Of a stretch of 64,000 bases of DNA, positions 1 through 64,000 are shown piece after piece. Numbering within the stretch: the stretch's first letter is position 1; every line of letters starts with the position of its first letter. Source of the DNA: Marinobacter halotolerans. Lineage in GTDB: Bacteria > Pseudomonadota > Gammaproteobacteria > Pseudomonadales > Oleiphilaceae. The notes under the pieces are model-generated. The model did no database searches, had not been told where the DNA came from, and saw only the letters and a program-made list of their open reading frames with translations. Both the position numbers and the translations under genes were made by a program. Location of the stretch: positions 930,001 to 994,000 of the forward strand of contig NZ_VMHP01000002.1 in the NCBI RefSeq assembly GCF_008795985.1. Reading direction: 5' to 3'.

Positions 1-69
1 ACCGCCATGGACGGGGTCCATGATCAGTTTATCGTAGGCACCGAGCAGGTCATTGACTGCACTTCGCAT
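1..69 (-). CDS. Hypothetical protein, N-terminal fragment
   Basis: This is the first 23 codons of a leftward gene cut by the window edge. The start is an ATG at 69-67, about seven bases after a strong GGAGGA ribosome binding site on the minus strand. The visible peptide begins MRSAVNDLLGAYDKLIMD and matches no family I recognise. It is divergent from the phosphatase gene at 182, so the 70-181 gap should hold promoters for both. No function is proposed. Confidence 0.55.
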   Translation of the reverse strand, partial: MRSAVNDLLGAYDKLIMDPVHGG

Positions 70-181
70 GGATCTGTTCCTCCAAATTCGGTAAAGATGG
101 CTTGTTATATCACAGGGGCATGCCAGAATAGATGACGGATGGCCGAATTTCCTTTTACCGCTGGCAGTTTAGGGCACAACC

Positions 182-1390
182 ATGACATCGCGCACCGAGC
201 GCATTCTGATCATCGACTCAGACGAAAATGCCCGTTCAGAGCTTGGCCGTTACCTGAGCGCCCGGGGCTTCTACGTTTACGATTCCCCGGACCTGGCCTC
301 CGCTCGCTCTCTGTTTGATCGCGACACCCCGGATATCATCTTTGCCGACCTGTCCCCCGCGGCTATATCGGAGCTGGTCGGCCGCCTGGATGATGCAGGT
401 ATCTTTGCGCCTATTGTTGCTGTTTCGGCCACCCACCGAGCCGCCGATATTGTAGAAGCACTGAGGGCGGGCGCCGCCGATGTGGCGCTCAAGCCCTGCG
501 CCGACGACAAGGGCGCCCTGGATGATGTGATCGGCAAGCTGTTTGACCGGGTTCGCGTTAACCGGCTCAATCATCTTTACCGTCAGGAGCTGGAAGAGGC
601 CAACCGCGACTTGCGCGACGGTATTGCCGAGCTCCGCGCCGACCAGAATGCCGGACGCAAGGTCCAGCTCAAGATGCTGCCTGACCACGAACAGGTCATT
701 TCAGGCCTTAGCGTCGACCACCTTATCAAACCCTCGCTCTATCTGAGCGGCGATTTTCTCGACTATTTCCCGTTATCCGACGACAAAGTCCTGGTTTACA
801 TCGCCGACGTATCCGGCCATGGCGCCAGTTCAGCCTTCGTGACTGTTCTGCTGAAAAACCTGACCAACCGGCTGCAACGCAACCTGCGCCGCGGGTCCAG
901 CAGTGACATTCTGCACCCGAATCAGTTCCTGGATCGTATCAATACCGAACTGCTGGATACCGGGCTGGGCAAGCACGTTACGGTATTCGTGGGCATTATC
1001 TCGGTTTCCGAGCGAGCGCTGCGCTACTCGGTCGGTGCGCATTTCCCGATGCCGATCCTGTCTTTCGTGAGCGGCGAGACACGGTTTCTCGAGGGCAGCG
1101 GGTTGCCGGTGGGGCTTTTTGAAGATCCCCAATGGGAAGTTTACGAGGTTCCGTTGCACGAACCTTTCAATCTGATTCTGTTTTCAGACGGAATTCTGGA
1201 AGTTATCCGGGAGAAGAGCCTGGATGAAAAGGAGCGGCAGCTACTTGAAGTCGTATCTGGAGGCCGTCACACTATTGGGGCATTAAGCGATGCTCTGAAT
1301 CTGGAAGAGATCACAGAGTTACCTGACGATATTGCTATCGTATCGGTGACGGACTCGAAGTCCGTTATCAATGGGCCGACGTCGACATAG
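182..1390 (+). CDS. Response regulator with PP2C/SpoIIE-type serine phosphatase domain (RssB/HsbR-like)
   Basis: The protein has 402 residues: an N-terminal receiver domain (about 8-125), a helical linker, and a PP2C/SpoIIE phosphatase domain (about 180-395). In the receiver the acidic start (IDSDE), Asp56 (FADL) and Lys104 (LKP) are kept, so it should accept phosphate. In the phosphatase domain the metal-binding motifs GDFLDYF (190-196), DVSGHG (209-214), FSDG (Asp336) and PDD (382-383) are all present, so the enzyme is probably active, unlike the degenerate domain of E. coli RssB. The next gene, a STAS protein, overlaps its stop codon; such pairs normally work as a partner switch in which the phosphatase removes a phosphate from the STAS serine. 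The pair resembles Pseudomonas RssB/RssC and, less closely in length, HsbR/HsbA. The controlled output (RpoS, motility or biofilm) cannot be read from the sequence. Confidence 0.85.
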   Translation: MTSRTERILIIDSDENARSELGRYLSARGFYVYDSPDLASARSLFDRDTPDIIFADLSPAAISELVGRLDDAGIFAPIVAVSATHRAADIVEALRAGAADVALKPCADDKGALDDVIGKLFDRVRVNRLNHLYRQELEEANRDLRDGIAELRADQNAGRKVQLKMLPDHEQVISGLSVDHLIKPSLYLSGDFLDYFPLSDDKVLVYIADVSGHGASSAFVTVLLKNLTNRLQRNLRRGSSSDILHPNQFLDRINTELLDTGLGKHVTVFVGIISVSERALRYSVGAHFPMPILSFVSGETRFLEGSGLPVGLFEDPQWEVYEVPLHEPFNLILFSDGILEVIREKSLDEKERQLLEVVSGGRHTIGALSDALNLEEITELPDDIAIVSVTDSKSVINGPTST

Positions 1391-1896
1391 TGGCAGTGAA
1401 CTCAATGGCTGGTTATAAAATCCTGCAGGCGGAACAACAGGGCATTTATGTCCTCAAGTTTATTGGAGAAATCCGGCTAAACCTCTGTTCAACGCTGGAC
1501 AATCTTGTTGAGTCCATCACTCAGGACCCGGACTTCAAAACCGTAGTGGTTGATGTTACCGAAACCGACATCATCGACAGCACCACGCTCGGTCTGCTTG
1601 CAAAGATCGCCATGGCCGCCAAGAAGCGCAGCCAGTTCCTACCCACACTGATCTCCACCAATCCGGACATCACCCGTATCGCCATCTCCATGGGCTTTGA
1701 CAAGATTTTTATTATTGTGAAAGAGCCCGCCTCCCGCATTGAAGAGCTTGAAGAAATCCCCGTGCTCAAGGCGAGTGAACAGGAAGTCCGCGACAAGGTC
1801 CTTGAAGCCCATCGTGTGCTGATGGGCATGAACAGCCGCAACCGGGAAGAATTCAAGAACCTGGTGCGCGCCCTGGAATGCGAAGAGCCCGGCTAA
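1390..1896 (+). CDS. STAS-domain anti-sigma factor antagonist
   Basis: This 168-residue protein has a STAS domain at about 10-110. The typical core strand and loop (VVVDVTETDIIDSTTLG) is visible, and Ser64 sits where family members are phosphorylated by an anti-sigma kinase. A helical tail of about 55 residues follows. The GTG start at 1390 overlaps the last base of the upstream phosphatase stop codon, so the two are probably translationally coupled. GTG at 1396 and ATG at 1405 are alternative starts. Expected role: the phosphorylation-controlled half of a partner switch, with the PP2C protein upstream as its phosphatase. No kinase or anti-sigma factor gene is seen nearby, so the third partner must lie elsewhere. 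Confidence 0.85.
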   Translation: MAVNSMAGYKILQAEQQGIYVLKFIGEIRLNLCSTLDNLVESITQDPDFKTVVVDVTETDIIDSTTLGLLAKIAMAAKKRSQFLPTLISTNPDITRIAISMGFDKIFIIVKEPASRIEELEEIPVLKASEQEVRDKVLEAHRVLMGMNSRNREEFKNLVRALECEEPG

Positions 1897-1929
1897 AGCC
1901 CGGGCCATACCCCATTGAAGGGATAGATT

Positions 1930-2997
1930 ATGTCTCAAAACACTGATGCCCAACCGCAGAGGCCCGGGGCCAGCGGTCAGCATGTGGCTGTACTGGGTGG
2001 CGGCAGCTTTGGTACGGCCATGGCCAAGGTTCTTGCAGAGAACGGCCACACCGTCCATTTCTGGATGCGTGATCAGGCGCAGGCCGACCAGATCCGGGAA
2101 ACCGGCTACAACACCCGCTATATGCCGGATGTAAAGCTTGAGGGCGATATCCGGCCTACCATACATCTGCCGGAAGCCGTGGCGAATGCCGGCACGGTTC
2201 TGGTTGCGATTCCCAGTAAGGCATTCCGTGCTGTGATCCGCGAGAACAGCGCCGCCTTCCGGGACGGTCAGATTGTGGTCAGCCTGACCAAGGGTATCGA
2301 AGAACACGGCTTCAAGCTGATGAGCGAAATACTGGTGGAAGAAATTCCCCGCTGCCGGATTGGCGTGCTCGGGGGCCCTAATCTCGCCGGCGAAATTGTC
2401 AGCCGTGACCTTACCGCCACCACCATTGCCGCAAAAGATCCGGATGTGCGCCGGGAACTCCAGTTGCTGCTTGGCTGTGAGTATTTCCGGGTGTACGCCA
2501 ATGTCGACGTTTACGGCGTGGAGCTGGCGGGCGCGCTGAAGAACATCTATGCCATCATTGCCGGCCTGGCCTCGGCTCGTGGTCTTGGCGAGAACGCCAA
2601 AGCGATGCTCATTACCCGCGGCCTTGCGGAGATGAGCCGGTTTGCCGTCAGCCTGGGAGCAAACCCGATGACCTTTATGGGGCTGGCCGGGGTGGGAGAC
2701 CTGATCGTTACCTGTACTTCCTCCAAAAGCCGGAACTTCCGGATTGGTTATGCTCTGGGTGAGGGCAAGGATCTGGATGACGCCGTGGCGGAACTGGGGC
2801 AGGTGGCAGAAGGCATCTATACGCTGAAACTGGTGAAACAGAAATCCGAGGCAATCGGTATCTACATGCCGCTGGTTCGCGGCCTGCACGAGATCATGTA
2901 TGAGGGCGCCTCAATCAATGCGGTGATTAACAGCCTGATGATGTCGGTCCAGAATTCCGACGTGGAATTTATCTTGCCCAGAACGATATCCCAGTGA
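1930..2997 (+). CDS. gpsA: NAD(P)H-dependent glycerol-3-phosphate dehydrogenase
   Basis: GpsA reduces dihydroxyacetone phosphate to sn-glycerol-3-phosphate, the backbone precursor of phospholipids, in the cytoplasm. The 355-residue protein has the Rossmann motif GGGSFGTAMA at 23-32, the GGPNLAGEI segment near 148-156, and the catalytic lysine in GALKNIYAI (Lys204). It carries about 18 extra N-terminal residues, rich in Gln and Gly, compared with a typical family start just before the dinucleotide-binding strand. The ATG at 1930 follows an AAGGGA binding site. sixA follows after 25 bases, and the two are probably cotranscribed; the same neighbours occur in Pseudomonas. Confidence 0.97.
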   Translation: MSQNTDAQPQRPGASGQHVAVLGGGSFGTAMAKVLAENGHTVHFWMRDQAQADQIRETGYNTRYMPDVKLEGDIRPTIHLPEAVANAGTVLVAIPSKAFRAVIRENSAAFRDGQIVVSLTKGIEEHGFKLMSEILVEEIPRCRIGVLGGPNLAGEIVSRDLTATTIAAKDPDVRRELQLLLGCEYFRVYANVDVYGVELAGALKNIYAIIAGLASARGLGENAKAMLITRGLAEMSRFAVSLGANPMTFMGLAGVGDLIVTCTSSKSRNFRIGYALGEGKDLDDAVAELGQVAEGIYTLKLVKQKSEAIGIYMPLVRGLHEIMYEGASINAVINSLMMSVQNSDVEFILPRTISQ

Positions 2998-3022
2998 ACG
3001 GCATCGGAATTGGGAGGTTATC

Positions 3023-3472
3023 GTGCAACTGATCATTATGCGACACGGCGAGGCAGGTTATCACTCCCTCGATCGTCAGCGGGAGCTGACCGAATATGGC
3101 CGGCAGGCGGTGGCCGAAGTTGCAGCACAGATTGCCGAATCGCCATGGCGGCCCAGAACGCTCTGGTGCAGCCCCCTGGTCAGGGCGCGCCAGACTGCGG
3201 CCATCGCCTCCGAAATACTGAACTGTCCGGTCTACGAAAAAGAGTTCATTACCCCTGATGACGACCCCGGCAAATGCCTGGATGCAGTGCTGGAGTCGTC
3301 GGAATCCAAATTGATGATTGTGTCCCACATGCCGCTTGTGGGCAGCCTGGCTACGCTTTTTGTTGACGGACACCGACAGGGCATACCGTTGATGACCGCC
3401 CAGGCTATTGTGCTGGATATGCCGGTAGCGGGCCCAGGCTGCGCCGATCTGAAAGCGCAGTTCCTGCCGTAA
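3023..3472 (+). CDS. sixA: Phosphohistidine phosphatase SixA
   Basis: SixA is a small single-domain phosphatase of the histidine phosphatase superfamily that removes phosphate from phosphohistidine, for example on histidine phosphotransfer domains. The 149-residue protein has the RHGE motif at residues 7-10, with His8 as nucleophile, and a second catalytic-type histidine in VSHMPLVGSL (His102). Length fits the family. Translation starts at GTG 3023 after a GGGAGG binding site; the ATG six codons on lies inside the catalytic strand and is too late. It follows gpsA closely, and a DUF1285 gene begins 45 bases downstream. Confidence 0.93.
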   Translation: MQLIIMRHGEAGYHSLDRQRELTEYGRQAVAEVAAQIAESPWRPRTLWCSPLVRARQTAAIASEILNCPVYEKEFITPDDDPGKCLDAVLESSESKLMIVSHMPLVGSLATLFVDGHRQGIPLMTAQAIVLDMPVAGPGCADLKAQFLP

Positions 3473-3517
3473 AACAGTCAGGTTACCTCATGCTGCAACC
3501 AAACAGGGCTGATATCT

Positions 3518-4075
3518 ATGAGTCAGAAACCAGACGCCATTGCGAAGCAGATTGAGTCTGTCGCCGGTAAAAAGGCAAAGCCGCCGCTGGACAAATGGCA
3601 CCCGGAACTGTCCGGTGATATCGATATTGTGGTTAATCGCAAGGGGCAGTGGCTCTATCGAGGCAAACCCATGGCTCGCGAAGCGATTGTCCGGCTGTTC
3701 TCTACCATTTTGCGTCGGGAAGAAGACGGCCATTACTACCTGGTCACGCCGGTGGAGAAGTGGCGCATCGAGGTAGAAGACGCTCCGCTACTGGCTCACA
3801 GCCTGAAGGTTGAAGGTGAGGGCAGGGAGCGTGCCCTGTCGGTGACCACCAGTGTTGGTGAAGAACTTCCCATTGACGAGCAACATCCGCTCTCCGTCGG
3901 CACCTATCCCGGGACGGACGAGCCGCGGCCGGTGATACTTCTGCCCCATGGCCTGGAGGCCAGGCTGGTGACGTCGGCCTATTACGAGCTGGCCGATCTG
4001 GTGGCTGCCGATAATCCGGATCCGGACGATCCCATGGGGGTCTGGAGTCATGGAAATTTCTATCGAATTGCCTGA
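3518..4075 (+). CDS. DUF1285 family protein
   Basis: This 185-residue soluble protein matches the DUF1285 family by its central pattern: an N-terminal W-H-P segment, a strand with G-Q-W-L-Y-R-G-K-P, then a charged stretch containing YYLVTPVEKWRI, and a C-terminal W-S-H-G-N-F-Y end. There is no signal peptide or membrane segment. The family is widespread in proteobacteria and has no well-established function that I know of. The gene lies 45 bases after sixA and is probably the last gene of the gpsA operon. The start is ATG 3518. Confidence 0.8.
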   Translation: MSQKPDAIAKQIESVAGKKAKPPLDKWHPELSGDIDIVVNRKGQWLYRGKPMAREAIVRLFSTILRREEDGHYYLVTPVEKWRIEVEDAPLLAHSLKVEGEGRERALSVTTSVGEELPIDEQHPLSVGTYPGTDEPRPVILLPHGLEARLVTSAYYELADLVAADNPDPDDPMGVWSHGNFYRIA

Positions 4076-4287
4076 AACGGTTGAAAACATCAGCCCCGAC
4101 CCCACTATTTCACGGTAGAAAACGCAGCATGACACTTGTTAGACTGTATTTTCACACTTGTTACCGAGCCTGGCTCTCTAACGAGGCCCGGTGGTCGTAA
4201 GTTGCTCTGTGCAGTCTGGCTGTTCATGATTACTTTCGATTACCCACTCATTCATTAAACAGTCATTGCGACACGCAAGGAGATCAC

Positions 4288-4749
4288 ATGGCCCAACCAC
4301 GTGTTGTCACCATCCATTACACGCTTACAAACGATCAGGGAGAAGAGCTGGACTCCTCCCGTGTAGAAGGTCGCGAGCCTCTGTCTTATCTGGAAGGTGC
4401 GCAAAACATCATCGGTGGACTGGAAAACGCCCTGAACGAGAAAGATGCTGGCGATCAGGTGAAAGTTTCTGTCGAGCCGGGCGAAGGCTACGGCGAAGTC
4501 AACGAAGAGCTGATTCAGCCTGTTCCGCTGACTGCATTTGAAGGCGTCGATACCATCGAGCCGGGCATGCAGTTCCAGGCACAGACTCCGGGCGGCCCTC
4601 AGGTCGTTCGTGTAGTAGAAGTTGGCGATGAAACCGTCACTATCGATGCCAACCATCCGCTGGCGGGCCAGACTCTGCACTTCGACGTAGAAGTTGTGGA
4701 AGCTCGCGAAGCAACGGATGAAGAGCAGGAGCATGGTCACGCTCACTAA
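4288..4749 (+). CDS. FKBP-type peptidyl-prolyl cis-trans isomerase, SlyD-like
   Basis: This 153-residue protein has the SlyD arrangement: FKBP strands at both ends (residues 4-70 and 130-145) with an insert-in-flap domain between them (about 72-125). Visible marks are the VTIHYTLTND start, the GLENAL helix, the PGEGYGE loop and the NHPLAGQTLHFDVEV strand. It should catalyse proline isomerisation and act as a folding chaperone in the cytoplasm. The C-terminus ends in HGHAH, a short form of the metal-binding tail that is much longer in E. coli SlyD. The ATG follows an AAGGAG site at 4277. It appears to be a single-gene unit, with about 210 bases of upstream DNA and a hairpin after the stop. Confidence 0.9.
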   Translation: MAQPRVVTIHYTLTNDQGEELDSSRVEGREPLSYLEGAQNIIGGLENALNEKDAGDQVKVSVEPGEGYGEVNEELIQPVPLTAFEGVDTIEPGMQFQAQTPGGPQVVRVVEVGDETVTIDANHPLAGQTLHFDVEVVEAREATDEEQEHGHAH

Positions 4750-4769
4750 CTGAGTAGCGACGACCTTAG

Positions 4770-4794
4770 CAGGCGTAGCATTTTGCTGCGCCTG
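4770..4794. terminator. Stem-loop between convergent genes
   Basis: Ten-base arms (CAGGCGTAGC and GCTGCGCCTG, one G-T pair) enclose a five-base ATTTT loop. It lies between the FKBP gene stop and the stop of the leftward holin-like gene. The following T-run is weak, so it may stop transcription in both directions only partly. Confidence 0.5.
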
Positions 4795-4797
4795 GCT

Positions 4798-5298
4798 TTA
4801 TTCCCCTCCCGATTTATCCCGATGAGCAGCCGGCTCATTCGTCTCTGCGGTCGTTCCGGCGTGCTCCGTTTCGGCTTGTTTCATTAGACTCATCCCACCT
4901 TCTAACAGCAGTGATTTGAGTCTCGGGTCTGACTGTTCCACGACGCCTGCCGCAAATGCCGTCAAAGCCGCTTCGAGAGGATTTTCTCGAATCAGGTCGC
5001 GAAGCACGTCGATCCCAGACCGTGACGTTTCGCTGGCTTTCTCGCCCGACTTGCCCCGGCGAACCGGACGCGTAAGCCGCTGAAAAACGATCGCGAGTAA
5101 AAGCAGGCAGATAAAACCCGCCAGTGCCATGGCTCCCGCTTCGCCAAGAAAGGGCGACATGGCGATGAGGGAGGCCTGAACAAGAAGGTAGAAGCCGGTG
5201 ATAAGTAGGGCGGTCAGCAAGACCATCGACAGCACCACGCCTATGATGGCAGCCGCAGCCTTGCGTAACGCACCCTGAATCTGTGCTGAATCAAGCAT
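4798..5298 (-). CDS. Phage-holin-superfamily/YqjE-like inner membrane protein
   Basis: This 166-residue protein has two hydrophobic segments (about residues 16-46 and 54-74) followed by a charged cytoplasmic tail. The second half contains LRDLIRENPLEAALTAFAAG, a common pattern in the YqjE/holin-X-like proteins found beside YqjD. The start at 5298 lies two bases after the stop of the DUF883 gene, so the two form an operon, as with E. coli yqjD-yqjE. Despite the family name there are no lysis or other phage genes here. It is probably an envelope or stress-related membrane protein; the exact role is unknown. Confidence 0.7.
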   Translation of the reverse strand: MLDSAQIQGALRKAAAAIIGVVLSMVLLTALLITGFYLLVQASLIAMSPFLGEAGAMALAGFICLLLLAIVFQRLTRPVRRGKSGEKASETSRSGIDVLRDLIRENPLEAALTAFAAGVVEQSDPRLKSLLLEGGMSLMKQAETEHAGTTAETNEPAAHRDKSGGE

Positions 5299-5300
5299 GA

Positions 5301-5624
5301 TCAGCGATCAAACATCTTGCCTACGAGTATGCCCGCCAGAAACATAATGACGATACTCAGGAAGGGTCGCTCTTCAATCCGGTGTTCGACATCATGGACG
5401 GCCTTATCTCCGGCATCTCTTGCACGGTGCAGGGCTTCGTCGCCTTTCTGTCTGACCTGGTCAAAAGCTTCACGGCTTTCACGACGGATTTCATCCCGAA
5501 GACTGCTGATATTGCTCTTCTGGCTTTCCGAAACGGTCTTGGTTAATTTGGACAGATCTTCGCGTAGAGCTTGCAAATCCCGCTTGACCTGTTCGTAGTC
5601 GTCCTGGGTAGTTTTGGCTTCCAT
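5301..5624 (-). CDS. DUF883 (YqjD/ElaB-like) membrane-anchored protein
   Basis: The protein has 107 residues. Residues 5-85 are highly charged and predicted to form a long coiled coil (heptad-like LSKLTKTVSES, REAFDQVRQKGDEAL), and one hydrophobic C-terminal segment (about 88-103) ends in a GKMFDR tail. This is the DUF883 layout; E. coli YqjD and ElaB anchor ribosomes to the inner membrane in stationary phase. The ATG follows a strong AAGGAGG site. The partner gene follows after two bases. An ORF reading through the same DNA rightward is an antisense shadow. Confidence 0.85.
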   Translation of the reverse strand: MEAKTTQDDYEQVKRDLQALREDLSKLTKTVSESQKSNISSLRDEIRRESREAFDQVRQKGDEALHRARDAGDKAVHDVEHRIEERPFLSIVIMFLAGILVGKMFDR

Positions 5625-5750
5625 AGCGTGCCTCCTTAAACAACAAAGTGTTTGTTAATTTGGCGTTTCCAAGCATCACACTTTGTACCCGTCACTGCTT
5701 ATTCAGATCAGCAATCCATCAACGAGTACAATAAAAACCCTAGCACAGAA

Positions 5751-5786
5751 AAAGGGGGCCTGCATGCATCTTGCCAGGCCCCCTTT
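5751..5786 (-). terminator. Rho-independent terminator of the ETF-QO gene
   Basis: A perfect 12-bp stem (AAAGGGGGCCTG with CAGGCCCCCTTT) encloses a 12-base loop. Read on the minus strand it lies about 45 bases after the ETF-QO stop and the second arm runs into a T-rich stretch, as expected for an intrinsic terminator. Confidence 0.85.
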
Positions 5787-5829
5787 AGCAATCTGACGGC
5801 CCTTTTTCGGACCGTTATCTGTATGTTGG

Positions 5830-7482
5830 TTACATGTTCGGGTAGTTGGGGCCACCGCCACCTTCCGGCGTTACCCAGTTGATGTTCTGGGCCGGATCCT
5901 TGATGTCACAGGTTTTGCAGTGGACACAGTTTTGGGCGTTGATCTGGAATTTCAGACCACTGCCATCGTCCTTTTCAACCACCTCATACACCCCGGCAGG
6001 GCAATAGCGCTGAGCCGGTTCGTTGTACTTGGGGAGGTTCTCCTCAAGCGGAATCGTCGGATTGGTCAGCTTAAGGTGAACTGGCTGGTCTTCCTCGTGG
6101 TTGGTGTTGGAAATAAACACCGAGGACAGCTTGTCAAAGGTCAGCTTGTTATCCGGTTTTGGATAGTCGATCTTTTTGGCCTGATCGGCCTGTTTCAGGG
6201 TTGCGTAGTCTGGCACCGTGTCGTGAAAAGTGAACGGCAGGGTTCTGTGCAGGATGTTCTGCTCGAAGAACGCGATGGCGCCACCAACAAAGTTACCGAA
6301 CTTGTGCATGCCCGGGCTGAAGTTACGCTCGTTGAACAGCTCCTTGTAAAGCCAGCTGTCCTTGAAACGCTCCTCAAAACTGGTGATTTCTTCACCGGCC
6401 TTGCCTTCCTTCAGCGCTTCGAACACCGCTTCAGCGCCCAGAATGCCGGACTTCATGGCGGTGTGGGAGCCCTTGATCTTGGAGCTGTTCAGGGTGCCCG
6501 CATCGCAACCCAGCAGCAGGCCACCGGGGAAGCTCATCTTCGGCAGGGAATTGAAGCCGCCCTTGGTAATGGCGCGGGCGCCGTAGGAGACCCGCTTTCC
6601 GCCTTCCAGGTGCTTGCTGATTTCCGGGTGCAGTTTCAGCCGCTGGAATTCATCGAACGGGCTCAGGTGCGGGTTACTGTAGGACAGGTCCGTGATCAGC
6701 CCGACATAGACTTGGCCGTTTTCCAGGTGATACAGGAACGAACCACCGGTGGAGCCGGATTCGTTCAGCGGCCAGCCTGTGGTGTGGATGACCAGGCCCG
6801 GCTCGTGTTTGGCCGGGTCAATGTCCCACAGCTCCTTGATGCCGATGCCATAGTGTTGCGGATCCTTGCCTTCATCCAGCTTGAAATCATTGATGAGGCG
6901 CTTGCCCAGGTGACCGCGACAGCCTTCAGTGAACAGGGTGTACTTGGCGCGCAGTTCCATGCCAGGCATGTAGCCGTCTTTCTCGGAACCGTCGCGGGCC
7001 AAGCCCATATCGCCGGTAATGATGCCTTTAACCTGGCCGTCTTCGATAATGGTTTCGGATGCGGCGAAGCCGGGATACACCTCAACGCCGAGTTCCTCGG
7101 CCTGCTCGGCCAGCCAGCGGCACAGGTTGCCAAGGCTAATAATATAGTTGCCGTGGTTGTGCATGTTTTTGGGAACAAACGCGTTGGGGATCTTGCTGGC
7201 GTTTTTCTGGTTTTTCAAAAGGAAAATGTCGTCGCGGGTAACCGGCGTATTCAGCGGTGCCCCTTTTTCTTTCCAGTCCGGGAAGAGTTCATTGAGGGCC
7301 GTTGGCTCAAATACCGTGCCGGCCAGAATGTGGGCGCCGATCTCGGAACCTTTTTCTACCACACAAACCGTCAACTCCTGTTCGGACTCCTGGGCCATCT
7401 GCATGATGCGACAGGCTGCCGAAAGGCCCGCAGGCCCACCGCCGACGATCAGAACATCAAATTCCATCGATTCGCGTTCCAC
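5830..7482 (-). CDS. Electron transfer flavoprotein-ubiquinone oxidoreductase
   Basis: ETF-QO takes electrons from reduced electron transfer flavoprotein, filled by acyl-CoA and other dehydrogenases, and passes them to ubiquinone at the membrane. The FAD motif GGGPAGLSAA lies near the N-terminus. The C-terminus holds the [4Fe-4S] ligands: a Cys in RYCPAGVYE and then CVHCKTC, followed by the DPAQNINWVTPEGGGGP end typical of the family. I place the start at GTG 7482, giving MERESMEFDV, because GAGGAG lies six bases upstream and Pseudomonas homologues begin MEREYMEFDV. The longer frame to an ATG at 7500 has no binding site. The predicted length is 550 residues. It is divergent from etfBA with an apparent shared operator. 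Confidence 0.96.
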   Translation of the reverse strand: MERESMEFDVLIVGGGPAGLSAACRIMQMAQESEQELTVCVVEKGSEIGAHILAGTVFEPTALNELFPDWKEKGAPLNTPVTRDDIFLLKNQKNASKIPNAFVPKNMHNHGNYIISLGNLCRWLAEQAEELGVEVYPGFAASETIIEDGQVKGIITGDMGLARDGSEKDGYMPGMELRAKYTLFTEGCRGHLGKRLINDFKLDEGKDPQHYGIGIKELWDIDPAKHEPGLVIHTTGWPLNESGSTGGSFLYHLENGQVYVGLITDLSYSNPHLSPFDEFQRLKLHPEISKHLEGGKRVSYGARAITKGGFNSLPKMSFPGGLLLGCDAGTLNSSKIKGSHTAMKSGILGAEAVFEALKEGKAGEEITSFEERFKDSWLYKELFNERNFSPGMHKFGNFVGGAIAFFEQNILHRTLPFTFHDTVPDYATLKQADQAKKIDYPKPDNKLTFDKLSSVFISNTNHEEDQPVHLKLTNPTIPLEENLPKYNEPAQRYCPAGVYEVVEKDDGSGLKFQINAQNCVHCKTCDIKDPAQNINWVTPEGGGGPNYPNM

Positions 7483-7661
7483 GTTGGTCTCCTCAAACAT
7501 TTCTATTTATGGGTGCCTTTCGACACTTTCCTGATCGTGTGCCATCAGTTTCCTGAGGCTTTTTGCTGAGCCGTATGATAGCGATTTATGGCTCTATAAA
7601 CGACCGCTTCTGCCTGAAAGTGCCCGATTCGTTTCAATCAGAGGATACCGCAAAACAGAAA

Positions 7662-7681
7662 TCAAACAAACGTTTGTTTGA
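7662..7681. promoter_or_regulatory. Perfect palindrome, probable PsrA/TetR-type operator
   Basis: TCAAACAAACGTTTGTTTGA is a perfect 20-bp inverted repeat. It contains the GAAAC-like/GTTTG half-site pattern reported for PsrA, the TetR-family fatty acid sensor of Pseudomonas, whose known targets include etfBA and ETF-QO. Its place between the two ETF transcription units fits control of both. Binding by PsrA is inferred. Confidence 0.7.
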
Positions 7682-7737
7682 AATTTGGTCCGGGCTTTGG
7701 CATTGTTCGTACAGCAGGGTACATCAAGGTTGTTCTA

Positions 7738-7769
7738 TTGACCCCACTGACCTTTGTGGGCAGTATTAT
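7738..7769 (+). promoter_or_regulatory. Candidate promoter of etfBA
   Basis: TTGACC at 7738-7743 is a good -35 element. A TATTAT at 7764-7769 would be the -10, but the 20-base spacing is long; AGTATT at 7762 gives 18. It lies about 80 bases before the etfB start. Confidence 0.35.
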
Positions 7770-7846
7770 GTCGCCCTGACAGACAGCAGCCCTGCGCATT
7801 GAAGCTGTCCTCAAACGTAAACTCATTGTAGAAGAACGAGGAATCT

Positions 7847-8596
7847 ATGAAGGTTCTGGTCGCCGTAAAACGAGTTATTGATTACAACGTAAAGGTGCGC
7901 GTCAAGCCGGACAACACCGGTGTGGACCTTGCCAACGTCAAAATGGCAATGAACCCATTCTGTGAAATCGCGGTTGAAGAAGCGGTTCGTCTGAAAGAGA
8001 AGGGCGTTGCCAGTGAAATCGTCGTGGTTACCATCGGCCCCAAGGCTGCCCAGGAGCAGATCCGTACTGCACTGGCCCTCGGTGCAGACCGTGGCATTCA
8101 CATCGAGACCGATGAGGAAGTCCAGTCTCTGGAAGCAGCCAAGCTGCTGAAGAGCGTTGTCGAGAAAGAAGAGCCCAAGCTGGTTATTCTTGGCAAGCAG
8201 TCCATCGATTCTGACAACAACCAGACTGGCCAGATGCTGGCAGCACTGACCGGAATGGGCCAGGGCACCTTCGCATCCGAAGTGGTTATTGAAGGGGAGA
8301 AAGTTCAGGTAACCCGTGAAATCGACGGCGGCCTGATGACGGTTGGCCTGAGCCTGCCTGCGGTTGTTACTACCGACCTTCGCCTCAACGAGCCGCGCTA
8401 TGCTTCTCTGCCGAACATTATGAAGGCGAAGAAGAAGCCTCTGGACACCATGTCACCGGCTGATCTTGGCGTTGAGATTACATCGCGTCTGTCCACCCTG
8501 AAGGTTGAGGCTCCGGCTTCCCGTCAGGCGGGTATCAAGGTAGCGGATGTAGCTGAGCTGGTCGACAAACTGAAGAACGAAGCGAAGGTGATCTAA
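7847..8596 (+). CDS. etfB: Electron transfer flavoprotein beta subunit
   Basis: EtfB is the AMP-binding subunit of the heterodimeric flavoprotein that collects electrons from acyl-CoA dehydrogenases and other flavin dehydrogenases. The 249-residue protein begins [20 protein letters not shown] and shows the family segment of conserved helices with VRLKEKG, the ALALGADRG loop, the [18 protein letters not shown] segment, and a C-terminal region with [11 protein letters not shown], the recognition loop that contacts partner dehydrogenases. The start has a GAGGAAT site. etfA starts on the base after its stop codon, so the two are coupled and made in equal amounts. Confidence 0.98.
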
Positions 8597-9538
8597 ATGA
8601 GCATCCTTGTATTTGCTGATCATGATAACAGCAGCCTGAAGCAGTCCACGCTCAACGTGGTTGCCGCTGCTAAAGCCATCGGTGGCGATATCGACATTCT
8701 GGTTGCCGGTGAAAACTGTGGTTCCGTAGGCGAAGCTGCGGCACAGGCCGAAGGCGTGAACAAGGTTCTGGTTGCGGATAATGCCGCTTACGGTCACTCA
8801 CTGGCAGAAAACCTGTCAGAGCTGGTGGCAGAAGTTGGCAAGGGTTACAGCCACATTCTAGCCTCCGCAGGCACCACCGGTAAGGATTTCATGCCGCGTG
8901 TTGCAGCATTGCTGGACGTTGCCCAGGTGTCGGACATCATGCGCGTTGAGTCCGAGGACACATTCGTGCGTCCGATCTACGCGGGTAACGCCATCGCGAC
9001 CGTGAAAGCGACTGACAGCATCAAGGTCATCACGGTTCGTCCCACCGCCTTTGATCCGGTTGCTGCTGAAGGCGGATCCGCGTCTGTTGAAGCACTGGAC
9101 GTTGTGAAGGATGCAGGCCTGTCCGAGTTCGTCAGTGAAGAGCTTGCCAAGTCCGACCGTCCTGACCTGTCCAGCGCCGACATCGTCATTTCCGGTGGCC
9201 GCGGCATGCAGAACGGTGACAACTTCAAGATGCTGGAAAGCGTTGCCGACCAACTGGGTGCCGCCATCGGCGCTTCCCGTGCGGCGGTTGATGCCGGTTT
9301 CGTACCGAACGATATGCAGGTCGGCCAGACCGGTAAGATCGTTGCACCGCAGCTGTACATCGCGGTGGGCATTTCCGGTGCTATCCAGCACCTGGCAGGT
9401 ATGGGCGATTCCAAAGTGATCGCAGCCATCAACAAGGACGAAGAGGCGCCGATTTTTCAGGTAGCTGATTACGGCCTGGTTGCTGACCTGTTCGAAGCTG
9501 TACCACAGCTGGAAGAAGAACTGAAAAAGGTTCTTTGA
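8597..9538 (+). CDS. etfA: Electron transfer flavoprotein alpha subunit
   Basis: EtfA is the FAD-binding partner of EtfB. The 313-residue protein has the N-terminal ETF domain (1-180) and the C-terminal FAD-binding domain with [22 protein letters not shown], and [21 protein letters not shown], where the cofactor lies. The gene begins directly after the etfB stop (TAAATG) and is followed by a strong terminator, so the operon is just etfBA. Electrons pass from here to the ETF-QO encoded on the other side of the shared regulatory region. Confidence 0.98.
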
Positions 9539-9551
9539 CCATCGGCGATTG

Positions 9552-9578
9552 AAAAAGGCACCTTAGGGTGCCTTTTTT
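9552..9578 (+). terminator. Rho-independent terminator of etfBA
   Basis: An 11-bp stem (AAAAAGGCACC with GGTGCCTTTTT) and TTAG loop, ending in six T residues, begins 14 bases after the etfA stop. The A-rich 5' arm lets it also work leftward for the gene ending at 9591. Confidence 0.9.
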
Positions 9579-9590
9579 ATTGCCTGGCTC

Positions 9591-10067
9591 TTATTGCCGT
9601 GGCGGTCTGTCGCGATCTTTTGACCGGCGGGCGGTCAAACGTTTTTCTTTGCGGCTGATGAACAGAGTATCGGCAATCAGATGAATCGCTTTATTGGTCG
9701 TCTGGGCCGCTTTGTATATCTGGGCGCTGGTATTGTTGTGGGTTTCCCGGGCACGTCGGGCACTTTCACGGAATTCTTCGTCGGTGGAAAAGTGGTCGAT
9801 CAGGCTGAAGGTTGTGGCGGCAATCGCCTTGTGCATTTTTTCCACGGCTGAAGTGCCCTGTTTCACCGTGTCTTCAAGCAATCGGGCCCGGTTGCGGGTT
9901 TCCAGCAGCTCCATGCGACTTTTCTGGATATGACTGTTGGCCGAACGCTGGGCCGCGCGCAAGCTTATCAGGACCCGGCGGTTACGGAGGTGTATCGAGA
10001 AGGCGACCGCCAGAAAACAGGTGGTGACCAGGATTAGAACAGTGCTGGTAATGAGCAGGGCGTTCAT
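9591..10067 (-). CDS. Membrane-anchored coiled-coil protein of unknown function
   Basis: This 158-residue protein has one N-terminal membrane segment (about 5-27), followed by a cytoplasmic-type basic region and a long helical, probably coiled-coil part (about 40-130). It ends in a strongly basic tail rich in Arg and Lys. I do not recognise a family. It lies eight bases after the gene at 10075-10404, which has the same anchor-plus-helix design, so the two are probably cotranscribed and may form a complex. The stop faces the etfBA terminator. Confidence 0.7.
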   Translation of the reverse strand: MNALLITSTVLILVTTCFLAVAFSIHLRNRRVLISLRAAQRSANSHIQKSRMELLETRNRARLLEDTVKQGTSAVEKMHKAIAATTFSLIDHFSTDEEFRESARRARETHNNTSAQIYKAAQTTNKAIHLIADTLFISRKEKRLTARRSKDRDRPPRQ

Positions 10068-10074
10068 AAAGCTC

Positions 10075-10404
10075 CTAGCGATAGTCTAGTTGCATGGTGA
10101 CTTGAATATCCCGTTCTTCCAGCTCTTTCTGTAATTCCTTCATAACCTCCTGATACACAAGCCTTGTTACCATCACCGGTAGTCGGTCTGCAAGCACTCT
10201 GGCAGAACGGGATTCCCGGCGGGCGACGGCAATCGGATCAACAACCTGAAGCGTAAGTACCAGCTGCGGTTCCCGGGTATCATCTGGCCCATGGCTCTCT
10301 TGCAAGGCGTCCTGGATAAGGGCTTTCTGCATGCGGACCTGCCAGAATAGCCAGGCGCTGATCAGGGTGAGAATTATGCTCAACGTGAGCAGCAGGGTGG
10401 TCAA
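10075..10404 (-). CDS. Small membrane-anchored protein of unknown function
   Basis: The 109-residue protein has an N-terminal membrane segment (about 3-22), then a soluble domain with a strand (PQLVLTLQVVDPIAVARRES) and a helix ending in KELQKELEERD. No family is recognised. The start is TTG at 10404, supported by a GGAGG site seven bases before it; there is no upstream ATG in frame close by. It is the first gene of a two-gene unit with the coiled-coil protein at 9591. Confidence 0.65.
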   Translation of the reverse strand: MTTLLLTLSIILTLISAWLFWQVRMQKALIQDALQESHGPDDTREPQLVLTLQVVDPIAVARRESRSARVLADRLPVMVTRLVYQEVMKELQKELEERDIQVTMQLDYR

Positions 10405-10534
10405 TGTAAAACCTCCATTGGTGATCGTGTGTTAGTGCTATGTTTAAGCAGTGTGCGCGATTGTACAGGCGAAACGATTGGCCGCTGCGACGTCTGAAAT
10501 CAACTTACAGGGAAATATAGAGAAGGAAAATGAC

Positions 10535-10948
10535 ATGATCTGGTTAAAAGCATTCATCAGCGGCTTACTCGCCACACTTATTTTCCACCAGGGCCTTTTT
10601 GCGGTGTTCTATATGGCCGGTATGGTGCCATCCGCCCCGTTTAACCTCACACCGGTTCCGCCACTGGGGGTGCCTGCGGTGCTTTCCCTGGCATTTTTTG
10701 GCGGTCTCTGGGGCATGGTTCTTTGGCTTTTACTGGGCCGGCTGAAGGGTCTGGTGTTCTGGCTGGGTAATGTGATTGCCGGTGCAATCGGACCAACGGT
10801 TGTTGCTATGCTGGTGGTGTTTCCCATGAAAGGGCTGGAAGTGACCGCCCAGACCTGGACCGGCGGCCTGGTATTGAACGGGTTCTGGGGCTTGGGTGTT
10901 GCGCTGTTTATGGTGCTGATGGGCGCAAAAGCCGCACAAAAGGCCTGA
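10535..10948 (+). CDS. Hypothetical four-helix membrane protein
   Basis: The protein has 137 residues and four hydrophobic segments (about 4-28, 46-68, 72-98 and 108-130), so it should be an integral inner membrane protein. The reading frame is open upstream to 10451, but the ATG at 10535 has an AGAAGGA site at the right distance and begins with the first membrane segment, so it is preferred. I do not recognise a family and no catalytic motif is visible. The next gene starts 32 bases downstream on the same strand and may be in the same transcript. Confidence 0.65.
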   Translation: MIWLKAFISGLLATLIFHQGLFAVFYMAGMVPSAPFNLTPVPPLGVPAVLSLAFFGGLWGMVLWLLLGRLKGLVFWLGNVIAGAIGPTVVAMLVVFPMKGLEVTAQTWTGGLVLNGFWGLGVALFMVLMGAKAAQKA

Positions 10949-10980
10949 AAAACTGACGAATTACGCTAACAGGATGAAAA

Positions 10981-12219
10981 ATGAGCGATAAAACGGACAC
11001 AAACTACGACATAGTGGTATTCGGAGCGACCAGCTTTGTCGGCCAGATTCTGACTGACTATCTGCTGAAAACCTACGGTACCGATAAGGAACTGAAATGG
11101 GCCATTGCGGGCCGTTCGCAGAACAAACTGAATGCCCTCAAGGCGGATCTGGGCAAGGCCGCAACAAAACTGCCCGTGATCGTTGCAGATGCCGCTGATG
11201 AGACTGCCCTCAAGGAGATGTGCGACCAGACCCGTGTGGTTATTTCCACCGTCGGACCCTACGCCTTGTTTGGCGAGCCGCTGGTGAAAGTCTGCGCGGA
11301 ATCCGGTACCGATTATTGTGACCTTACCGGCGAAGTCCAATGGATTCGCAGGATGGTCGACAAGTACGAGGACGCCGCCAAGGCCTCCGGTGCTCGCATC
11401 GTTCACAGCTGCGGTTTTGATTCCATTCCGTCCGACATGGGCGTGTGGTTCCTGCAACAGCAGGCTGAGCAGACATTTGGCGCGCCCTGTCGCGACGTTC
11501 GCATGCGCGTGAAAGCGGCCAAAGGTGAGTTTTCCGGCGGCACCGTGGCCAGTCTGGTCAACGCCGTGAAAGAGGCCGCTGCAGATCCAGCGTTGCGCAA
11601 AGAGATGGCCAATCCTTTTTCAATCTGTCCGAAGGGCCATCGCTCCGAAACCCGCCAGCCCAATCTTAAAGGGGCTGCTTATGATAGTGAGCTGGGCGTC
11701 TGGCTGGCACCCTTTGTGATGAGTGCGATCAATAACCGTATCGTTCATCGCTCCAATGCATTGCAGGATGCCCGTTATGGCAAGGAATTCACCTACGATG
11801 AAGCCATGATCGTTGGCCGTGGCCTCCAAGGCCGTCTGACGGCCTACGGCGTCACCGCTGCACTCGGTGGTTTCGTGACTGCATCGGCATTTAAACCATC
11901 CCGCTGGTTGGTCGAGAAGTTCGTTCCCAAACCCGGTGAGGGCCCGAGCCCCGAAGCCCAGGAAAATGGCTATTACGACCTGCGTTTTGTTGGCAAAACC
12001 GAGGACGGCAAAACCATTAAGACCAAAGTGGTGGGCGATCGTGACCCGGGCTATGGCTCTACCAGCAAGATGTTGGGCGAGGCCGGTATGTGCCTGGCGT
12101 TCGATGTGGCCGACGCGCCTGGTGGCATTTGGACACCCGCCTCCCTGCTGGACGGCAAGCTGTTCGACCGCCTGACCAGCAAGGCCGGGCTGAAGTTCGA
12201 GCTTCTGGAAACCAGCTAG
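10981..12219 (+). CDS. Saccharopine dehydrogenase-like (trans-acting enoyl reductase-like) oxidoreductase
   Basis: This 412-residue protein has an N-terminal Rossmann fold with the motif VVFGATSFVGQIL (12-24) and the AGRSQNKL segment after the second strand, as in the saccharopine dehydrogenase/SCCPDH family. Later segments VISTVGPYALFGEPLV and YCDLTGE are also family marks. Such proteins bind NAD(P); bacterial members without lysine-pathway neighbours are often annotated as enoyl reductases acting on lipids, but the substrate here is unknown. An AGGATGA site precedes the ATG. Its stop overlaps the stop of convergent cydC by four bases. Confidence 0.85.
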   Translation: MSDKTDTNYDIVVFGATSFVGQILTDYLLKTYGTDKELKWAIAGRSQNKLNALKADLGKAATKLPVIVADAADETALKEMCDQTRVVISTVGPYALFGEPLVKVCAESGTDYCDLTGEVQWIRRMVDKYEDAAKASGARIVHSCGFDSIPSDMGVWFLQQQAEQTFGAPCRDVRMRVKAAKGEFSGGTVASLVNAVKEAAADPALRKEMANPFSICPKGHRSETRQPNLKGAAYDSELGVWLAPFVMSAINNRIVHRSNALQDARYGKEFTYDEAMIVGRGLQGRLTAYGVTAALGGFVTASAFKPSRWLVEKFVPKPGEGPSPEAQENGYYDLRFVGKTEDGKTIKTKVVGDRDPGYGSTSKMLGEAGMCLAFDVADAPGGIWTPASLLDGKLFDRLTSKAGLKFELLETS

Positions 12220-13829
12220 ACGTTCAGATGGATCACGCGGTCGGTGCCCGGAAGGGCGTCCGGCCCGTGAGCCAGGCTGATAAAGGTTCTGCCTTCCAGA
12301 ATCGCCTTCATCCGCTCTGAGATCCGGGCCCTTGTATCAACATCAAGGCCGGTGAAGGGCTCGTCCAGCATAACCACCGGCGCCGGATTCAGCAGTACCC
12401 GCGCCAGCGCCACACGCCGTGCTTCTCCTCCGGACAGCCGGCTGCCTCCGCTTCCAAGCCAGGTATCAAGCTGGTCCGCTTCCGAGTGAAATCGCTCCGC
12501 CAGTTCCATTTGTTGCAACATGCTCCACAGCTCCGTATCTGTGGCCATGGGCGCGCCCAGCAATAGATTGGCCCTTAACGTGTCCTCGAACAGGACGGTT
12601 TTTTGTGTCAAATACACCAGACCCCGGCACGCAACACGGCCATGCTGTGGAAGCAGCCCGGCAAGGGTATCCGCCAGCGATGATTTGCCGCTGCCGGAAT
12701 GGCCAACAATACCGATATGTTCGCCGTCCTCAATCTCAATGTTGAAATGGGTAAACAGCGGTGCATGGCCGGGGTGTCTAACGGTCAGATTATCTGCCCG
12801 AAGGGCGACGCCGGGGAGCAGGTTAAAGGGCTCGCCGGTATCAAGTGGCTGCTGAGGCTGGCAATCCCGGTTGAGTCGCCGTGCGGAGGCCAGTGTAGAC
12901 CCCAGCTTGCCGAAGGCGTCCGGCAACATGCCGTAGATTTCCGCCAGGCCCAGCAGGGTAATGGGCAAAAGTACCAGCACCGGCCCAGAAAGGCTGCCGG
13001 CCTGGTAAAGCGCAAACCCCGCCCAGAGGACGAACACCGCAGAAAGATTCACCAGGCAGTGGGTGGCGGCCAGATGCCAGCCAACACGGACATCAGCCCG
13101 GGCCTGTTCGGAAGCGAGCTGACGGGCCTGACGCATCAGCCGTGCTTCATGTTTGCCGGACCGGCCGGCGGCAGTGAGTTCTGCAAAGCCCTCAATGTGC
13201 TCGACAACGGAGTTTCGCAGCGCGTCCTGTTGGTCACTGTGTCGGCCGGCGATATGGCGGGTCCGAAGGTAGACGCCTATGGAGGCAACCACCAGCGCTG
13301 AAAGCAGGATCAAACCGGACAGCAGAGCGGTAAGCGTATTAGACAGTACAGCCACCAAACCCACTACCAGCAGCGTCACGAAGGCAGCAAGGGCAGTCGG
13401 GGCGATCAGCCGAAGATAGAGCGTATCCAGGGCGTCGACGTCGCTGGTCAGCCGCGACAGCCACTGGGCGCCGGTCAGCCCGCCGCGGTGGCTGCGGCCT
13501 GAGACCGCTAACGCCTGGAACAATGCCACGCGGATATCGGTCAGCAGGCGCATTACGGTGTCGTGGTTGTATACCCGCTCCAGATAACGGAAGACCGTAC
13601 GGGAGACCGCAAAGAAACGGATGGCGCCGCCGGGAACATACAGGTTAATGGTGGCGGCAATGCCGGCGGCCAGCAGCAGACCCACCAGCGCCGTTTTGGT
13701 GATGAACCAGCCAGACACCGCAAGCAGGGCAATGCCGGAGAGCAGGGTAGCCAGTATCAGGAACCCGCCGGTCACCAGCCGCCGGGGGCGTTTGAAGACA
13801 AGTTGCAGCCAGGGCTTCAGTTCACGCAT
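12216..13829 (-). CDS. cydC: Thiol reductant ABC exporter subunit CydC
   Basis: CydC pairs with CydD to form an inner membrane ABC exporter for cysteine and glutathione, needed for assembly of bd-type oxidase. The 537-residue protein has six membrane helices (about 15-310) and an ATPase domain with Walker A GHSGSGKSS, signature LSGGEARRVALARVLL and Walker B VVMLDEPFTGLD. The ATG at 13829 overlaps the end of cydD and has a GAGGT site; a GTG at 13844 is less likely. It is the last gene of the cydABDC operon and runs tail to tail into the upstream oxidoreductase gene. Confidence 0.93.
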   Translation of the reverse strand: MRELKPWLQLVFKRPRRLVTGGFLILATLLSGIALLAVSGWFITKTALVGLLLAAGIAATINLYVPGGAIRFFAVSRTVFRYLERVYNHDTVMRLLTDIRVALFQALAVSGRSHRGGLTGAQWLSRLTSDVDALDTLYLRLIAPTALAAFVTLLVVGLVAVLSNTLTALLSGLILLSALVVASIGVYLRTRHIAGRHSDQQDALRNSVVEHIEGFAELTAAGRSGKHEARLMRQARQLASEQARADVRVGWHLAATHCLVNLSAVFVLWAGFALYQAGSLSGPVLVLLPITLLGLAEIYGMLPDAFGKLGSTLASARRLNRDCQPQQPLDTGEPFNLLPGVALRADNLTVRHPGHAPLFTHFNIEIEDGEHIGIVGHSGSGKSSLADTLAGLLPQHGRVACRGLVYLTQKTVLFEDTLRANLLLGAPMATDTELWSMLQQMELAERFHSEADQLDTWLGSGGSRLSGGEARRVALARVLLNPAPVVMLDEPFTGLDVDTRARISERMKAILEGRTFISLAHGPDALPGTDRVIHLNV

Positions 13830-15492
13830 CCCGCACCTCGCCACCGGATACCAGCAGCACGCGGTTGGCCAGCGTCAGCAGGGCGTGATGATGGGTGGAG
13901 AAAACCAGGGTTTTGCCGGCCATGGCCAGTTTGTGCAGGGCTTCCAGCACGAACACCTCGCTGTCGCTGTCCAGCCCCGCGGTGGGTTCATCCAGCAGAA
14001 TCAGGTCGTAGTCGGCCAGAAAGATCCGGGCCAGGCTCAGGCGCCGTGCCTGGCCGCCGGAAAGCCCCTGTCCGTCTTCTGATACCGGGCTGTGAATACC
14101 GGCCTTGCGGCTATCCAGCAGCGGCCCCAGGCCAACGTTGCGAAGGGCCGTTGCAATGGCGATATCCGAGGCATCCGGCGTGGTCAGCCTAAGGTTGTCG
14201 GCCCATGTGCCCTGAACCAGAAAACCTTTCTGGCCCAGCCAGCCAAAGCGGAAGCTGCCGGGCGCCTGACCGAACAGATGCATGGTGCCGCTGTCTGGCT
14301 TCATGAACCCTGCCAGCAGATGCAGCAGGGTGGATTTGCCGCCCCCGGAGGGCCCTGTCAGGGCAATGACCTCGCCTTGGCGGACGACCAGGTTTAGTTC
14401 TCGTAAAAGCGTCTGTTCTGCCCGGAAAGACTTGCTGAGGGATTTAAGTTCAATGACGTCGGAATTGGTTACATTGGCAGGTGCTTCAGGGAGAGGGTCG
14501 CTTTCCGTCGGGGTATTCAGCCGCTCCAGGATCTCTGCACTGGCGCCCATGGCCGCCGCCCGGTCATGGTAATGCTGGGAGAGAGTGCGTAGCGGCTGGA
14601 AGAATTCCGGCGCCAGCAAAAGGATTAATAGACCGGAAAAAAGCGTCAGCTTATCGGACGGGCCATAGCTGATATAACCCAGCAGGCCGAACCCGATGTA
14701 GATGGCAATCACGGCAATGGCCACCGAGGCAAAAAACTCCAGAACCGCCGAAGACAGAAACGCGACCCGCAGGGTTTTCATGGTGATACGCCGGTAATAG
14801 TCCGAGCGCTGGCGAATAAGCTCGGCAGCGCCTGTCGTCTGGCCAAACAGCTGCAGGGTTGTCAGCCCGCGCACCTTGTCCAGAAACTGGCCGGACAGGC
14901 GGCTGATGGTTTCAAAATGCTGCTGGTTCAGCTTCTCCGCGCCCATGCCCACCAGCGCCATAAACAATGGAATCAGTGGTGCTGACAGCACCAGGAAGAC
15001 GCCCGCCAGCCAGTCCAGCCAGAACACCAGCGCCAGAATCATCAGGGGCAGGATCACCGACAGGGCCATCTGGGGCAGGAAGCGGGAAAAGTACCCGTGC
15101 AACGCGTCCACATGATCAATCCATTCCCGCGCCAGCGTGCCCGCAGAGGACTGCCCCAACGCGACCGGCCCGGTGGCCTGCCAGTGCCGGTGAATCTGTC
15201 GCCGGGCTTGGCGTCTTACCTGTTCACTGCAGCGGGCGGCAAACCGTGTCTGATAGCCCTGGCCGATAGCGCGCGCGAGGATGGCCAGAACCAGCCCAAT
15301 GAAGATCGGGCCAAGCTCGCTAACGGCACCCTCGTCAATCACACCCCGATGAACAATCCATGCCAGCAGAACCATCTGGGTGATAGTGGCAACGCCCGCG
15401 ACTGTGCCCGCCGTTACCGTCGCCCAAATCCAGCGCCGGTTGCCGCGGGCCAGTTCCGCAAGCCAGTGCTTTACCGCCTGCGGCTCCGACAC
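13822..15492 (-). CDS. cydD: Thiol reductant ABC exporter subunit CydD
   Basis: This 556-residue protein is the other half of the CydDC exporter: a transmembrane domain (about 20-320) and an ATPase domain with Walker A GPSGGGKST, signature LSGGQARRLSLARIFL and Walker B LILLDEPTAGLD. Translation starts at GTG 15492, immediately after the cydB stop codon, so the subunits are coupled to the oxidase genes. The 3' end overlaps cydC by eight bases. The order A-B-D-C in one operon ties the exporter to the oxidase encoded upstream. Confidence 0.94.
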   Translation of the reverse strand: MSEPQAVKHWLAELARGNRRWIWATVTAGTVAGVATITQMVLLAWIVHRGVIDEGAVSELGPIFIGLVLAILARAIGQGYQTRFAARCSEQVRRQARRQIHRHWQATGPVALGQSSAGTLAREWIDHVDALHGYFSRFLPQMALSVILPLMILALVFWLDWLAGVFLVLSAPLIPLFMALVGMGAEKLNQQHFETISRLSGQFLDKVRGLTTLQLFGQTTGAAELIRQRSDYYRRITMKTLRVAFLSSAVLEFFASVAIAVIAIYIGFGLLGYISYGPSDKLTLFSGLLILLLAPEFFQPLRTLSQHYHDRAAAMGASAEILERLNTPTESDPLPEAPANVTNSDVIELKSLSKSFRAEQTLLRELNLVVRQGEVIALTGPSGGGKSTLLHLLAGFMKPDSGTMHLFGQAPGSFRFGWLGQKGFLVQGTWADNLRLTTPDASDIAIATALRNVGLGPLLDSRKAGIHSPVSEDGQGLSGGQARRLSLARIFLADYDLILLDEPTAGLDSDSEVFVLEALHKLAMAGKTLVFSTHHHALLTLANRVLLVSGGEVRDA

Positions 15493-16494
15493 CTAGTGGT
15501 AACCCTCGCCAGCACGGACCTTGCCGCGAAAGACCCAGTAGGTCCAGGCGGTATAGCCAAGAATGACCGGAAGAACGAATATCAGGCCAATTAAAAGAAA
15601 GAGCTGCGATTCCGGTGCCGAAGCAGCATCCCAAAGCGTATAGTCCGGCGGCACTACATAGGGCCAGCGGCTGACCACGAGCCCAAGATAGGTTGAGACG
15701 AACAAGCCCATGGTCGCCACAAAGGGCAAGCCTTCGAGCCGTTTACGTACAGATCGGAAAATCAGAAAGGCAAATCCGAGAGAGAACGCTGGCAGAACCC
15801 AGATAACGGTCAGATTTGAAAACCAGCGCTCACGGACCATCTCGTCTACAAAGGGGGTCCAAACGCTGATAACTGCAAATACAGCCAGAACTGCCATCAA
15901 CAGCGGCACTGTGATGCGGTACGCCCATTCCTGAAGCTGGCCCTCAGTTTTCATGATCAACCATGTTGCCCCCAGTAGTGCATAGCCTGCCAGAAGCCCC
16001 ATGGCGGTCAGCAGACTAAACGGGGTAAGCCAATCAAGCGCATCGCCCACGAACACGCCATTGGCGGTTTCAAATCCCTCGATATAGGCGCCGACAACTG
16101 CGCCCTGAGCCAGTGCTGCAACGGTGGAGCCGCCTGCAAACGACCAGTTCCACAGATACCGGGATCTATTCGCCTTGAACCTGAACTCAAAGGCCACACC
16201 CCGGAAAATAAGCCCTGCCAAAAGAAGAAATACCCCAAGATAGAGCGCGGGAAGCAGGATAGAGTAAACCAGCGGAAATGCAGCCAGTAATCCTGCACCG
16301 CCAAGCACTAACCAGGTCTCGTTGCCGTCCCAGACCGGCGCAACTGTGTTCATCATGATGTCTCTGCTTTCTTCATTCGGGGCAAAGGGAAACAGGATTC
16401 CCACTCCCAGATCAAAGCCATCCATCAGGACATACATGATGACGCCAAAACCGATGATGAATGCCCATATTAAAGGCAGGGTTAACTGCTCCAT
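15493..16494 (-). CDS. cydB: Cytochrome bd-type quinol oxidase subunit II
   Basis: CydB forms with CydA the membrane quinol oxidase that reduces oxygen to water without pumping protons. The 333-residue protein has eight or nine membrane helices, including the start (LPLIWAFIIGFGVIMYVLMDGFDLGVG) split across helix 1, with the GFDLG motif near residue 26-30, and DGNETWLVLGGAGLLAAFP, a family hallmark. The ATG at 16494 lies inside the 3' end of cydA, overlapping by 13 bases. Length fits the short CioB-like class. No small CydX subunit is encoded between cydB and cydD. Confidence 0.95.
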   Translation of the reverse strand: MEQLTLPLIWAFIIGFGVIMYVLMDGFDLGVGILFPFAPNEESRDIMMNTVAPVWDGNETWLVLGGAGLLAAFPLVYSILLPALYLGVFLLLAGLIFRGVAFEFRFKANRSRYLWNWSFAGGSTVAALAQGAVVGAYIEGFETANGVFVGDALDWLTPFSLLTAMGLLAGYALLGATWLIMKTEGQLQEWAYRITVPLLMAVLAVFAVISVWTPFVDEMVRERWFSNLTVIWVLPAFSLGFAFLIFRSVRKRLEGLPFVATMGLFVSTYLGLVVSRWPYVVPPDYTLWDAASAPESQLFLLIGLIFVLPVILGYTAWTYWVFRGKVRAGEGYH

Positions 16495-17933
16495 GACGAC
16501 GGGCCTCCCTGATGAGTCGATTTGGTGTTACCGGTGCCGGCTGTGTCGAACTCGAAAGGTACATCGGCAGCCGAGAAAGGCCGACTCGGCCGTTTCGTGT
16601 CCCTTTCTCCGGATTCCTCGTGGTCTTCTAGGCCTACGTACAGCACCCGCATCAGATAATAGAGCCCCGCGGAGAAAACCAGGGCATAAACCAGCACATA
16701 GCCGATCAGGGTAAACAGGGCCATGCTGCCTGTCAGTGATGGGGTGAGGCCCTCGGCGTGAGTCATCATGCCGTAGACCAACCAGGGTGCACGGCCAATT
16801 TCCGTTACAAACCAGCCGGCAAGCACAGCGATAAAGGGCGTTATGCTCATTAACCGCAAACCCTGCAGGAACCAGTTGGTACGCCAGTATCGGCCGCCCG
16901 GGCGAAGAAGCAGACCTGCCACTGCAAACGCAATCATCAGAAGCCCGAGGCCGACCATCACCCGGAATGACCAGAACACAATGGACACCGGTGGCTGCTG
17001 GTCAACGGCTACTTCCTCAAGGCCTGGCACTTCACCATCCCATTCATGGGTAAGAATCAGGCTGGCCAGACCAGGTATTCCGACTTCAAAGTGATTCGTC
17101 TGATTTTCCTGATCAGGAATGGCGAAAAGTAACAACGGCACCTGGCGCGACGTCTCCCAGTTGCCTTCCATTGCTGCGACTTTCATGGGCTGATGCTGCA
17201 GCGTATTCAGCCCATGAAAGTCACCTATAACGGCCTGGGCAGGCGCGATTAGCAGAAGGAACCACAGGCAGATAGACAAGGCTTTTCGATTAGCCTCCAC
17301 TTCCCGGCCTCTTAGCAAGTACCAGGCACTGACGCCGGCGACCACAAAGCTGCCGGTGAGAAAAGACGCCACGCCCATATGAAGAAACCGATAGGGAAAG
17401 GAGGGGTTGAAAATCGCCTCGGCCCAGGAGGTCACCTGGAAAACGCCGTCCCGCAGATCAACGCCGGCCGGGGTATGCATCCAACTGTTTGCGGAGAGAA
17501 TCCAGAAGGTTGAAATGATCGTGCCCAAGGCGACCATCATGGCGGAAAACATGTGAATGCCAGGAGGCACCTTGTCACGCCCAAACAGCAATACGCCCAG
17601 AAAGGCTGCTTCCAGAAAAAACGCAGTGAGCACCTCGTAGCTCAAAACCGGACCAAGAAAGTTGGCCGAGGCCTGGGCAAAGTTGCTCCAGTTGGTGCCG
17701 AACTGGAACGACATCACAATGCCGGAGACCACGCCCATGCCGAAAACCACCGCAAACACTTTGGTCCAGAAAGTGGAGAGTTTGATCCATACGGGGTTCT
17801 TGGTCATAAACCCCAGCGTTTCCAGCGTGGCAATAAAGCAGGCGAGACCAATGGTAAATACGGGAAAAATAGCGTGAAAACTTACTACGAAGGCAAACTG
17901 TATCCGTGAGAGTATAAGGGGGTCGAGTTCCAA
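16482..17933 (-). CDS. cydA: Cytochrome bd-type quinol oxidase subunit I, CIO-like
   Basis: CydA carries the quinol site and the haems. The 483-residue protein has nine membrane helices; the haem ligand histidines are in SFHAIFP near the N-terminus and YRFLHMGVASF in the middle. The Q-loop between helices 6 and 7 is short (from GDFHGLNTLQHQPMKVAAMEG to PPVSIVFW), which places it with the cyanide-insensitive (CIO) class rather than the E. coli CydA class. The usual GRQPW motif reads GRAPW. The start is TTG 17933, with GGGAGG about six bases upstream; the open frame to 17948 places its own start within that binding site region and is unlikely. It is divergent from the methyltransferase gene. 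Confidence 0.93.
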   Translation of the reverse strand: MELDPLILSRIQFAFVVSFHAIFPVFTIGLACFIATLETLGFMTKNPVWIKLSTFWTKVFAVVFGMGVVSGIVMSFQFGTNWSNFAQASANFLGPVLSYEVLTAFFLEAAFLGVLLFGRDKVPPGIHMFSAMMVALGTIISTFWILSANSWMHTPAGVDLRDGVFQVTSWAEAIFNPSFPYRFLHMGVASFLTGSFVVAGVSAWYLLRGREVEANRKALSICLWFLLLIAPAQAVIGDFHGLNTLQHQPMKVAAMEGNWETSRQVPLLLFAIPDQENQTNHFEVGIPGLASLILTHEWDGEVPGLEEVAVDQQPPVSIVFWSFRVMVGLGLLMIAFAVAGLLLRPGGRYWRTNWFLQGLRLMSITPFIAVLAGWFVTEIGRAPWLVYGMMTHAEGLTPSLTGSMALFTLIGYVLVYALVFSAGLYYLMRVLYVGLEDHEESGERDTKRPSRPFSAADVPFEFDTAGTGNTKSTHQGGPSSWSS

Positions 17934-18026
17934 TTGAGTCCCTCCCAAAACATTCAGGTCAAATCAAAGAAACGACAGGCCGTAATGCAGAGCCGACTTA
18001 ATATTGAAAAAAGCATAGGTAAGAAA

Positions 18027-18650
18027 ATGAGTTTTTACGAGGATCGCATACTCCCCCATCTCATAGATCGGGCCTGTTCCATGGGCCAGATCATGAAGCT
18101 TCGAAGCCAGGTTGTACCCCATGCGAAGGGCAGGGTGCTAGAAGTGGGCATGGGCTCGGCCATCAACATGGAATTCTACAACCCGGATCAGGTCGACATG
18201 GTCTACGGCCTGGAACCTTCGGATGGTATGCGGCGGAAAGCCAAACCCAATCTCGCCCGATCCCCGATTAAAGTGGAATGGCTGGACCTGCCGGGGGAGC
18301 AGATTCCGCTGGATGACAATTCTGTGGATACCGTTCTGCTGACCTTCACCCTTTGCACCATCCCGGACTGGAGCGCGGCCCTGGAGCAAATGGCGCGGGT
18401 ACTCAAACCCGGCGGCGAACTGCTGTTTCTTGAGCATGGTGAATCCCCCGACCAGAGCATCCGCAAATGGCAGAATCGCATCACCCCTGGCTGGAAAAAG
18501 CTCGCTGGCGGCTGCCACCTTAACCGCAACATAGCGGAACTGATCCGCCAGGCCGGTTTTCAAATTCTGGAACTGGAGAATCTGTACGTCCCCAAAGCCC
18601 CGAAAATCGCCGGCTACATTTATAAAGGACGAGCCGTAAAGTCTGCCTGA
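18027..18650 (+). CDS. Class I SAM-dependent methyltransferase
   Basis: This 207-residue protein has a Rossmann-type methyltransferase fold: motif I VLEVGMGSAIN, the acidic end of strand 2 (GLEPSDGM), and the post-motif LLTFTLCTIPDW followed by ALEQMARVLKPGGELLFLEHG. The SAM site looks complete. The family is a methyltransferase group related to UbiE-like and METTL7-like proteins; the substrate is unknown. The frame is open from 17934, but the ATG at 18027 begins the conserved MSFYEDRILP segment and fits family length. It is divergent from the oxidase operon with a 93-base gap. Confidence 0.8.
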   Translation: MSFYEDRILPHLIDRACSMGQIMKLRSQVVPHAKGRVLEVGMGSAINMEFYNPDQVDMVYGLEPSDGMRRKAKPNLARSPIKVEWLDLPGEQIPLDDNSVDTVLLTFTLCTIPDWSAALEQMARVLKPGGELLFLEHGESPDQSIRKWQNRITPGWKKLAGGCHLNRNIAELIRQAGFQILELENLYVPKAPKIAGYIYKGRAVKSA

Positions 18651-18678
18651 CTGCCGCGAATACCTGTCCGGATCTCAA

Positions 18679-18707
18679 TTGCGTTACAGAGCAGGGCCTT
18701 ATACAAT
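18679..18707 (+). promoter_or_regulatory. Promoter of tRNA-Leu
   Basis: TTGCGT and TACAAT are separated by 17 bases and followed by a GC-rich stretch (CCTGCCCG), as is common at stable-RNA promoters. The mature tRNA begins 25 bases after the -10 element. Confidence 0.6.
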
Positions 18708-18731
18708 CCTGCCCGTTCCATCCCCTCCCGT

Positions 18732-18818
18732 GCCCGGGTGGTGAAATTGGTAGACACTACAGACTTAAAATCTGTTGACCGTTAGGTCGTGCCGGTTCAA
18801 GTCCGGCCCCGGGCACCA
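18732..18818 (+). tRNA. tRNA-Leu (anticodon UAA)
   Basis: The 7-bp acceptor stem pairs GCCCGGG with CCCGGGC, followed by an encoded ACCA end. The anticodon arm ACAGA-CTTAAAA-TCTGT gives anticodon TAA. The D arm (GTGAAATTGGTAGAC), the long variable arm typical of class II tRNAs, and the T arm with GGTTCAAGTCC are present. It reads UUA and UUG codons. Confidence 0.97.
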
Positions 18819-18843
18819 CTTCATCGTCGCAATGAAATAACTA

Positions 18844-18874
18844 TTGCTTGCTTGTGCCTGAAGTGCACTATAAT
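18844..18874 (+). promoter_or_regulatory. Candidate promoter of the GGDEF-EAL gene
   Basis: A perfect TATAAT lies at 18869-18874, about 90 bases before the chosen start. Two TTGCTT copies (18844 and 18848) are possible -35 elements with 19- or 15-base spacing. Confidence 0.5.
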
Positions 18875-18962
18875 CAAAGCCTATAGGCCCGATTTAAAAC
18901 AACGAAAAGAAAAGGGATCTTTCTGATCGCTCTTGCGCTCTTTTACCTTCAGGGTGAGCAAT

Positions 18963-21900
18963 GTGGCAGAAAATCCCGTTTTTCCGCGCAAGCAAGAACC
19001 TGCGATTTCTTCTCCTCTGAAACTCATTGCTGCCACCGCCTTACTGGCGTTGTTAGCCGTTGCCGGTAACCTGTTGGCGGTTCCGCTTTTCTATAGTGTC
19101 CAGTTCATTTTCGGCTCGGTTTTCGTGCTGATCGCCATAGCGACGCTGGGCACCTGGCCGGCTATTGTTGTAGCGGTGGCGTCCGGGCTCTATACCGTGG
19201 TTCTGTGGGGGCACCCCTATGCGTTGCTGGTGTTTGTGGCGGAGTGCGTGTTTGTGCTTCAGGTCTGCCGCAGAACCGACAAATCGCTGCTTGTTGCAGA
19301 CGCGCTCTTCTGGTTTCTGGTGGGTATTCCGGCAACGCTGGTACTTTACAGTTTTGCCCTGGGCATACCGATTGAGACGGCCTTTCTGATGGCATTCAAG
19401 CAAATGCTCAATGGCGTGTTCAATGCGGCTGTGGCCGGTATTTTCCTGTTTTTCTTCCAGCTTCTGCATCAACGGATCTCAATGGCCTATCTGGTCAGTG
19501 CTCAGATCCGGGGGATTATCTTTCACACTACACTAATGATTGCGCTGGTCGCCGGCACCATTCCCATCCTTCAATTCGCCGCTTTCCGCCAACAGACCCA
19601 GGAAGATCAGATCCAGAGGCAGTTGGCCTATACCCTGGAAAAGGTGGCAGGTTTTATCGAATCCAGTCCAGAGTATACCGAGTTGGCCTGGGCCGAGTTT
19701 GTCGACTCACTGCCACACAACACGACCGTGGAAATCCGGCCCGTGGGCGACAAAGGAGCGGCACCGCTCGACCCCAGGCTTGATCACATCAAACCAGCCG
19801 ATGAGCCTTCCAGAATCAAGAGTTTCAGGCAGGGCAGTTATCAACTCGTTAAACGGGAGGAGACACAGCCGCCGGTGGATATTCTGGTGCGGCGCAGTGC
19901 CCGGTCGGTTTCCGAGGAGATGGATAAGGTCAGTCTTGGGTTTCTGGGGTTTCTCGGGGGTTTGCTCCTCCTGGCGGTTGCCGTTGCCCGATTGATGAGT
20001 AACCTGCTTACCCGCCCGATCTGGCGACTGTCGACCCTGATCAACAGTTCCACCAACGGCATCATTACCACGGATGTGGAAGGTCGGATTGAATGGGTAA
20101 ACCGTGGTTTTACCCGATTCAGCGGCTACGAGCTGGACGAACTCCGTGGGCGCAGGCCCGGAGATGTTCTGCAGGGCAGGGACACCGACCCGACAACGGT
20201 TTCCCGAATCAGAGAGCACCTGGACCGTCGGGAGTCCTTTGAAGAAGAGCTTCTGAACTACAACAGGCAGGGCAATCCCTACTGGATCCGGATCAATTGC
20301 GAACCGCTGCTTTCCGAGACTGGCCAGTTAGCGGGGTTCATTGCCGTTGAGACGGACATCACCGAACAGAGGAAAATTGCCCATATTGAAAAGGTCGGCA
20401 GTGAAGCGCTTGAGCGTATCGCGGACAATGGTCTGCTTGATGAAATTCTGGTGGCACTGGCCCGCAATGTGGAATCCCTGGTTCCCGGCATGCGGTGTGC
20501 CATAGAGCTACGCTCGGAGGTCATGGAGGCGAACTGCGATCTGCACTTTGCCTGTTATCTGGATGTCACGGGGCGACCACTAAAGCACTACCGGCAATGT
20601 CCGCCAGCGTCCACTGAGATAGTGGATTCCGGCAAGGTACCCATTGGCAACGTGCATTCGTTCTATCGCGACGGATGTCAGTGGTCAGTGAACGACCTTG
20701 AAGTGGTCAAACGTGCCTCAAGCATTGTCTCTGTCATCATTGAGCGCTATTACGCCGAATACAAGCTTCGGGAATCGGCCAACGTGTTCCGCTGCGCCAA
20801 CGAGGGCATTATTCTGACAGATGCCTCGGGCATTGTGATGGACTGTAATGCGGCCTTTACTTCAATCACCGGTTTCACTGTGGATGAGACCCGCGGCAGA
20901 CAGGTTAGGGAGCTGCTCTCCGAGCTGGAGGTGGTGTCTGATCTCAGCCCGAGATTCGACGACAATCTGCCCAGGGATCAGTCGGTGACTGACACCTGGA
21001 TACGTCACAAGAACGGCAAAACCAACTGTGTTCGTCAGAGCATCAGCTCGGTGAAGAACAATCAGGGCGATACCCACCGTTACGTGTACATCCTGAACGA
21101 TATCAGCGAGCTGAAGGAGTATCAGAGCCAGCTGGAAAGCATGGCCAAGTTTGATCCACTGACGAAACTGCCTAATCGGACTTTACTGAGTGACCGTCTT
21201 CAGCAGGCGATGATTCATTGCGACCGCAACGGGTCGGAACTGGCGGTTCTGTTTATTGATCTGGACGGTTTCAAACAGGTTAACGATGGCCATGGCCATG
21301 CGGTTGGCGACGAACTGCTTAGGATCGTTGCCGGTCGACTGAAAGGCGTGATGCGGGAAGGGGACACCCTGGCGAGATTCGGCGGTGATGAGTTTGTGGT
21401 AGTTGTGCCATTGGCGTTTGGCGTTAAATCCTGCCAGGTGCTTCTGGACCGCATATTGACGGCGGTGTCCCGTGAAAGCCGGATTTTTGGTGGAGACATC
21501 TGCCTGACGGCGAGTATTGGCGTCACCGTTTACCCCCAGAGAGAATCCCTGGATGCCGAGCAGCTTCTTCGTCAGGCCGACCAGGCCATGTATTCGGCCA
21601 AGCAGAGCGGGAAAAACCAGTGCTGCTTCTACGATGCCGACAGCGAACGGGCGGTGCGGGATCTGTTCGACGATCTGAAACGGGTAGAGGGCGGGCTGAA
21701 AAACGACGAGTTCGTTCTTTTCTATCAACCCAAGGTCAATCTGAAAACCGGTGAACTGATCGGTGTGGAAGCGCTGATTCGCTGGCAGCACCCGGTCCGT
21801 GGCCTGCTGTCACCCGACCAATTCCTGCCGGTGATCGAGCGGCACTCGCTTGGTAACGCGGTGGGAGAGTGGGTGATCCGGACAGCACTAGAGCAGTCAG

Positions 21901-22493
21901 CGCAATGGCGGCAGAAGGGGCTGAACCTGTCTGTCAGTGTGAATATTGACCCGTTTCACCTGGCCCAGAAGGACTTCGTTGACCGACTGAAAGGTATCCT
22001 GGCAGGCTTTCCGGAGCTGCAGCCAGGGGATTTTGAAATCGAGATTGTGGAAACCTCTTCGTTGGAGGATTTTCAGTCGGTGTCCGGGGTAATCGAACAG
22101 TGTCGCGCCCTGGGCGTGACCTTCGGCCTGGATGATTTCGGTACCGGCTATTCATCACTCACCTATTTGCGCCAGCTACCGTTGGACTACCTCAAGATCG
22201 ACATGAGCTTTGTTCGTGGCATGCTGGAGAATCCGGATGATCTATCGATTGTGCGCGGCGTATTGGGCCTGGCGAAATCTTTTAACCTGCCCGTGATTGC
22301 GGAGGGCGTGGAAACGTCCGCACACTATGATGTGCTGATAGACCTGGAGTGTGATTACGGCCAGGGCTACTGGTTATCCCGACCGATCCCTGGAGACGCG
22401 CTGCTGAGATGGGCGAGCCAGTGGCGCAAACCGGTTGTTGGCGCGCTGGAATCAGCCGCGTCCGCGAGCGCCGCCGCCCAGTTCAAACTGTAG
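18963..22493 (+). CDS. Membrane GGDEF-EAL protein with PAS domains (c-di-GMP turnover)
   Basis: This protein of about 1176 residues makes and/or breaks c-di-GMP. It has an N-terminal block of hydrophobic helices (about 20-190), a region flanked by two more helices (about 190-350, probably a periplasmic sensor), a PAS domain (about 355-465), a GAF-like segment, a second PAS domain (about 605-725), a GGDEF domain and an EAL domain. The GGDEF motif (RFGGDEF) and the EAL motif (VEALIRW) are both intact, as is DDFGTGYSSL of the phosphodiesterase, so both activities are possible. I chose GTG 18963, eight bases after AGGG; a TTG at 18933 and a GTG at 18954 are alternatives. Its 3' end overlaps the convergent EamA gene by 42 bases. 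Confidence 0.9.
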   Translation: MAENPVFPRKQEPAISSPLKLIAATALLALLAVAGNLLAVPLFYSVQFIFGSVFVLIAIATLGTWPAIVVAVASGLYTVVLWGHPYALLVFVAECVFVLQVCRRTDKSLLVADALFWFLVGIPATLVLYSFALGIPIETAFLMAFKQMLNGVFNAAVAGIFLFFFQLLHQRISMAYLVSAQIRGIIFHTTLMIALVAGTIPILQFAAFRQQTQEDQIQRQLAYTLEKVAGFIESSPEYTELAWAEFVDSLPHNTTVEIRPVGDKGAAPLDPRLDHIKPADEPSRIKSFRQGSYQLVKREETQPPVDILVRRSARSVSEEMDKVSLGFLGFLGGLLLLAVAVARLMSNLLTRPIWRLSTLINSSTNGIITTDVEGRIEWVNRGFTRFSGYELDELRGRRPGDVLQGRDTDPTTVSRIREHLDRRESFEEELLNYNRQGNPYWIRINCEPLLSETGQLAGFIAVETDITEQRKIAHIEKVGSEALERIADNGLLDEILVALARNVESLVPGMRCAIELRSEVMEANCDLHFACYLDVTGRPLKHYRQCPPASTEIVDSGKVPIGNVHSFYRDGCQWSVNDLEVVKRASSIVSVIIERYYAEYKLRESANVFRCANEGIILTDASGIVMDCNAAFTSITGFTVDETRGRQVRELLSELEVVSDLSPRFDDNLPRDQSVTDTWIRHKNGKTNCVRQSISSVKNNQGDTHRYVYILNDISELKEYQSQLESMAKFDPLTKLPNRTLLSDRLQQAMIHCDRNGSELAVLFIDLDGFKQVNDGHGHAVGDELLRIVAGRLKGVMREGDTLARFGGDEFVVVVPLAFGVKSCQVLLDRILTAVSRESRIFGGDICLTASIGVTVYPQRESLDAEQLLRQADQAMYSAKQSGKNQCCFYDADSERAVRDLFDDLKRVEGGLKNDEFVLFYQPKVNLKTGELIGVEALIRWQHPVRGLLSPDQFLPVIERHSLGNAVGEWVIRTALEQSAQWRQKGLNLSVSVNIDPFHLAQKDFVDRLKGILAGFPELQPGDFEIEIVETSSLEDFQSVSGVIEQCRALGVTFGLDDFGTGYSSLTYLRQLPLDYLKIDMSFVRGMLENPDDLSIVRGVLGLAKSFNLPVIAEGVETSAHYDVLIDLECDYGQGYWLSRPIPGDALLRWASQWRKPVVGALESAASASAAAQFKL

Positions 22494-23360
22494 CCTTTTG
22501 GCTTTGCGGTACCGTCGTACTTCAAGCCAACCGTGTATGGCCAGTGCCGTAAAGATGATAGCCCCGCCCACAAAGCTCATTTCCGGCGGTACCTCGCCGA
22601 GGAATATCCACACCAGAAGCGCCCCGAAGACGGTCTCCATCAGCAGCATCAGGCTCACCTCCGCAGCGGGAATATACCGGGGGCCGATCTGGATCATGAT
22701 GCTCGACACCGGCAGGAACACCAGACAGAGCAGGGCGATGAACAGCAGGTCACGTGTTGAGGGTAAGACAGCACCGCCCAGCAGTGCTGCAACCACGGCC
22801 ACCAGGGATGCGCCAAACATAAGCATCACACTCATGTCCGCTTCCGGTTTTGAGCGAGCGACGTTCAGGTTGGTCGCCAGGGCTGTGGCTGCGACACCGG
22901 CCATAATCAGGCCGATGGGGTCGCCGCGGCCCCATTCACTGATGGCCATCAGTGTTGCGCCGGCTACACAGACAATAATTACCACCCAGGTTCGCCAAGG
23001 CAGGGTTTCCTTCCACACAAGCCAGGCAATCAGCGCGGCGATCATGGGGGCCATGTTCAGGATGACCAGAACGTTGCCGGCGGCTGTGTTTTTCATGCCC
23101 ATCACAAAGCCGAGCGTGCTGAGCGAAAAGGCCACGGCGCAGTAGATCCCCTTGCGGCCGCACTTGCGGACCTCCTGAGCCAGCCGGCTTCGATATCGCG
23201 CCGCACTGATCAGCAGAAAGCTGGTGGCCAGCAGCAGTCCCCGCCAGAACAGAAAGACGACCGGCTCTACGCTGGTGATCTTTACCAGCAACGCATCCGG
23301 GAGAATGAAGAGTACGCCCAGCGCAGCGATGGTCAGGCCTTTAACCCGCGTGTTTTCCAA
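22452..23360 (-). CDS. EamA/DMT-family transporter
   Basis: The 302-residue protein has ten predicted membrane helices in two repeated EamA halves, the layout of drug/metabolite transporters. Marks are the FLFWRGLLLA helix and the LIAWLVWKETLPWRTW and LVWIFLGEVPPEMSFVGGA helix ends, each carrying the conserved Glu-Pro type turn. The substrate is unknown. I chose TTG 23360, which has GGAG seven bases upstream and lies just after the patatin stop; the longer frame to 23453 would overlap the patatin gene by 89 bases. It probably shares a transcript with the patatin. Confidence 0.85.
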   Translation of the reverse strand: MENTRVKGLTIAALGVLFILPDALLVKITSVEPVVFLFWRGLLLATSFLLISAARYRSRLAQEVRKCGRKGIYCAVAFSLSTLGFVMGMKNTAAGNVLVILNMAPMIAALIAWLVWKETLPWRTWVVIIVCVAGATLMAISEWGRGDPIGLIMAGVAATALATNLNVARSKPEADMSVMLMFGASLVAVVAALLGGAVLPSTRDLLFIALLCLVFLPVSSIMIQIGPRYIPAAEVSLMLLMETVFGALLVWIFLGEVPPEMSFVGGAIIFTALAIHGWLEVRRYRKAKRLQFELGGGARGRG

Positions 23361-23364
23361 AGGG

Positions 23365-24831
23365 TTACTCCGGGGCTGTATCGTTTGAGGCGCAGGCTTT
23401 CTCCAGCCTTGCGATGCAATCGCTGAAAGTGCGGCTGATGCGGGTCTGGTCACGAATCATGGCCAGGCGGGGCCAGGTCGCCTGTTCCCCAAGGCGGATA
23501 TAGGTTTCCAGGTCATCGCTGTCCGGATTGGCAAGCAGCTTGCGGTACATCAAGGGCCGAAACGGAAACTGCACGTTGATATCCCCAAGGTAGGTTTGCG
23601 TGGCCATGGCATGTGCTTGTTCCAGTAACGGTCGAAGCATAGTTGACGACCAGCTGTTGCGGGTGAGTTTCAGTGTTGTGGCCACCTGGGCGTGCATCAG
23701 TGATGCCGCCGCCTGTTTTGCTGAGGCCCGCGGACCACGCTGGTGGTGATGGCTGATAAACGGCAGCACGTGAGGGTTAGCCTGGCTGACGATGGTGCGG
23801 TTGACGTTGTGTAGCCGGGCCATGCGCATGAGTGGCAGATCACCATGCACACTGCCGTCGATCCAGCGCTCCGTGGGCATATAGGGTTTGCGGCCGCTCT
23901 CGCCCCGATCACTATCCCTGGCCTGTAGGGTGACCGGCGGGTAAATGCCCGGCACCGCACAGGACGCCAGAATGGCAGAATCCACAAGAACCTCGGGAGA
24001 GGCCAGATTATTCAGCAACCTGGGCTTCTGGCGGGTTCTGGTGGGGGATACGGATATATTCAGGGTACGACCACTGTGAGCGGCCGCCTCCTGGAAACTG
24101 GTGCTGCCAATGTTGGTGTGGATATGGTGGAGCAGCTGCGACTGGTCCATTGCGTGGCCTTTACGCCAGATCCGCGCCGGTTCCAGCCAGCGGAAGGCTT
24201 CCAGATGAATCTCGCCGGGCTCATTGAAGAAGCGCTCCAACTGTTGGTTGTTCCGGGTGCAGATGGCGCCGGCCACAATCGCGCCCATGCTGGAGCCGGC
24301 GATGACATCCGGCAGCAGGCCCTGGCGCCACAGGGCGCGGGTCACGCCAATGTGGTAGATCCCGAAAGCGGCGCCGCCGCTGAGCATTAGTGCGGGGCGC
24401 CCGTACACCCTTTCCGCATCGCGGAAGAGCCGCAGTTTCTGTTGTTCGCTGACACCGGGCATGTCGTGGTCGCAGATGAAGTTCATGGAATTTTCCACTT
24501 CATCAAGAAACTCGGTGATCAGGTATTTCGTGCCTGTCCAGGCAACGGCGTATAGGTCCGGATTAGCGATTTCACCCAGGTGACGATACAGGCTTTCCTG
24601 AAGTACCCGTGTAAGGGCCCTGGTGTCGCCTTTTTCGCGGCAGCGCCTCATAGCGTCGATATGGTCGCGTATCAGGGTTTCATGTAAGAGCTCGCAACCA
24701 CCCTCTGCACGCCACGCCAGGGTACCTTCCAGCTCATCAAGCTGGCTGGCGATGTCGTACCACTTATCGTAGGAGGTCGCCCTGGTCAGTTGCTTTTCCA
24801 GTTCACGACGTTGTTTTCTGGTATTTTTCAT
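23365..24831 (-). CDS. Patatin-like phospholipase with DUF3336 domain
   Basis: The protein has 488 residues: an N-terminal DUF3336 domain (about 1-140) found in bacterial and fungal (Tgl-type) acylglycerol lipases, then a patatin domain. The oxyanion loop SGGAAFGIYH (151-160), the nucleophile elbow GSSMG (Ser181) and the DGS motif (Asp325) are all present, so a Ser-Asp dyad hydrolase acting on phospholipid or triacylglycerol is expected. No signal peptide is seen, so it should be cytoplasmic or membrane-associated. In a wax- or lipid-storing marine bacterium it could mobilise stored lipid; that is inference. The start ATG has only a weak site. Confidence 0.88.
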   Translation of the reverse strand: MKNTRKQRRELEKQLTRATSYDKWYDIASQLDELEGTLAWRAEGGCELLHETLIRDHIDAMRRCREKGDTRALTRVLQESLYRHLGEIANPDLYAVAWTGTKYLITEFLDEVENSMNFICDHDMPGVSEQQKLRLFRDAERVYGRPALMLSGGAAFGIYHIGVTRALWRQGLLPDVIAGSSMGAIVAGAICTRNNQQLERFFNEPGEIHLEAFRWLEPARIWRKGHAMDQSQLLHHIHTNIGSTSFQEAAAHSGRTLNISVSPTRTRQKPRLLNNLASPEVLVDSAILASCAVPGIYPPVTLQARDSDRGESGRKPYMPTERWIDGSVHGDLPLMRMARLHNVNRTIVSQANPHVLPFISHHHQRGPRASAKQAAASLMHAQVATTLKLTRNSWSSTMLRPLLEQAHAMATQTYLGDINVQFPFRPLMYRKLLANPDSDDLETYIRLGEQATWPRLAMIRDQTRISRTFSDCIARLEKACASNDTAPE

Positions 24832-24868
24832 AACCTACAGGGTACATCAGTAGGCCCATGCAGGTCGC

Positions 24869-25348
24869 CTAGCGACAATCCGAAGGGTTACGGGAAAGCC
24901 GGTCGCCTATGCCGAATCCATTGGCCTCAAAGAAGCCCTGGTTCATTTCCAGGGCCTGGAAGTAGTGAACTCCGGCTGGGAAGGTGGGGCAGTCGTCGCC
25001 TTTTGCGGGCGGGCAGGGCGGCATCTGTTTAACCGCGCGGATGAAGCCTTGATCATCCATGTAGGCGATATCCAGCGGTATCAGCGTCCTGTACATCCAG
25101 AAGCTCTGATTGGGCTGGCGCTCGCTGGTGTAGACGAACAGCATTCCGGCGTCTGGGGCCAGTGTCTGTCTTTCCATCAGCCCCCGACTGCGCTGAGAAG
25201 GGGTTGCCGCGATTTCAACGGTTATCGGCATGGCCTGCCCTGAACCAACCAGGCACGCCTGTTCCACCGGTAGGGATTCGACGGCCGGCAGCGCCGCCAG
25301 GCAGCCTGAGAACAGCAGGCATAGAAGCGGAAGCAGGGTTCGCTTCAC
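24869..25348 (-). CDS. DUF192 family lipoprotein
   Basis: This 159-residue protein has a short signal peptide ending in a lipobox (LFSGC, Cys16), then a DUF192 domain with [20 protein letters not shown] and the [18 protein letters not shown] end typical of the family. It should be an outer- or inner-membrane lipoprotein facing the periplasm; the family function is unknown. The start is GTG 25348, which overlaps the TGA of the ABC permease gene (GTGA), so it is probably coupled to the exporter. The upstream frame adds 17 residues without a binding site and would spoil the signal peptide. Confidence 0.8.
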
Positions 25349-26106
25349 GAACGCAGCCGGTAGCCGGTTTTGAAAATCCACCAGACACCTACCATGCAAG
25401 CCGTAAGGAAGAAGAAGGTCATTCCCACGCTGATGCCCACGTGCACATCAGACACGCCGTAGAAGGCCCAGCGGAAGCCGCTGATCAGGTACACCACGGG
25501 ATTGAAAAGGCTGATGGTCTGCCAGACTTCCGGAAGCATATCGATGGAATAGAAGGTACCGCCAAGAAAAACCAGCGGTGTGACAATCATCAACGGAACA
25601 ATCTGGAGCTTTTCAAAGCCGTCGGCCCAGATGCCGATAATAAATCCGAACAGGCTGAAGGTTATGGCGGTCAGCACCAGGAAAGCAAACATCCAGAAGG
25701 GGTGCAATACGCTGTAATCCACGAACAGCCGGGCGGTAATCAGGATAATCACGCCGAGAATCACCGATTTCGTGGCAGCAGCGCCCACGTACCCCAACAC
25801 CACTTCCACATAGGATACCGGCGCCGACAACACTTCATAGATGGTGCCGGAGAACTTTGGCATATAGATCCCGAAGGAGGCATTGGAAATACTCTGCATC
25901 AGCAGCGACAGCATGACCAGCCCGGGGATGATGTAGGCGGCGTAGCTGATGTTGTCGATATCGCCCATGCGGCTACCAATGGCGGAACCGAACACCACGA
26001 AATAAAGGCAGGTGGAAATTACCGGGGAGGCGACACTCTGCATCAGGGTGCGACGCATGCGGGCCATTTCGAATCTGTAGATTGCACTCACACCATGAAG
26101 GTTCAT
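25345..26106 (-). CDS. ABC-2 type transporter permease (YadH-like)
   Basis: The 253-residue protein has six predicted membrane helices and the ABC-2 permease pattern, with an amphipathic N-terminal part ([22 protein letters not shown]), [19 protein letters not shown], and a late helix group with [15 protein letters not shown]. It forms the membrane part of an exporter with the ATPase encoded 27 bases upstream. E. coli YadGH is the nearest well-known pair; the exported substrate is unknown. The DUF192 lipoprotein follows with overlapping codons. Confidence 0.9.
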
Positions 26107-26133
26107 GAGGACAAGGCTCCTTGATGGTAGAGG

Positions 26134-27054
26134 TTATTCGTGAACCAGGTTGACGAAGATGTCTTCCAGGGAACTTTCCCGGGTCTGCAGGTCCCGGTAT
26201 TCCAGACCGATCTCGCTGAGTTTTCTGAGCAGCCTGGCAACACCTGCCTGTTCTTCCTGGGAATCAAAGCTGTAAATCAGCTCGTAGCCATCGGCAGACA
26301 ACTCCACCGGTTCAAGCAATAGCTCGCCAGGCATTTGGTCCAGCGGCTTCTGGAGGTGGAGTCGTAGTTCCTTCTTGCCCAGCTTGCTCATCAGGCTGGT
26401 TTTTTCCTCCACCAGGATAATCTCGCCGTCCCGGATCACGCCGATGCGATCAGCCATTTCCTCGGCTTCCTCGATGTAATGGGTGGTGAGGATGATGGTG
26501 ACCCCATTTTCACGGAGTTTCCGCACCATGTTCCACATGTCCCGGCGCAGTTCGACGTCCACACCGGCGGTAGGCTCGTCCAGGAACAGGATTTTGGGTT
26601 CGTGGGACAGCGCCTTGGCGATCATTACGCGACGCTTCATGCCGCCAGACAGGGACATGATCCGGTTGTTGCGTTTGTCCCAGAGCGACAGGTCCCGCAA
26701 TACCTGCTCAATGTGAGCGGGCGAGGGCGCTTTGCCAAACAGGCCGCGGCTGAACGTGACCGTATCCCAGACGGTCTCGAAGGAATCGGTGTTCAGCTCC
26801 TGGGGCACCAGCCCGATGCTCTGCCGGGCCTGGCGGTAGTCCCGGATGATATCGTATCCGGCGGCTTTTACCTCTCCTGAGGAGAGATTCACAATGCCGC
26901 AGATAATGCTGATCAGCGTGGTTTTACCGGCACCGTTGGGGCCAAGCAGGGCAAAGATCTCGCCGCTTTCGATGTCCAGGTTTATGTCTTTAAGGGCCCG
27001 AAAGCCGTCACCATAGGTTTTGTTCAGGTGTTTTACGGAAATGTCCGGTTGCAC
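26134..27054 (-). CDS. ABC transporter ATP-binding protein (YadG-like)
   Basis: This 306-residue ATPase energises the adjacent ABC-2 permease. Walker [10 protein letters not shown] is at 38-46, the signature is [15 protein letters not shown], and Walker B is [12 protein letters not shown], followed by the H-loop ([14 protein letters not shown]). A C-terminal extension of about 80 residues, as in YadG-type exporters, completes it. Translation starts at GTG 27054 with AGGA about eight bases before it. It is the first gene of a three-gene unit: ATPase, permease, DUF192 lipoprotein. Confidence 0.92.
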
Positions 27055-27231
27055 TGGGTTATCCTGTGGCTGCGGGTTAAAAGCAGGCTAGTTTCTCATG
27101 CCCACTGTTCATATAGGAAGCTTTGCAATTGGTGAAGAATTACCGCAAAGGATCCGGCAGATTGTGTAAAATTCTGCAATCACAGAAACGGATCTCCAAT
27201 CAGAGATCTCCGAAAAGGGGAAAGCCAGACC

Positions 27232-27528
27232 ATGGATTACGGCGATAGCGTACAAAAAGTTCTGTTGCGGAAAATTCAGAAGGCCGAGCAGGACCTGGTT
27301 CAGCTGAAACTCGACTACTGCCGCTTCATCTTCGGACTGAGTCACCGTTCAAAAGTGATCGTGGACGGCGTGACCTATCTGATCCGTTCGGTGGATGTTG
27401 ACTCAATGATACGGAATGAAGACGGCAGCTTCGGCAAGCCGGACGTGGCCGGTATCCCCGAAAGCTCGGGCGACGAGTCGGATGTGCAGGGTTTGGGTAA
27501 CGGTTGGGAACTGGTAAAAACGGATTAG
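27232..27528 (+). CDS. Conserved-looking small hypothetical protein
   Basis: The protein has 98 residues: an amphipathic helix (about 4-35, with QKVLLRKIQKAEQDLVQLKLDYC), a strand pair (HRSKVIVDGVTYLIRSVDVD), and an acidic C-terminal tail. The ATG at 27232 follows a GGGGAAAG stretch. It has no signal peptide, membrane segment or family I recognise. It stands alone, divergent from the ABC exporter and convergent with the next gene, whose stop overlaps its own by four bases. Confidence 0.65.
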   Translation: MDYGDSVQKVLLRKIQKAEQDLVQLKLDYCRFIFGLSHRSKVIVDGVTYLIRSVDVDSMIRNEDGSFGKPDVAGIPESSGDESDVQGLGNGWELVKTD

Positions 27529-28139
27529 ATAAAGGCGTTCGACGTAATGGCGTCGAAAAGGCTCTTCTCACGGGGCACGAAGTGATGGGTTTGCCAGAAT
27601 TCCGCGCCTTCAACCCCACTTCTGAAACATGCCAGGAATGTTGAGTGGCGTGTCAGCGTTGAAATGACCACCAGGGCATCCGGTTGTTTGATCCCCACTT
27701 TTCGGCTTGCAAACTGGCTGACGGTCATTGCCAACGAGTCAGCATTCCGGCTGCCAGGCCGGCTCAAGGCACAGGCCGCCCCGTAAAGCCAGCAAACCGC
27801 GTATTCCCGAATAGCCAGATGGGCCGCCTCGATTTCAAGTCCCTGTTGTTTGCAGTCCCGCTCCTGAAGGCTGGCCAGAATATGTAACTGGGAAATCAAC
27901 TCGCACCTGTCCAGCTTGTGTTTCGCAGATGAACGTCCCGGCGAGGGGATTTTTGCGTCGTAGTCCCTGAACCCGGAAGTCACTCTGCTGGATGCGGACT
28001 GGAATTGATCGCGAGGCTGCTCGGACGACACAGCCGGTACCAGTGGTTCACTGCGATTCAGGCTCAGCACGCGAAAAGCCAGCAACAGCAAAAGCGAAAA
28101 AAGCCCCAGTTCCAGAAGAATGATCAGACTACTTAGCAT
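27525..28139 (-). CDS. Hypothetical protein with N-terminal membrane anchor
   Basis: The 204-residue protein has one N-terminal membrane segment (about 3-22), a polar linker to about residue 75, then a helical domain with three cysteines (CELISQL, ERDCKQQGLEIEA, YAVCWLYGAACALS). I do not recognise a family. The ATG at 28139 has AGGA eight bases upstream and starts just before the membrane segment; the longer frame to 28220 is not supported. It lies downstream of the selenium-type ABC importer on the same strand, but the 167-base gap argues for its own promoter, so a role in selenium use is only a possibility. Confidence 0.6.
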   Translation of the reverse strand: MLSSLIILLELGLFSLLLLLAFRVLSLNRSEPLVPAVSSEQPRDQFQSASSRVTSGFRDYDAKIPSPGRSSAKHKLDRCELISQLHILASLQERDCKQQGLEIEAAHLAIREYAVCWLYGAACALSRPGSRNADSLAMTVSQFASRKVGIKQPDALVVISTLTRHSTFLACFRSGVEGAEFWQTHHFVPREKSLFDAITSNAFI

Positions 28140-28306
28140 CAGAGGTTCCTGACTGCTTTTACTCAAGCAGGCGTTCGTTGTAAGAAAGCATCGGCGTCGA
28201 ATGTAAACGCTGGAAACCAATTGTAACCAAATGTTTCATGGGCCAAGAAATACTATTGGCCTGAATGACGCTTACAATCTCCGGAACTGTGATGGGGTAG
28301 GCAGGC

Positions 28307-29782
28307 TTAGCACGTAGGCATGGTCTGAAGGGCCAATTTTCGGCGGATATAGCGTCCGAGAATATCGACACCGATGTTCAGAAGAGCGGTGATGACAATC
28401 AATACCATGGCACGGTCGAACTGTATGTTCTGGATGGCGCTATCGACATAGAAACCCAAGGTGTAAATACCCAGAATGCCGAGAATGGCGGTCTCGCGCA
28501 TGATGATTTCCCAGCGATAGAACAGAAACGCCAGGAACGACCGGTAAACTCTTGGTACCAGCTCATAGGTATAGCGGTTGAAGCCGACGGGGGCATCCGG
28601 CCGAAGCCCGATGGCACTGGATTGCCGGCCAATCAGATGCCCGATAATGCCGCCATTGTGAAGCGCCAGGGCGACAATGGCCGGCAACATCGACGGCCCC
28701 CATAGCTGGAGCATGATATAGGCAAGGATATACTCCGGGGTTGAGCGGGCAATAACCAGAAATATATGGCCGCCAGTACGCCGCACCGGACCACCAAAGT
28801 GCGTGGAAATCAACGGAAAAGCCAGCAGCGATAGGATGCCGGTGGCGACCAGCGCAATCTGCGTCAACACCACTGTGTTGAGGATGCCGGGCAGTGCCTC
28901 GGTCACCATCAGATCGTTCAACCAGGTCATCAGGCCTGACAGCCCTTCATTGTTTTTAATGGGTGACGGCACGATGTCCTGGGTAAAGAATCGCTCCACG
29001 TTGCCCCAGACAATGGGAAAACCCTCGCCGAGGAAAAAGGGTGCACCCAACACATAGACGGGCAAGAGTTTGGGTCTGACCCAGAGTGGCATGGTGGCGA
29101 TTAGCACATAGAACAGGATGAGCATGGCGCCGGCTTCGGAATAGTGCCCTTGCGAAAAGGCAGACTCGAGGAAAAACCCGAGTGTCGGCAGACCCACAAA
29201 CCCGAGAATCGCGCTTGAGCGCAGGCCGCATTCGAGGCGATAGGCTGTGTAGGTGCGCAACTGAACCCAGCAGTCGGGGATGCGCGTGAACAGAAACGCT
29301 GAAACAACACCGGTACCGGGTGGCAGTAGCCTGCCCGGCGTGGGATCGGCCTCGTCAAGAATCTCGGAATAGACCTTGGCAAAAATACCCGAGTAGGGAA
29401 TAGCGATTGCCAGCACCCCGGTCAGGGGGTGAAAGCCGAAGAACTGCAGAAAGATCAACGCCCAGAAGAGCTCGTGAATGGCCCGGATGAAGGCGCAGAA
29501 GGTCCTCACTGCAACGTTGCGGTACACCAGCGACAAAAGGAAACCGCATACACTGCCCAGGGCGACACCTACGAAGGCAAACGCGACCGTCCTGAGAAGC
29601 GCGACGGCGACACCCTCAGAGCTGAAAAAATCTGGCGTTAAAACGCCCATGAAGAAGCTCCCCAGATCTCTCCAGGGGTTTGCGGCCGTAATCGCGATGT
29701 CAGCAAACGCCAGCCCGATAATGGCAATGGCAAGGAAAAGAAAGCTGATTCGTACCGTGGGTGAGGAGAACATGAAAGACAT
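28307..29782 (-). CDS. Tandem-fused ABC permease of putative selenate/phosphonate-type importer
   Basis: This 491-residue protein holds two PhnE-like permease halves in one chain (about 1-255 and 285-485), each with about six helices. The family EAA-type loops are visible: one around VFVG-like FVGLPTLGFFLESAFSQG and one near ILGIYTLGFYVDSAIQ, with matching sequence, which shows the halves are duplicates. Importers of this subfamily move phosphonate, phosphite or, in the selenium-linked branch, an oxyanion thought to be selenate. The ATG overlaps the stop of the ATPase gene (TGATG). The neighbouring SenB and SelD genes favour a selenium substrate. Confidence 0.82.
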   Translation of the reverse strand: MSFMFSSPTVRISFLFLAIAIIGLAFADIAITAANPWRDLGSFFMGVLTPDFFSSEGVAVALLRTVAFAFVGVALGSVCGFLLSLVYRNVAVRTFCAFIRAIHELFWALIFLQFFGFHPLTGVLAIAIPYSGIFAKVYSEILDEADPTPGRLLPPGTGVVSAFLFTRIPDCWVQLRTYTAYRLECGLRSSAILGFVGLPTLGFFLESAFSQGHYSEAGAMLILFYVLIATMPLWVRPKLLPVYVLGAPFFLGEGFPIVWGNVERFFTQDIVPSPIKNNEGLSGLMTWLNDLMVTEALPGILNTVVLTQIALVATGILSLLAFPLISTHFGGPVRRTGGHIFLVIARSTPEYILAYIMLQLWGPSMLPAIVALALHNGGIIGHLIGRQSSAIGLRPDAPVGFNRYTYELVPRVYRSFLAFLFYRWEIIMRETAILGILGIYTLGFYVDSAIQNIQFDRAMVLIVITALLNIGVDILGRYIRRKLALQTMPTC

Positions 29783-30432
29783 CAGTAAAGCGGAGTGATG
29801 TCTGAAGGCGCCAGTTTGTCACTGGGTTCATCCAGCGCAACCTGACCGTCCTGAATTCCCACGATGCGGGTACAGTACTTGAGTGCCAACTCCACATCAT
29901 GCAATGCAATGACACTGGTTGAGAACCGCTCACTGAGCAGCTTCATGACCAGGTGTGCTGTGGGACCGTCCAGGGCCGACACGGGTTCGTCCGCAAGCAG
30001 CAGGGGAGACTGTCGAAACAACGCCCGGGCGATAGCCACCCGCTGACGCTGGCCACCCGACAGCGAAGCCGCAGGCATCCATATCTTTTCAGGCATGGAC
30101 AGTTCTTTCAGCAGACCGCGTACTGCAGCCGCGTCTTTTGAAAACGGGCGAATCAGGGTCACCGAGTTGTACCAGACTGAATGGCTATCCAGTTGTCCCA
30201 TGAACACGTTGTGGAAAACGGGGAGCGCATTGACCAGGCCGAGGTCCTGCGGCACCAGGGATGAGTTTCGGCCAACCCGCTGATGGATCAGATTAATCAG
30301 CGTCGACTTTCCTGCGCCACTGCGACCAACGAGGCCGACCCGTTCACCGTCTTTCACATTCAGAGAGAGCGGGCCGATGACCCGCTCTCCGCTGAACGAT
30401 GCTGTCAGGGCATCAAGATCAAATCCTGACAT
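29782..30432 (-). CDS. ABC importer ATP-binding protein, PhnC-like, selenium-linked
   Basis: The 216-residue ATPase has Walker A GRSGAGKST (36-44), the Q-loop VPQDLG, signature LSGGQRQRVAIARALF, Walker B LLLADEPVSALD and H-loop IALHDVE. Length and sequence fit a short PhnC-type ATPase. ATG 30432 overlaps the stop of the binding-protein gene (TGATG) and is preferred to a TTG one codon earlier. Its own stop overlaps the permease start in the same way, so the three importer genes are fully coupled. Confidence 0.86.
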   Translation of the reverse strand: MSGFDLDALTASFSGERVIGPLSLNVKDGERVGLVGRSGAGKSTLINLIHQRVGRNSSLVPQDLGLVNALPVFHNVFMGQLDSHSVWYNSVTLIRPFSKDAAAVRGLLKELSMPEKIWMPAASLSGGQRQRVAIARALFRQSPLLLADEPVSALDGPTAHLVMKLLSERFSTSVIALHDVELALKYCTRIVGIQDGQVALDEPSDKLAPSDITPLY

Positions 30433-31301
30433 CAATCAATGATTCCGATCTGTTTCCCTACGACTTCAATAGGCTTGTATGCGTCATTCGAGACAGGAAT
30501 AAACCCGGAGCGGGGAAAGCTATTGAGAAGTTCTTTGTCTTCCATCGAAAGCAGTGCTTCCTGGACGCGCTGCATGAAACCATCGCCGAAACGCTCATCC
30601 ACATCACCGCGGATGGTCCACTGATAGTTCGGGTAGCTTGGCGTTGTCCAGATGACTTTTACCGCATCGGTATCGATGTTGCCGTTTTCTAGCTCTTTGG
30701 TCCAGACAGAGTAATTGATGGCGCCAACGTCATAGGTGCCTGACTCCACAAGACGAAGTGTCTTGGTGTGGTTTCCACTGAAGCCAACACGTGAGAATAC
30801 ATCCTGGGGCGCCTCGTTAAACGCTTCGCGGATGTAATATTCCGGAATCAGACGTCCGGACGTGGATCCCTTCGAGCCGAAGGTGAATGTTTTGCCACGC
30901 AGCTCTTGGGGCAGATTTTCACTTTCTTCCAGACCAGTGCTCTTATGGGCGATGAAGTAGGAGTTAAAGGCCTGGTCTTCTACGCCCTGGGCAATGGCCT
31001 GTGAGCCTGGAACCAGAGACCGCGCCTGAACGCCGGATAGGCCCCCGAACCAGGCAAGCTGGACCTGGTTGTTGCGGAATGCGGAAACGGCAGCTGCGTA
31101 GGATTTAACCGGCACGTAGCGCACATCGACTTCCAGTTTTTCCTCCAGATAGTCCGCAATGCCACGGAAGCGCTCAACCAGTTTGGTTTCGTCTTCGTCG
31201 GGAATGGCTGTAAACACCAGCGTCTGGGCCGAAACAGTGGCCGATGAAGCAAGCAGCAACAAACTTGCGGCGGCCAATTTCCTTATTGAATTCAATACCA
31301 T
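30432..31301 (-). CDS. Putative selenate-type ABC transporter substrate-binding protein
   Basis: The 289-residue protein has a signal peptide (1-25, cleavage after TVSA) and the PhnD/PtxB-like binding fold: LVFTAIPDEDETKLVERF, QLAWFGGLSGVQA, and FGSKGSTSGRLIPEYY, where the Ser/Thr-rich loop binds an oxyanion. By sequence alone it could bind phosphonate or phosphite. The context, next to SenB-like and SelD-like genes, fits the family I recall as putative selenate ABC transporter binding proteins. AAGGA lies eight bases before the ATG. It is the first gene of the importer operon and is divergent from the SenB-like gene across 175 bases. Confidence 0.83.
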   Translation of the reverse strand: MVLNSIRKLAAASLLLLASSATVSAQTLVFTAIPDEDETKLVERFRGIADYLEEKLEVDVRYVPVKSYAAAVSAFRNNQVQLAWFGGLSGVQARSLVPGSQAIAQGVEDQAFNSYFIAHKSTGLEESENLPQELRGKTFTFGSKGSTSGRLIPEYYIREAFNEAPQDVFSRVGFSGNHTKTLRLVESGTYDVGAINYSVWTKELENGNIDTDAVKVIWTTPSYPNYQWTIRGDVDERFGDGFMQRVQEALLSMEDKELLNSFPRSGFIPVSNDAYKPIEVVGKQIGIID

Positions 31302-31476
31302 TTTGAATGTCCTTCGCGTCAGGGATTAGTTTGTTCAAGTTCTTTCCGGGCTGCCCTTGGGAAAAGGCGACCACAGGATACCGTTATTTACGCATACCCG
31401 GAACAGCTATACGATCGCACGAGCAAATCGGGTTTTCCTGTTTCTGAACTGGCCGTTGTGCCGGAGCGCATCACTC

Positions 31477-32463
31477 ATGAATATTGTTCTCATTACGCCC
31501 GCGCCTGCAGGTTCCAAGGCCGGCAATCGCGCGACAGCAGAGCGCTGGGCCAAACTGTTGGAGCAGGAAGGTCACCATGTCAGCATTCTGACTGACTTTC
31601 AGGATGAGCCCTGTGATCTTTTAATTGCGCTGCACGCCTGGCGGAGCCATCTGGCGGTCAGACGTTTTCGCGAAGCTTTTCCTGATATCCCGTTGATCGT
31701 CGCGCTGACAGGCACGGATATCTACGACCACCAGCTCCGTTTTCCGGAGCAAACGCTTGAGACCATGGAGCAGGCTGACTGCCTGATCGGTCTTCATGAG
31801 CGGGTTGCAAGGGACATTCCGGAGCGATTTGGCGAAAAGCTTGTCACCGTTCTGCAATCGGCACAAATCCCGGAGCGACTCAGCGGTAAAAAGCGCGCTG
31901 GTTTTCAGGTCTGTGTTATTGGTCACCTCAGGGAAGAAAAGGACTCACTGCGCGCCGCCTTCGCCGCACGCCTTGTTCCCGCCAAATCGACGCTTAAAGT
32001 GATCAATGCTGGCAAACCCCATAACGAGCAGTGGGAGAGTCTGGCACGGGAAGAACTGGCCACTAATCCGCGTTTTGAATGGCTTGGGGAGGTCTCCAGG
32101 GAAGAGGTTCAGGCTCTTATGCTGAGCTCAGATGCGATGGTGATCAGTTCGATCATGGAAGGTGGTGCCAACGTGGTGTCAGAAGCCTGTCGGATCGGAT
32201 TGCCGGTTCTTGCGTCGGATATTTCCGGAAACATCGGCCTGCTTGGCGACGGCTATCCGGGCTACTTCAAGACGGGCAGCGAAGAAGAGCTTGCCCGACT
32301 GTTATGGCAGGCGGAGAGTTCACCGGAGTTCCTGGCAGACCTGGCCGCAAAGGTTGGAGAACTTGCTGTGAACTTCACTCCGCAGCAGGAGCAGGCTGCG
32401 CTTGCCAGGGCTCTAAAAAAGGCGCTGGCAGCGCGTCAGGCAGGCTCTATTCAACCAGGCTGA
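31477..32463 (+). CDS. senB: Selenosugar synthase-like glycosyltransferase (SenB/TIGR04348 family)
   Basis: This 328-residue GT-B glycosyltransferase begins MNIVLITPAPAGSKAGNRAT and carries the donor-site segment SSIMEGGANVVSEACRIGLPV near the C-terminus. I recognise it as the TIGR04348 family. Its members include SenB, reported to join selenophosphate and a UDP-sugar into a selenosugar in selenoneine synthesis. The context supports this: a selenium-type importer diverges from it and a SelD fusion converges on it. The frame is open from 31357, but the ATG at 31477 is the family start; its GGAG site is eleven bases upstream. The tail overlaps the SelD gene by 17 bases. The symbol is by family and context, not experiment. 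Confidence 0.83.
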   Translation: MNIVLITPAPAGSKAGNRATAERWAKLLEQEGHHVSILTDFQDEPCDLLIALHAWRSHLAVRRFREAFPDIPLIVALTGTDIYDHQLRFPEQTLETMEQADCLIGLHERVARDIPERFGEKLVTVLQSAQIPERLSGKKRAGFQVCVIGHLREEKDSLRAAFAARLVPAKSTLKVINAGKPHNEQWESLAREELATNPRFEWLGEVSREEVQALMLSSDAMVISSIMEGGANVVSEACRIGLPVLASDISGNIGLLGDGYPGYFKTGSEEELARLLWQAESSPEFLADLAAKVGELAVNFTPQQEQAALARALKKALAARQAGSIQPG

Positions 32464-34723
32464 CTGGCTCTATGGGGCCAGTCTCGTCCTGGGCGGTAAT
32501 GCGACCGATAATGGCCGTATGAGGATAGCCCAGGGCCTTTAGCTCCCGTACGCATTCCTCGGCCTTGTCCGCCGCAACGCTGGCGAGCAGTCCGCCGGCG
32601 GTCTGAGGATCGAAGATCAGCGGATAGCGGGGATGATTGACCCATTTATCCTGATCCCGAATGCCCCGGCGCAGGCGGATATTGGCCGGCTGTAGCGAGC
32701 TCAGAATGCCGGCTGCTGCGGTTTCCTCCGCGCCTGGAAGAATGGGCAGGGCGCTGAGATTCAGTTCGGCGTCGACTCCGGACGGGCGGGTCATTTCCAC
32801 CAGGTGCCCGAGCAGACCAAACCCGGTTACATCAGTACAGGCTTTGGAACCGAACCGGTGCAGGCACTCGGCGGCGGCCTTGTTGGACTGAATCATGGAC
32901 GCCAGCGCGCTGTCGATCCATCGGCCCTTGGCTTCAAGCTTGGCGTGGGCGGCAAACAGGGTGCCCGTACCAATGGGTTTGGTCAGAATCAGGGCGTCGC
33001 CGGCCCGCAGGCCGCCTTTGCTCATCACTTCTTTGGGGTCGATCAGGCCGTTCACTGCGAAGCCCAGCGCCAGTTCCTTGCCTTCACCCGTGTGGCCGCC
33101 AACCAAGGCACAGCCCGCTTCGTTAAGCACCTCGACGGCGCCGGACATCATCTGGAACACCACGTCCTCGACCTTGGATTCAATGCCGTAGGGCACAGTG
33201 GCGACGGCCGTGGCGCTCTGGGCTTCCGCGCCCATGGCAAACACGTCACCCAGGGCATGATTGGCTGCAACCTTGCCGAATGTGTAGGGGTCGTCGATAA
33301 ACGCTCGGAAAAAATCCACCGTATGGACAACGGCTTTGCCTGGGGGCACTTCAAGTACAGCGGCGTCGTCCGGCGCGTGCAGGCCGATAATAATGTCGTC
33401 CCGCTCGATCGGCCTTAGCTCGCCGAGTGCCCGGGAAAGCACCGTGCTACCAACCTTGGCCCCACAACCACCACAGCGCATGGCGACAGCGGAAATGGCC
33501 TGGGAGGCCTCTTCGGGATTCTGGGCCGCGCCGGTATCCGGCACAGCGGCGGATTCTTCCATCTGTGGCAAGTGGTTAAACTTCGCCATAAACCGGTGAT
33601 CGATCCAGTTTTTCCAGCGCCATACCCAGGCGCCAGAGAAAGACCGGTCTCCCCGGGAGGCAATCGCGTACTTGTCGCCTGTACTGATCAGCGCCAGCCA
33701 TTTTTTCTGGGGCCGGAACGGCTTTGGCGTCTTCCCGAGAGCCAGCCGTTTGAGGTTATCGGCCAGGGGAGGGCCCTGGCGAACCGCAAACACGCCCGCT
33801 TTTTCCCGGGGGTAATTGATCACGTTGGCAATATCGCCTGCCGCAAAGATCGAATCATCGGTTTCGGTTTGTAATGTGTCCCGAACCCTGATAAATCCAC
33901 CATCGTCCAGCGCCAGCCCGGTATTTTTAAGCCATTCGGGCCCGCCGGCTCGAGTGACCCAAAGCACTTGGTCGGCTTCCACAGTGCCGCCGCTATCGGT
34001 TTTCAGGGTGTTCGGTTCTACCTGGGATACGGCCGAGCCAAGATGGATCTTCACACCCCGGTCTTTCAGCGTTTTTTCGAAAAGCTGGCGAACATCGGCA
34101 TTATGGGTGGGCAATATCTGCGGTTGGGCGTCCAGCAGGTGGAATTGAAGCTGAGCGGGGTCGTGGCCACGCTTTTTCAGCTCGTTGCGGAGGCGGAACT
34201 GCATAGCCAGCGTAAGCTCGACGCCACCGGCGCCCGCGCCAACGACGGCGATACTCAGGGGGCCGTCATGGTTCTCAAGCTGGGACAGCAGGGATAGCCA
34301 CCTCTGGTTGAAGCCGTTTATGGGCTTCACCGGCACTGCATGTTCGCTTGCACCTGCTACATCGCTGACCCGAGGAGAAGAACCAATATTGACCGATAGA
34401 AGGTCGTAGGGCACATCCGGCCGGGACCGACAGATAACCTTTTTGGAATCGCGGTCGATACCGATTGCCTCATCCCGGTAAAACCGGGCGCCAGCGAACT
34501 CAGCCAGACGGCTCAGGTCTATATGGACCTCGTCATAGCTGTAATGCCCGGCAACATAGCCAGGCAGCATTCCGGAATAGGGCGTGTGGGTGTCGCGGCA
34601 GATGAGAGTCAGGCGGACACCGGGGACGGGGTTCATGGCAAAGCGCTTCAGAACCCCTACGTGGCTGTGCCCGCCTCCTATCAGGACAATGTCCCGTAAT
34701 ACAGGCTGGTCATTTTGTTGCAT
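32447..34723 (-). CDS. selD: FAD oxidoreductase-selenide,water dikinase (SelD) fusion
   Basis: SelD makes selenophosphate from selenide and ATP. This 758-residue protein has an N-terminal FAD/NAD-binding domain of NADH dehydrogenase type (about 10-375, with IGGGHSHVGVL and IFAAGDIANV) joined to a full SelD domain (about 410-750). The SelD active site reads CGGCGAK: Cys420 takes the place of the catalytic Cys/Sec and Lys423 that of Lys20 of E. coli SelD, so it is a cysteine form. DDAAV, the GGHTGEGKEL loop and DVTGFGLLGH are present. Fusions of this kind are known; the first domain may deliver reduced selenium, but that is inference. The ATG overlaps the stop of the phasin-like gene (TAATG). 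Confidence 0.93.
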   Translation of the reverse strand: MQQNDQPVLRDIVLIGGGHSHVGVLKRFAMNPVPGVRLTLICRDTHTPYSGMLPGYVAGHYSYDEVHIDLSRLAEFAGARFYRDEAIGIDRDSKKVICRSRPDVPYDLLSVNIGSSPRVSDVAGASEHAVPVKPINGFNQRWLSLLSQLENHDGPLSIAVVGAGAGGVELTLAMQFRLRNELKKRGHDPAQLQFHLLDAQPQILPTHNADVRQLFEKTLKDRGVKIHLGSAVSQVEPNTLKTDSGGTVEADQVLWVTRAGGPEWLKNTGLALDDGGFIRVRDTLQTETDDSIFAAGDIANVINYPREKAGVFAVRQGPPLADNLKRLALGKTPKPFRPQKKWLALISTGDKYAIASRGDRSFSGAWVWRWKNWIDHRFMAKFNHLPQMEESAAVPDTGAAQNPEEASQAISAVAMRCGGCGAKVGSTVLSRALGELRPIERDDIIIGLHAPDDAAVLEVPPGKAVVHTVDFFRAFIDDPYTFGKVAANHALGDVFAMGAEAQSATAVATVPYGIESKVEDVVFQMMSGAVEVLNEAGCALVGGHTGEGKELALGFAVNGLIDPKEVMSKGGLRAGDALILTKPIGTGTLFAAHAKLEAKGRWIDSALASMIQSNKAAAECLHRFGSKACTDVTGFGLLGHLVEMTRPSGVDAELNLSALPILPGAEETAAAGILSSLQPANIRLRRGIRDQDKWVNHPRYPLIFDPQTAGGLLASVAADKAEECVRELKALGYPHTAIIGRITAQDETGPIEPVSLVE

Positions 34724-35385
34724 TAAAGAACTTTCTTAGCCTCCGCGCTGAAGGTGCTGAAGCCTTTAACATTGCTGAAGGCAGAAAGTTTTGCCTGATC
34801 ATCCGCGGAAGGGTTGGCAATCTGCGAGATGTCAGTAATACCGGCATCTTTCATCTTCTTGGCCGTTGCAGGGCCAATTCCTTTCACGCGGGTCAGATCG
34901 CTGCTGTCTGCTGCTTTTGCCGCCGCTGCAGGTTTTTTGCTGGCTGCCGCCGGCTTGCGTGCTGTTGATGCCGGCTTTTTGGTAGCCGTCTTCTTTACAG
35001 CGGGCTTTTTAGTGGCGGTTTTCTTCGCAGCCGTCTTTTTGGCAGCCGGTTTTTTGGCTGTGGATTTTTTGGGAGCTGTCTTTTTGCTGGCACTGGACTT
35101 ACTGCTGGAAAGTCCCAGACGCTCCATAACGCTATTCTGGAGCTCGTGGAACTCGTCCATACGACGGTCAAACTCGTCGGTGAAGCGCTTCACCTCGCGC
35201 TCCCGCAGTTCGTCAATTTCCTTCAGCAACTTTCTGACCGGCTCCTGAACCTGGTTCTGGACACCGTCAAACTGCTTGATGGCATCGTTCATCAGCTTTT
35301 CGATCCGCTGCGACGTTTTCTCAAACTCTTTGTTGACCTTTTCAACCACTTTATCGACGTTCTGCTTGCTGGCTTTCTTGCCCAT
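34723..35385 (-). CDS. Phasin-like granule-associated protein with Lys/Ala-rich and helix-hairpin-helix regions
   Basis: This 220-residue protein has three parts: a coiled coil (about 8-92), a histone-like stretch of KKPAAKK- and KKTATKK-type repeats (about 96-158), and a helix-hairpin-helix domain (about 162-215, with LTRVKGIGPATAKKMKDAGI). PhaF-type phasins join a granule-binding helix to a similar basic tail that binds DNA and help to share polyhydroxyalkanoate granules between daughter cells. The C-terminal hairpin domain is not part of PhaF as I know it and suggests a further nucleic acid contact. A GGGGAG site precedes the ATG. The stop codon overlaps the SelD start. Confidence 0.75.
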   Translation of the reverse strand: MGKKASKQNVDKVVEKVNKEFEKTSQRIEKLMNDAIKQFDGVQNQVQEPVRKLLKEIDELREREVKRFTDEFDRRMDEFHELQNSVMERLGLSSSKSSASKKTAPKKSTAKKPAAKKTAAKKTATKKPAVKKTATKKPASTARKPAAASKKPAAAAKAADSSDLTRVKGIGPATAKKMKDAGITDISQIANPSADDQAKLSAFSNVKGFSTFSAEAKKVL

Positions 35386-35454
35386 GAGAGATCTCCCCTG
35401 ATATGTCTGTTGATAGTCCGTTTAAACGTACAGTGATTACTTCATGATGGCGGT

Positions 35455-35862
35455 TCAGGCCGTGTGACGAACGCTGGAGGACGGTCCGGATGAGCGCCTC
35501 GATTTCAGGATCTGTTTCTTGCGAAGAACGTCCCTGATCCGGCGGAGCTTGCCTGAAAATCCGGTATCATTCCCAGTGCTTATCTTTGAAAAATCAACGG
35601 AATAGAAGAAATTGCTACAGTGCTTTCTACGCTCTGTGACCAGTCCGCTTATGCCATCAGCGCGGATGTCGTCAAACGGCATTTGCATAACCAGGTCAAA
35701 CACGATGGTATCCCCCGGTTCGAACTGTTTGTCCGTTTTTATGACGCAACCATAATCGTCCAGTTCGAACAGCGCCGCCTGCACCAGCTCACGGCGGAAC
35801 AGGCCCTGCTTTACGCTGAACTGTGCGAAGAGATCTGGTAATGCTTCCTTCAGACTCAACAT
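35455..35862 (-). CDS. PilZ-like hypothetical protein
   Basis: The 135-residue protein has a beta-rich core (about 20-95) with LFRRELVQAALFELDDYGCVI and a second part ending YSVDFSKIS, which looks like a PilZ barrel, followed by a basic C-terminal tail. The RxxxR and D/NxSxxG c-di-GMP motifs are not clearly complete, so ligand binding is doubtful. It stands alone between the phasin-like and GNAT-nitrilase genes. The ATG has AGGA only two bases upstream; the TTG of the next codon would be better spaced. Confidence 0.55.
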   Translation of the reverse strand: MLSLKEALPDLFAQFSVKQGLFRRELVQAALFELDDYGCVIKTDKQFEPGDTIVFDLVMQMPFDDIRADGISGLVTERRKHCSNFFYSVDFSKISTGNDTGFSGKLRRIRDVLRKKQILKSRRSSGPSSSVRHTA

Positions 35863-36021
35863 ATTCCTGATCTACAGATATCCTGTTTCAGTTCCATTAA
35901 AACCATTGAACCGCAAATGATAGACGGGTATTGCTTAAACAATAGCCATACTGCGGAAGTTTGGCAATTCATTCAGCAGTATACGAACAGTGTTTCATTC
36001 GGGTTTTAAGTCCCGCTTGTT

Positions 36022-37554
36022 TTATTCACTTTTGGTTCGCTTGTTGATGTCGTAAATATCAGTGCGCCGATCTTTCAGGTTTGTCACCGACCCTTCGTTT
36101 CGAACCAGTTTCAGTTTTTCCAGATCCATGTCCGAGAACATGATCATTTCGGTATTCGGCGTGGTTTCCGCCATGACCGCATCGTGGGGGAAGGCGAAGT
36201 CGGACGGTGAGAATACCGATGACTGGGCATACTGAACGTCGAGGTTTTCAACCTTGGGCAGGTTGCCGACGCTGCCGGTGATTACCACGTAGCATTCGTT
36301 TTCAATGGCACGGGCCTGGGCACAATGCCTGACGCGCAAATAGCCGTTCTTGGTATCGGTCCAGAAGGGGACCATGATGATGTCCACTTCCTCGCTGGCG
36401 GCCAGGCGGCCCAGTTCCGGAAACTCGATGTCGTAGCAGATCATGATGGCAACGCGGCCGGCATCAGTATCAAACACCTCAAACTTGTCACCACCCTCAA
36501 GAACCCAGTCGCGGCGCTCGTGGGGGGTAATGTGCACCTTTCGCTGTTCGTCTACACGGCCGTCCCGATGGCAGAGATAGGACACGTTATAGACCCGGTC
36601 ATTCTCCAGCAAAGGCATGGAGCCGGTGATAATGTTGATGTTGTAACTGACCGCCATTTCTGACATTTCATTGCGGAACTGCTCGGTAAATCCGGCCAGG
36701 AAGCGAATGGCGCGGGTCTGGTCCACCTGGTCAGTCAGGCCCATCAGTGGCGCGTTGAAGAATTCGGGAAAAATGGCGAAATCGCTTTTGTAATCGGATA
36801 GCGCATCCACGAAATACTCGACCTGCTCAAGTACTTCATCGACCGAAGTGAATTCCCGCATCTGCCACTGAACCGCGCCCAGCCGGACCTGTGTTTTTTT
36901 GACATTGAGCACCGCGGATGGCGGTGTGTAGAGAATGTTCCGCCACTCCAACAGCGTGGCGTAGCCCTGGGACTTTTCGTCCTCGGGCAGGTATTTATGC
37001 ATCAGGCGCGTGACCTGAAAATCGTTCGAGAGCTGGAAGCTCAGAATCGGGTCGTAAATGTCTTTGCGATCTACCCGCTGAATGTATTCTTCCGGAGAAT
37101 ACTGGTCAGCGTACTTGAAGTAGCCGGGAATCCGCCCACCGGCGAGGATGGCGCGCAGATTCATCGACCGGCAAAGTTCCTTGCGGGCTTCGTAAAGTCG
37201 ACGGCCAAGGCGATATCCCCGGTATTCCGGGTGAACCAGCACGTCCAGCCCGTAGAGAGAATCACCTTGCGCGTTGTGCCAGATTTTTTCATTGCGCAGG
37301 ATCAGGTCATCGTAGGTGTGCGGGTTGCTGAACCTTTCATATTTGACGCACACGGTCAGTGCTACCGCTACCAGCTCACCGGATTCCTCAATACAGATCT
37401 GACCATCGGGAAACTGTTCTACAAGAGCCTTGATGGTGTCTTCCGGCCATGAACCGCCAATATCATCGTAGATGCGGTCCATCAGGACCTGAAGTTGAGG
37501 GTAATCGTCGACTTCAAGGTTACGAAGATTGAGGTGCAGTTCTTCGTGGGCCAT
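36022..37554 (-). CDS. Bifunctional GNAT acetyltransferase-nitrilase family protein
   Basis: This 510-residue protein joins a GNAT domain (about 1-205) to a carbon-nitrogen hydrolase domain (about 222-495). The acetyl-CoA loop appears in RGYRLGRRLYEAR. The hydrolase triad Glu-Lys-Cys is complete: Glu264 (FPEFFN), Lys339 (QRKVHI) and Cys373 (MICYDIEFPE). The same fusion is widespread in bacteria but its substrate is not established. Both active sites look intact, so it may acetylate an amine and hydrolyse an amide of related compounds. ATG 37554 has GGAG nine bases upstream; a longer frame to 37587 has no support. Confidence 0.88.
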   Translation of the reverse strand: MAHEELHLNLRNLEVDDYPQLQVLMDRIYDDIGGSWPEDTIKALVEQFPDGQICIEESGELVAVALTVCVKYERFSNPHTYDDLILRNEKIWHNAQGDSLYGLDVLVHPEYRGYRLGRRLYEARKELCRSMNLRAILAGGRIPGYFKYADQYSPEEYIQRVDRKDIYDPILSFQLSNDFQVTRLMHKYLPEDEKSQGYATLLEWRNILYTPPSAVLNVKKTQVRLGAVQWQMREFTSVDEVLEQVEYFVDALSDYKSDFAIFPEFFNAPLMGLTDQVDQTRAIRFLAGFTEQFRNEMSEMAVSYNINIITGSMPLLENDRVYNVSYLCHRDGRVDEQRKVHITPHERRDWVLEGGDKFEVFDTDAGRVAIMICYDIEFPELGRLAASEEVDIIMVPFWTDTKNGYLRVRHCAQARAIENECYVVITGSVGNLPKVENLDVQYAQSSVFSPSDFAFPHDAVMAETTPNTEMIMFSDMDLEKLKLVRNEGSVTNLKDRRTDIYDINKRTKSE

Positions 37555-37683
37555 ACGGGCAGCTCCAGTCAGGTGATAAGGGACCAATCAACAAAGAAAG
37601 ATGATTAAAGAAAGGATGTTAACAGATAGCACTGGAGAGGTCCCATTCGGCGCCGGACAATCACCTATGTCCGGCTTTACGGA

Positions 37684-38604
37684 TCAGTCCTGCATGCGAT
37701 GAATGCGGGTGCGCAAATCCTGAAGTGTTCGTTGCCCGACCTGCCAGGAATCCCGGCTGAGAAAGGGGTTGTCCAGAACCAGAATGTGGCGCGCGCCCAG
37801 ATTGAGCTCGCGGATTGGTTGTCCGTAGAAGCGGTCGAGAAAGGCGGCAAAGCTGCCGTCAAGAATGGCTCTTTCCATTCCCAGCTGAAGCCGATGTGCG
37901 AGGCTCTCATTGCCTTTGTTGACAAAGAAGAATGAGGGCATGGCATAGGCCAGCAGTATGTCGGGTTCGATCACGTAGTCCGTGTTGCCCTTCAGCCTTA
38001 GGTCATAGAGCACTTCGCTCACGCCGCGGGCGAAGCATTCAAAACGGTCGTTGTCCAGCATTCTGAACAGGATTTCGTAACGGGAGTGGGTGACAACCTC
38101 AATGCCGTTGACCTGCAGAATGCTGGAGTCCGGCCAGTGGGTGCCCTGGCCGATACGGATTCCGCTGTCGGCAAGATCCTTGAGGGTAGTGATGCCGTCG
38201 AATTTTGGCAGGTCCTCCTTGCGAACAACGCACACCCGCAGACCCAGCAGGCCACCATCAATAGGGATCGGCACGGCGGTCAGCTTCTTTTCCCGATCGG
38301 TACTGCTGGCAATATTGGCAATATCCAACAGTTTCGAGTCTGGCTTGCTCAGTTCCCGGACAACTCGTCCCTGGGACATTTCCGGGCTTCTGGCGAGCGT
38401 ATAAGGGGGATATTCCGGAGTTTTTTGCAGTGCAAGTGATACCAGGGAGCGGACAGGCGGGCTGTCGTAGTTCCGATACCAGAGTAACAGTCGGTTTTCG
38501 GGCTGGTCGCTGGCTGCGGTGCCCGCTCCCAGTGCCAGAGGTGGCACTGCGGCCTGCAGAAAAAAAGCCGTCAAGAGGTAAATCACCGGTCGCCGAAACT
38601 TCAT
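37684..38604 (-). CDS. Periplasmic substrate-binding-like protein
   Basis: The 306-residue protein has a signal peptide (1 to about 27, ALGAG) and the shape of a type II solute-binding protein of the amino-acid (SBP_bac_3) type: LLDIANIASSTDREKK near the first lobe, GLRVCVVRKEDLPKF at the hinge and GIRIGQGTHWPDSSIL in the second lobe. No permease or ATPase gene is nearby, so it may be a sensor or an orphan binding protein. The ligand is unknown. It is divergent from the thioesterase-like gene across 130 bases. Confidence 0.72.
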   Translation of the reverse strand: MKFRRPVIYLLTAFFLQAAVPPLALGAGTAASDQPENRLLLWYRNYDSPPVRSLVSLALQKTPEYPPYTLARSPEMSQGRVVRELSKPDSKLLDIANIASSTDREKKLTAVPIPIDGGLLGLRVCVVRKEDLPKFDGITTLKDLADSGIRIGQGTHWPDSSILQVNGIEVVTHSRYEILFRMLDNDRFECFARGVSEVLYDLRLKGNTDYVIEPDILLAYAMPSFFFVNKGNESLAHRLQLGMERAILDGSFAAFLDRFYGQPIRELNLGARHILVLDNPFLSRDSWQVGQRTLQDLRTRIHRMQD

Positions 38605-38734
38605 CCTTTCACAACTCTTGCTTCCTGTGCCCGAAACCCGGGATTATTCCGCTCTGGCTTACGTTAGCAGTCTAGATCACAATCTGCACAGCACCAGGGC
38701 CAATTTGTAAATCATTGTTTACCGGAGAGGCAAT

Positions 38735-39292
38735 ATGGCATTGATAGACAGTCTCATTGGCGCGACAGGCCAGTGGGTATCAGGATCCGATCCCGATGCG
38801 AGCCTGGGCTCGCCACTTCGTTGGCTTCGCAAGACCAGCAGCTACGCTGCAGTCAACCGTATTATAGGGATGGCGATTCCATTTGCACCCCGCAACGGGT
38901 TCCGGGTTATTGAGTTAAGGCCGGGTTACGTGAAGGCGCAGATTCCGCTGAAGGGCAACAAGAACCATTTTGGCAGCCTCTATGCCGGGGCCTACTTTCT
39001 GGTGGCGGAAATTCCGGGGGGCGTACTGACTCTGTTCGATCTGGGCCCTGCCTACACCCCCATCCTCAAGGAGATGACACTGCAGTTCCTGCAATCGGCC
39101 AATTCCGATGTGGTGGTGGAATTCTCACTGGATGACCAGACAGTGGAAGCCATCAAAGCGGAAGCTGACAAGACAGGCCGCGCGGCCTTTGAGCTGGAGG
39201 GCCTGATGTACGATAAAGAGGGCAACCACGTGGCGACGTCAATAGGCCATTACCGCGTGCGTAAAAAGGGTTTCAGCGCCGCCAGGAACTGA
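38735..39292 (+). CDS. DUF4442/PaaI-like hotdog-fold thioesterase
   Basis: The 185-residue protein has a hotdog-fold core (about 55-175), with the helix segment [22 protein letters not shown] and following strands like those of DUF4442 and PaaI thioesterases. Such enzymes hydrolyse acyl-CoA thioesters, but the substrate is not known and the usual acidic catalytic residue is hard to place (Glu in VAEIPGG is a candidate). A GGAGAGG site precedes the ATG. Its last 43 bases overlap the end of recQ on the other strand. Confidence 0.78.
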
Positions 39293-41145
39293 TCGCCATA
39301 CTTCTCCAGCTTGGCGGCGCCAACCCCGGTGATTTCCGCCATATCCGACAGTGATGCCGGCTGTTTCGCGAGAATCTCGAACAGCGTGGCATCGTGGAAT
39401 ATCACGTAGGGCGGCACGCCTTTTTCGTCCGCCAGGGCCTTGCGACAGGCCCGCAGGGCTTCCCAGGCGTCCTTGTCTTCCACTTCGTCCGCAAACTTGC
39501 GCCCACGATTCGATCCGCTGGTCTTGCCGGCACCGCCGCGGGCCTGGCCCGCTTTCTGGATGGGATCTTTGCGCAGTTCGATGGCCACTTCGCCTTTCAG
39601 CAATGGGCGACAGTCTTCCGTCAGTTGCAGAGCGCCGTAGCCCTCCGGGTCTGCCCGCAAGTAGCCGTTGGCCACCAGCTGCCGGAAGACGGATTTCCAC
39701 TCGTTGGCGGACAGCTCCTGGCCTATGCCATAGGTGGAGACGGCCTGGTGGCCAAACTGCAGAATGCGTTCGTTTTCAGACCCCCGCAGCACGTCAATGA
39801 GGTAGGTCACGCCGAACCGTTGCCCGGTGCGGAACACGCAGGAAAGGGCCTTCTGGACCGCCACCTTGCCATCCCAGGTTTCCGGCGGGTTCAGACAGGT
39901 GTCGCAGTTGCCGCAGGGCTGGTCGAGGGTGTCGCCGAAATACCGCAGCAGCACCTGACGCCGGCACTGGGTGACTTCACAAAGCCCCAGCATGGCGTCC
40001 AGTTTCTGGCGCTCAACCCGTTTGAACTGGTCATTGCCCTGAGAGCCCTCCAGCATCTGCCGCAGCTTGATGACGTCCTGCAATCCGTACACCATCCAGG
40101 CGGTCGAGGGCTTGCCGTCGCGACCGGCACGGCCGGTTTCCTGATAGTAGGCTTCCAGGCTTTTGGGCAGATCCAGGTGCGCGACAAAGCGAACATCCGG
40201 CTTGTCGATGCCCATGCCAAAGGCGATGGTCGCCACGATAATCACGCCATCTTCCCGCAGGAACCGTTCCTGGTGCCGGGAGCGTGTCACGCCGTCGAGA
40301 CCGGCATGATAGGGAAGGGCGTTGTAGCCCTGCTTCTGCAAAAGCTTTGCCGTGGCGTCCACTTTGTTACGGGACAGGCAGTACACAATGCCGCAATCGC
40401 CGCTGTGCTCGGTGCCAATAAAATCCAGCAACTGTCGGTTTGCGTTGGTTTTCGGGGCAATCCGGTACTGTATATTGGGCCGGTCGAAGCTGCTGATGAA
40501 GTGCCGGGCGCTGGTCAGAGAAAGGCGTTCGGCAATTTCCTTTCGGGTGCGTTCGTCGGCGGTAGCGGTCAGTGCGATCCGCGGTACGCCGGGGAATTCC
40601 GTCGCCAGGCGGCTGAGTTCTAGGTAGTCGGAACGGAAATCATGGCCCCACTGGGACACACAGTGCGCCTCGTCTATGGCAAAGAGAGACAGTGAGGCGT
40701 CTTTGAGAAGGTTCAGGGTACGGGGTTGAATCAGGCGCTCGGGAGCGCAGTACAGCAGGTCCAGCTCGCCGGTCATCAGGAGGTTTTCAGTTTCCTGGGC
40801 CTGATGAAAATCCATGGTGGAATTCAGGAACGCCGCCCTGACGCCCAGTTCCTTAAGCGCCGCCACCTGGTCCTGCATCAGGGCAATCAGGGGCGAGATA
40901 ACGACTGCCGTACCAGTACGCACCAGGGCAGGCACCTGGTAGCACAGGGATTTACCACCGCCGGTAGGCATCAGAACGAGGGCATCGCCGCCACTCACCA
41001 CCTCATGGATGATGTCGCCCTGAAGCAGACGGAAATTTTCATAGCCGAATACCCGGTGCAGAACCTCTTCCGGTGTCTGACCGGAGGTTTCAGGGCGAAC
41101 GGTGCTTAACTGCTCAAAGTCCATAGAATGCCAGGATTCAGTCAA
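39250..41145 (-). CDS. recQ: ATP-dependent DNA helicase RecQ
   Basis: RecQ unwinds DNA 3' to 5' in recombination and repair. The 631-residue protein has the Walker A PTGGGKS (60-66), DEAH box (158-161, [15 protein letters not shown]), the ARGY-like helicase C domain with [13 protein letters not shown], the zinc-binding cysteines ending CGNCDTC, a winged-helix RQC part, and an HRDC domain at the C-terminus ([20 protein letters not shown]). Length fits full RecQ. The start is TTG 41145, with GGAAG about six bases before it; the ATG at 41124 has no site. Its 3' end overlaps the convergent hotdog gene. Confidence 0.96.
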
Positions 41146-41331
41146 AATGCTTCCAGCCAGAGTGCGTTCATTGCAGGTGCCGAATAAGGGCGCAATAGTA
41201 CCAGAAACAAGAGCGCCATAATGACCGCTGAGTCCATGACCGGGATGAATACCGAAAACAGTTTCAAAGACAGGCAGGTGGTTTGGAGTCTACAATACCG
41301 GTTTTTTCTGCAACCAACTGACAGGATATTC

Positions 41332-42537
41332 ATGCAGGAATTCGATGCTATTCGTCCTTACAGCGACGAAGAAACCGGGGCCGCAATCGGTCAACTGGTC
41401 AGAGACCGCGAATTTCTTGATATGGTCGGTCGCTTCAAAACACCGACACTTGCCAGGTGGGCGCCTGCGCCGCTTCGAGCATGGGTACGGCGCTGGCTGG
41501 TCCGTCGTTTCGGCAATGTAACCCGGATCAATGACCTTCAGGCCAAGCTCTCGGGCTATGTCGCCGAACTGATTGGCAGCACTACCAGCCGTGTGACCCA
41601 GAGTGGCCTGGAAAACCTGAACAAGTCCGGCGCCTACCTGTTTATCTCCAACCACCGGGATATTGTGTTTGATCCTATGGTGGTGAATTACCTGCTGTTC
41701 GCCAACGGATTCAATACCACCCGCATCGCCATTGGCGACAACCTGCTGTCCAACCGCGTGTTTGCGGAAATGATGCGGCTGAACAAGAGCTTCGTCGTTC
41801 GCCGCAATATGACCAGTCCGCGGGAAATGCGGGACGCCTATCTGATGCTTTCGGGGTTCATCAATCACAGCATAGATAGCAACGAGAGCATCTGGATAGC
41901 CCAGCGGGAAGGGCGGGCGAAAGATGGCCTGGATGTTACAGACCCGGCCATTATCAAGATGTTCTACATGAGCCGGAAGAAAAGCGGGCTGAGTTTCGCA
42001 GAGGCAATGAATAGGCTCCACATCGTGCCGGTGTCCATCGCCTATGAATACGATCCCTGCGATCTGGACAAGGCCCGTGAGCTTGAAACCCGCGCCCGCA
42101 CTGGTCAGTACGCCAAGGCCAAGGATGAGGACACAGAGTCCATCATGAAGGGCCTGACGGGCTTTAAAGGCCACGTTCACGTGCATTTCGGTCAGCCGAT
42201 CGCAGACGCCGAGGACGACCCCAGGGCGCTTTCGGCCCGAATCGACCACGAGATGCACGCCAACTACCACCTGCATTCGTCCAACCTGGTGGCTTACCAG
42301 CAGCGGTCGATCCACCCCCAGTCCCACTTGACCGAGGGGTCGGAGAGCAGCTCGATCGTTACCGCGGAAACCTTTTCGCCGGCAGACATCGACGCGGCAG
42401 AGGCGGAGATCGAACGCAGGCTTGACGCCTGTACCCCCGAAGCGAGGCCGTACCTGCTGGACATGTACGCTAACCCGGTGGTTTCGGCGCTTGAAGCTAA
42501 CCAGCGCAGTCAGCCACCCAGTGATTCTTCTAACTGA
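41332..42537 (+). CDS. 1-acylglycerol-3-phosphate acyltransferase-like protein
   Basis: The 401-residue protein has a PlsC-type acyltransferase domain (about 85-310). Its motif I reads SNHRDIVFDP, the variant with five rather than four residues between His and Asp, as in a group of larger bacterial acyltransferases. Later segments IWIAQREGRAKDG match the substrate-binding ExG/R-type motif and IVPVSIAYEYDP the Pro motif. A C-terminal extension of about 90 residues follows. It should transfer acyl groups to a glycerophosphate or related lipid. The ATG at 41332 has AGGA six bases upstream; the longer frame to 41221 runs into the recQ start. Confidence 0.82.
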   Translation: MQEFDAIRPYSDEETGAAIGQLVRDREFLDMVGRFKTPTLARWAPAPLRAWVRRWLVRRFGNVTRINDLQAKLSGYVAELIGSTTSRVTQSGLENLNKSGAYLFISNHRDIVFDPMVVNYLLFANGFNTTRIAIGDNLLSNRVFAEMMRLNKSFVVRRNMTSPREMRDAYLMLSGFINHSIDSNESIWIAQREGRAKDGLDVTDPAIIKMFYMSRKKSGLSFAEAMNRLHIVPVSIAYEYDPCDLDKARELETRARTGQYAKAKDEDTESIMKGLTGFKGHVHVHFGQPIADAEDDPRALSARIDHEMHANYHLHSSNLVAYQQRSIHPQSHLTEGSESSSIVTAETFSPADIDAAEAEIERRLDACTPEARPYLLDMYANPVVSALEANQRSQPPSDSSN

Positions 42538-42551
42538 GAGCCGAGGTATCC

Positions 42552-43211
42552 GTGCAAGACCTGAAATACATTGAAATCGAGACCAACCCGAACCCGACGG
42601 CTTCTGTGATCTGGCTTCACGGCCTGGGCGCCAGCGGCCATGATTTTGAACCGGTGGTGCCGGAGCTGGGCCTGCCAGAGGATGCGGCGGTGCGGTTTAT
42701 CTTTCCCCATGCCCCGAATCTGCCGGTAACCATTAACGGCGGCATGCGCATGCCTGCCTGGTACGACATCAAGGCCATGGATATTGACCGTGTGGTTGAT
42801 AAAGAGCAGTTGATGGAGTCGTCTGATGCTGTGGCCCGGCTTGTAGACCAGGAAATCGAGCGTGGCGTGAACAGTGAAAATATTGTGATCGCCGGCTTTT
42901 CCCAGGGCGGGGCGGTTGCCTATGAACTAGGGTTGAGCTACCCGAAACGGCTTGCAGGTATTCTGGCGCTGTCTACTTATTTCGCCACAGCCAAAACAGT
43001 GACGCTGTCGGAGGCAAACCGCGAAATTCCTATCAAGGTGTATCACGGAACTTCTGATCCAATGGTACCTGAATCGCTTGGGCGCCTGAGTGTCGACCAA
43101 TTGAAGGAACTTGGATACGCCCCGTCTTATCAGACCTATCCCATGGAACATAGCGTCTGCCTTGAGGAAATACAGGACATCGGCCAGTTCCTTCGCAGGC
43201 ACCTGCTTTGA
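42552..43211 (+). CDS. Carboxylesterase/phospholipase-type alpha/beta hydrolase
   Basis: This 219-residue enzyme belongs to the EstB/acyl-protein thioesterase group. The nucleophile elbow is GFSQGG (Ser117), with Asp169 (GTSDPMVP) and His200 (MEHSVC) completing the triad; the LHGLGASGHDF oxyanion loop and FPHAPNLPVTINGG are family marks. It should hydrolyse short carboxyl esters or lysolipids in the cytoplasm. It starts at GTG 42552 with GAGG upstream and lies 14 bases after the acyltransferase gene, so the two are probably one operon in lipid turnover. Confidence 0.92.
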   Translation: MQDLKYIEIETNPNPTASVIWLHGLGASGHDFEPVVPELGLPEDAAVRFIFPHAPNLPVTINGGMRMPAWYDIKAMDIDRVVDKEQLMESSDAVARLVDQEIERGVNSENIVIAGFSQGGAVAYELGLSYPKRLAGILALSTYFATAKTVTLSEANREIPIKVYHGTSDPMVPESLGRLSVDQLKELGYAPSYQTYPMEHSVCLEEIQDIGQFLRRHLL

Positions 43212-43231
43212 GATTCCGCCGTGCTCTGGAG

Positions 43232-45784
43232 TCAGGCCCAGAGCATGGCGCCCATTTCCAGTGGATGAGTCAACGATTCATGATGCGGATACATCCGCAA
43301 CCTGAGGGTCTGCAGGCCGGGATAGGGTGGCTGAACACGAGTGGCGAATACGGTTCGGCCTTCTGTTTCACTCTCTTTCTCGAGTAGGAAGCTGTCAGGC
43401 CCGGGGCTGCTGTGGGTGCCGGTGCATTCCGGGCTGACCAGGCATTCCACCCGAACATCATCCGCTGACAGGCCATTGAGTGCAGCCTCCACCCGAAGTT
43501 CCACGGCACCGTCATGCGGACACGAGGACGCGACGCAGTCAACGACTCGCAGTTCAACCCCGGGCCAGGCGTGCCTTACCCTTGCCTTCCAGCCTGCGAG
43601 CCCGATCGCTACCTGGCCGCCGTCGGCCATAAGAAGCGCTCCCTGACTTGAAGCCGGCTGGTAATAATTATTCACATAGTCCATCACCATGCGCTGGGCA
43701 TTGAACCGGGGCGTAATGGATTTCATCGAGGCCTTGGAGCGTTTTACCCAGCCCTTCGAAAAACCCTGGGAGGCACGATCGTAATACAGGGGCACCACCT
43801 CGAATTCGATCAGATCAATCAGGTCCCGGGCTTCTTCTTCATTCCGGAACTCCGGATCCAGTTCGGTGTCTCTTGGTGGAATGCCCCAGCCGTTTTTGCC
43901 GTCATAGCCTTCGCCCCACCAGCCATCCAGTACGCTCAAGTTGAGGGCACCGTTCAGCGCGGCTTTTTCGCCGGAGGTGCCACTGGCTTCCTTCGGGTAT
44001 TCCGGGGTATTCAACCAGACATCCACGCCACTGAGTAGCCGGCGAGCCATGGCCTGGTCATAATCCTCCAGCAGGATTACGTGCCCCATCAAAGCGGGGT
44101 GCATGGACAGATCATGGATAACCTTGATCAATTGCTGCCCGGGTTTGTCTTTCGGGTGGGCCTTGCCGGCGAAAACCAGTACCACCGGGCGATCCGGGTT
44201 GGTGAGAATCTGCTCCAGCCGCTCCAGATCTGAAAAGATAAGCGTCGCTCGCTTGTAGGTAGCGAACCGCCGGGCAAAACCGATCACCAACGTGTCTTTT
44301 TCCGAAGAAATCAGCTGACGAGTCATCCGGTATGTCACGGAGTGGCCGGTGCCATTACGCTTATGCTGGCGCTTCAGGCGCCGGACGATGTATTCGCCCA
44401 TTTGCTGTTTCAGGGCCTTGTGTACGCTCCAGTAATGATAATCCGGAATCTGGTCGATAAATTCCCAGAATTCCGGATTCCTAAGTTCGCTTTTCCAGGT
44501 AGGCGCCTGGATGTCAAACAGACTGGACCATTCCGGTGCCAGAAAGGTGGGCACATGCACGCCATTGGTGATGTAACCAATGGGATTCTCCCCGGGCGGC
44601 ACCTGCGGCCAGATATCGCCTTCCATAAGCGACGCGACACCTCCGTGAATGCGGCTGACACCATTGTGAAAACGCGAGCCGCGGAGCCCGAGACTGGTCA
44701 TATTGAAGGTGTCCCCGCCGTCCTTTGAGCCGAGTTTGAACACCTGCTCGAAATCCAGCCCGGACTCTTCCAGAAAACGACCAAGGGCATGTTGAACCAG
44801 GGAGCGTGGAAAAATGTCGTGTCCGGCGGCAACGGGTGTATGGGTGGTGAACAGGGTCGCGCCGGCAACCGCTTCCAGCGCAGCCTCGAACGCCAGCCCG
44901 GACGCCATGGTTTGCCGGCAACGCTCAAGAATCTGAAACGCAGCATGACCTTCGTTGATGTGCCAGACCGTCGGGATCAGGTTCAGGGCTTCCAATACCC
45001 GGGCACCGCCGATGCCCAGCAGCATTTCCTGGCTGATACGGGTGGATTCGTCGCCACCATACAGTTGGAGTGTAAGGTCCTGATCCTCCGGGCTGTTTTC
45101 CTCGGTATAGCTGTCAAGCAGGTACAGCCGGATATGGCCAACGCGTGCTTCCCAAACCCGCGCAACAACATCGCGACCAGGGAAGGGAACTGAAACTTTG
45201 AGCACTTCGCCGTTTATCTCCAGCGGCGTGATGGGCAGTTCATCGCTTGAATGAGACCGATAGCGCGCAATCTGTTGGCCATGGGCGTCGATACTTTGAA
45301 TAAAGTAGCCCTGCCGATACAACAGGCCGACCGCAACGAAAGGCAAGGCAAGATCACTCGCCGCCTTACAGTGATCCCCGGCCAGAATGCCCAGGCCGCC
45401 GGAATAGATCGGAAAACTCTCGTGGAAACCGAACTCGGCGCAGAAGTAAGCCACCAGAGCCTTTTCCGGCTCCAGTTTTTCAGTCACTTCGGGGTCAGGC
45501 CCGGACTCAAGATAGGAGTCATAGCTGCTGAGCACTCGGCGATACTCGGCCAGAAACGCCCGGTCTTCGGATGCTTCATCGAGCCGGTCCTGGGCGACCC
45601 GGCGCAGGAAAAGCTTCGGGTTGTGCTCCACCTTCTGCCAGAGCCGAAGGTCAATCCTGGCAAACAGGCTGCGTACTCCATGGTCCCAACTGTAGAACAG
45701 ATCGTTGGCAAGCTCTTCCAGTCGCTCCAGCGGCTCCGGAATCAGGGGGTTGGCTTCGAGTCGGAATTCCGTTGCTTTATGCAT
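43232..45784 (-). CDS. glgP: Alpha-glucan phosphorylase (DUF3417-containing), copy 1
   Basis: This 850-residue enzyme releases glucose-1-phosphate from alpha-1,4-glucans. It has the N-terminal DUF3417 domain (about 5-110, with the LANDLFYSWDHGVRSLF pattern) and the phosphorylase domain of the short TIGR02094 type. Marks are AEFGFHESFPIYSGGLGILAGDH, NEGHAAF and the PLP-lysine region SGTSGEKAALNGALNLS. ATG 45784 has a GGAGG site eight bases upstream; the frame to 45817 is not needed. It is the third gene of the leftward glycogen operon glgB-glgA-glgP. The carboxylesterase gene converges on it. Confidence 0.95.
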   Translation of the reverse strand: MHKATEFRLEANPLIPEPLERLEELANDLFYSWDHGVRSLFARIDLRLWQKVEHNPKLFLRRVAQDRLDEASEDRAFLAEYRRVLSSYDSYLESGPDPEVTEKLEPEKALVAYFCAEFGFHESFPIYSGGLGILAGDHCKAASDLALPFVAVGLLYRQGYFIQSIDAHGQQIARYRSHSSDELPITPLEINGEVLKVSVPFPGRDVVARVWEARVGHIRLYLLDSYTEENSPEDQDLTLQLYGGDESTRISQEMLLGIGGARVLEALNLIPTVWHINEGHAAFQILERCRQTMASGLAFEAALEAVAGATLFTTHTPVAAGHDIFPRSLVQHALGRFLEESGLDFEQVFKLGSKDGGDTFNMTSLGLRGSRFHNGVSRIHGGVASLMEGDIWPQVPPGENPIGYITNGVHVPTFLAPEWSSLFDIQAPTWKSELRNPEFWEFIDQIPDYHYWSVHKALKQQMGEYIVRRLKRQHKRNGTGHSVTYRMTRQLISSEKDTLVIGFARRFATYKRATLIFSDLERLEQILTNPDRPVVLVFAGKAHPKDKPGQQLIKVIHDLSMHPALMGHVILLEDYDQAMARRLLSGVDVWLNTPEYPKEASGTSGEKAALNGALNLSVLDGWWGEGYDGKNGWGIPPRDTELDPEFRNEEEARDLIDLIEFEVVPLYYDRASQGFSKGWVKRSKASMKSITPRFNAQRMVMDYVNNYYQPASSQGALLMADGGQVAIGLAGWKARVRHAWPGVELRVVDCVASSCPHDGAVELRVEAALNGLSADDVRVECLVSPECTGTHSSPGPDSFLLEKESETEGRTVFATRVQPPYPGLQTLRLRMYPHHESLTHPLEMGAMLWA

Positions 45785-45828
45785 GTTGATTGCCTCCAGG
45801 CGGGCAAGCGCTCGCACTAATCCAGCTG

Positions 45829-47280
45829 TTATTGTTCACGTTCTTTGAGAATGCACTGATACAGATCGCCATAGGTACGAGCCCGTTGCTTCCAGGAATA
45901 GTCGGTTGCCATGCCGTTTCCCTGCAACTGTCGCCATTGTTTACGATTAGCAAAAACCAGCAGTGCGCGGTTGACGGTGGCGAGGAGCGACTCGGCGCTG
46001 GCGCCGGTGAAAACAAAACCGTTTGCCTTATCGATTCCAACATCCAGAGGGTCCTGAACCGTATCAACCAGTCCGCCAACACCGTGTACCACCGGAATCG
46101 TCCCGTACCTGAGGCTATACATCTGGTTGAGCCCGCAGGGTTCGAATCTCGAAGGCATCAGGAACAGGTCACTACCGGCCGTGATTCGATGGGACAACCC
46201 CTCGTTGTAGCCCAGGGTAAGGGACATTTGTCCCGGCCATCTCCTGGCCAATTGTTTCAGGGGTTCCTCGTAGCGGTCCTCCCCGGAGCCGAGGATGACA
46301 AACTGGCAGCCCTGTTCGAGCAACTCCGGCATCACGGACAGCAACCAGTCCACGCCTTTTTGATCCACCAGACGCCCGACGAACCCCATTAACGGGCCGC
46401 CTTTTACTTCCAGCCCAAGTTCCTGTTGCAAGCTGGCCTTGCACTTGGCCTTATTCTTCAGGTGATCCTGGCCGTAATGGAAAGCCAGTTCCGGGTCTTC
46501 CTCCGGGTTCCAGACCCGGGTATCGATGCCGTTGAGGATACCGCTCAATGCGTGCTGTCGGTGCCTGAGCAAACCATCCAGACCATTGCCGAATTCCGGG
46601 CTCTGTATTTCCAGGGCATAGGTGGGACTCACCGTGGTGATCCTGTCGCTAAACACCAGGCCACCCTTGATGAAGGATAGCTGGTCATGGAACTCCAGCT
46701 GCTCAAGTCGCCAGAGGGAGTCCGGCAGGCCAAGGGCCCGGAAGGTTTCGTGGGAAAAAAGCCCCTGGTAGGCAAGATTGTGAATGGTAAATACCGTTCC
46801 CGGCCTTGCCCGATAGGGCTCAAGGAAAACCGGAATCAGCCCGGTCTGCCAGTCATTGCAATGGACCAGATCGGGTTTCCAGGCCAACCCGGCTTCACCA
46901 GTGGCGATCATGGCGCCTACCTTGCCGAACAGTTCAAAACGGTGAGCATTGTCCCACCAGTCTTTCCCTTGCTCGTTCTTGTAGGGGTTGCCTGGTCGAT
47001 CAAACAGCGGTGGGCAGTCCACGAGCCAGAGCGTTACAGCTGTACCCGGCAACCTGGTCTGCCAGAGGCTGACATTGTATTGACCAAGCTGGAATCGGAC
47101 CTTTCTGCGGGAGCCGGCCTTTCTGGCAGCCTTGAGCGCATCCGGGTAACCGGGCAATAGAATCTGGACATCGTATTCAAGACGGCAGAGAGCTTCCGGC
47201 AAGCTGGCCGAAACGTCGGCGAGGCCGCCGGTTTTCACCATTGGGTAGACCTCACTGGTGGCGAAGAGAACCCGGATCAT
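45829..47280 (-). CDS. glgA: Glycogen synthase
   Basis: GlgA extends alpha-1,4-glucan chains using ADP-glucose. The 483-residue GT5 protein has the KTGGLADV donor motif (16-23), the [13 protein letters not shown] and TIHNLAYQG segments, and the C-terminal [23 protein letters not shown] motif. Its ATG overlaps the glgB stop (ATGA), so the branching enzyme and synthase are coupled. glgP follows after 44 bases. Its substrate comes from GlgC, encoded on the opposite strand of the same cluster. Confidence 0.97.
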
Positions 47281-49163
47281 AGGGCCGGCCTCAGGATGAT
47301 GGCCCCCAGCGGCGGCAGGGTCAGTTCCACCGACCAGTCACGGTTCATCCAGGGCTGTTGGTCCGCTGGCATAGGGTAGGGATTACCGAGGTTACTGCCA
47401 CCGTAGTACTCGGAATCAGAATTGAAGATTTCCTGCCAGTTGCCTCCCTGCGGAAGCCCGATCCGGTAATGGTGCCTGGGCATCGGCGTGAAGTTGACGA
47501 CAATCACCGAGGTCTCGCCCTTGGCCGTGCGCAGGAAACTGATTACCGACTGTGGAGAGTCATGGCAATCGATCCACTCGAATCCGTCCGGGGTGAAGCA
47601 GGCCCCGTGCAGCGAGACTTCCCGCCGGTAAACGCCATTCAGATCCTGAACCAGTTTTTTGATGCCCTGATGCTCTGGATAAGACAGCAGCGACCAGTCC
47701 AGCTCGCGGGATTCGCTCCACTCCCGCCGCTGGCCAAACTCACCGCCCATAAACAGCAGCTTGGCCCCGGGATAGCTGAACATATAGGTGAGGAGCACCC
47801 GTAGCGAGGCCCGCTGCTGCCACTCGTCCCCGGTCATCTTGTTGATCAGGCTGCCCTTGCCATGAACCACTTCATCGTGGGACAGCGGCAGCAGGAAGTT
47901 TTCCGAGAACGCATACAGCAGCCCGAAAGTCAGCTTATCGTGATGGTACTGTCGGTAAACCGGGTCCTGTGCCATATAATCCAGGGTGTCGTGCATCCAG
48001 CCCATGTTCCATTTGAGATTAAAGCCCAGCCCGCCGATTTCCGGCGGCCGGGTCACACGAGGCCAGGAGGTGGATTCTTCCGCGCAGACCAGCGTTCCGG
48101 GGAACCGGCTCTGGCAGACCCGGTTCAATTCCCGGAGAAACTCTATGGCTTCAAGGTTTTCGTGGCCACCATGCTCGTTGGGCAACCACTCGCCTTCCTT
48201 GCGGGAGTAGTTGAGGTAGAGCATGGACGCCACCGCATCCACCCGCAGCCCGTCAATGTGGAAGGCATCCAGCCAGAACAGGGCGCTGCCGATCAGGAAG
48301 TTGCGAACCTCATGCCGGCCGTAATTGTAAATGAGCGTGCCCCAGTCCTGATGGCGCCCTTTTCGGGGGTCTGCATGCTCATATAGCGCGCTGCCATCAA
48401 ATTGGGCGAGCGCGTGTTCATCGGTGGGAAAGTGCCCCGGTACCCAGTCCAGGATCACGCCAATGTTGTGTTGATGGCACTGGTCTACCAGGTAGCGCAG
48501 ATCGTCCGGGCTTCCGAAACGGCTGGTCGGCGCATAATAGCCGGTGGTCTGGTAACCCCAGGATTCGTCCAAAGGGTGCTCTGTGACCGGCAACAGCTCG
48601 ATGTGGGTGAAGCCCATTTCCTGTACGTAGGGAAGCAGCTGGTCTGCCAGCTCACGGTAGTTCAGCCAACGGCCGGACCCATGATGGCGCCAGGAGGCGG
48701 CATGAACCTCGTAGATTGAGATGGGAGAGTCCTGCCAGTTCCACCGGCCACGTCTGACAAGCCAGTCACCGTCGCCCCAACCAAAATGCCCGCGTTCCGT
48801 CACCACGGCGGCCGTTGAGGGCCTCAGCTCAAAGGCTTGCCCATAGGGGTCGGTTTTCAGAAGCTGATGGCCTTTCTCGGTGGTAATGGCGAACTTGTAG
48901 AGAGCGCCAGCACCAATGCCATCAATAAAGCAGGACCAGACACCGGTTCCTTCGTGCAGATCCATTGGATGGGCGCTGGAATCCCAGTGGTTAAAATCGC
49001 CGATAACGGTGACCGCTTTGGCGTGTGGGGCCCAAACTGCAAACCTGACGCCCTCGACGCCTTGGTTTCTGCAGACATGAGCGCCCAACACATTGTAGAT
49101 GTGCCAGTGCCGGCCTTCGGCAAAGAGATGGAGGTCGAATTCGCTGAGCGTTGGACTATCCAT
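47277..49163 (-). CDS. glgB: 1,4-alpha-glucan branching enzyme
   Basis: GlgB makes the alpha-1,6 branches of glycogen. This 628-residue GH13 enzyme has the N-terminal carbohydrate-binding-type domain and the catalytic barrel: Asp309 (LRVDAVASM) as nucleophile, Glu362 (CAEEST) as acid/base and the [12 protein letters not shown] segment near 427-438. It lacks the first of the two N-terminal modules found in the 730-residue enzymes, a common short form. I chose ATG 49163; the longer frame to 49211 is arginine-rich and not family-like. It is the first gene of the leftward operon. Confidence 0.96.
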
Positions 49164-49366
49164 AGACCCTGCTATTCCTGACCGTGTGGAGCGCATTGGG
49201 CGTCTGTTCATTAGACGCGAACGAGCCTGTTCAAAAAATGACCCAAAACAATTTTACGTCATAATTCCGTGCTAGTGTTCTAATATAGTTTAAGGCGTCA
49301 AAAACGTGGCAATCCCTGACGGTTGAAAGACTGGTTGCAGGGAAGGTTTTCTTCAGGGAAGCAGCT

Positions 49367-50632
49367 ATGCAAACGGCCAAGCGTTTCGTCAGTCGTCTCA
49401 CTCGTCAAACCCTCGCCCTCGTGCTTGCGGGTGGTCGGGGATCCCGCCTCCACGATCTCACGAAGTGGCGCGCCAAACCGGCGGTTCCCTTTGGCGGCAA
49501 GTTCCGGATTATCGATTTCCCACTTTCCAACTGCATCAACTCGGGCATAGGCCAGGTTGGCGTGATTACCCAGTACAAATCCCATTCCCTGATCCGCCAT
49601 ATCCAGCGCGGCTGGGGTTTTCTGAGGGGAGAGCTGGACGAATTCGTGGAGCTGTTGCCCGCCCAGCAGCGAATTGAAACCTCCTGGTATGAAGGAACGG
49701 CCGATGCGGTGCTACAGAACCTCGACATCATTCGCAGCCACAGGCCGGAGTACGTACTGATTTTGGCCGGCGACCATGTCTACAAGATGGATTACGGCAC
49801 CATGCTGGCCCATCATGTTGAGAACGATGCCGATATCACCGTCGGCTGTATCCAGGTACCGATTGATGAGGCCTCTGCGTTCGGCGTTATGTCGGTCGAT
49901 GATGAACTCAGAGTTACAGAATTTGTTGAAAAGCCGGAGCAGCCCCAGCCGATGCCCGGTCAGCCTGGCAAGGCGCTGGCTTCCATGGGCATCTATGTGT
50001 TCAGCACCCAGGTGCTTTTTGATGAACTGATGCGTGACCATCAAATGGATGGGAACTCTTCCCACGATTTCGGAAAGGACATCATTCCGTCCGTGATCAA
50101 ACGCCTTCGCGTGGTTGCGTTCCCATTCCGCAATCCCGTTCAGAACAAGCCGGCCTACTGGCGGGACGTCGGAACCGTTGATGCCCTTTGGCAGGCGAAC
50201 CTTGAGCTGATCGGCATCAGCCCGGAACTGAACCTCTACGATTCCCACTGGCCCATCTGGACCTACCAGGAACAGTTGCCACCGGCAAAGTTCGTGTTCG
50301 ACGATGACAATCGGCGTGGCATGGCGGTGGATTCCATGGTGGCCGGTGGCTGTATCGTGTCCGGGGCTGTGGTGAAACATTCCCTTCTGTTTTCGCAGGT
50401 TAAAGTTCATTCTTACAGTCAAGTATCAGATTCTGTTATCTATCCGGACGTGGATATTGGCCGCCACTGCCATATCCGAAATGCGTTGATTGATCGGGGA
50501 TGCCGGATTCCTGAGGGCACACGCATCGGTTTTGATGCAGTTGAAGACCAGAAGCGGTTTTATGTTTCACCCAAAGGTATTGTGCTGATCACGCCCGAGA
50601 TGCTCGGGCAGGATTACCCCCATGGCCTCTGA
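49367..50632 (+). CDS. glgC: Glucose-1-phosphate adenylyltransferase
   Basis: GlgC makes ADP-glucose from ATP and glucose-1-phosphate, the committed step of glycogen synthesis. The 421-residue protein has the nucleotide-binding signature [13 protein letters not shown], the [20 protein letters not shown] activator/substrate motif, the catalytic [11 protein letters not shown] segment, and a C-terminal left-handed helix domain for allosteric control. A GGAAG site precedes the ATG. It is the first gene of the rightward operon; the next gene overlaps it by 11 bases. The 203 bases between it and glgB should hold promoters for both directions. Confidence 0.97.
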
Positions 50633-52349
50633 CACAAAAACGCCGGTTGTCTTGTGCTGGCACATGCATCAGCCGTCTTACCAGGATATGCGCACCGACC
50701 AGTTTCTGTTCCCTTGGGTATACCTGCATACCATCAAGGATTACAGCGACATGGCAGCACATCTTGAAGGCAATCCGGAGGCGAGGGCGGTCGTCAATTT
50801 TGCGCCTGTTCTGCTTGAGCAGATTGAGACCTACCTGATCCAGATGGAGCGTTGGCGCCACGGTGCCGGGAAGATTGGCGATCCTCTGCTGGCCGCACTG
50901 GTGGCAGAAGAGCTGCCAGAAACCGGCACACCCGCTTTTCTTAGTCTGATGGAAAAAGCTCTTCGTGCCAATCGCGAGCGGATTATCAATCGATATCCCG
51001 CCTACGCACGGCTGGCAGAGCTGGCCGAGGTATACCGCAGTAAACCGGAGCTTCAAAGGTACATTTCCAGCCGGTTCCTGTCGGACTTGCTGGTTTGGTA
51101 CCACCTCGGCTGGATGGGAGAGACCATACGCCGGGAAAGCCACTGCATCCAGAGTCTTCAGGAGAAGGGCCATAACTTCTCGATGGATGATCGGCAAGCG
51201 CTATTGGATGTGATCTTTGACGTGTTGTCCGGCATCGGCCCCAGGTACCGACACCTTGCCTGGAAGGGTCAGGTGGAACTGTCTGTGAGCCCCTATACCC
51301 ATGCCATGCTTCCATTGCTGATCGATCTTGCGTCCGCCCGCGAAGCCATGCCAGACATTGCCTTGCCGGCGCAAACTCATTATCCGGGCGGTGAAGAACG
51401 CGCTGGCTGGCAACTCCAGAAGGCAAAAGCCGTATTTCAACGGTTCTTCGGGGTGGATCCATCCGGTTGTTGGGCCTCCGAGGGCGGCCTCAGCCAGGCC
51501 ACCCTGGGCTTGCTCGACGCCCATCAGTTCCGCTGGACGGCCAGCGGAGATTCCGTCGTTCACAACAGCCTCAACCGCGCCCGGAAAACAGACCCGGAAT
51601 TACCGGACTATGGCATCCACCGGCCCTACACCTTTGGTGAATCGGGTACGTCTGTGTTCTTTCGGGACGACGGCCTCTCCGACCTCATAGGGTTTACCTA
51701 CGCGGACTGGCATGCCAAGGATGCCGTTGGCGACCTGGTTCATCACATGGAAAACATCGCCGGGCAGGGCAAAGGCAAGGCCCGGCCAGTCATTTCCGTG
51801 ATCATGGATGGCGAAAATGCCTGGGAGTACTACCCGGAAAATGGCTTTCACTTTCTGAACGAGCTGTATCACGTGCTCGCACATCATCCGAAGCTGAAAC
51901 TGACCACCTACAGCGATCTTGTGGCCCAGCCGACGGCCGAAACGGCTCATTTGCCACACCTTGTGGCCGGTAGCTGGATTTACGGAACTTTCTCCACCTG
52001 GATCGGCGATCCGGACAAGAACCGTGCCTGGGATCTGCTGTGTGAAGCGAAAACCCATTTTGACCGAGAGATGGATAACGGCAGCCTCAACTCCGAACAG
52101 AAAGAGGCCGCTATGCAACAACTGGCGATCTGCGAGGGATCCGACTGGTTCTGGTGGTTTGGCGACTACAACCCGGCGCAGATTGTCAGCGACTTCGAGC
52201 ATCTATACCGCCGCCATCTCGTGAACCTCTATGACATGATCGGCTACCCGGCACCGCCTTCGGTATTCCAGCAACTAAGCCAGGGCAGCGGAGAACCGGC
52301 CCGTGGCGGAACCATGCGACCGGGACACGAAGTGGATAAACCGGCATGA
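50622..52349 (+). CDS. Glycoside hydrolase family 57 protein
   Basis: The 575-residue protein is a GH57 enzyme (the DxD-type group acting on alpha-glucans). The N-terminal WHMHQPSY motif, the nucleophile Glu287 ([10 protein letters not shown]) and the acid Asp396 ([11 protein letters not shown]) are conserved. It lacks the DUF1925-type module of longer forms. Within a glycogen operon it probably trims, cleaves or branches alpha-glucan; amylase, amylopullulanase and branching enzyme all occur in the family and sequence does not decide. It overlaps glgC by 11 bases and malQ by four, so it is coupled to both. Confidence 0.9.
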
Positions 52350-53833
52350 CGTTGAGCAGCGGCAATGATCTGTTCAGTGTCAGGAGAGCGGGTGTGCTGC
52401 TGCATCCAACCTGTTTGCCCGGCACCCTGGGTGTTCTTGGGGCCAGCGCGCGTCGTTTCGTCGATTTTCTGGCCGCCAGCGGTATCACCGTTTGGCAGAC
52501 GCTCCCCATTGGCCCGACTCATCGGGATCTTTCTCCCTATCAATCTCTAAGCGCTCACGCTGGCAATCAGGATTTTATCGACTTGTCGGAAGTGCTGCAG
52601 GCCGGGCTGCTGGCGGACACGGAACTCACGAAGCCCATCGACCAATCCCGCCAGCAGCTACTGGACATTGCTGCCCAACGGTTCTTCGATGGCAAGGGGG
52701 AAGCCCGACACGGTCTTGATCTGACCGGTTTCGAGGAATTCCGGGCAAAAAACGACTATTGGCTGGATGATTTCTGCCTTTTCGTCGCGATCCGGGAGGT
52801 TCAGGAGTCGCCGGGCTGGCTGCAATGGCCAGAGCCGTTGAGAGATCGTGATCCGGTCGCGCTGCAGACCTTCATTGACCAGAATCGGGAACGACTGGCC
52901 CGGATACGGTTCGAACAGTTTCTGTTTCAGCATCAGTGGCAGGCACTGCGCGATTATGCACGCGGCAAGGGCATTCTGCTTTTTGGTGATATTCCTATTT
53001 TCGTCGCGCACGACAGCGCCGACGTCTGGGCCAATCGAGCTCTGTTCAAACTGAATGACCAGGGTGAGCCCACGGTCGTTGCCGGTGTACCGCCGGATTA
53101 CTTTTCGTCCGACGGCCAACACTGGGGCAATCCGCACTACAACTGGCAGGCCATGGCGGAAGACGGTTACCGATGGTGGCTTGAACGGCTCGAAAGCAAG
53201 CGCCATTTTTTCGACCTGATCCGTATTGATCATTTCCGCGGTCTGCAAGCTTACTGGGAAATTCCGGCCGAAACGCCGCAACCAAGATTTGGCTACTGGG
53301 TTCCCGGCCCAGCCGATCATTTTCTCCAGGCCTGCTTCGACCGGTTCCCGGATTTGCCGCTGGTGGCCGAGAACCTGGGCATCATCAGCGAAGATGTGGA
53401 AGAGCTTCGCAAACGGTTTGGGTTGCCAGGAATGACCGTGATGCAGTTTGGTTTCGACGGCAGCCCCAACAATCCCCACCTGCTGCACAATCACCATGCC
53501 CGGGATCTTGTGTACACCGGCACCCATGACAACGACACGACCCTGGGCTGGTACCAAAGCCTGGACGATCATACCCGACGGTACGTGAACGATTACCTGG
53601 GAACCACTGGTGACGGTATGCCATGGCCCGTGATCGAAGCGGCATTCCGGTCCGTTTGTTCTCTCGCTGTTGTACCCATGCAGGATTTCCTTGCGCTGGG
53701 AACAGAGGCGCGATTCAACACGCCGGGCACGATGATTAACAACTGGATCTGGCAACTTGACTGGAATTTTCCTGAAGAAGACCTGTCAAAACTTATCTCT
53801 GAAGCGGTTCAGAGACATGGGCGCCTTCCTTAG
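52346..53833 (+). CDS. malQ: 4-alpha-glucanotransferase
   Basis: MalQ (GH77) moves maltosyl and longer units between alpha-1,4-glucans, recycling short chains left by phosphorylase. The 495-residue protein has Asp295 (RIDHFRG), Glu342 (VAENLG) and Asp395 (THDND), matching the three catalytic residues. It starts with ATGA overlap to the GH57 gene. Length fits the shorter, bacterial/plant-type amylomaltase rather than the E. coli form with its extra N-terminal domain. The PilZ gene follows after about 106 bases. Confidence 0.96.
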   Translation: MTLSSGNDLFSVRRAGVLLHPTCLPGTLGVLGASARRFVDFLAASGITVWQTLPIGPTHRDLSPYQSLSAHAGNQDFIDLSEVLQAGLLADTELTKPIDQSRQQLLDIAAQRFFDGKGEARHGLDLTGFEEFRAKNDYWLDDFCLFVAIREVQESPGWLQWPEPLRDRDPVALQTFIDQNRERLARIRFEQFLFQHQWQALRDYARGKGILLFGDIPIFVAHDSADVWANRALFKLNDQGEPTVVAGVPPDYFSSDGQHWGNPHYNWQAMAEDGYRWWLERLESKRHFFDLIRIDHFRGLQAYWEIPAETPQPRFGYWVPGPADHFLQACFDRFPDLPLVAENLGIISEDVEELRKRFGLPGMTVMQFGFDGSPNNPHLLHNHHARDLVYTGTHDNDTTLGWYQSLDDHTRRYVNDYLGTTGDGMPWPVIEAAFRSVCSLAVVPMQDFLALGTEARFNTPGTMINNWIWQLDWNFPEEDLSKLISEAVQRHGRLP

Positions 53834-53939
53834 AACTGACCATTTCTTGATCAGCATCAAGGAGTCGCTCCCAAACCTTCGATATAAAACACAAGCAGTA
53901 TCAACAATTGGCGTTATTGATGAGTCACGAGGGGGGAAT

Positions 53940-54302
53940 ATGGAACACAGACTCAGTAAACGCGTACAGGGAAAGCTTGGCTTGTTGGTCTATAAACGCG
54001 GCATGCCCGTGGCAACCGGTCTGATCCGGAACGCCTCCAAGCGGGGATTGTTTATTGCCACGGATTACACCGATGTTCAGTTAAACCAGACCGTAGAATT
54101 GGAATTCCGCTTTCCCGATACCCAGGAAAAGCGGTTCCGGCGCCTCAAGGCCCACGTGGTCCGGAAATCAGACAAGGGACTGGGTGTCGACTTTGAAGGC
54201 GTTGAGAACGACAGTTTCACCATCTCGTCGCTGATGCACTGGCTGAAAAGCCATCACATGCCGGTCAATTATTTCCCGGTTCGCCGGCAGCAAGCCTACT
54301 GA
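53940..54302 (+). CDS. PilZ-domain protein
   Basis: The 120-residue protein is a single PilZ barrel. The c-di-GMP motifs are visible: RLSKR (4-8, RxxxR) and NASKRG (31-36, D/NxSxxG), so binding is likely. ATG 53940 follows a GAGGGGGGAA site; the frame is open from 53757 but would overlap malQ. It lies between malQ and the SDR gene on the same strand, which suggests that c-di-GMP may influence glycogen metabolism, or that the gene simply rides in the transcript. Confidence 0.88.
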   Translation: MEHRLSKRVQGKLGLLVYKRGMPVATGLIRNASKRGLFIATDYTDVQLNQTVELEFRFPDTQEKRFRRLKAHVVRKSDKGLGVDFEGVENDSFTISSLMHWLKSHHMPVNYFPVRRQQAY

Positions 54303-54324
54303 TTCCACCATGGAAAGAACGATC

Positions 54325-54921
54325 ATGGAACGACTCAAAGGTAAGGTAGCCGTGATCACGGGCGGCTCCGTTGGCATCGGGGCTGCGACAGCGACCCGAA
54401 TGGCCGAAGAGGGCGCCGCCGTGGCCATTCTTGATTGCCGTGATCCGGACGGCGAGGCATTGGCAGAGGAGTGGGATCTTGTTCAGAATGTGAACGTGAA
54501 AGGTGTGTTTTTCTGTACCAAGCACGCCATTCCCAACATGAAAAAAGCAGGCGTTGGCAGCATTATCAACCTGTCCTCCATCTATGGCCTGGTCAGTGCG
54601 CCTGATATTCCTCCCTATCATGCATCCAAGGGTGCTGTTCGTCTGATGTCCAAAACCGATGCCCTGCTGTATGCCACCGAGAACATTCGGTGCAACTCCA
54701 TTCATCCGGGCTTCATCTGGACACCACTGGTTGAGACCCATCTCCAGACAACCGGAATGGACCTTGAGGAGGCGAAAAAAGCGACAGCGGTACTTCACCC
54801 GGTTGGTCATATGGGGGAACCGGATGACATTGCCTGGGGTGCGGTTTATCTCGCCTCGGACGAATCCAAGTTTGTAACCGGCAGTGAACTGGTGATTGAT
54901 GGCGGATACACCGCCCACTGA
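54325..54921 (+). CDS. Short-chain dehydrogenase/reductase with apparent internal deletion
   Basis: This 198-residue SDR has the cofactor loop TGGSVGIG and the catalytic Ser-Tyr-Lys (INLSS, PPYHASKGA), and ends with VTGSELVIDGGYTAH. Classical members are about 250 residues. Here the sequence passes straight from GEALAEE (after strand 2) to WDLVQNVNVKGVFF (helix before strand 5), so about 50 residues, including the NNAG strand-4 segment, are missing without a frameshift. The fold probably cannot form as usual, so it may be a non-functional gene. I chose ATG 54325 for its GGAAAG site; ATG 54310 is the alternative. It may be the remnant of an enzyme of the glycogen operon or an unrelated passenger. 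Confidence 0.75.
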   Translation: MERLKGKVAVITGGSVGIGAATATRMAEEGAAVAILDCRDPDGEALAEEWDLVQNVNVKGVFFCTKHAIPNMKKAGVGSIINLSSIYGLVSAPDIPPYHASKGAVRLMSKTDALLYATENIRCNSIHPGFIWTPLVETHLQTTGMDLEEAKKATAVLHPVGHMGEPDDIAWGAVYLASDESKFVTGSELVIDGGYTAH

Positions 54922-54951
54922 CTTTTTTACCGACCTGACCGGAGTATCAAC

Positions 54952-57486
54952 TTGACCCTGGCAGCCTATACCCCCCGGTCCTTGCCGGAATCCCTGAATG
55001 GACTGTTTCAGCTGGCACTGGACCTGCGGTGGAGCTGGCACCACGGCACAGACGAGCTCTGGCGTGCACTTGATGCTGAAATCTGGGACACCACCCGAAA
55101 CGCCTGGCTGGTGCTGAACAGTGTGTCCGGCGACAGGTTGGAGGAGCTTGCCGCGGACCCGGAATTCCAGGGCAGCTACAACGCACAGATCTCGGCACAT
55201 CAGGAATTTATCGAGGCGGACACCTGGTACTCATCCGAGTGCCCGGGTGACCTCGGCGAAGGCATTGCCTATTTCTGCATGGAATACGGGTTGAGTGAAT
55301 CCCTGCCGCTCTACAGCGGCGGGCTGGGCGTACTCGCCGGGGATTTTCTCAAGGCGGCGAGTGATCTTGGCGTACCGGTGATGGCGGTGGGGTTGCTCTA
55401 CCAACAGGGGTATTTCCGCCAGGCCATTAGTACCGACGGCGAACAGCTCGAATTCTACCCGTACAACGATCCAACGATGTTACCGGTTTCCCCCCTGCGT
55501 GATGACGGCGGCGAGTGGGTGAGGGTGGTTGTGCCTTTCCCCGGCCGCAACGTGCGACTGCGAGCCTGGAAGGCTCAGGTGGGACGCTGCGAACTACTGC
55601 TGCTCGACAGCAACGACCCAAGAAATGAACCCGGCGACCGCGGCATTACCAGCGAACTTTACACCGGTGATCCGGAAAAGCGCCTGCAGCAGGAAATGGT
55701 GCTCGGAATCGGTGGCTGGCGCCTGCTGAAACAGCTGGGCCGACAGCCGGGCTTGTGCCACCTCAATGAGGGGCATTGCGCATTGGCGCTGATCGAGCGG
55801 GCTTTCAGCTGGCAGGATGAATGCAAGAGCGATTTCGAGACGGCCCGCACTGCGACCCGGTCTACCAACCTGTTCACGACCCACACCTCGGTAGCCTCCG
55901 GATTCGACCATTTTTCACCGCCGCTGCTTCGTTTGTATCTGACGCCCTGGCTCAAAGGTCGTGAGCTTGATGTCGACCATCTGCTGGCATTGGGTAGCGA
56001 ACACAGTCAAGCCAGTGAAAGCGCCGACAGTCCAAAGCTCAACATGGCCTTGCTGGCGCTGAATATGAGTGGCCGGTTCAATGGTGTCAGCCGCATCCAC
56101 CAAAAGGTTACCCAGACCATTTTCCAGCCGTTCTTCCCGCGCTGGCCGGCCGCGGATATTCCTGCAGACTATGTGACCAATGGCATCCACACGCCCAGCT
56201 GGGATTCACCGGAATCCGACGCTATCTGGACTCGCGCCTGCGGCAAGGACCGCTGGCGCCGGCCGCTCCAGACATCCTGTCCGATGACAGACATCACCGA
56301 TGAAGCCTTATGGGAGATGAGGCGCCTGCAACGCACCCGACTGGTCGCTTACCTGCGCCGACGGCTTGCAAGCCAGCATTGCGAGCAGAAGCCGGGAACC
56401 AATCACGAAGCCGCCTGCGGTCTCTTGCTGGATCACGAGACTCTGACGCTGGGATTTGCCCGGCGTTTTACCGAATACAAACGACCGGATCTTTTGCTCA
56501 AAGACAAGGAAAGGTTGCTCAGGCTTCTGGAGAGCAGGGATCGCCCCATCCAGATTGTGCTTGCTGGCAAGGCTCACCCCTATGATCGACGCGGCAAGGA
56601 AATCATCCGACAGTGGAAGGCGTTCTCACGACGGCCGGATGTGGAAGGCAAGGTGGTGTTCATTGAAGACTATGACCTGGGCGTGGCCAACCAGCTGATC
56701 CAGGGTGTGGATGTCTGGCTGAACTGCCCACGGCATCCCTGGGAGGCCTGTGGCACCAGTGGTATGAAGGTGCTGGTTAACGGTGGCCTGAATCTGTCCC
56801 AGTACGATGGCTGGTGGGCAGAGGCCTGGAATCCCGATGTGGGCTGGGCCATTCGCCCCGGCGCCACCTTCGATGAGCTCAGTGGTTCAAACAACCACGA
56901 TCACGATCTTTCAGACAGAGATGAGCTGTTTGACCTGCTGGAGAATGAGGTCATTCCCGGCTTCTATGACGTGGACAGCGATGGTATTCCGCGACAATGG
57001 CTAAGGCGGATGCGAGCGAGCATGGACCGGCTGACAGCGGCATACTCTGCCAATCGAATGGTGCGTGAGTACGTGGAACGGTTTTATCTGCCCATGGCCG
57101 AAAAAGGCAGCAAACGCACGCAGGAAACCTCGAAGGCACTGCTGGAAGAATACAACACCTTAAAAAGGCACTGGCCGCGGCTGAGATTCAACAGCTTTAC
57201 GACCAGCAAAGTCTCCGAAGGGCAGACTTTCGCGGTCGAGGTCTATCTGGATGGAATCGACGAGCAGCGGATTGCGGTTGAGCTTGTCGCGGAACAATCC
57301 GAATATGGGCCAAGAACCGTAGCCGCTATGACAATCAAACGCCTGCTCAGTGGTTCTGCCCACACTTATGTTTACGAATGTGAGGTGCCCTCACGGCCGG
57401 AGGGGCACTATACCCCCAGGATTCGCGTGCGCGATGATCGGCTGAACCTGCCCCTCGAAAACCCCGCGATACTCTGGCTCAAGTAA
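54952..57486 (+). CDS. glgP: Alpha-glucan phosphorylase (DUF3417-containing), copy 2
   Basis: The 844-residue enzyme is a second phosphorylase of the same type, with DUF3417 (about 8-110, LALDLRWSWHHGTDELW), AYFCMEYGLSESLPLYSGGLGVLAGD, NEGHCAL and the PLP-lysine region CGTSGMKVLVNGGLNLS. It differs widely from copy 1 (for example GMKVLVNG against GEKAALNG), so it is not a recent duplicate. It starts at TTG 54952 with GGAG eight bases upstream. It ends the rightward operon. Having two, on opposite strands of one cluster, suggests different substrates or conditions. Confidence 0.94.
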   Translation: MTLAAYTPRSLPESLNGLFQLALDLRWSWHHGTDELWRALDAEIWDTTRNAWLVLNSVSGDRLEELAADPEFQGSYNAQISAHQEFIEADTWYSSECPGDLGEGIAYFCMEYGLSESLPLYSGGLGVLAGDFLKAASDLGVPVMAVGLLYQQGYFRQAISTDGEQLEFYPYNDPTMLPVSPLRDDGGEWVRVVVPFPGRNVRLRAWKAQVGRCELLLLDSNDPRNEPGDRGITSELYTGDPEKRLQQEMVLGIGGWRLLKQLGRQPGLCHLNEGHCALALIERAFSWQDECKSDFETARTATRSTNLFTTHTSVASGFDHFSPPLLRLYLTPWLKGRELDVDHLLALGSEHSQASESADSPKLNMALLALNMSGRFNGVSRIHQKVTQTIFQPFFPRWPAADIPADYVTNGIHTPSWDSPESDAIWTRACGKDRWRRPLQTSCPMTDITDEALWEMRRLQRTRLVAYLRRRLASQHCEQKPGTNHEAACGLLLDHETLTLGFARRFTEYKRPDLLLKDKERLLRLLESRDRPIQIVLAGKAHPYDRRGKEIIRQWKAFSRRPDVEGKVVFIEDYDLGVANQLIQGVDVWLNCPRHPWEACGTSGMKVLVNGGLNLSQYDGWWAEAWNPDVGWAIRPGATFDELSGSNNHDHDLSDRDELFDLLENEVIPGFYDVDSDGIPRQWLRRMRASMDRLTAAYSANRMVREYVERFYLPMAEKGSKRTQETSKALLEEYNTLKRHWPRLRFNSFTTSKVSEGQTFAVEVYLDGIDEQRIAVELVAEQSEYGPRTVAAMTIKRLLSGSAHTYVYECEVPSRPEGHYTPRIRVRDDRLNLPLENPAILWLK

Positions 57487-57489
57487 TTT

Positions 57490-58944
57490 TCAGGTTCGCC
57501 AGAAGGCCGGAGAGAGCACGATAACAACGCTTATTATCTCAAGCCGGCCCATCAGCATCCCCACAGAAAGAATCCACTTCGCCATTTCCGGCATGGGTGC
57601 GAAATTGGTGGCTGGCCCACCAATCGGGCCCAGCCCGGGGCCAACGTTCGTCAGGACGGTAAGCGCACTTGTCAGGCTGGTGATGAAATCCAGCTGCAGG
57701 GCCGCCATGGCCAGCGTAATCAGCAGCAGACTCAACAGAAAGATAAAGGTATAGGCGATCATAGACGCAATGATTTCGTCGCTGACCGGCCTGCCGTTGT
57801 AGTTTCTGGTGAACACCGCGCGGGGATGCAGCAACCGCATCAACTGCTCGCGCAGAACAATCAGGGACAGCTGGAAACGGAATATCTTCATCCCGCCTGC
57901 GGTTGAGCCCGAGCAGCCGCCTACGAACATCAGGAAGAAAAACACCACAAAGGCCAGTGGCCCCCAGGCCGAATAATCGCTTGAGGCATACCCGGTTGTC
58001 GTCACCACGGAGGTTACGTTGAACAGGGTCTCGACATAACCGTCGATCAGATTCAGGCTTCCGTCCGAAATCGTGTAGCGGTAAGCGGTTAGCAAAGCTG
58101 GGATGACCAGCAGGATGGTCAGGAACAGTCGTACTTGCTGATCCCTGAACAGAACCCCGTGCTGGCCGTGCATTTCCCGCACAAACAGGAAAAACGGCAG
58201 GCTGCCGAGCATCATGAAGAATGTCGCTTCCAGCAGGATGAGGTTGGAGTCGAATTTTCCCATGGACAGGTCGGAGGTTGAGAACCCGCCCGTGGCAATG
58301 CTGGTCAGACCGTGGTTAAACGCGTCAAACAGGGTCATGCCGGAGAACCAATAGGTGAGCACGGCAATGATGGAAAAGGCCAGGTAGACGACCAACAGGC
58401 CCCGGCTCAGCGTTTTCATTCGCGGGAGCGCCTTGTCCGTCCATTCCGACGATTCAGTGGCAAAAAGCCGCATGCCGCCTACGCGCAGAAACGGAAGAAC
58501 CGCAACGAACATGCCGATAATGCCGATCCCGCCCAGCCACTGTAGTATCGAACGCCAGAGCAGAAGATCCTGGTCCATCGAATCCAGCCCCGACAGAATC
58601 GTGGCGCCGGTCGTTGTAATGCCGGAGGTGCTTTCAAAGAAAGCCTCGGCGAGTGTCAGGTTCAGATCACTCAGGTAAAAGGGAAGGCCCGAGAGCATGG
58701 ACAGGATAAACCAGCTTGAGACCGTCAGTACGAACATGAAGCGGGGCTTCAGGTCACTGGCGCTTCCGCGGGTCAGCAGAATGCCAATAACCCCGACGCC
58801 AAGACAAATGGCAGCAGACTCGGCAAACGCGAGGGCGTTTGGCGCTTCAGAATTTGCTAGAAGTAACACCGGCAACACCATGAAAATACTCAAAAGTATA
58901 AACATGACGCTGACAATGAATATGACAGGAATCAGATTTCTCAA
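57490..58944 (-). CDS. trkH: Trk-type potassium uptake protein, TrkH
   Basis: TrkH is the membrane channel of the Trk potassium system and works with TrkA. The 484-residue protein has four repeated pore segments with glycine filters: TSGITTTGA, IATGGFST, VTTTGYAS and LTNVGPGLG, along with about ten helices. No trkA gene is in the window. The TTG start at 58944 is uncertain: the reading frame stays open upstream without an ATG or GTG and without a good binding site. It converges with the second phosphorylase (four bases apart). Confidence 0.92.
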   Translation of the reverse strand: MRNLIPVIFIVSVMFILLSIFMVLPVLLLANSEAPNALAFAESAAICLGVGVIGILLTRGSASDLKPRFMFVLTVSSWFILSMLSGLPFYLSDLNLTLAEAFFESTSGITTTGATILSGLDSMDQDLLLWRSILQWLGGIGIIGMFVAVLPFLRVGGMRLFATESSEWTDKALPRMKTLSRGLLVVYLAFSIIAVLTYWFSGMTLFDAFNHGLTSIATGGFSTSDLSMGKFDSNLILLEATFFMMLGSLPFFLFVREMHGQHGVLFRDQQVRLFLTILLVIPALLTAYRYTISDGSLNLIDGYVETLFNVTSVVTTTGYASSDYSAWGPLAFVVFFFLMFVGGCSGSTAGGMKIFRFQLSLIVLREQLMRLLHPRAVFTRNYNGRPVSDEIIASMIAYTFIFLLSLLLITLAMAALQLDFITSLTSALTVLTNVGPGLGPIGGPATNFAPMPEMAKWILSVGMLMGRLEIISVVIVLSPAFWRT

Positions 58945-59035
58945 AGGATGCTCAAGCCGGCTTGACAGAGAGGGCGTCAGAATACATCTACTTGCAGTAA
59001 CATGACAATGTACCCACGACTCATTAGGAGGTCGG

Positions 59036-59617
59036 TTGAATCATCTTGCGCACATGTATCTTGCACCGGATAGCGAGCCGTATCGGATCGGCAGCCTAAT
59101 GGGGGACTTTGCCAGGGGTCTGAATACGCAAGCGCTACCGCATTCCGTCCATGAAGGTTTACGGCATCACCGGGCGGTGGATGCCTTTACCGACCAGCAT
59201 CCGGACGTGATCGCCAGCAAGCGCCTGTTTTCGGACCAGCGTCGGCGGTTCGGCGGGGTCGCGCTGGATATTCTCTACGACCACTACCTGCTGCGGCACT
59301 GGAATCGCTTCAGCTCCGTGGAGCCCGACGAGTTTATTGAACAGGTTTACCGCGAATTAATGGATAACCGCGCGGTAATGCCGGAAAAGATGCAGGCGGT
59401 GACTAGCCAGATCGTGCGCTACGACTGGTTCCGCTCTTATCAGGATCTGGACAATATTGGGTATGCGCTGGATCGAGTGGCAGGGCGCATTCGATTCCGG
59501 CATTCCTTTGCCGGCATCATTGAAGAGATAAAGGCCCTGGATGAACAGCTAGAATCGCTGTTTCTGTCCTTTTTCCCTGATCTTCGGGAACACGCCAGAA
59601 ATTGCTTAGACGATTAG
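59036..59617 (+). CDS. acpH: Acyl carrier protein phosphodiesterase
   Basis: AcpH removes the phosphopantetheine arm from acyl carrier protein. The 193-residue length equals that of E. coli AcpH, and the N-terminus MNHLAHMYLAPDSE, followed by IGSLMGDFARG and HHRAVDAFTDQHPDV, carries the metal-binding His and Asp residues of the HD-like fold. It starts at TTG 59036 after an AGGAGG site. It is divergent from trkH and overlaps the convergent DUF1127-like gene by four bases. Confidence 0.93.
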   Translation: MNHLAHMYLAPDSEPYRIGSLMGDFARGLNTQALPHSVHEGLRHHRAVDAFTDQHPDVIASKRLFSDQRRRFGGVALDILYDHYLLRHWNRFSSVEPDEFIEQVYRELMDNRAVMPEKMQAVTSQIVRYDWFRSYQDLDNIGYALDRVAGRIRFRHSFAGIIEEIKALDEQLESLFLSFFPDLREHARNCLDD

Positions 59618-59910
59618 ATCTTACGAGTCAGTCGAGTCTGGCTCTCTTCTGTAGGCCGTGTCAGTCTCTTGCACTCGATGTAATCCATTGCGTCTTCATT
59701 CAGAGGCAACCGCAGCGCCCGGAGGATATCGTAACGCTGGTAGCCGATATCGTTCAGAATCTGGTCGCGCTCTGCCAACAGAGGAATGAACGCCTTGCGG
59801 AATTCATACCTGCGGGCCATTCGCCGGGCCAGGGTTGCTGGCGCATGCACCATTCCTGAGAACATGGCTTTGGGGTGAAGACCCATAGTGTGAAGCTGCG
59901 CAGTGGTCAT
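59614..59910 (-). CDS. DUF1127-like small basic protein
   Basis: The 98-residue protein ends in a segment like DUF1127 (YjiS): FIPLLAERDQILNDIGYQRYDILRALRLPL. The N-terminal half (ARRMARRYEFRKAF) is basic. DUF1127 proteins are small, often RNA-binding or regulatory; some affect phosphate and carbon metabolism. An AGGAGG site precedes the ATG. It is divergent from the LysR regulator across 123 bases, so control by that regulator is likely. Its stop overlaps the end of acpH. Confidence 0.72.
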   Translation of the reverse strand: MTTAQLHTMGLHPKAMFSGMVHAPATLARRMARRYEFRKAFIPLLAERDQILNDIGYQRYDILRALRLPLNEDAMDYIECKRLTRPTEESQTRLTRKI

Positions 59911-60033
59911 GGTGGGCCTCCTGTCGTGCTGATGTGTTTGTCTGTTTCAGTGTTCATGATGGGATATGGTCAAAGTTCAATCAAACGAAAAGAACTGATA
60001 CTCTGGTTAAGCAAAATTGAACGGGTCACAAAC

Positions 60034-60891
60034 ATGCAATTACTCGACAACGACCTACTGAAAAGCTTCGTGGCGATTGCCGAGCATGGCAGCTTTACCC
60101 GCGCCGCCCGGCAGGTTCACCGTACCCCCTCCGCAATCAGCATGCAGATCAAACGCCTGGAAGAAACGGTGGGCAAAACACTGTTTGTTCGCGACGCGAA
60201 ACAGGTGAGGTTGACTGCCGAAGGCGAAGTGCTGCTCAGTTATGGCCGGCGGCTTCTGAAACTGAACGAGGAAGCCATGCAGCAGTTTTTCAGCCCGAAG
60301 CTCGAGGGCAGGGTCGGGTTTGGTACTTCCGACGACGTGGGTACGCGGATTCTTCCGCGCCTTTTGTCACAGTTCTCCCGGTCCTATCCGGCTGTTCAGA
60401 TTGACGTTGTAGTGGGCAGTAGCAGGGCCAACCAGCAGAAAGTGGATGCCGGTGAGCTGGATATGGCTCTGGTTGTGGTTGGCAACGAAGGTCAGGAGAC
60501 CAGGGGCGAAATTGTCCATTCCGAACCGCTCGTCTGGGCCGGACTGGAGGGTGGCATCGCCATGCACCAACGACCTCTGCCAGTGGCAGTCGCAAACCAG
60601 GGGTGCGTCTGGCGCTGGATGGCCATGAATTCACTGGACCAAGCGGACATACCCTATCGCGTTGCCTACACCTGCGAGCATTCTTCCGGTCAGGAGGCGG
60701 CCATGCTGGCCGATCTGGCCATCGCCCCTTTCCCGCTGGGCCTGGTGCGGGCGCCATTACGCAAGCTGGGGGAAGATTTGCTGCCGGAGATGGGCAGCTA
60801 TCAGATTTCGCTGGTGCGCGGTGGCAATAACCCGATCAACGAAGCGCTGACCGCCTACGTGAAAGAGGCTTTCGCCGATTTCAACAGCTGA
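60034..60891 (+). CDS. LysR-family transcriptional regulator
   Basis: The 285-residue protein has an N-terminal winged helix-turn-helix (about 4-62, with FVAIAEHGSFTRAARQVHRTPSAIS) and a periplasmic-binding-like effector domain (about 85-280). The start is ATG 60034; the longer frame to 59875 would overlap the DUF1127-like gene and shows no family sequence. LysR regulators usually control the divergent neighbour, here the DUF1127-like gene. The effector is unknown. Confidence 0.9.
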   Translation: MQLLDNDLLKSFVAIAEHGSFTRAARQVHRTPSAISMQIKRLEETVGKTLFVRDAKQVRLTAEGEVLLSYGRRLLKLNEEAMQQFFSPKLEGRVGFGTSDDVGTRILPRLLSQFSRSYPAVQIDVVVGSSRANQQKVDAGELDMALVVVGNEGQETRGEIVHSEPLVWAGLEGGIAMHQRPLPVAVANQGCVWRWMAMNSLDQADIPYRVAYTCEHSSGQEAAMLADLAIAPFPLGLVRAPLRKLGEDLLPEMGSYQISLVRGGNNPINEALTAYVKEAFADFNS

Positions 60892-60978
60892 TGCAGGATC
60901 CGGCGGCACCGGCTCAATCATGTTATTGATGTGCTTGAAATCCAAGGAAAACCAGCCATAGTGAATCAGAGGGTCTGA

Positions 60979-61521
60979 ATGGTAAAAGAGAAGCAGCCAG
61001 CCAAGAGGTATCTCATACGGGAAGCCGAGGAAAAAGACCTGCCAGTGTTGGTAGAGTTTCTCGCGAAGCTTGCCCTGCACGTGTCTGGCGCGCCTCACCA
61101 GAGCCTGAAGGAAGACGAAAGTGCTCGGCTTCTCGAGGTATTACGCTCCGCTCTGCCTGATGGCAACAAGCAACTGGTCGTGGCGGAAGTGCCCGGGGAA
61201 GGTCTGGTAGGTATGGGCTATATTTATGTATTACGCAGCCAGGGCATCTGGGAGCAGACCAGCCACGTTGAGTTCCGGTCTGCGTTTATCGATGATGTAT
61301 GGGTTGAGACGGATTACCGCAGCTTGGGCATTTTCCCGGATTTGCTGCGCAAGCTGGTTGCATTCGCTGAAGCAAGGGGCGCCTACGAGCTCATCCTGGA
61401 ATACTCGGCGTCCAACAAAGAGGCGAAGGCCGCCTGGTCCCGCCTGGGCTTCAAGACGGTTGGCGTGCGTGCCGCTGCATTCACAAGCTCAGTGCAGGAA
61501 GCCCTGGCAAACCGGCCATAG
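60979..61521 (+). CDS. GNAT family N-acetyltransferase
   Basis: The 180-residue protein has a GNAT fold: YLIREAEEKDLPVLVEFL at the N-terminus, the strand GMGYIYVL, and the acetyl-CoA region FIDDVWVETDYRSLGIFPDLLRKLVAFAEARGAYELILEYSA is divided over strand 4 and the following helix, though the pyrophosphate loop (here RSLGIF) departs from the usual QxxGxG/A. The substrate is unknown. AGGG lies a few bases before the ATG. The deacetylase-like gene follows after 40 bases on the same strand. Confidence 0.87.
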   Translation: MVKEKQPAKRYLIREAEEKDLPVLVEFLAKLALHVSGAPHQSLKEDESARLLEVLRSALPDGNKQLVVAEVPGEGLVGMGYIYVLRSQGIWEQTSHVEFRSAFIDDVWVETDYRSLGIFPDLLRKLVAFAEARGAYELILEYSASNKEAKAAWSRLGFKTVGVRAAAFTSSVQEALANRP

Positions 61522-61560
61522 CGCCGGAACCGAATCAGATTCGCAAGGAAGAAGGAGAGG

Positions 61561-62667
61561 GTGGTGATAGGCGACCGTAGTGTTGATGTTTTTACCGATG
61601 AAATTATGCTGGGCCACAATCCAGAGGTAGACCTACCGTTTATGCCAAGCCGGGTCGAAAAACGGGTCAGGCATATTCTCAAGGGCCTGGATTTCACCTG
61701 GAGTTATCCAGAGCACCCTGGACGCCTGACGGCGATTACAGAGCACCTGGAGCAAAATCCCATTCCCGGTGTCCAGTTCAAGAAGGGAGGCAGCGCTACC
61801 TATAACCAGCTTGCCCGAGTGCACACCGCGTCTTACCTTGATCACATCCTTTCACTGGCAGGGCAGAGTGTCTGGCTGGATTCGGACACCACCGCAGTCT
61901 CGCCCAACAGTATCAATGCGGCCCTGGCGGCAGCTGGCAACGCCATTTCGGCGGTTGAAAGTGTGGTGAAAGGTGATTGTCAAAGCGCGTTCGCGCTGGT
62001 GCGCCCGCCCGGCCATCACGCTGAGCCGGTTCGGGCGCGGGGCTTCTGTGTTCTGAATAACGTTGCTGTAGCGGCAGCTCATGCTCAGGCAAAACTCGGC
62101 TGCGAGCGGGTTTTGATCATCGACTGGGATGCACATCACGGTAATGGTACCCAGGGTATCTTCTGGGCAGACCCGGACGTCCTGTTTTTTGATTCCCATG
62201 TTGCCGCCCCATTCTATCCCGGTTCCGGAGATATAGACGAAGTCGGTGCCGGGTTTGGTGAGGGCTACACTGTCAATGTACCGCTTCCGGAATCAGCCGG
62301 GGACATCGCTTTTGAAAAGGCATACCGGGAAATACTTGTACCGGCGGCCGACTATTTTAAGCCCGATCTGGTGCTGGTCTCGGCAGGATTCGATCCTCAC
62401 CGTAATGATATGGCCCTGAATCTGTCCTACGACGGTTTCAAGGTTATCACGCGCATTATCCAGGAGGTCGCTGACAAGCACTGCGACGGCAAGTTGGCAT
62501 TGGTGCTGGAAGGTGGCTACAACCTGACATCCCTGGCAAAGGGCGTTCACGCCGTGCTTGAGACACTCTCGGGGGGAGATGTTCCGGAGTTGTACGAGGC
62601 GGGTGTAAAAGAAGTGGAAGAGGCTGCGAAATTCCACCTTTCCGCTTTCAGTGATGAAGACGAGTAA
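61561..62667 (+). CDS. Histone deacetylase/acetylpolyamine amidohydrolase family protein
   Basis: This 368-residue metal-dependent amidohydrolase has the active-site segments RPPGHHAEP (148-156), DWDAHHGNGT (188-197) and SAGFDPH (274-280), which supply the paired histidines and the Asp-His-Asp zinc site. It resembles class II deacetylases and bacterial acetylpolyamine amidohydrolases. The substrate may be a protein lysine or a small acetylated amine. GTG starts at 61561 and 61564 both follow AAGGAG; the second has better spacing. It is adjacent to a GNAT acetyltransferase, so the two might act on the same group. Confidence 0.92.
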   Translation: MVIGDRSVDVFTDEIMLGHNPEVDLPFMPSRVEKRVRHILKGLDFTWSYPEHPGRLTAITEHLEQNPIPGVQFKKGGSATYNQLARVHTASYLDHILSLAGQSVWLDSDTTAVSPNSINAALAAAGNAISAVESVVKGDCQSAFALVRPPGHHAEPVRARGFCVLNNVAVAAAHAQAKLGCERVLIIDWDAHHGNGTQGIFWADPDVLFFDSHVAAPFYPGSGDIDEVGAGFGEGYTVNVPLPESAGDIAFEKAYREILVPAADYFKPDLVLVSAGFDPHRNDMALNLSYDGFKVITRIIQEVADKHCDGKLALVLEGGYNLTSLAKGVHAVLETLSGGDVPELYEAGVKEVEEAAKFHLSAFSDEDE

Positions 62668-62689
62668 CAGGGGGCTGCTTTAACGAAGA

Positions 62690-62732
62690 ACGCCCGTGAT
62701 TCTGAAGTCTTGTTGACCAGAATCACGGGCGT
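62690..62732. repeat. Perfect 15-bp inverted repeat (hairpin) between convergent genes
   Basis: ACGCCCGTGATTCTG at 62690-62704 pairs exactly with 62718-62732 across a 13-base loop. It lies between the deacetylase-like gene and the stop of the ATP-grasp gene. No T-run follows on either strand, so it may be a non-canonical or bidirectional terminator or an RNA-stability element. Confidence 0.7.
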
Positions 62733-62778
62733 CTAAACTGCTACAACTTATTGACTTCTAAATTCGCTGTGCCAGTCA

Positions 62779-64000
62779 CTAGACGTAGAAGTCCAGGTCC
62801 TCCTGAGCTTTCAGCAAGTCCCGCATCTTGATCGGATCGTCCCCGAAGAAGAACACAAGACCCCAGTGAGTACCGAAGGCTGACCGATCAGGAACGGTTT
62901 CTTCCGTCGGCGCCACCAGCTCGTGGGACTCGAAGTAGGGGTGGTCCACACATTCAGGCGGCATTTCCAGCTTGCTGACCACACGACGGCGAGGATAAAC
63001 ACCGAAGCAGCCTGCATAACCTTTCGCGCCCTCGACTTCTTTCGGGAAGAACGCAGCAACTTCCTCTTTTGTACTCTTCGGATCGAAAACAAGCATGGAC
63101 GCCTGATAAGCACTGAACCCGTAGGCTTTTTCAATCAGTTCGAAGGCTTTGAAGCCCGGTGGGCGATACGCTACCTCACCAAAGTACATCTCGCCGTCTG
63201 CGGTTACGAAGTACTCTGGGTGAATCAGGCCGAACTTGATATCGAAAGTCTTAATCAGCAGTTCGATCTGCTTGGTGATTGCATTCCTCCAGCTCTCAAG
63301 CTCCTTGGTTGCCGGCACAAATACCGAATAACCCAGAGTGACGTACTCGGAAATGTTGAGGAACTGGATCTTGCCATCGTGAATCCAGGCTTCGACCGCG
63401 AATTCCCAGCCACTCAGGTGGCTTTCCATCAGCAGGGGATATTCCTCATCCGGAATATGCTCGATTTCTTCCAGAGTCCGGATCATCCGGTGGCCCAGGC
63501 AGCCGGCCTTGTCGAACGCCTTGACGTGGATCGGGTCATCCGGGTCGCCGTCGAGTTTCAGCAGGGTCTGGTTGACGCGCTTCATAAAGCGGACGATGTC
63601 TTCTTTTTCGTGGGCTTCCTCAAAGATGCCTACACGAATGCCGCCAAGCTGGGCGCGGCGCTTCATCAGGGCCTTGTCGCGGAACAGAATGGACTGTCCA
63701 TACATGCGAGGGCTGTCCATAAGGACAGAGTTGATCGCACCGGACCATTCAACCGTCTCTTCAAAGAGCGGGATGGCAACATCAACGCCTTCTTCTTTCA
63801 GCCGTACGGCGATCTCCATCGAGCGATCGTTTAACCGGATAAAATCCCATGGAATGAACGGTATGTTGTTGGCGGTACAAAAATCTGCAGCCCACTCCGG
63901 CGCAACAACAATATAGCGACGGTCAAAGTTCTGTGCAGCCTTGATCGCATTGACGCTCCAGCCGAGCAGGGCGATGTAGCCTTTGTTCGGATCCTTCGGC
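62779..64000 (-). CDS. ATP-grasp domain protein, N-terminus outside the window
   Basis: The gene enters from the right edge and ends at 62779. The frame is open through the edge; translation there reads YIALLGWSVNAIKAA and ADFCTANNIPFIPWDFI, a pre-ATP-grasp-like Rossmann segment. At least 406 residues are visible; an internal ATG at 63819 is not the true start. The ATP-grasp part (about 250 residues) has KAFDKAGCLGHRM and a C-terminal FGEVAYRPPG motif, similar to the metal-binding end of carboxylate-amine ligases. The product should ligate a carboxylate to an amine or thiol using ATP; the substrate is unknown. Confidence 0.8.
   Translation of the reverse strand, partial: PKDPNKGYIALLGWSVNAIKAAQNFDRRYIVVAPEWAADFCTANNIPFIPWDFIRLNDRSMEIAVRLKEEGVDVAIPLFEETVEWSGAINSVLMDSPRMYGQSILFRDKALMKRRAQLGGIRVGIFEEAHEKEDIVRFMKRVNQTLLKLDGDPDDPIHVKAFDKAGCLGHRMIRTLEEIEHIPDEEYPLLMESHLSGWEFAVEAWIHDGKIQFLNISEYVTLGYSVFVPATKELESWRNAITKQIELLIKTFDIKFGLIHPEYFVTADGEMYFGEVAYRPPGFKAFELIEKAYGFSAYQASMLVFDPKSTKEEVAAFFPKEVEGAKGYAGCFGVYPRRRVVSKLEMPPECVDHPYFESHELVAPTEETVPDRSAFGTHWGLVFFFGDDPIKMRDLLKAQEDLDFYV

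Follow-up and report, generated by a model that had tools for sequence, protein, structure and literature searches.

The window analysed here, a stretch of 64,000 nucleotides of contig C2 of Marinobacter halotolerans, carries genes that would import selenium and place it on a sugar, and the question that it raises is what the cell makes of this selenosugar. A previous sequence-only reading had proposed that the cell stops at the selenosugar, that it passes it to an unknown acceptor enzyme or that it has SenA elsewhere, and had considered a selenometabolite other than selenoneine possible. Our answer is that M. halotolerans most likely makes ovoselenol. We regard it as highly likely, judging from the sequences, that the window is the supply half of the ovoselenol pathway and that the second half, an ovsA-ovsM gene pair, lies on a different contig of this genome.

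Importer, senB and FAD-SelD genes of the window

Both the coordinates and the family scores confirmed the five genes that had been read from the letters, that is, three importer genes, a divergent gene of the TIGR04348/SenB family and a convergent FAD-SelD fusion:

28307-29782, minus strand: ABC importer permease of the PhnE type and of double length (TIGR01097, 187 bits over two stretches)
29782-30435, minus strand: ABC importer ATPase, PhnC-like (PF00005, over the cut-off)
30432-31301, minus strand: periplasmic binding protein (TIGR04553, 423.8 bits, cut-off 250)
31477-32463, plus strand: senB, encoding a selenosugar synthase (a Se-glycosyltransferase) of 328 aa, counted from ATG (TIGR04348, 387.6-387.9 bits, cut-off 300)
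32447-34723, minus strand: FAD-dependent oxidoreductase fused to SelD, in the SenC role (TIGR03169 at 519 bits, over the cut-off, and TIGR00476 at 302 bits, cut-off 125)

Regarding the importer, the score of the permease is below the TIGR01097 cut-off of 216.7 and a Pfam search with this protein gave no match. A permease match was found near senB in all the 20 senB regions that we fetched, one of these matches being cut by the region edge (L193) and another being partial and weak (L202, 43% over 130 aa). The ATPase reached 157.5 bits with TIGR02315, below the cut-off. The title of TIGR04553, the family of the binding protein, is 'putative selenate ABC transporter substrate-binding protein'. 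Among the matches listed in a literature search for SelD or PhnD together with an ABC transporter of selenate, none appeared relevant.

The open reading frame of senB was listed from a TTG at 31357, and we used the ATG at 31477 instead; the gene overlaps selD tail to tail by 17 bases. In the fusion, the SelD motif CGGCGAK is found at residue 417 with its Cys and Lys present, which we take to be the catalytic residues of SelD.

The TIGR04348 protein could in principle be an ordinary glycosyltransferase with a phosphate or thiol acceptor, standing beside an importer for phosphonate or phosphite. This would agree with the solved structures closest to the binding protein, which carry phosphonate-type names, and with the limited identity to SenB of known structure (just 100 of 311 aligned residues). 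However, the score with the SenB family is 388 bits against a cut-off of 300, and the protein matches the SenB-family structures 8jjq, 8jjn, 8fbx and 8k5u. Furthermore, it is identical at all the 11 positions compared, including the catalytic K158 and the sugar-donor residues N20, T23 and E231. Ten of these positions are named in the SenB mechanism paper (PMC10891094), whose selenophosphate-pocket residues N20, H58, R61, T83, T85 and R155 are all retained together with K158, while its EGGAHV motif reads EGGANV here. A SelD fusion was also present in 19 of the 20 fetched senB regions, adjoining senB in 18 of them. We therefore find an ordinary glycosyltransferase barely credible, and we treat the protein as SenB.

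The ovsA-ovsM pair on contig C1

The sequence-only reading had stated that no EgtB- or EgtD-like gene is nearby, which is true for the window, and it had suggested searching the whole genome for SenA, EgtB and EgtD. With the FGE-sulfatase profile (PF03781), this search gave three matches, all of them outside contig C2, on contigs C1 and C3. One of these proteins is an OvsA, one is an OvoA and the third (L010), of 315 aa, reaches no cut-off of NCBIfam and is outside the rows of our tree. The EgtD profile (PF10017) had no match in the whole genome, whereas it gave matches in 2 of 14 control genomes. The OvsA gene is followed directly by a methyltransferase gene:

Contig C1, 8907-10304 of locus L012, minus strand: ovsA, OvsA-type selenoxide synthase, 465 aa (best solved match 8u41)
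Contig C1, 9 bases downstream of ovsA: ovsM, methyltransferase of 247 aa (best solved match 9bxh)

A SenA homologue thus exists elsewhere in the genome, as had been allowed for, but its clade and its residues place it in the OvsA kind and not in SenA. Of the two things that the reading had named for its own refutation, such a homologue and matching coexpression, the first was found. Actually, its match to 8u41, 'Selenoxide synthase OvsA', scored 681.6 bits, compared with 180 for EgtB and 171 for SenA. In our tree it groups with 8u41 in a 32-row clade (SH-aLRT 100), with the SenA and EgtB rows outside; the row nearest to 8u41 is that of Halovibrio salipaludis. The OvsA of M. confluentis is 85% identical to that of M. 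halotolerans. Three positions separate the OvsA from the SenA rows in the sampled alignment: M410, Q439 and A440 are M, Q and A in 32 of 32 rows of the OvsA clade, whereas the 34 SenA-type rows all have Y, then N or T, then F or Y. These are also the positions where the PDB variant 8ux5 departs from 8u41, as compared by eye in the aligned stretch. His55, His138 and His142 are conserved, presumably with a metal role as in EgtB.

The alternative is that this enzyme acts as SenA and turns hercynine from the medium into selenoneine. The NCBIfam SenA model NF041186 accepts the protein, although just above the cut-off (427.7 bits, cut-off 420), and import of hercynine would be possible in principle. 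Nevertheless, the scores, the clade and the M/Q/A residues all speak for OvsA, no EgtD was found in the genome, and the gene directly downstream encodes a methyltransferase of the ovoA_Cterm type. We consider this alternative very unlikely and rejected SenA as the identity of the protein. As a caution for annotation, NF041186 labels OvsA proteins as 'selenoneine synthase SenA'. No SenA-type synthase was found among the three FGE-sulfatase proteins, L010 lying outside the tree.

The methyltransferase matches 9bxh, 'OvsM' (a 5-selenohistidine N-methyltransferase), with 281.6 bits versus 235 for OvoM, and in the tree of methyltransferases it is placed with OvsM at an SH-aLRT of 94, just below the star mark.

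Gene order in relatives and partners of SenB

In Halovibrio and Halospina the seven genes are together, in the order importer-senB-ovsA-ovsM-selD. This order is intact in two loci (L070 and L092), and in a short contig (L071) it is present from the binding protein on. The window shows the same order minus ovsA-ovsM, and so do all the 16 Marinobacter senB regions that we fetched, 15 of which have selD beside senB and one of which has no selD. In M. halotolerans senB (C2) and ovsA-ovsM (C1) are not in one cluster; such clustering is seen in some relatives and is not required by the chemistry. The seeming lack of an acceptor enzyme is therefore explained by the separation of ovsA-ovsM from senB-selD in Marinobacter, and searches of the neighbourhood miss pathways split in this way. 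Because the two halves are unlinked, their joint use is proposed from co-occurrence and homology. As a separate observation, a dedicated OvsM is often missing beside ovsA in Marinobacter.

We also searched two overlapping even draws of genomes, 369 from the class and 398 from the phylum. SenB was found in 34 distinct genomes, and in 33 of them it is accompanied by a partner of the SenA or OvsA type. This holds for all 23 SenB genomes of the class draw and for 10 of the 11 that the phylum draw added. One of these ten (G603) has a SenA-like protein of 378.8 bits, below the SenA cut-off; its gene is tightly clustered with those for EgtD, SelD, SenB and the importer, and the genome was therefore counted as having a partner. 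Among the other SenB genomes of the class draw, the partner was SenA-type alone in 21 of 22, so SenB alone does not point to ovoselenol. In the opposite direction, SenB was present in all the 50 OvsA genomes searched, which we chose from 79 loci.

These counts also bear on whether the pathway ends with the selenosugar or hands it to an acceptor enzyme of an unknown kind. The window has no acceptor gene, and one genome (G619) has senB-selD and no SenA- or OvsA-type protein that we could find in it, so such systems may exist elsewhere. However, OvsA and OvsM are encoded in the M. halotolerans genome, relatives have the same gene order with ovsA-ovsM in place, and a partner accompanies SenB in nearly all the genomes of the two draws. 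Neither proposal is needed here: we rejected the selenosugar as end product on account of OvsA and OvsM, and we judge the two possibilities together highly improbable. SenB without a partner was likewise rejected as a general class, G619 being the only case of the 34. It is this genome, with SenB and SelD and without any known partner, and not the M. halotolerans window, that is a real candidate for a selenosugar without a known acceptor.

The predicted route to ovoselenol

The ovoselenol pathway, which Kayrouz and colleagues reportedly described in 2024, consists of SelD/SenC, SenB, OvsA and OvsM, and all four kinds of enzyme are encoded in our genome. In the route that we propose, the PhnCDE-like importer probably takes up an oxidised selenium anion and SelD, by its family, would make selenophosphate, the fused FAD domain perhaps handling selenium or the supply of reductant. 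SenB, by homology and its conserved catalytic residues, would join selenophosphate and a UDP-sugar into a 1-selenosugar. OvsA, which has the EgtB/SenA/OvoA fold, would by its clade and residues transfer the selenium to the imidazole of histidine itself, which we take to be its substrate, and not to hercynine. N-methylation of 5-selenohistidine by OvsM, predicted by homology, would complete ovoselenol. The idea of a selenometabolite other than selenoneine is thus supported, but what OvsA and OvsM very probably make is ovoselenol, a known selenium antioxidant; a passage of PMC13188914 cites Kayrouz et al. 2024 (Nat Chem) for its pathway. Many other members of Marinobacter, a common marine genus, are probably ovoselenol makers too.

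The known systems differ from this one in several respects. The OvsA of M. halotolerans belongs to the clade of the structurally solved OvsA (8u41), but ovsA-ovsM and importer-senB-selD are on separate contigs instead of the single cluster of Halovibrio and Halospina. With the selenoneine pathway (SenA, SenB, SenC) it shares SenB, SelD and the fold of the final enzyme, whereas neither a SenA-type enzyme nor EgtD was detected in the genome and the predicted acceptor is histidine. Regarding the ovothiol pathway, OvoA is present as a separate gene for a single protein of 720 aa, with an N-terminal synthase (TIGR04344, 686 bits) and a C-terminal methyltransferase domain (TIGR04345, 349.5 bits) that is homologous to OvsM; since this OvoA is intact, parallel production of ovothiol is suggested. 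However, OvoA uses sulfur from cysteine, whereas the ovoselenol route uses selenium from the selenosugar, and to our knowledge the ovothiol route needs no SenB.

OvsA and SenA are both present in four genomes (G012, G014, G045 and G268). Tentatively, and with considerable doubt, the selenosugar might be a shared selenium currency for several acceptors, with OvsA alone here, OvsA plus SenA in those four genomes and a partner of another kind in G619; an unlinked OvoA-type methyltransferase might do the last step in Marinobacter.

Other uses of selenium were also considered. Selenocysteine use through SelA was rejected, as the whole-genome search with TIGR00474 gave no match. SelU/YbbB, the enzyme of 2-selenouridine tRNA modification, was found with 362.8 bits (TIGR03167, cut-off 219.75), and selenophosphate probably also supplies this maker of 2-selenouridine in tRNA.

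The selenium genes and the synthase on contig C1

The five-gene set recognised by the sequence-only reading, that is, three importer genes, a divergent senB and a FAD-SelD fusion, was confirmed in full in the window. They and the synthase gene on C1 are located as follows:

(-) strand, divergent from senB: ABC importer permease, ATPase and binding protein
31477-32463, (+): senB (TIGR04348, 388 bits, cut-off 300)
32447-34723, (-): FAD-SelD fusion, with a 17-base overlap with the end of senB
L012 (C1 locus) 8907-10304, contig C1: ovsA, 465 aa, PDB match 8u41

The PDB matches of SenB (E <= 0.001) were four distinct SenB-family sequences and no others. It shares 100 of 311 aligned residues with the 8jjq chain, a modest overall identity, and all 11 compared positions are identical, including N20, T23, H58, R61, T83, T85, D86, R155, K158 and E231, which are positions named in the SenB mechanism paper (PMC10891094). 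Regarding the binding protein, its nearest solved structures carry phosphonate-type protein names; the label 'putative selenate' is a guess by NCBI. Directly upstream of the SelD fusion lies a 220-aa protein (34723-35385), part of which resembles histone H1 (PF07382, score under the cut-off) and which ends in a helix-hairpin-helix domain. Another gene (36022-37587) encodes a 521-aa fusion of a GNAT acetyltransferase and a carbon-nitrogen hydrolase (nitrilase) domain, which exceeds no NCBIfam cut-off.

The genome has 3.78 Mb in 5 contigs, with a completeness given as 99.99%. A profile search of it for the FGE-sulfatase family (PF03781) found nothing on the window's contig C2 and three matches elsewhere, two on C1 and one on C3. 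The first C1 protein (L009/L012) matched PDB 8u41, 'Selenoxide synthase OvsA', with 681.6 bits, EgtB with 180 and SenA with 171. Its gene is followed, after nine bases and in the same orientation, by that of a 247-aa methyltransferase whose top PDB match is 9bxh, '5-selenohistidine N-methyltransferase OvsM' (281.6 bits; OvoM 235). The second C1 match is a complete OvoA of 720 aa, and the C3 match is a 315-aa protein that exceeds no NCBIfam cut-off. EgtD (PF10017) had no match anywhere in the genome. The idea that SenB here ends at a selenosugar or hands it to a missing acceptor enzyme was not borne out, as OvsA and OvsM are encoded on C1; the window very probably holds one part of the ovoselenol pathway, which is already known and is here divided between two contigs.

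Since SelU is present in this genome and SelA was not found by profile search, selenophosphate probably serves both tRNA 2-selenouridine and ovoselenol. In the open literature on ovoselenol, or on Marinobacter with selenoneine, we found no Marinobacter paper; the 2024 ovoselenol paper may well cover Marinobacter. PMC13188914 lists selenoneine and ovoselenol as two characterised selenometabolites, and PMC12631010 mentions ovoselenol too.

Distinguishing OvsA from SenA

In a 75-row tree, the C1 protein fell with 8u41 in a clade of 32 rows (SH-aLRT 100), with the SenA and EgtB rows outside. This tree is a sample: Marinobacter OvsA is represented by 11 of its 61 loci, L236 is the only locus taken from L213-L239, and identical rows are omitted. 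It is also a quick tree with long branches flagged, in which the SenA-type rows formed no single well-supported clade. Three positions discriminate the two types in the tree sample: 32/32 OvsA-clade rows read M/Q/A, and 34/34 SenA-type rows, grouped by their score to OvsA, read Y/(N or T)/(F or Y). A comparison by eye of 8u41 with 8ux5 over the aligned stretch shows the changes M to Y and QA to NF at precisely the three discriminating sites, which the depositors therefore seem to have tested.

The NCBIfam model 'selenoneine synthase SenA' (NF041186) gives C1 OvsA 427.7 bits, above its cut-off of 420, and therefore automatic annotation would name it SenA. The OvsA rows from a further search with this model score about 419-449 bits. 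Thus, annotation pipelines likely misname OvsA as SenA.

Gene order and the methyltransferase step in relatives

From a scan of named genomes we kept 80 of 91 confirmed relatives, with 79 OvsA loci. Within their flanking DNA (up to 10 kb on each side, some contigs being shorter), SenB was found at 9/79 loci and OvsM at 28/79, leaving 51 without it. At the 61 loci from Marinobacter (assigned by record title), this flanking DNA contained no SenB. Halovibrio salipaludis (L070) and Halospina denitrificans (L092) carry importer, senB, ovsA, ovsM and SelD fusion together in that order, and locus L071, from a Halomonas MAG and on a short contig, repeats it from the binding protein on. The window's order is identical except that ovsA-ovsM is missing. 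Conversely, among 20 senB regions fetched, all 16 from Marinobacter had importer and senB together without OvsA, and the SelD fusion followed senB in 15 of them. The exception was L201 (G044), with importer and senB, where the SelD fusion is absent from the 15 kb fetched. As senB adjoins ovsA in four of five verrucomicrobial loci (L082, L083, L084 and L088; not L089), the linkage of both genes is suggested to be the older state.

We also searched 50 OvsA genomes of our choice from the 79 loci, mostly isolates. SenB was present in all of them (49 above the cut-off), as was an OvsM/OvoA-type match somewhere (E <= 1e-25), weak in G046, with stop codons, and in G050. Nine Marinobacter genomes without ovsM adjoining ovsA have a standalone OvoA-type methyltransferase (L143, L146-L153), on a different contig from ovsA or some 236 kb off (G041). 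These nine group with the methyltransferase domain of the window genome's OvoA (support 98), set apart from linked OvsM (split support 94). In a loose NF041186 search of five genomes of this kind, chosen by us (G022, G030, G037, G044, G048), nothing reached the OvoA level (reference score 166-168 bits); for four of the nine genomes, loose searching turned up no OvoA. This suggests that in some Marinobacter an OvoA-type methyltransferase may have replaced OvsM for the final step.

Co-occurrence of SenB with its synthases

In the class draw (369 genomes) we found 23 genomes with SenB, all with an NF041186 match above 420 bits. This partner lay less than 1 kb from SenB in 21 cases and about 12 kb away in G268; only in the window's genome was it on a different contig. 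The over-cut-off partner was SenA-type alone in 21 of the other 22 genomes, and G268 has both SenA-type and OvsA-type proteins. The phylum draw (398 genomes) gave 13 genomes with SenB, 11 of them new, and nine of these had a match exceeding the cut-off. G603 had a match of 378.8 bits, below the cut-off, clustered with EgtD. Counting G603 as partnered, a SenA/OvsA-type partner accompanies SenB in 33 of the 34 genomes of both draws.

The remaining genome, G619, is a real case of SenB without SenA:

L235 8574-10588 (G619:C1): senB and SelD-like gene, adjacent, in a single-contig 2.7 Mb genome

No protein at the level of SenA, OvsA or EgtB was found there: NF041186 had no match at E <= 1e-60, and a loose search gave 30.8 bits at best, spanning 112 positions. 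Its senB (315 aa, 450 bits) is preceded by an lnt-like gene, recognised by eye, and directly precedes the SelD-like gene, whose product shares 36% identity with the SelD fusion of the window across 338 aa.

The closest OvsA to the C1 protein among the fetched loci was that of M. confluentis (85% identity). Synthases of the SenA type and of the OvsA type occur together in several genomes or contigs (L076, L191, L202, G012, G014, G045 and G268). Wherever such a genome was searched it had one SenB, and a single selenosugar supply would serve two products.
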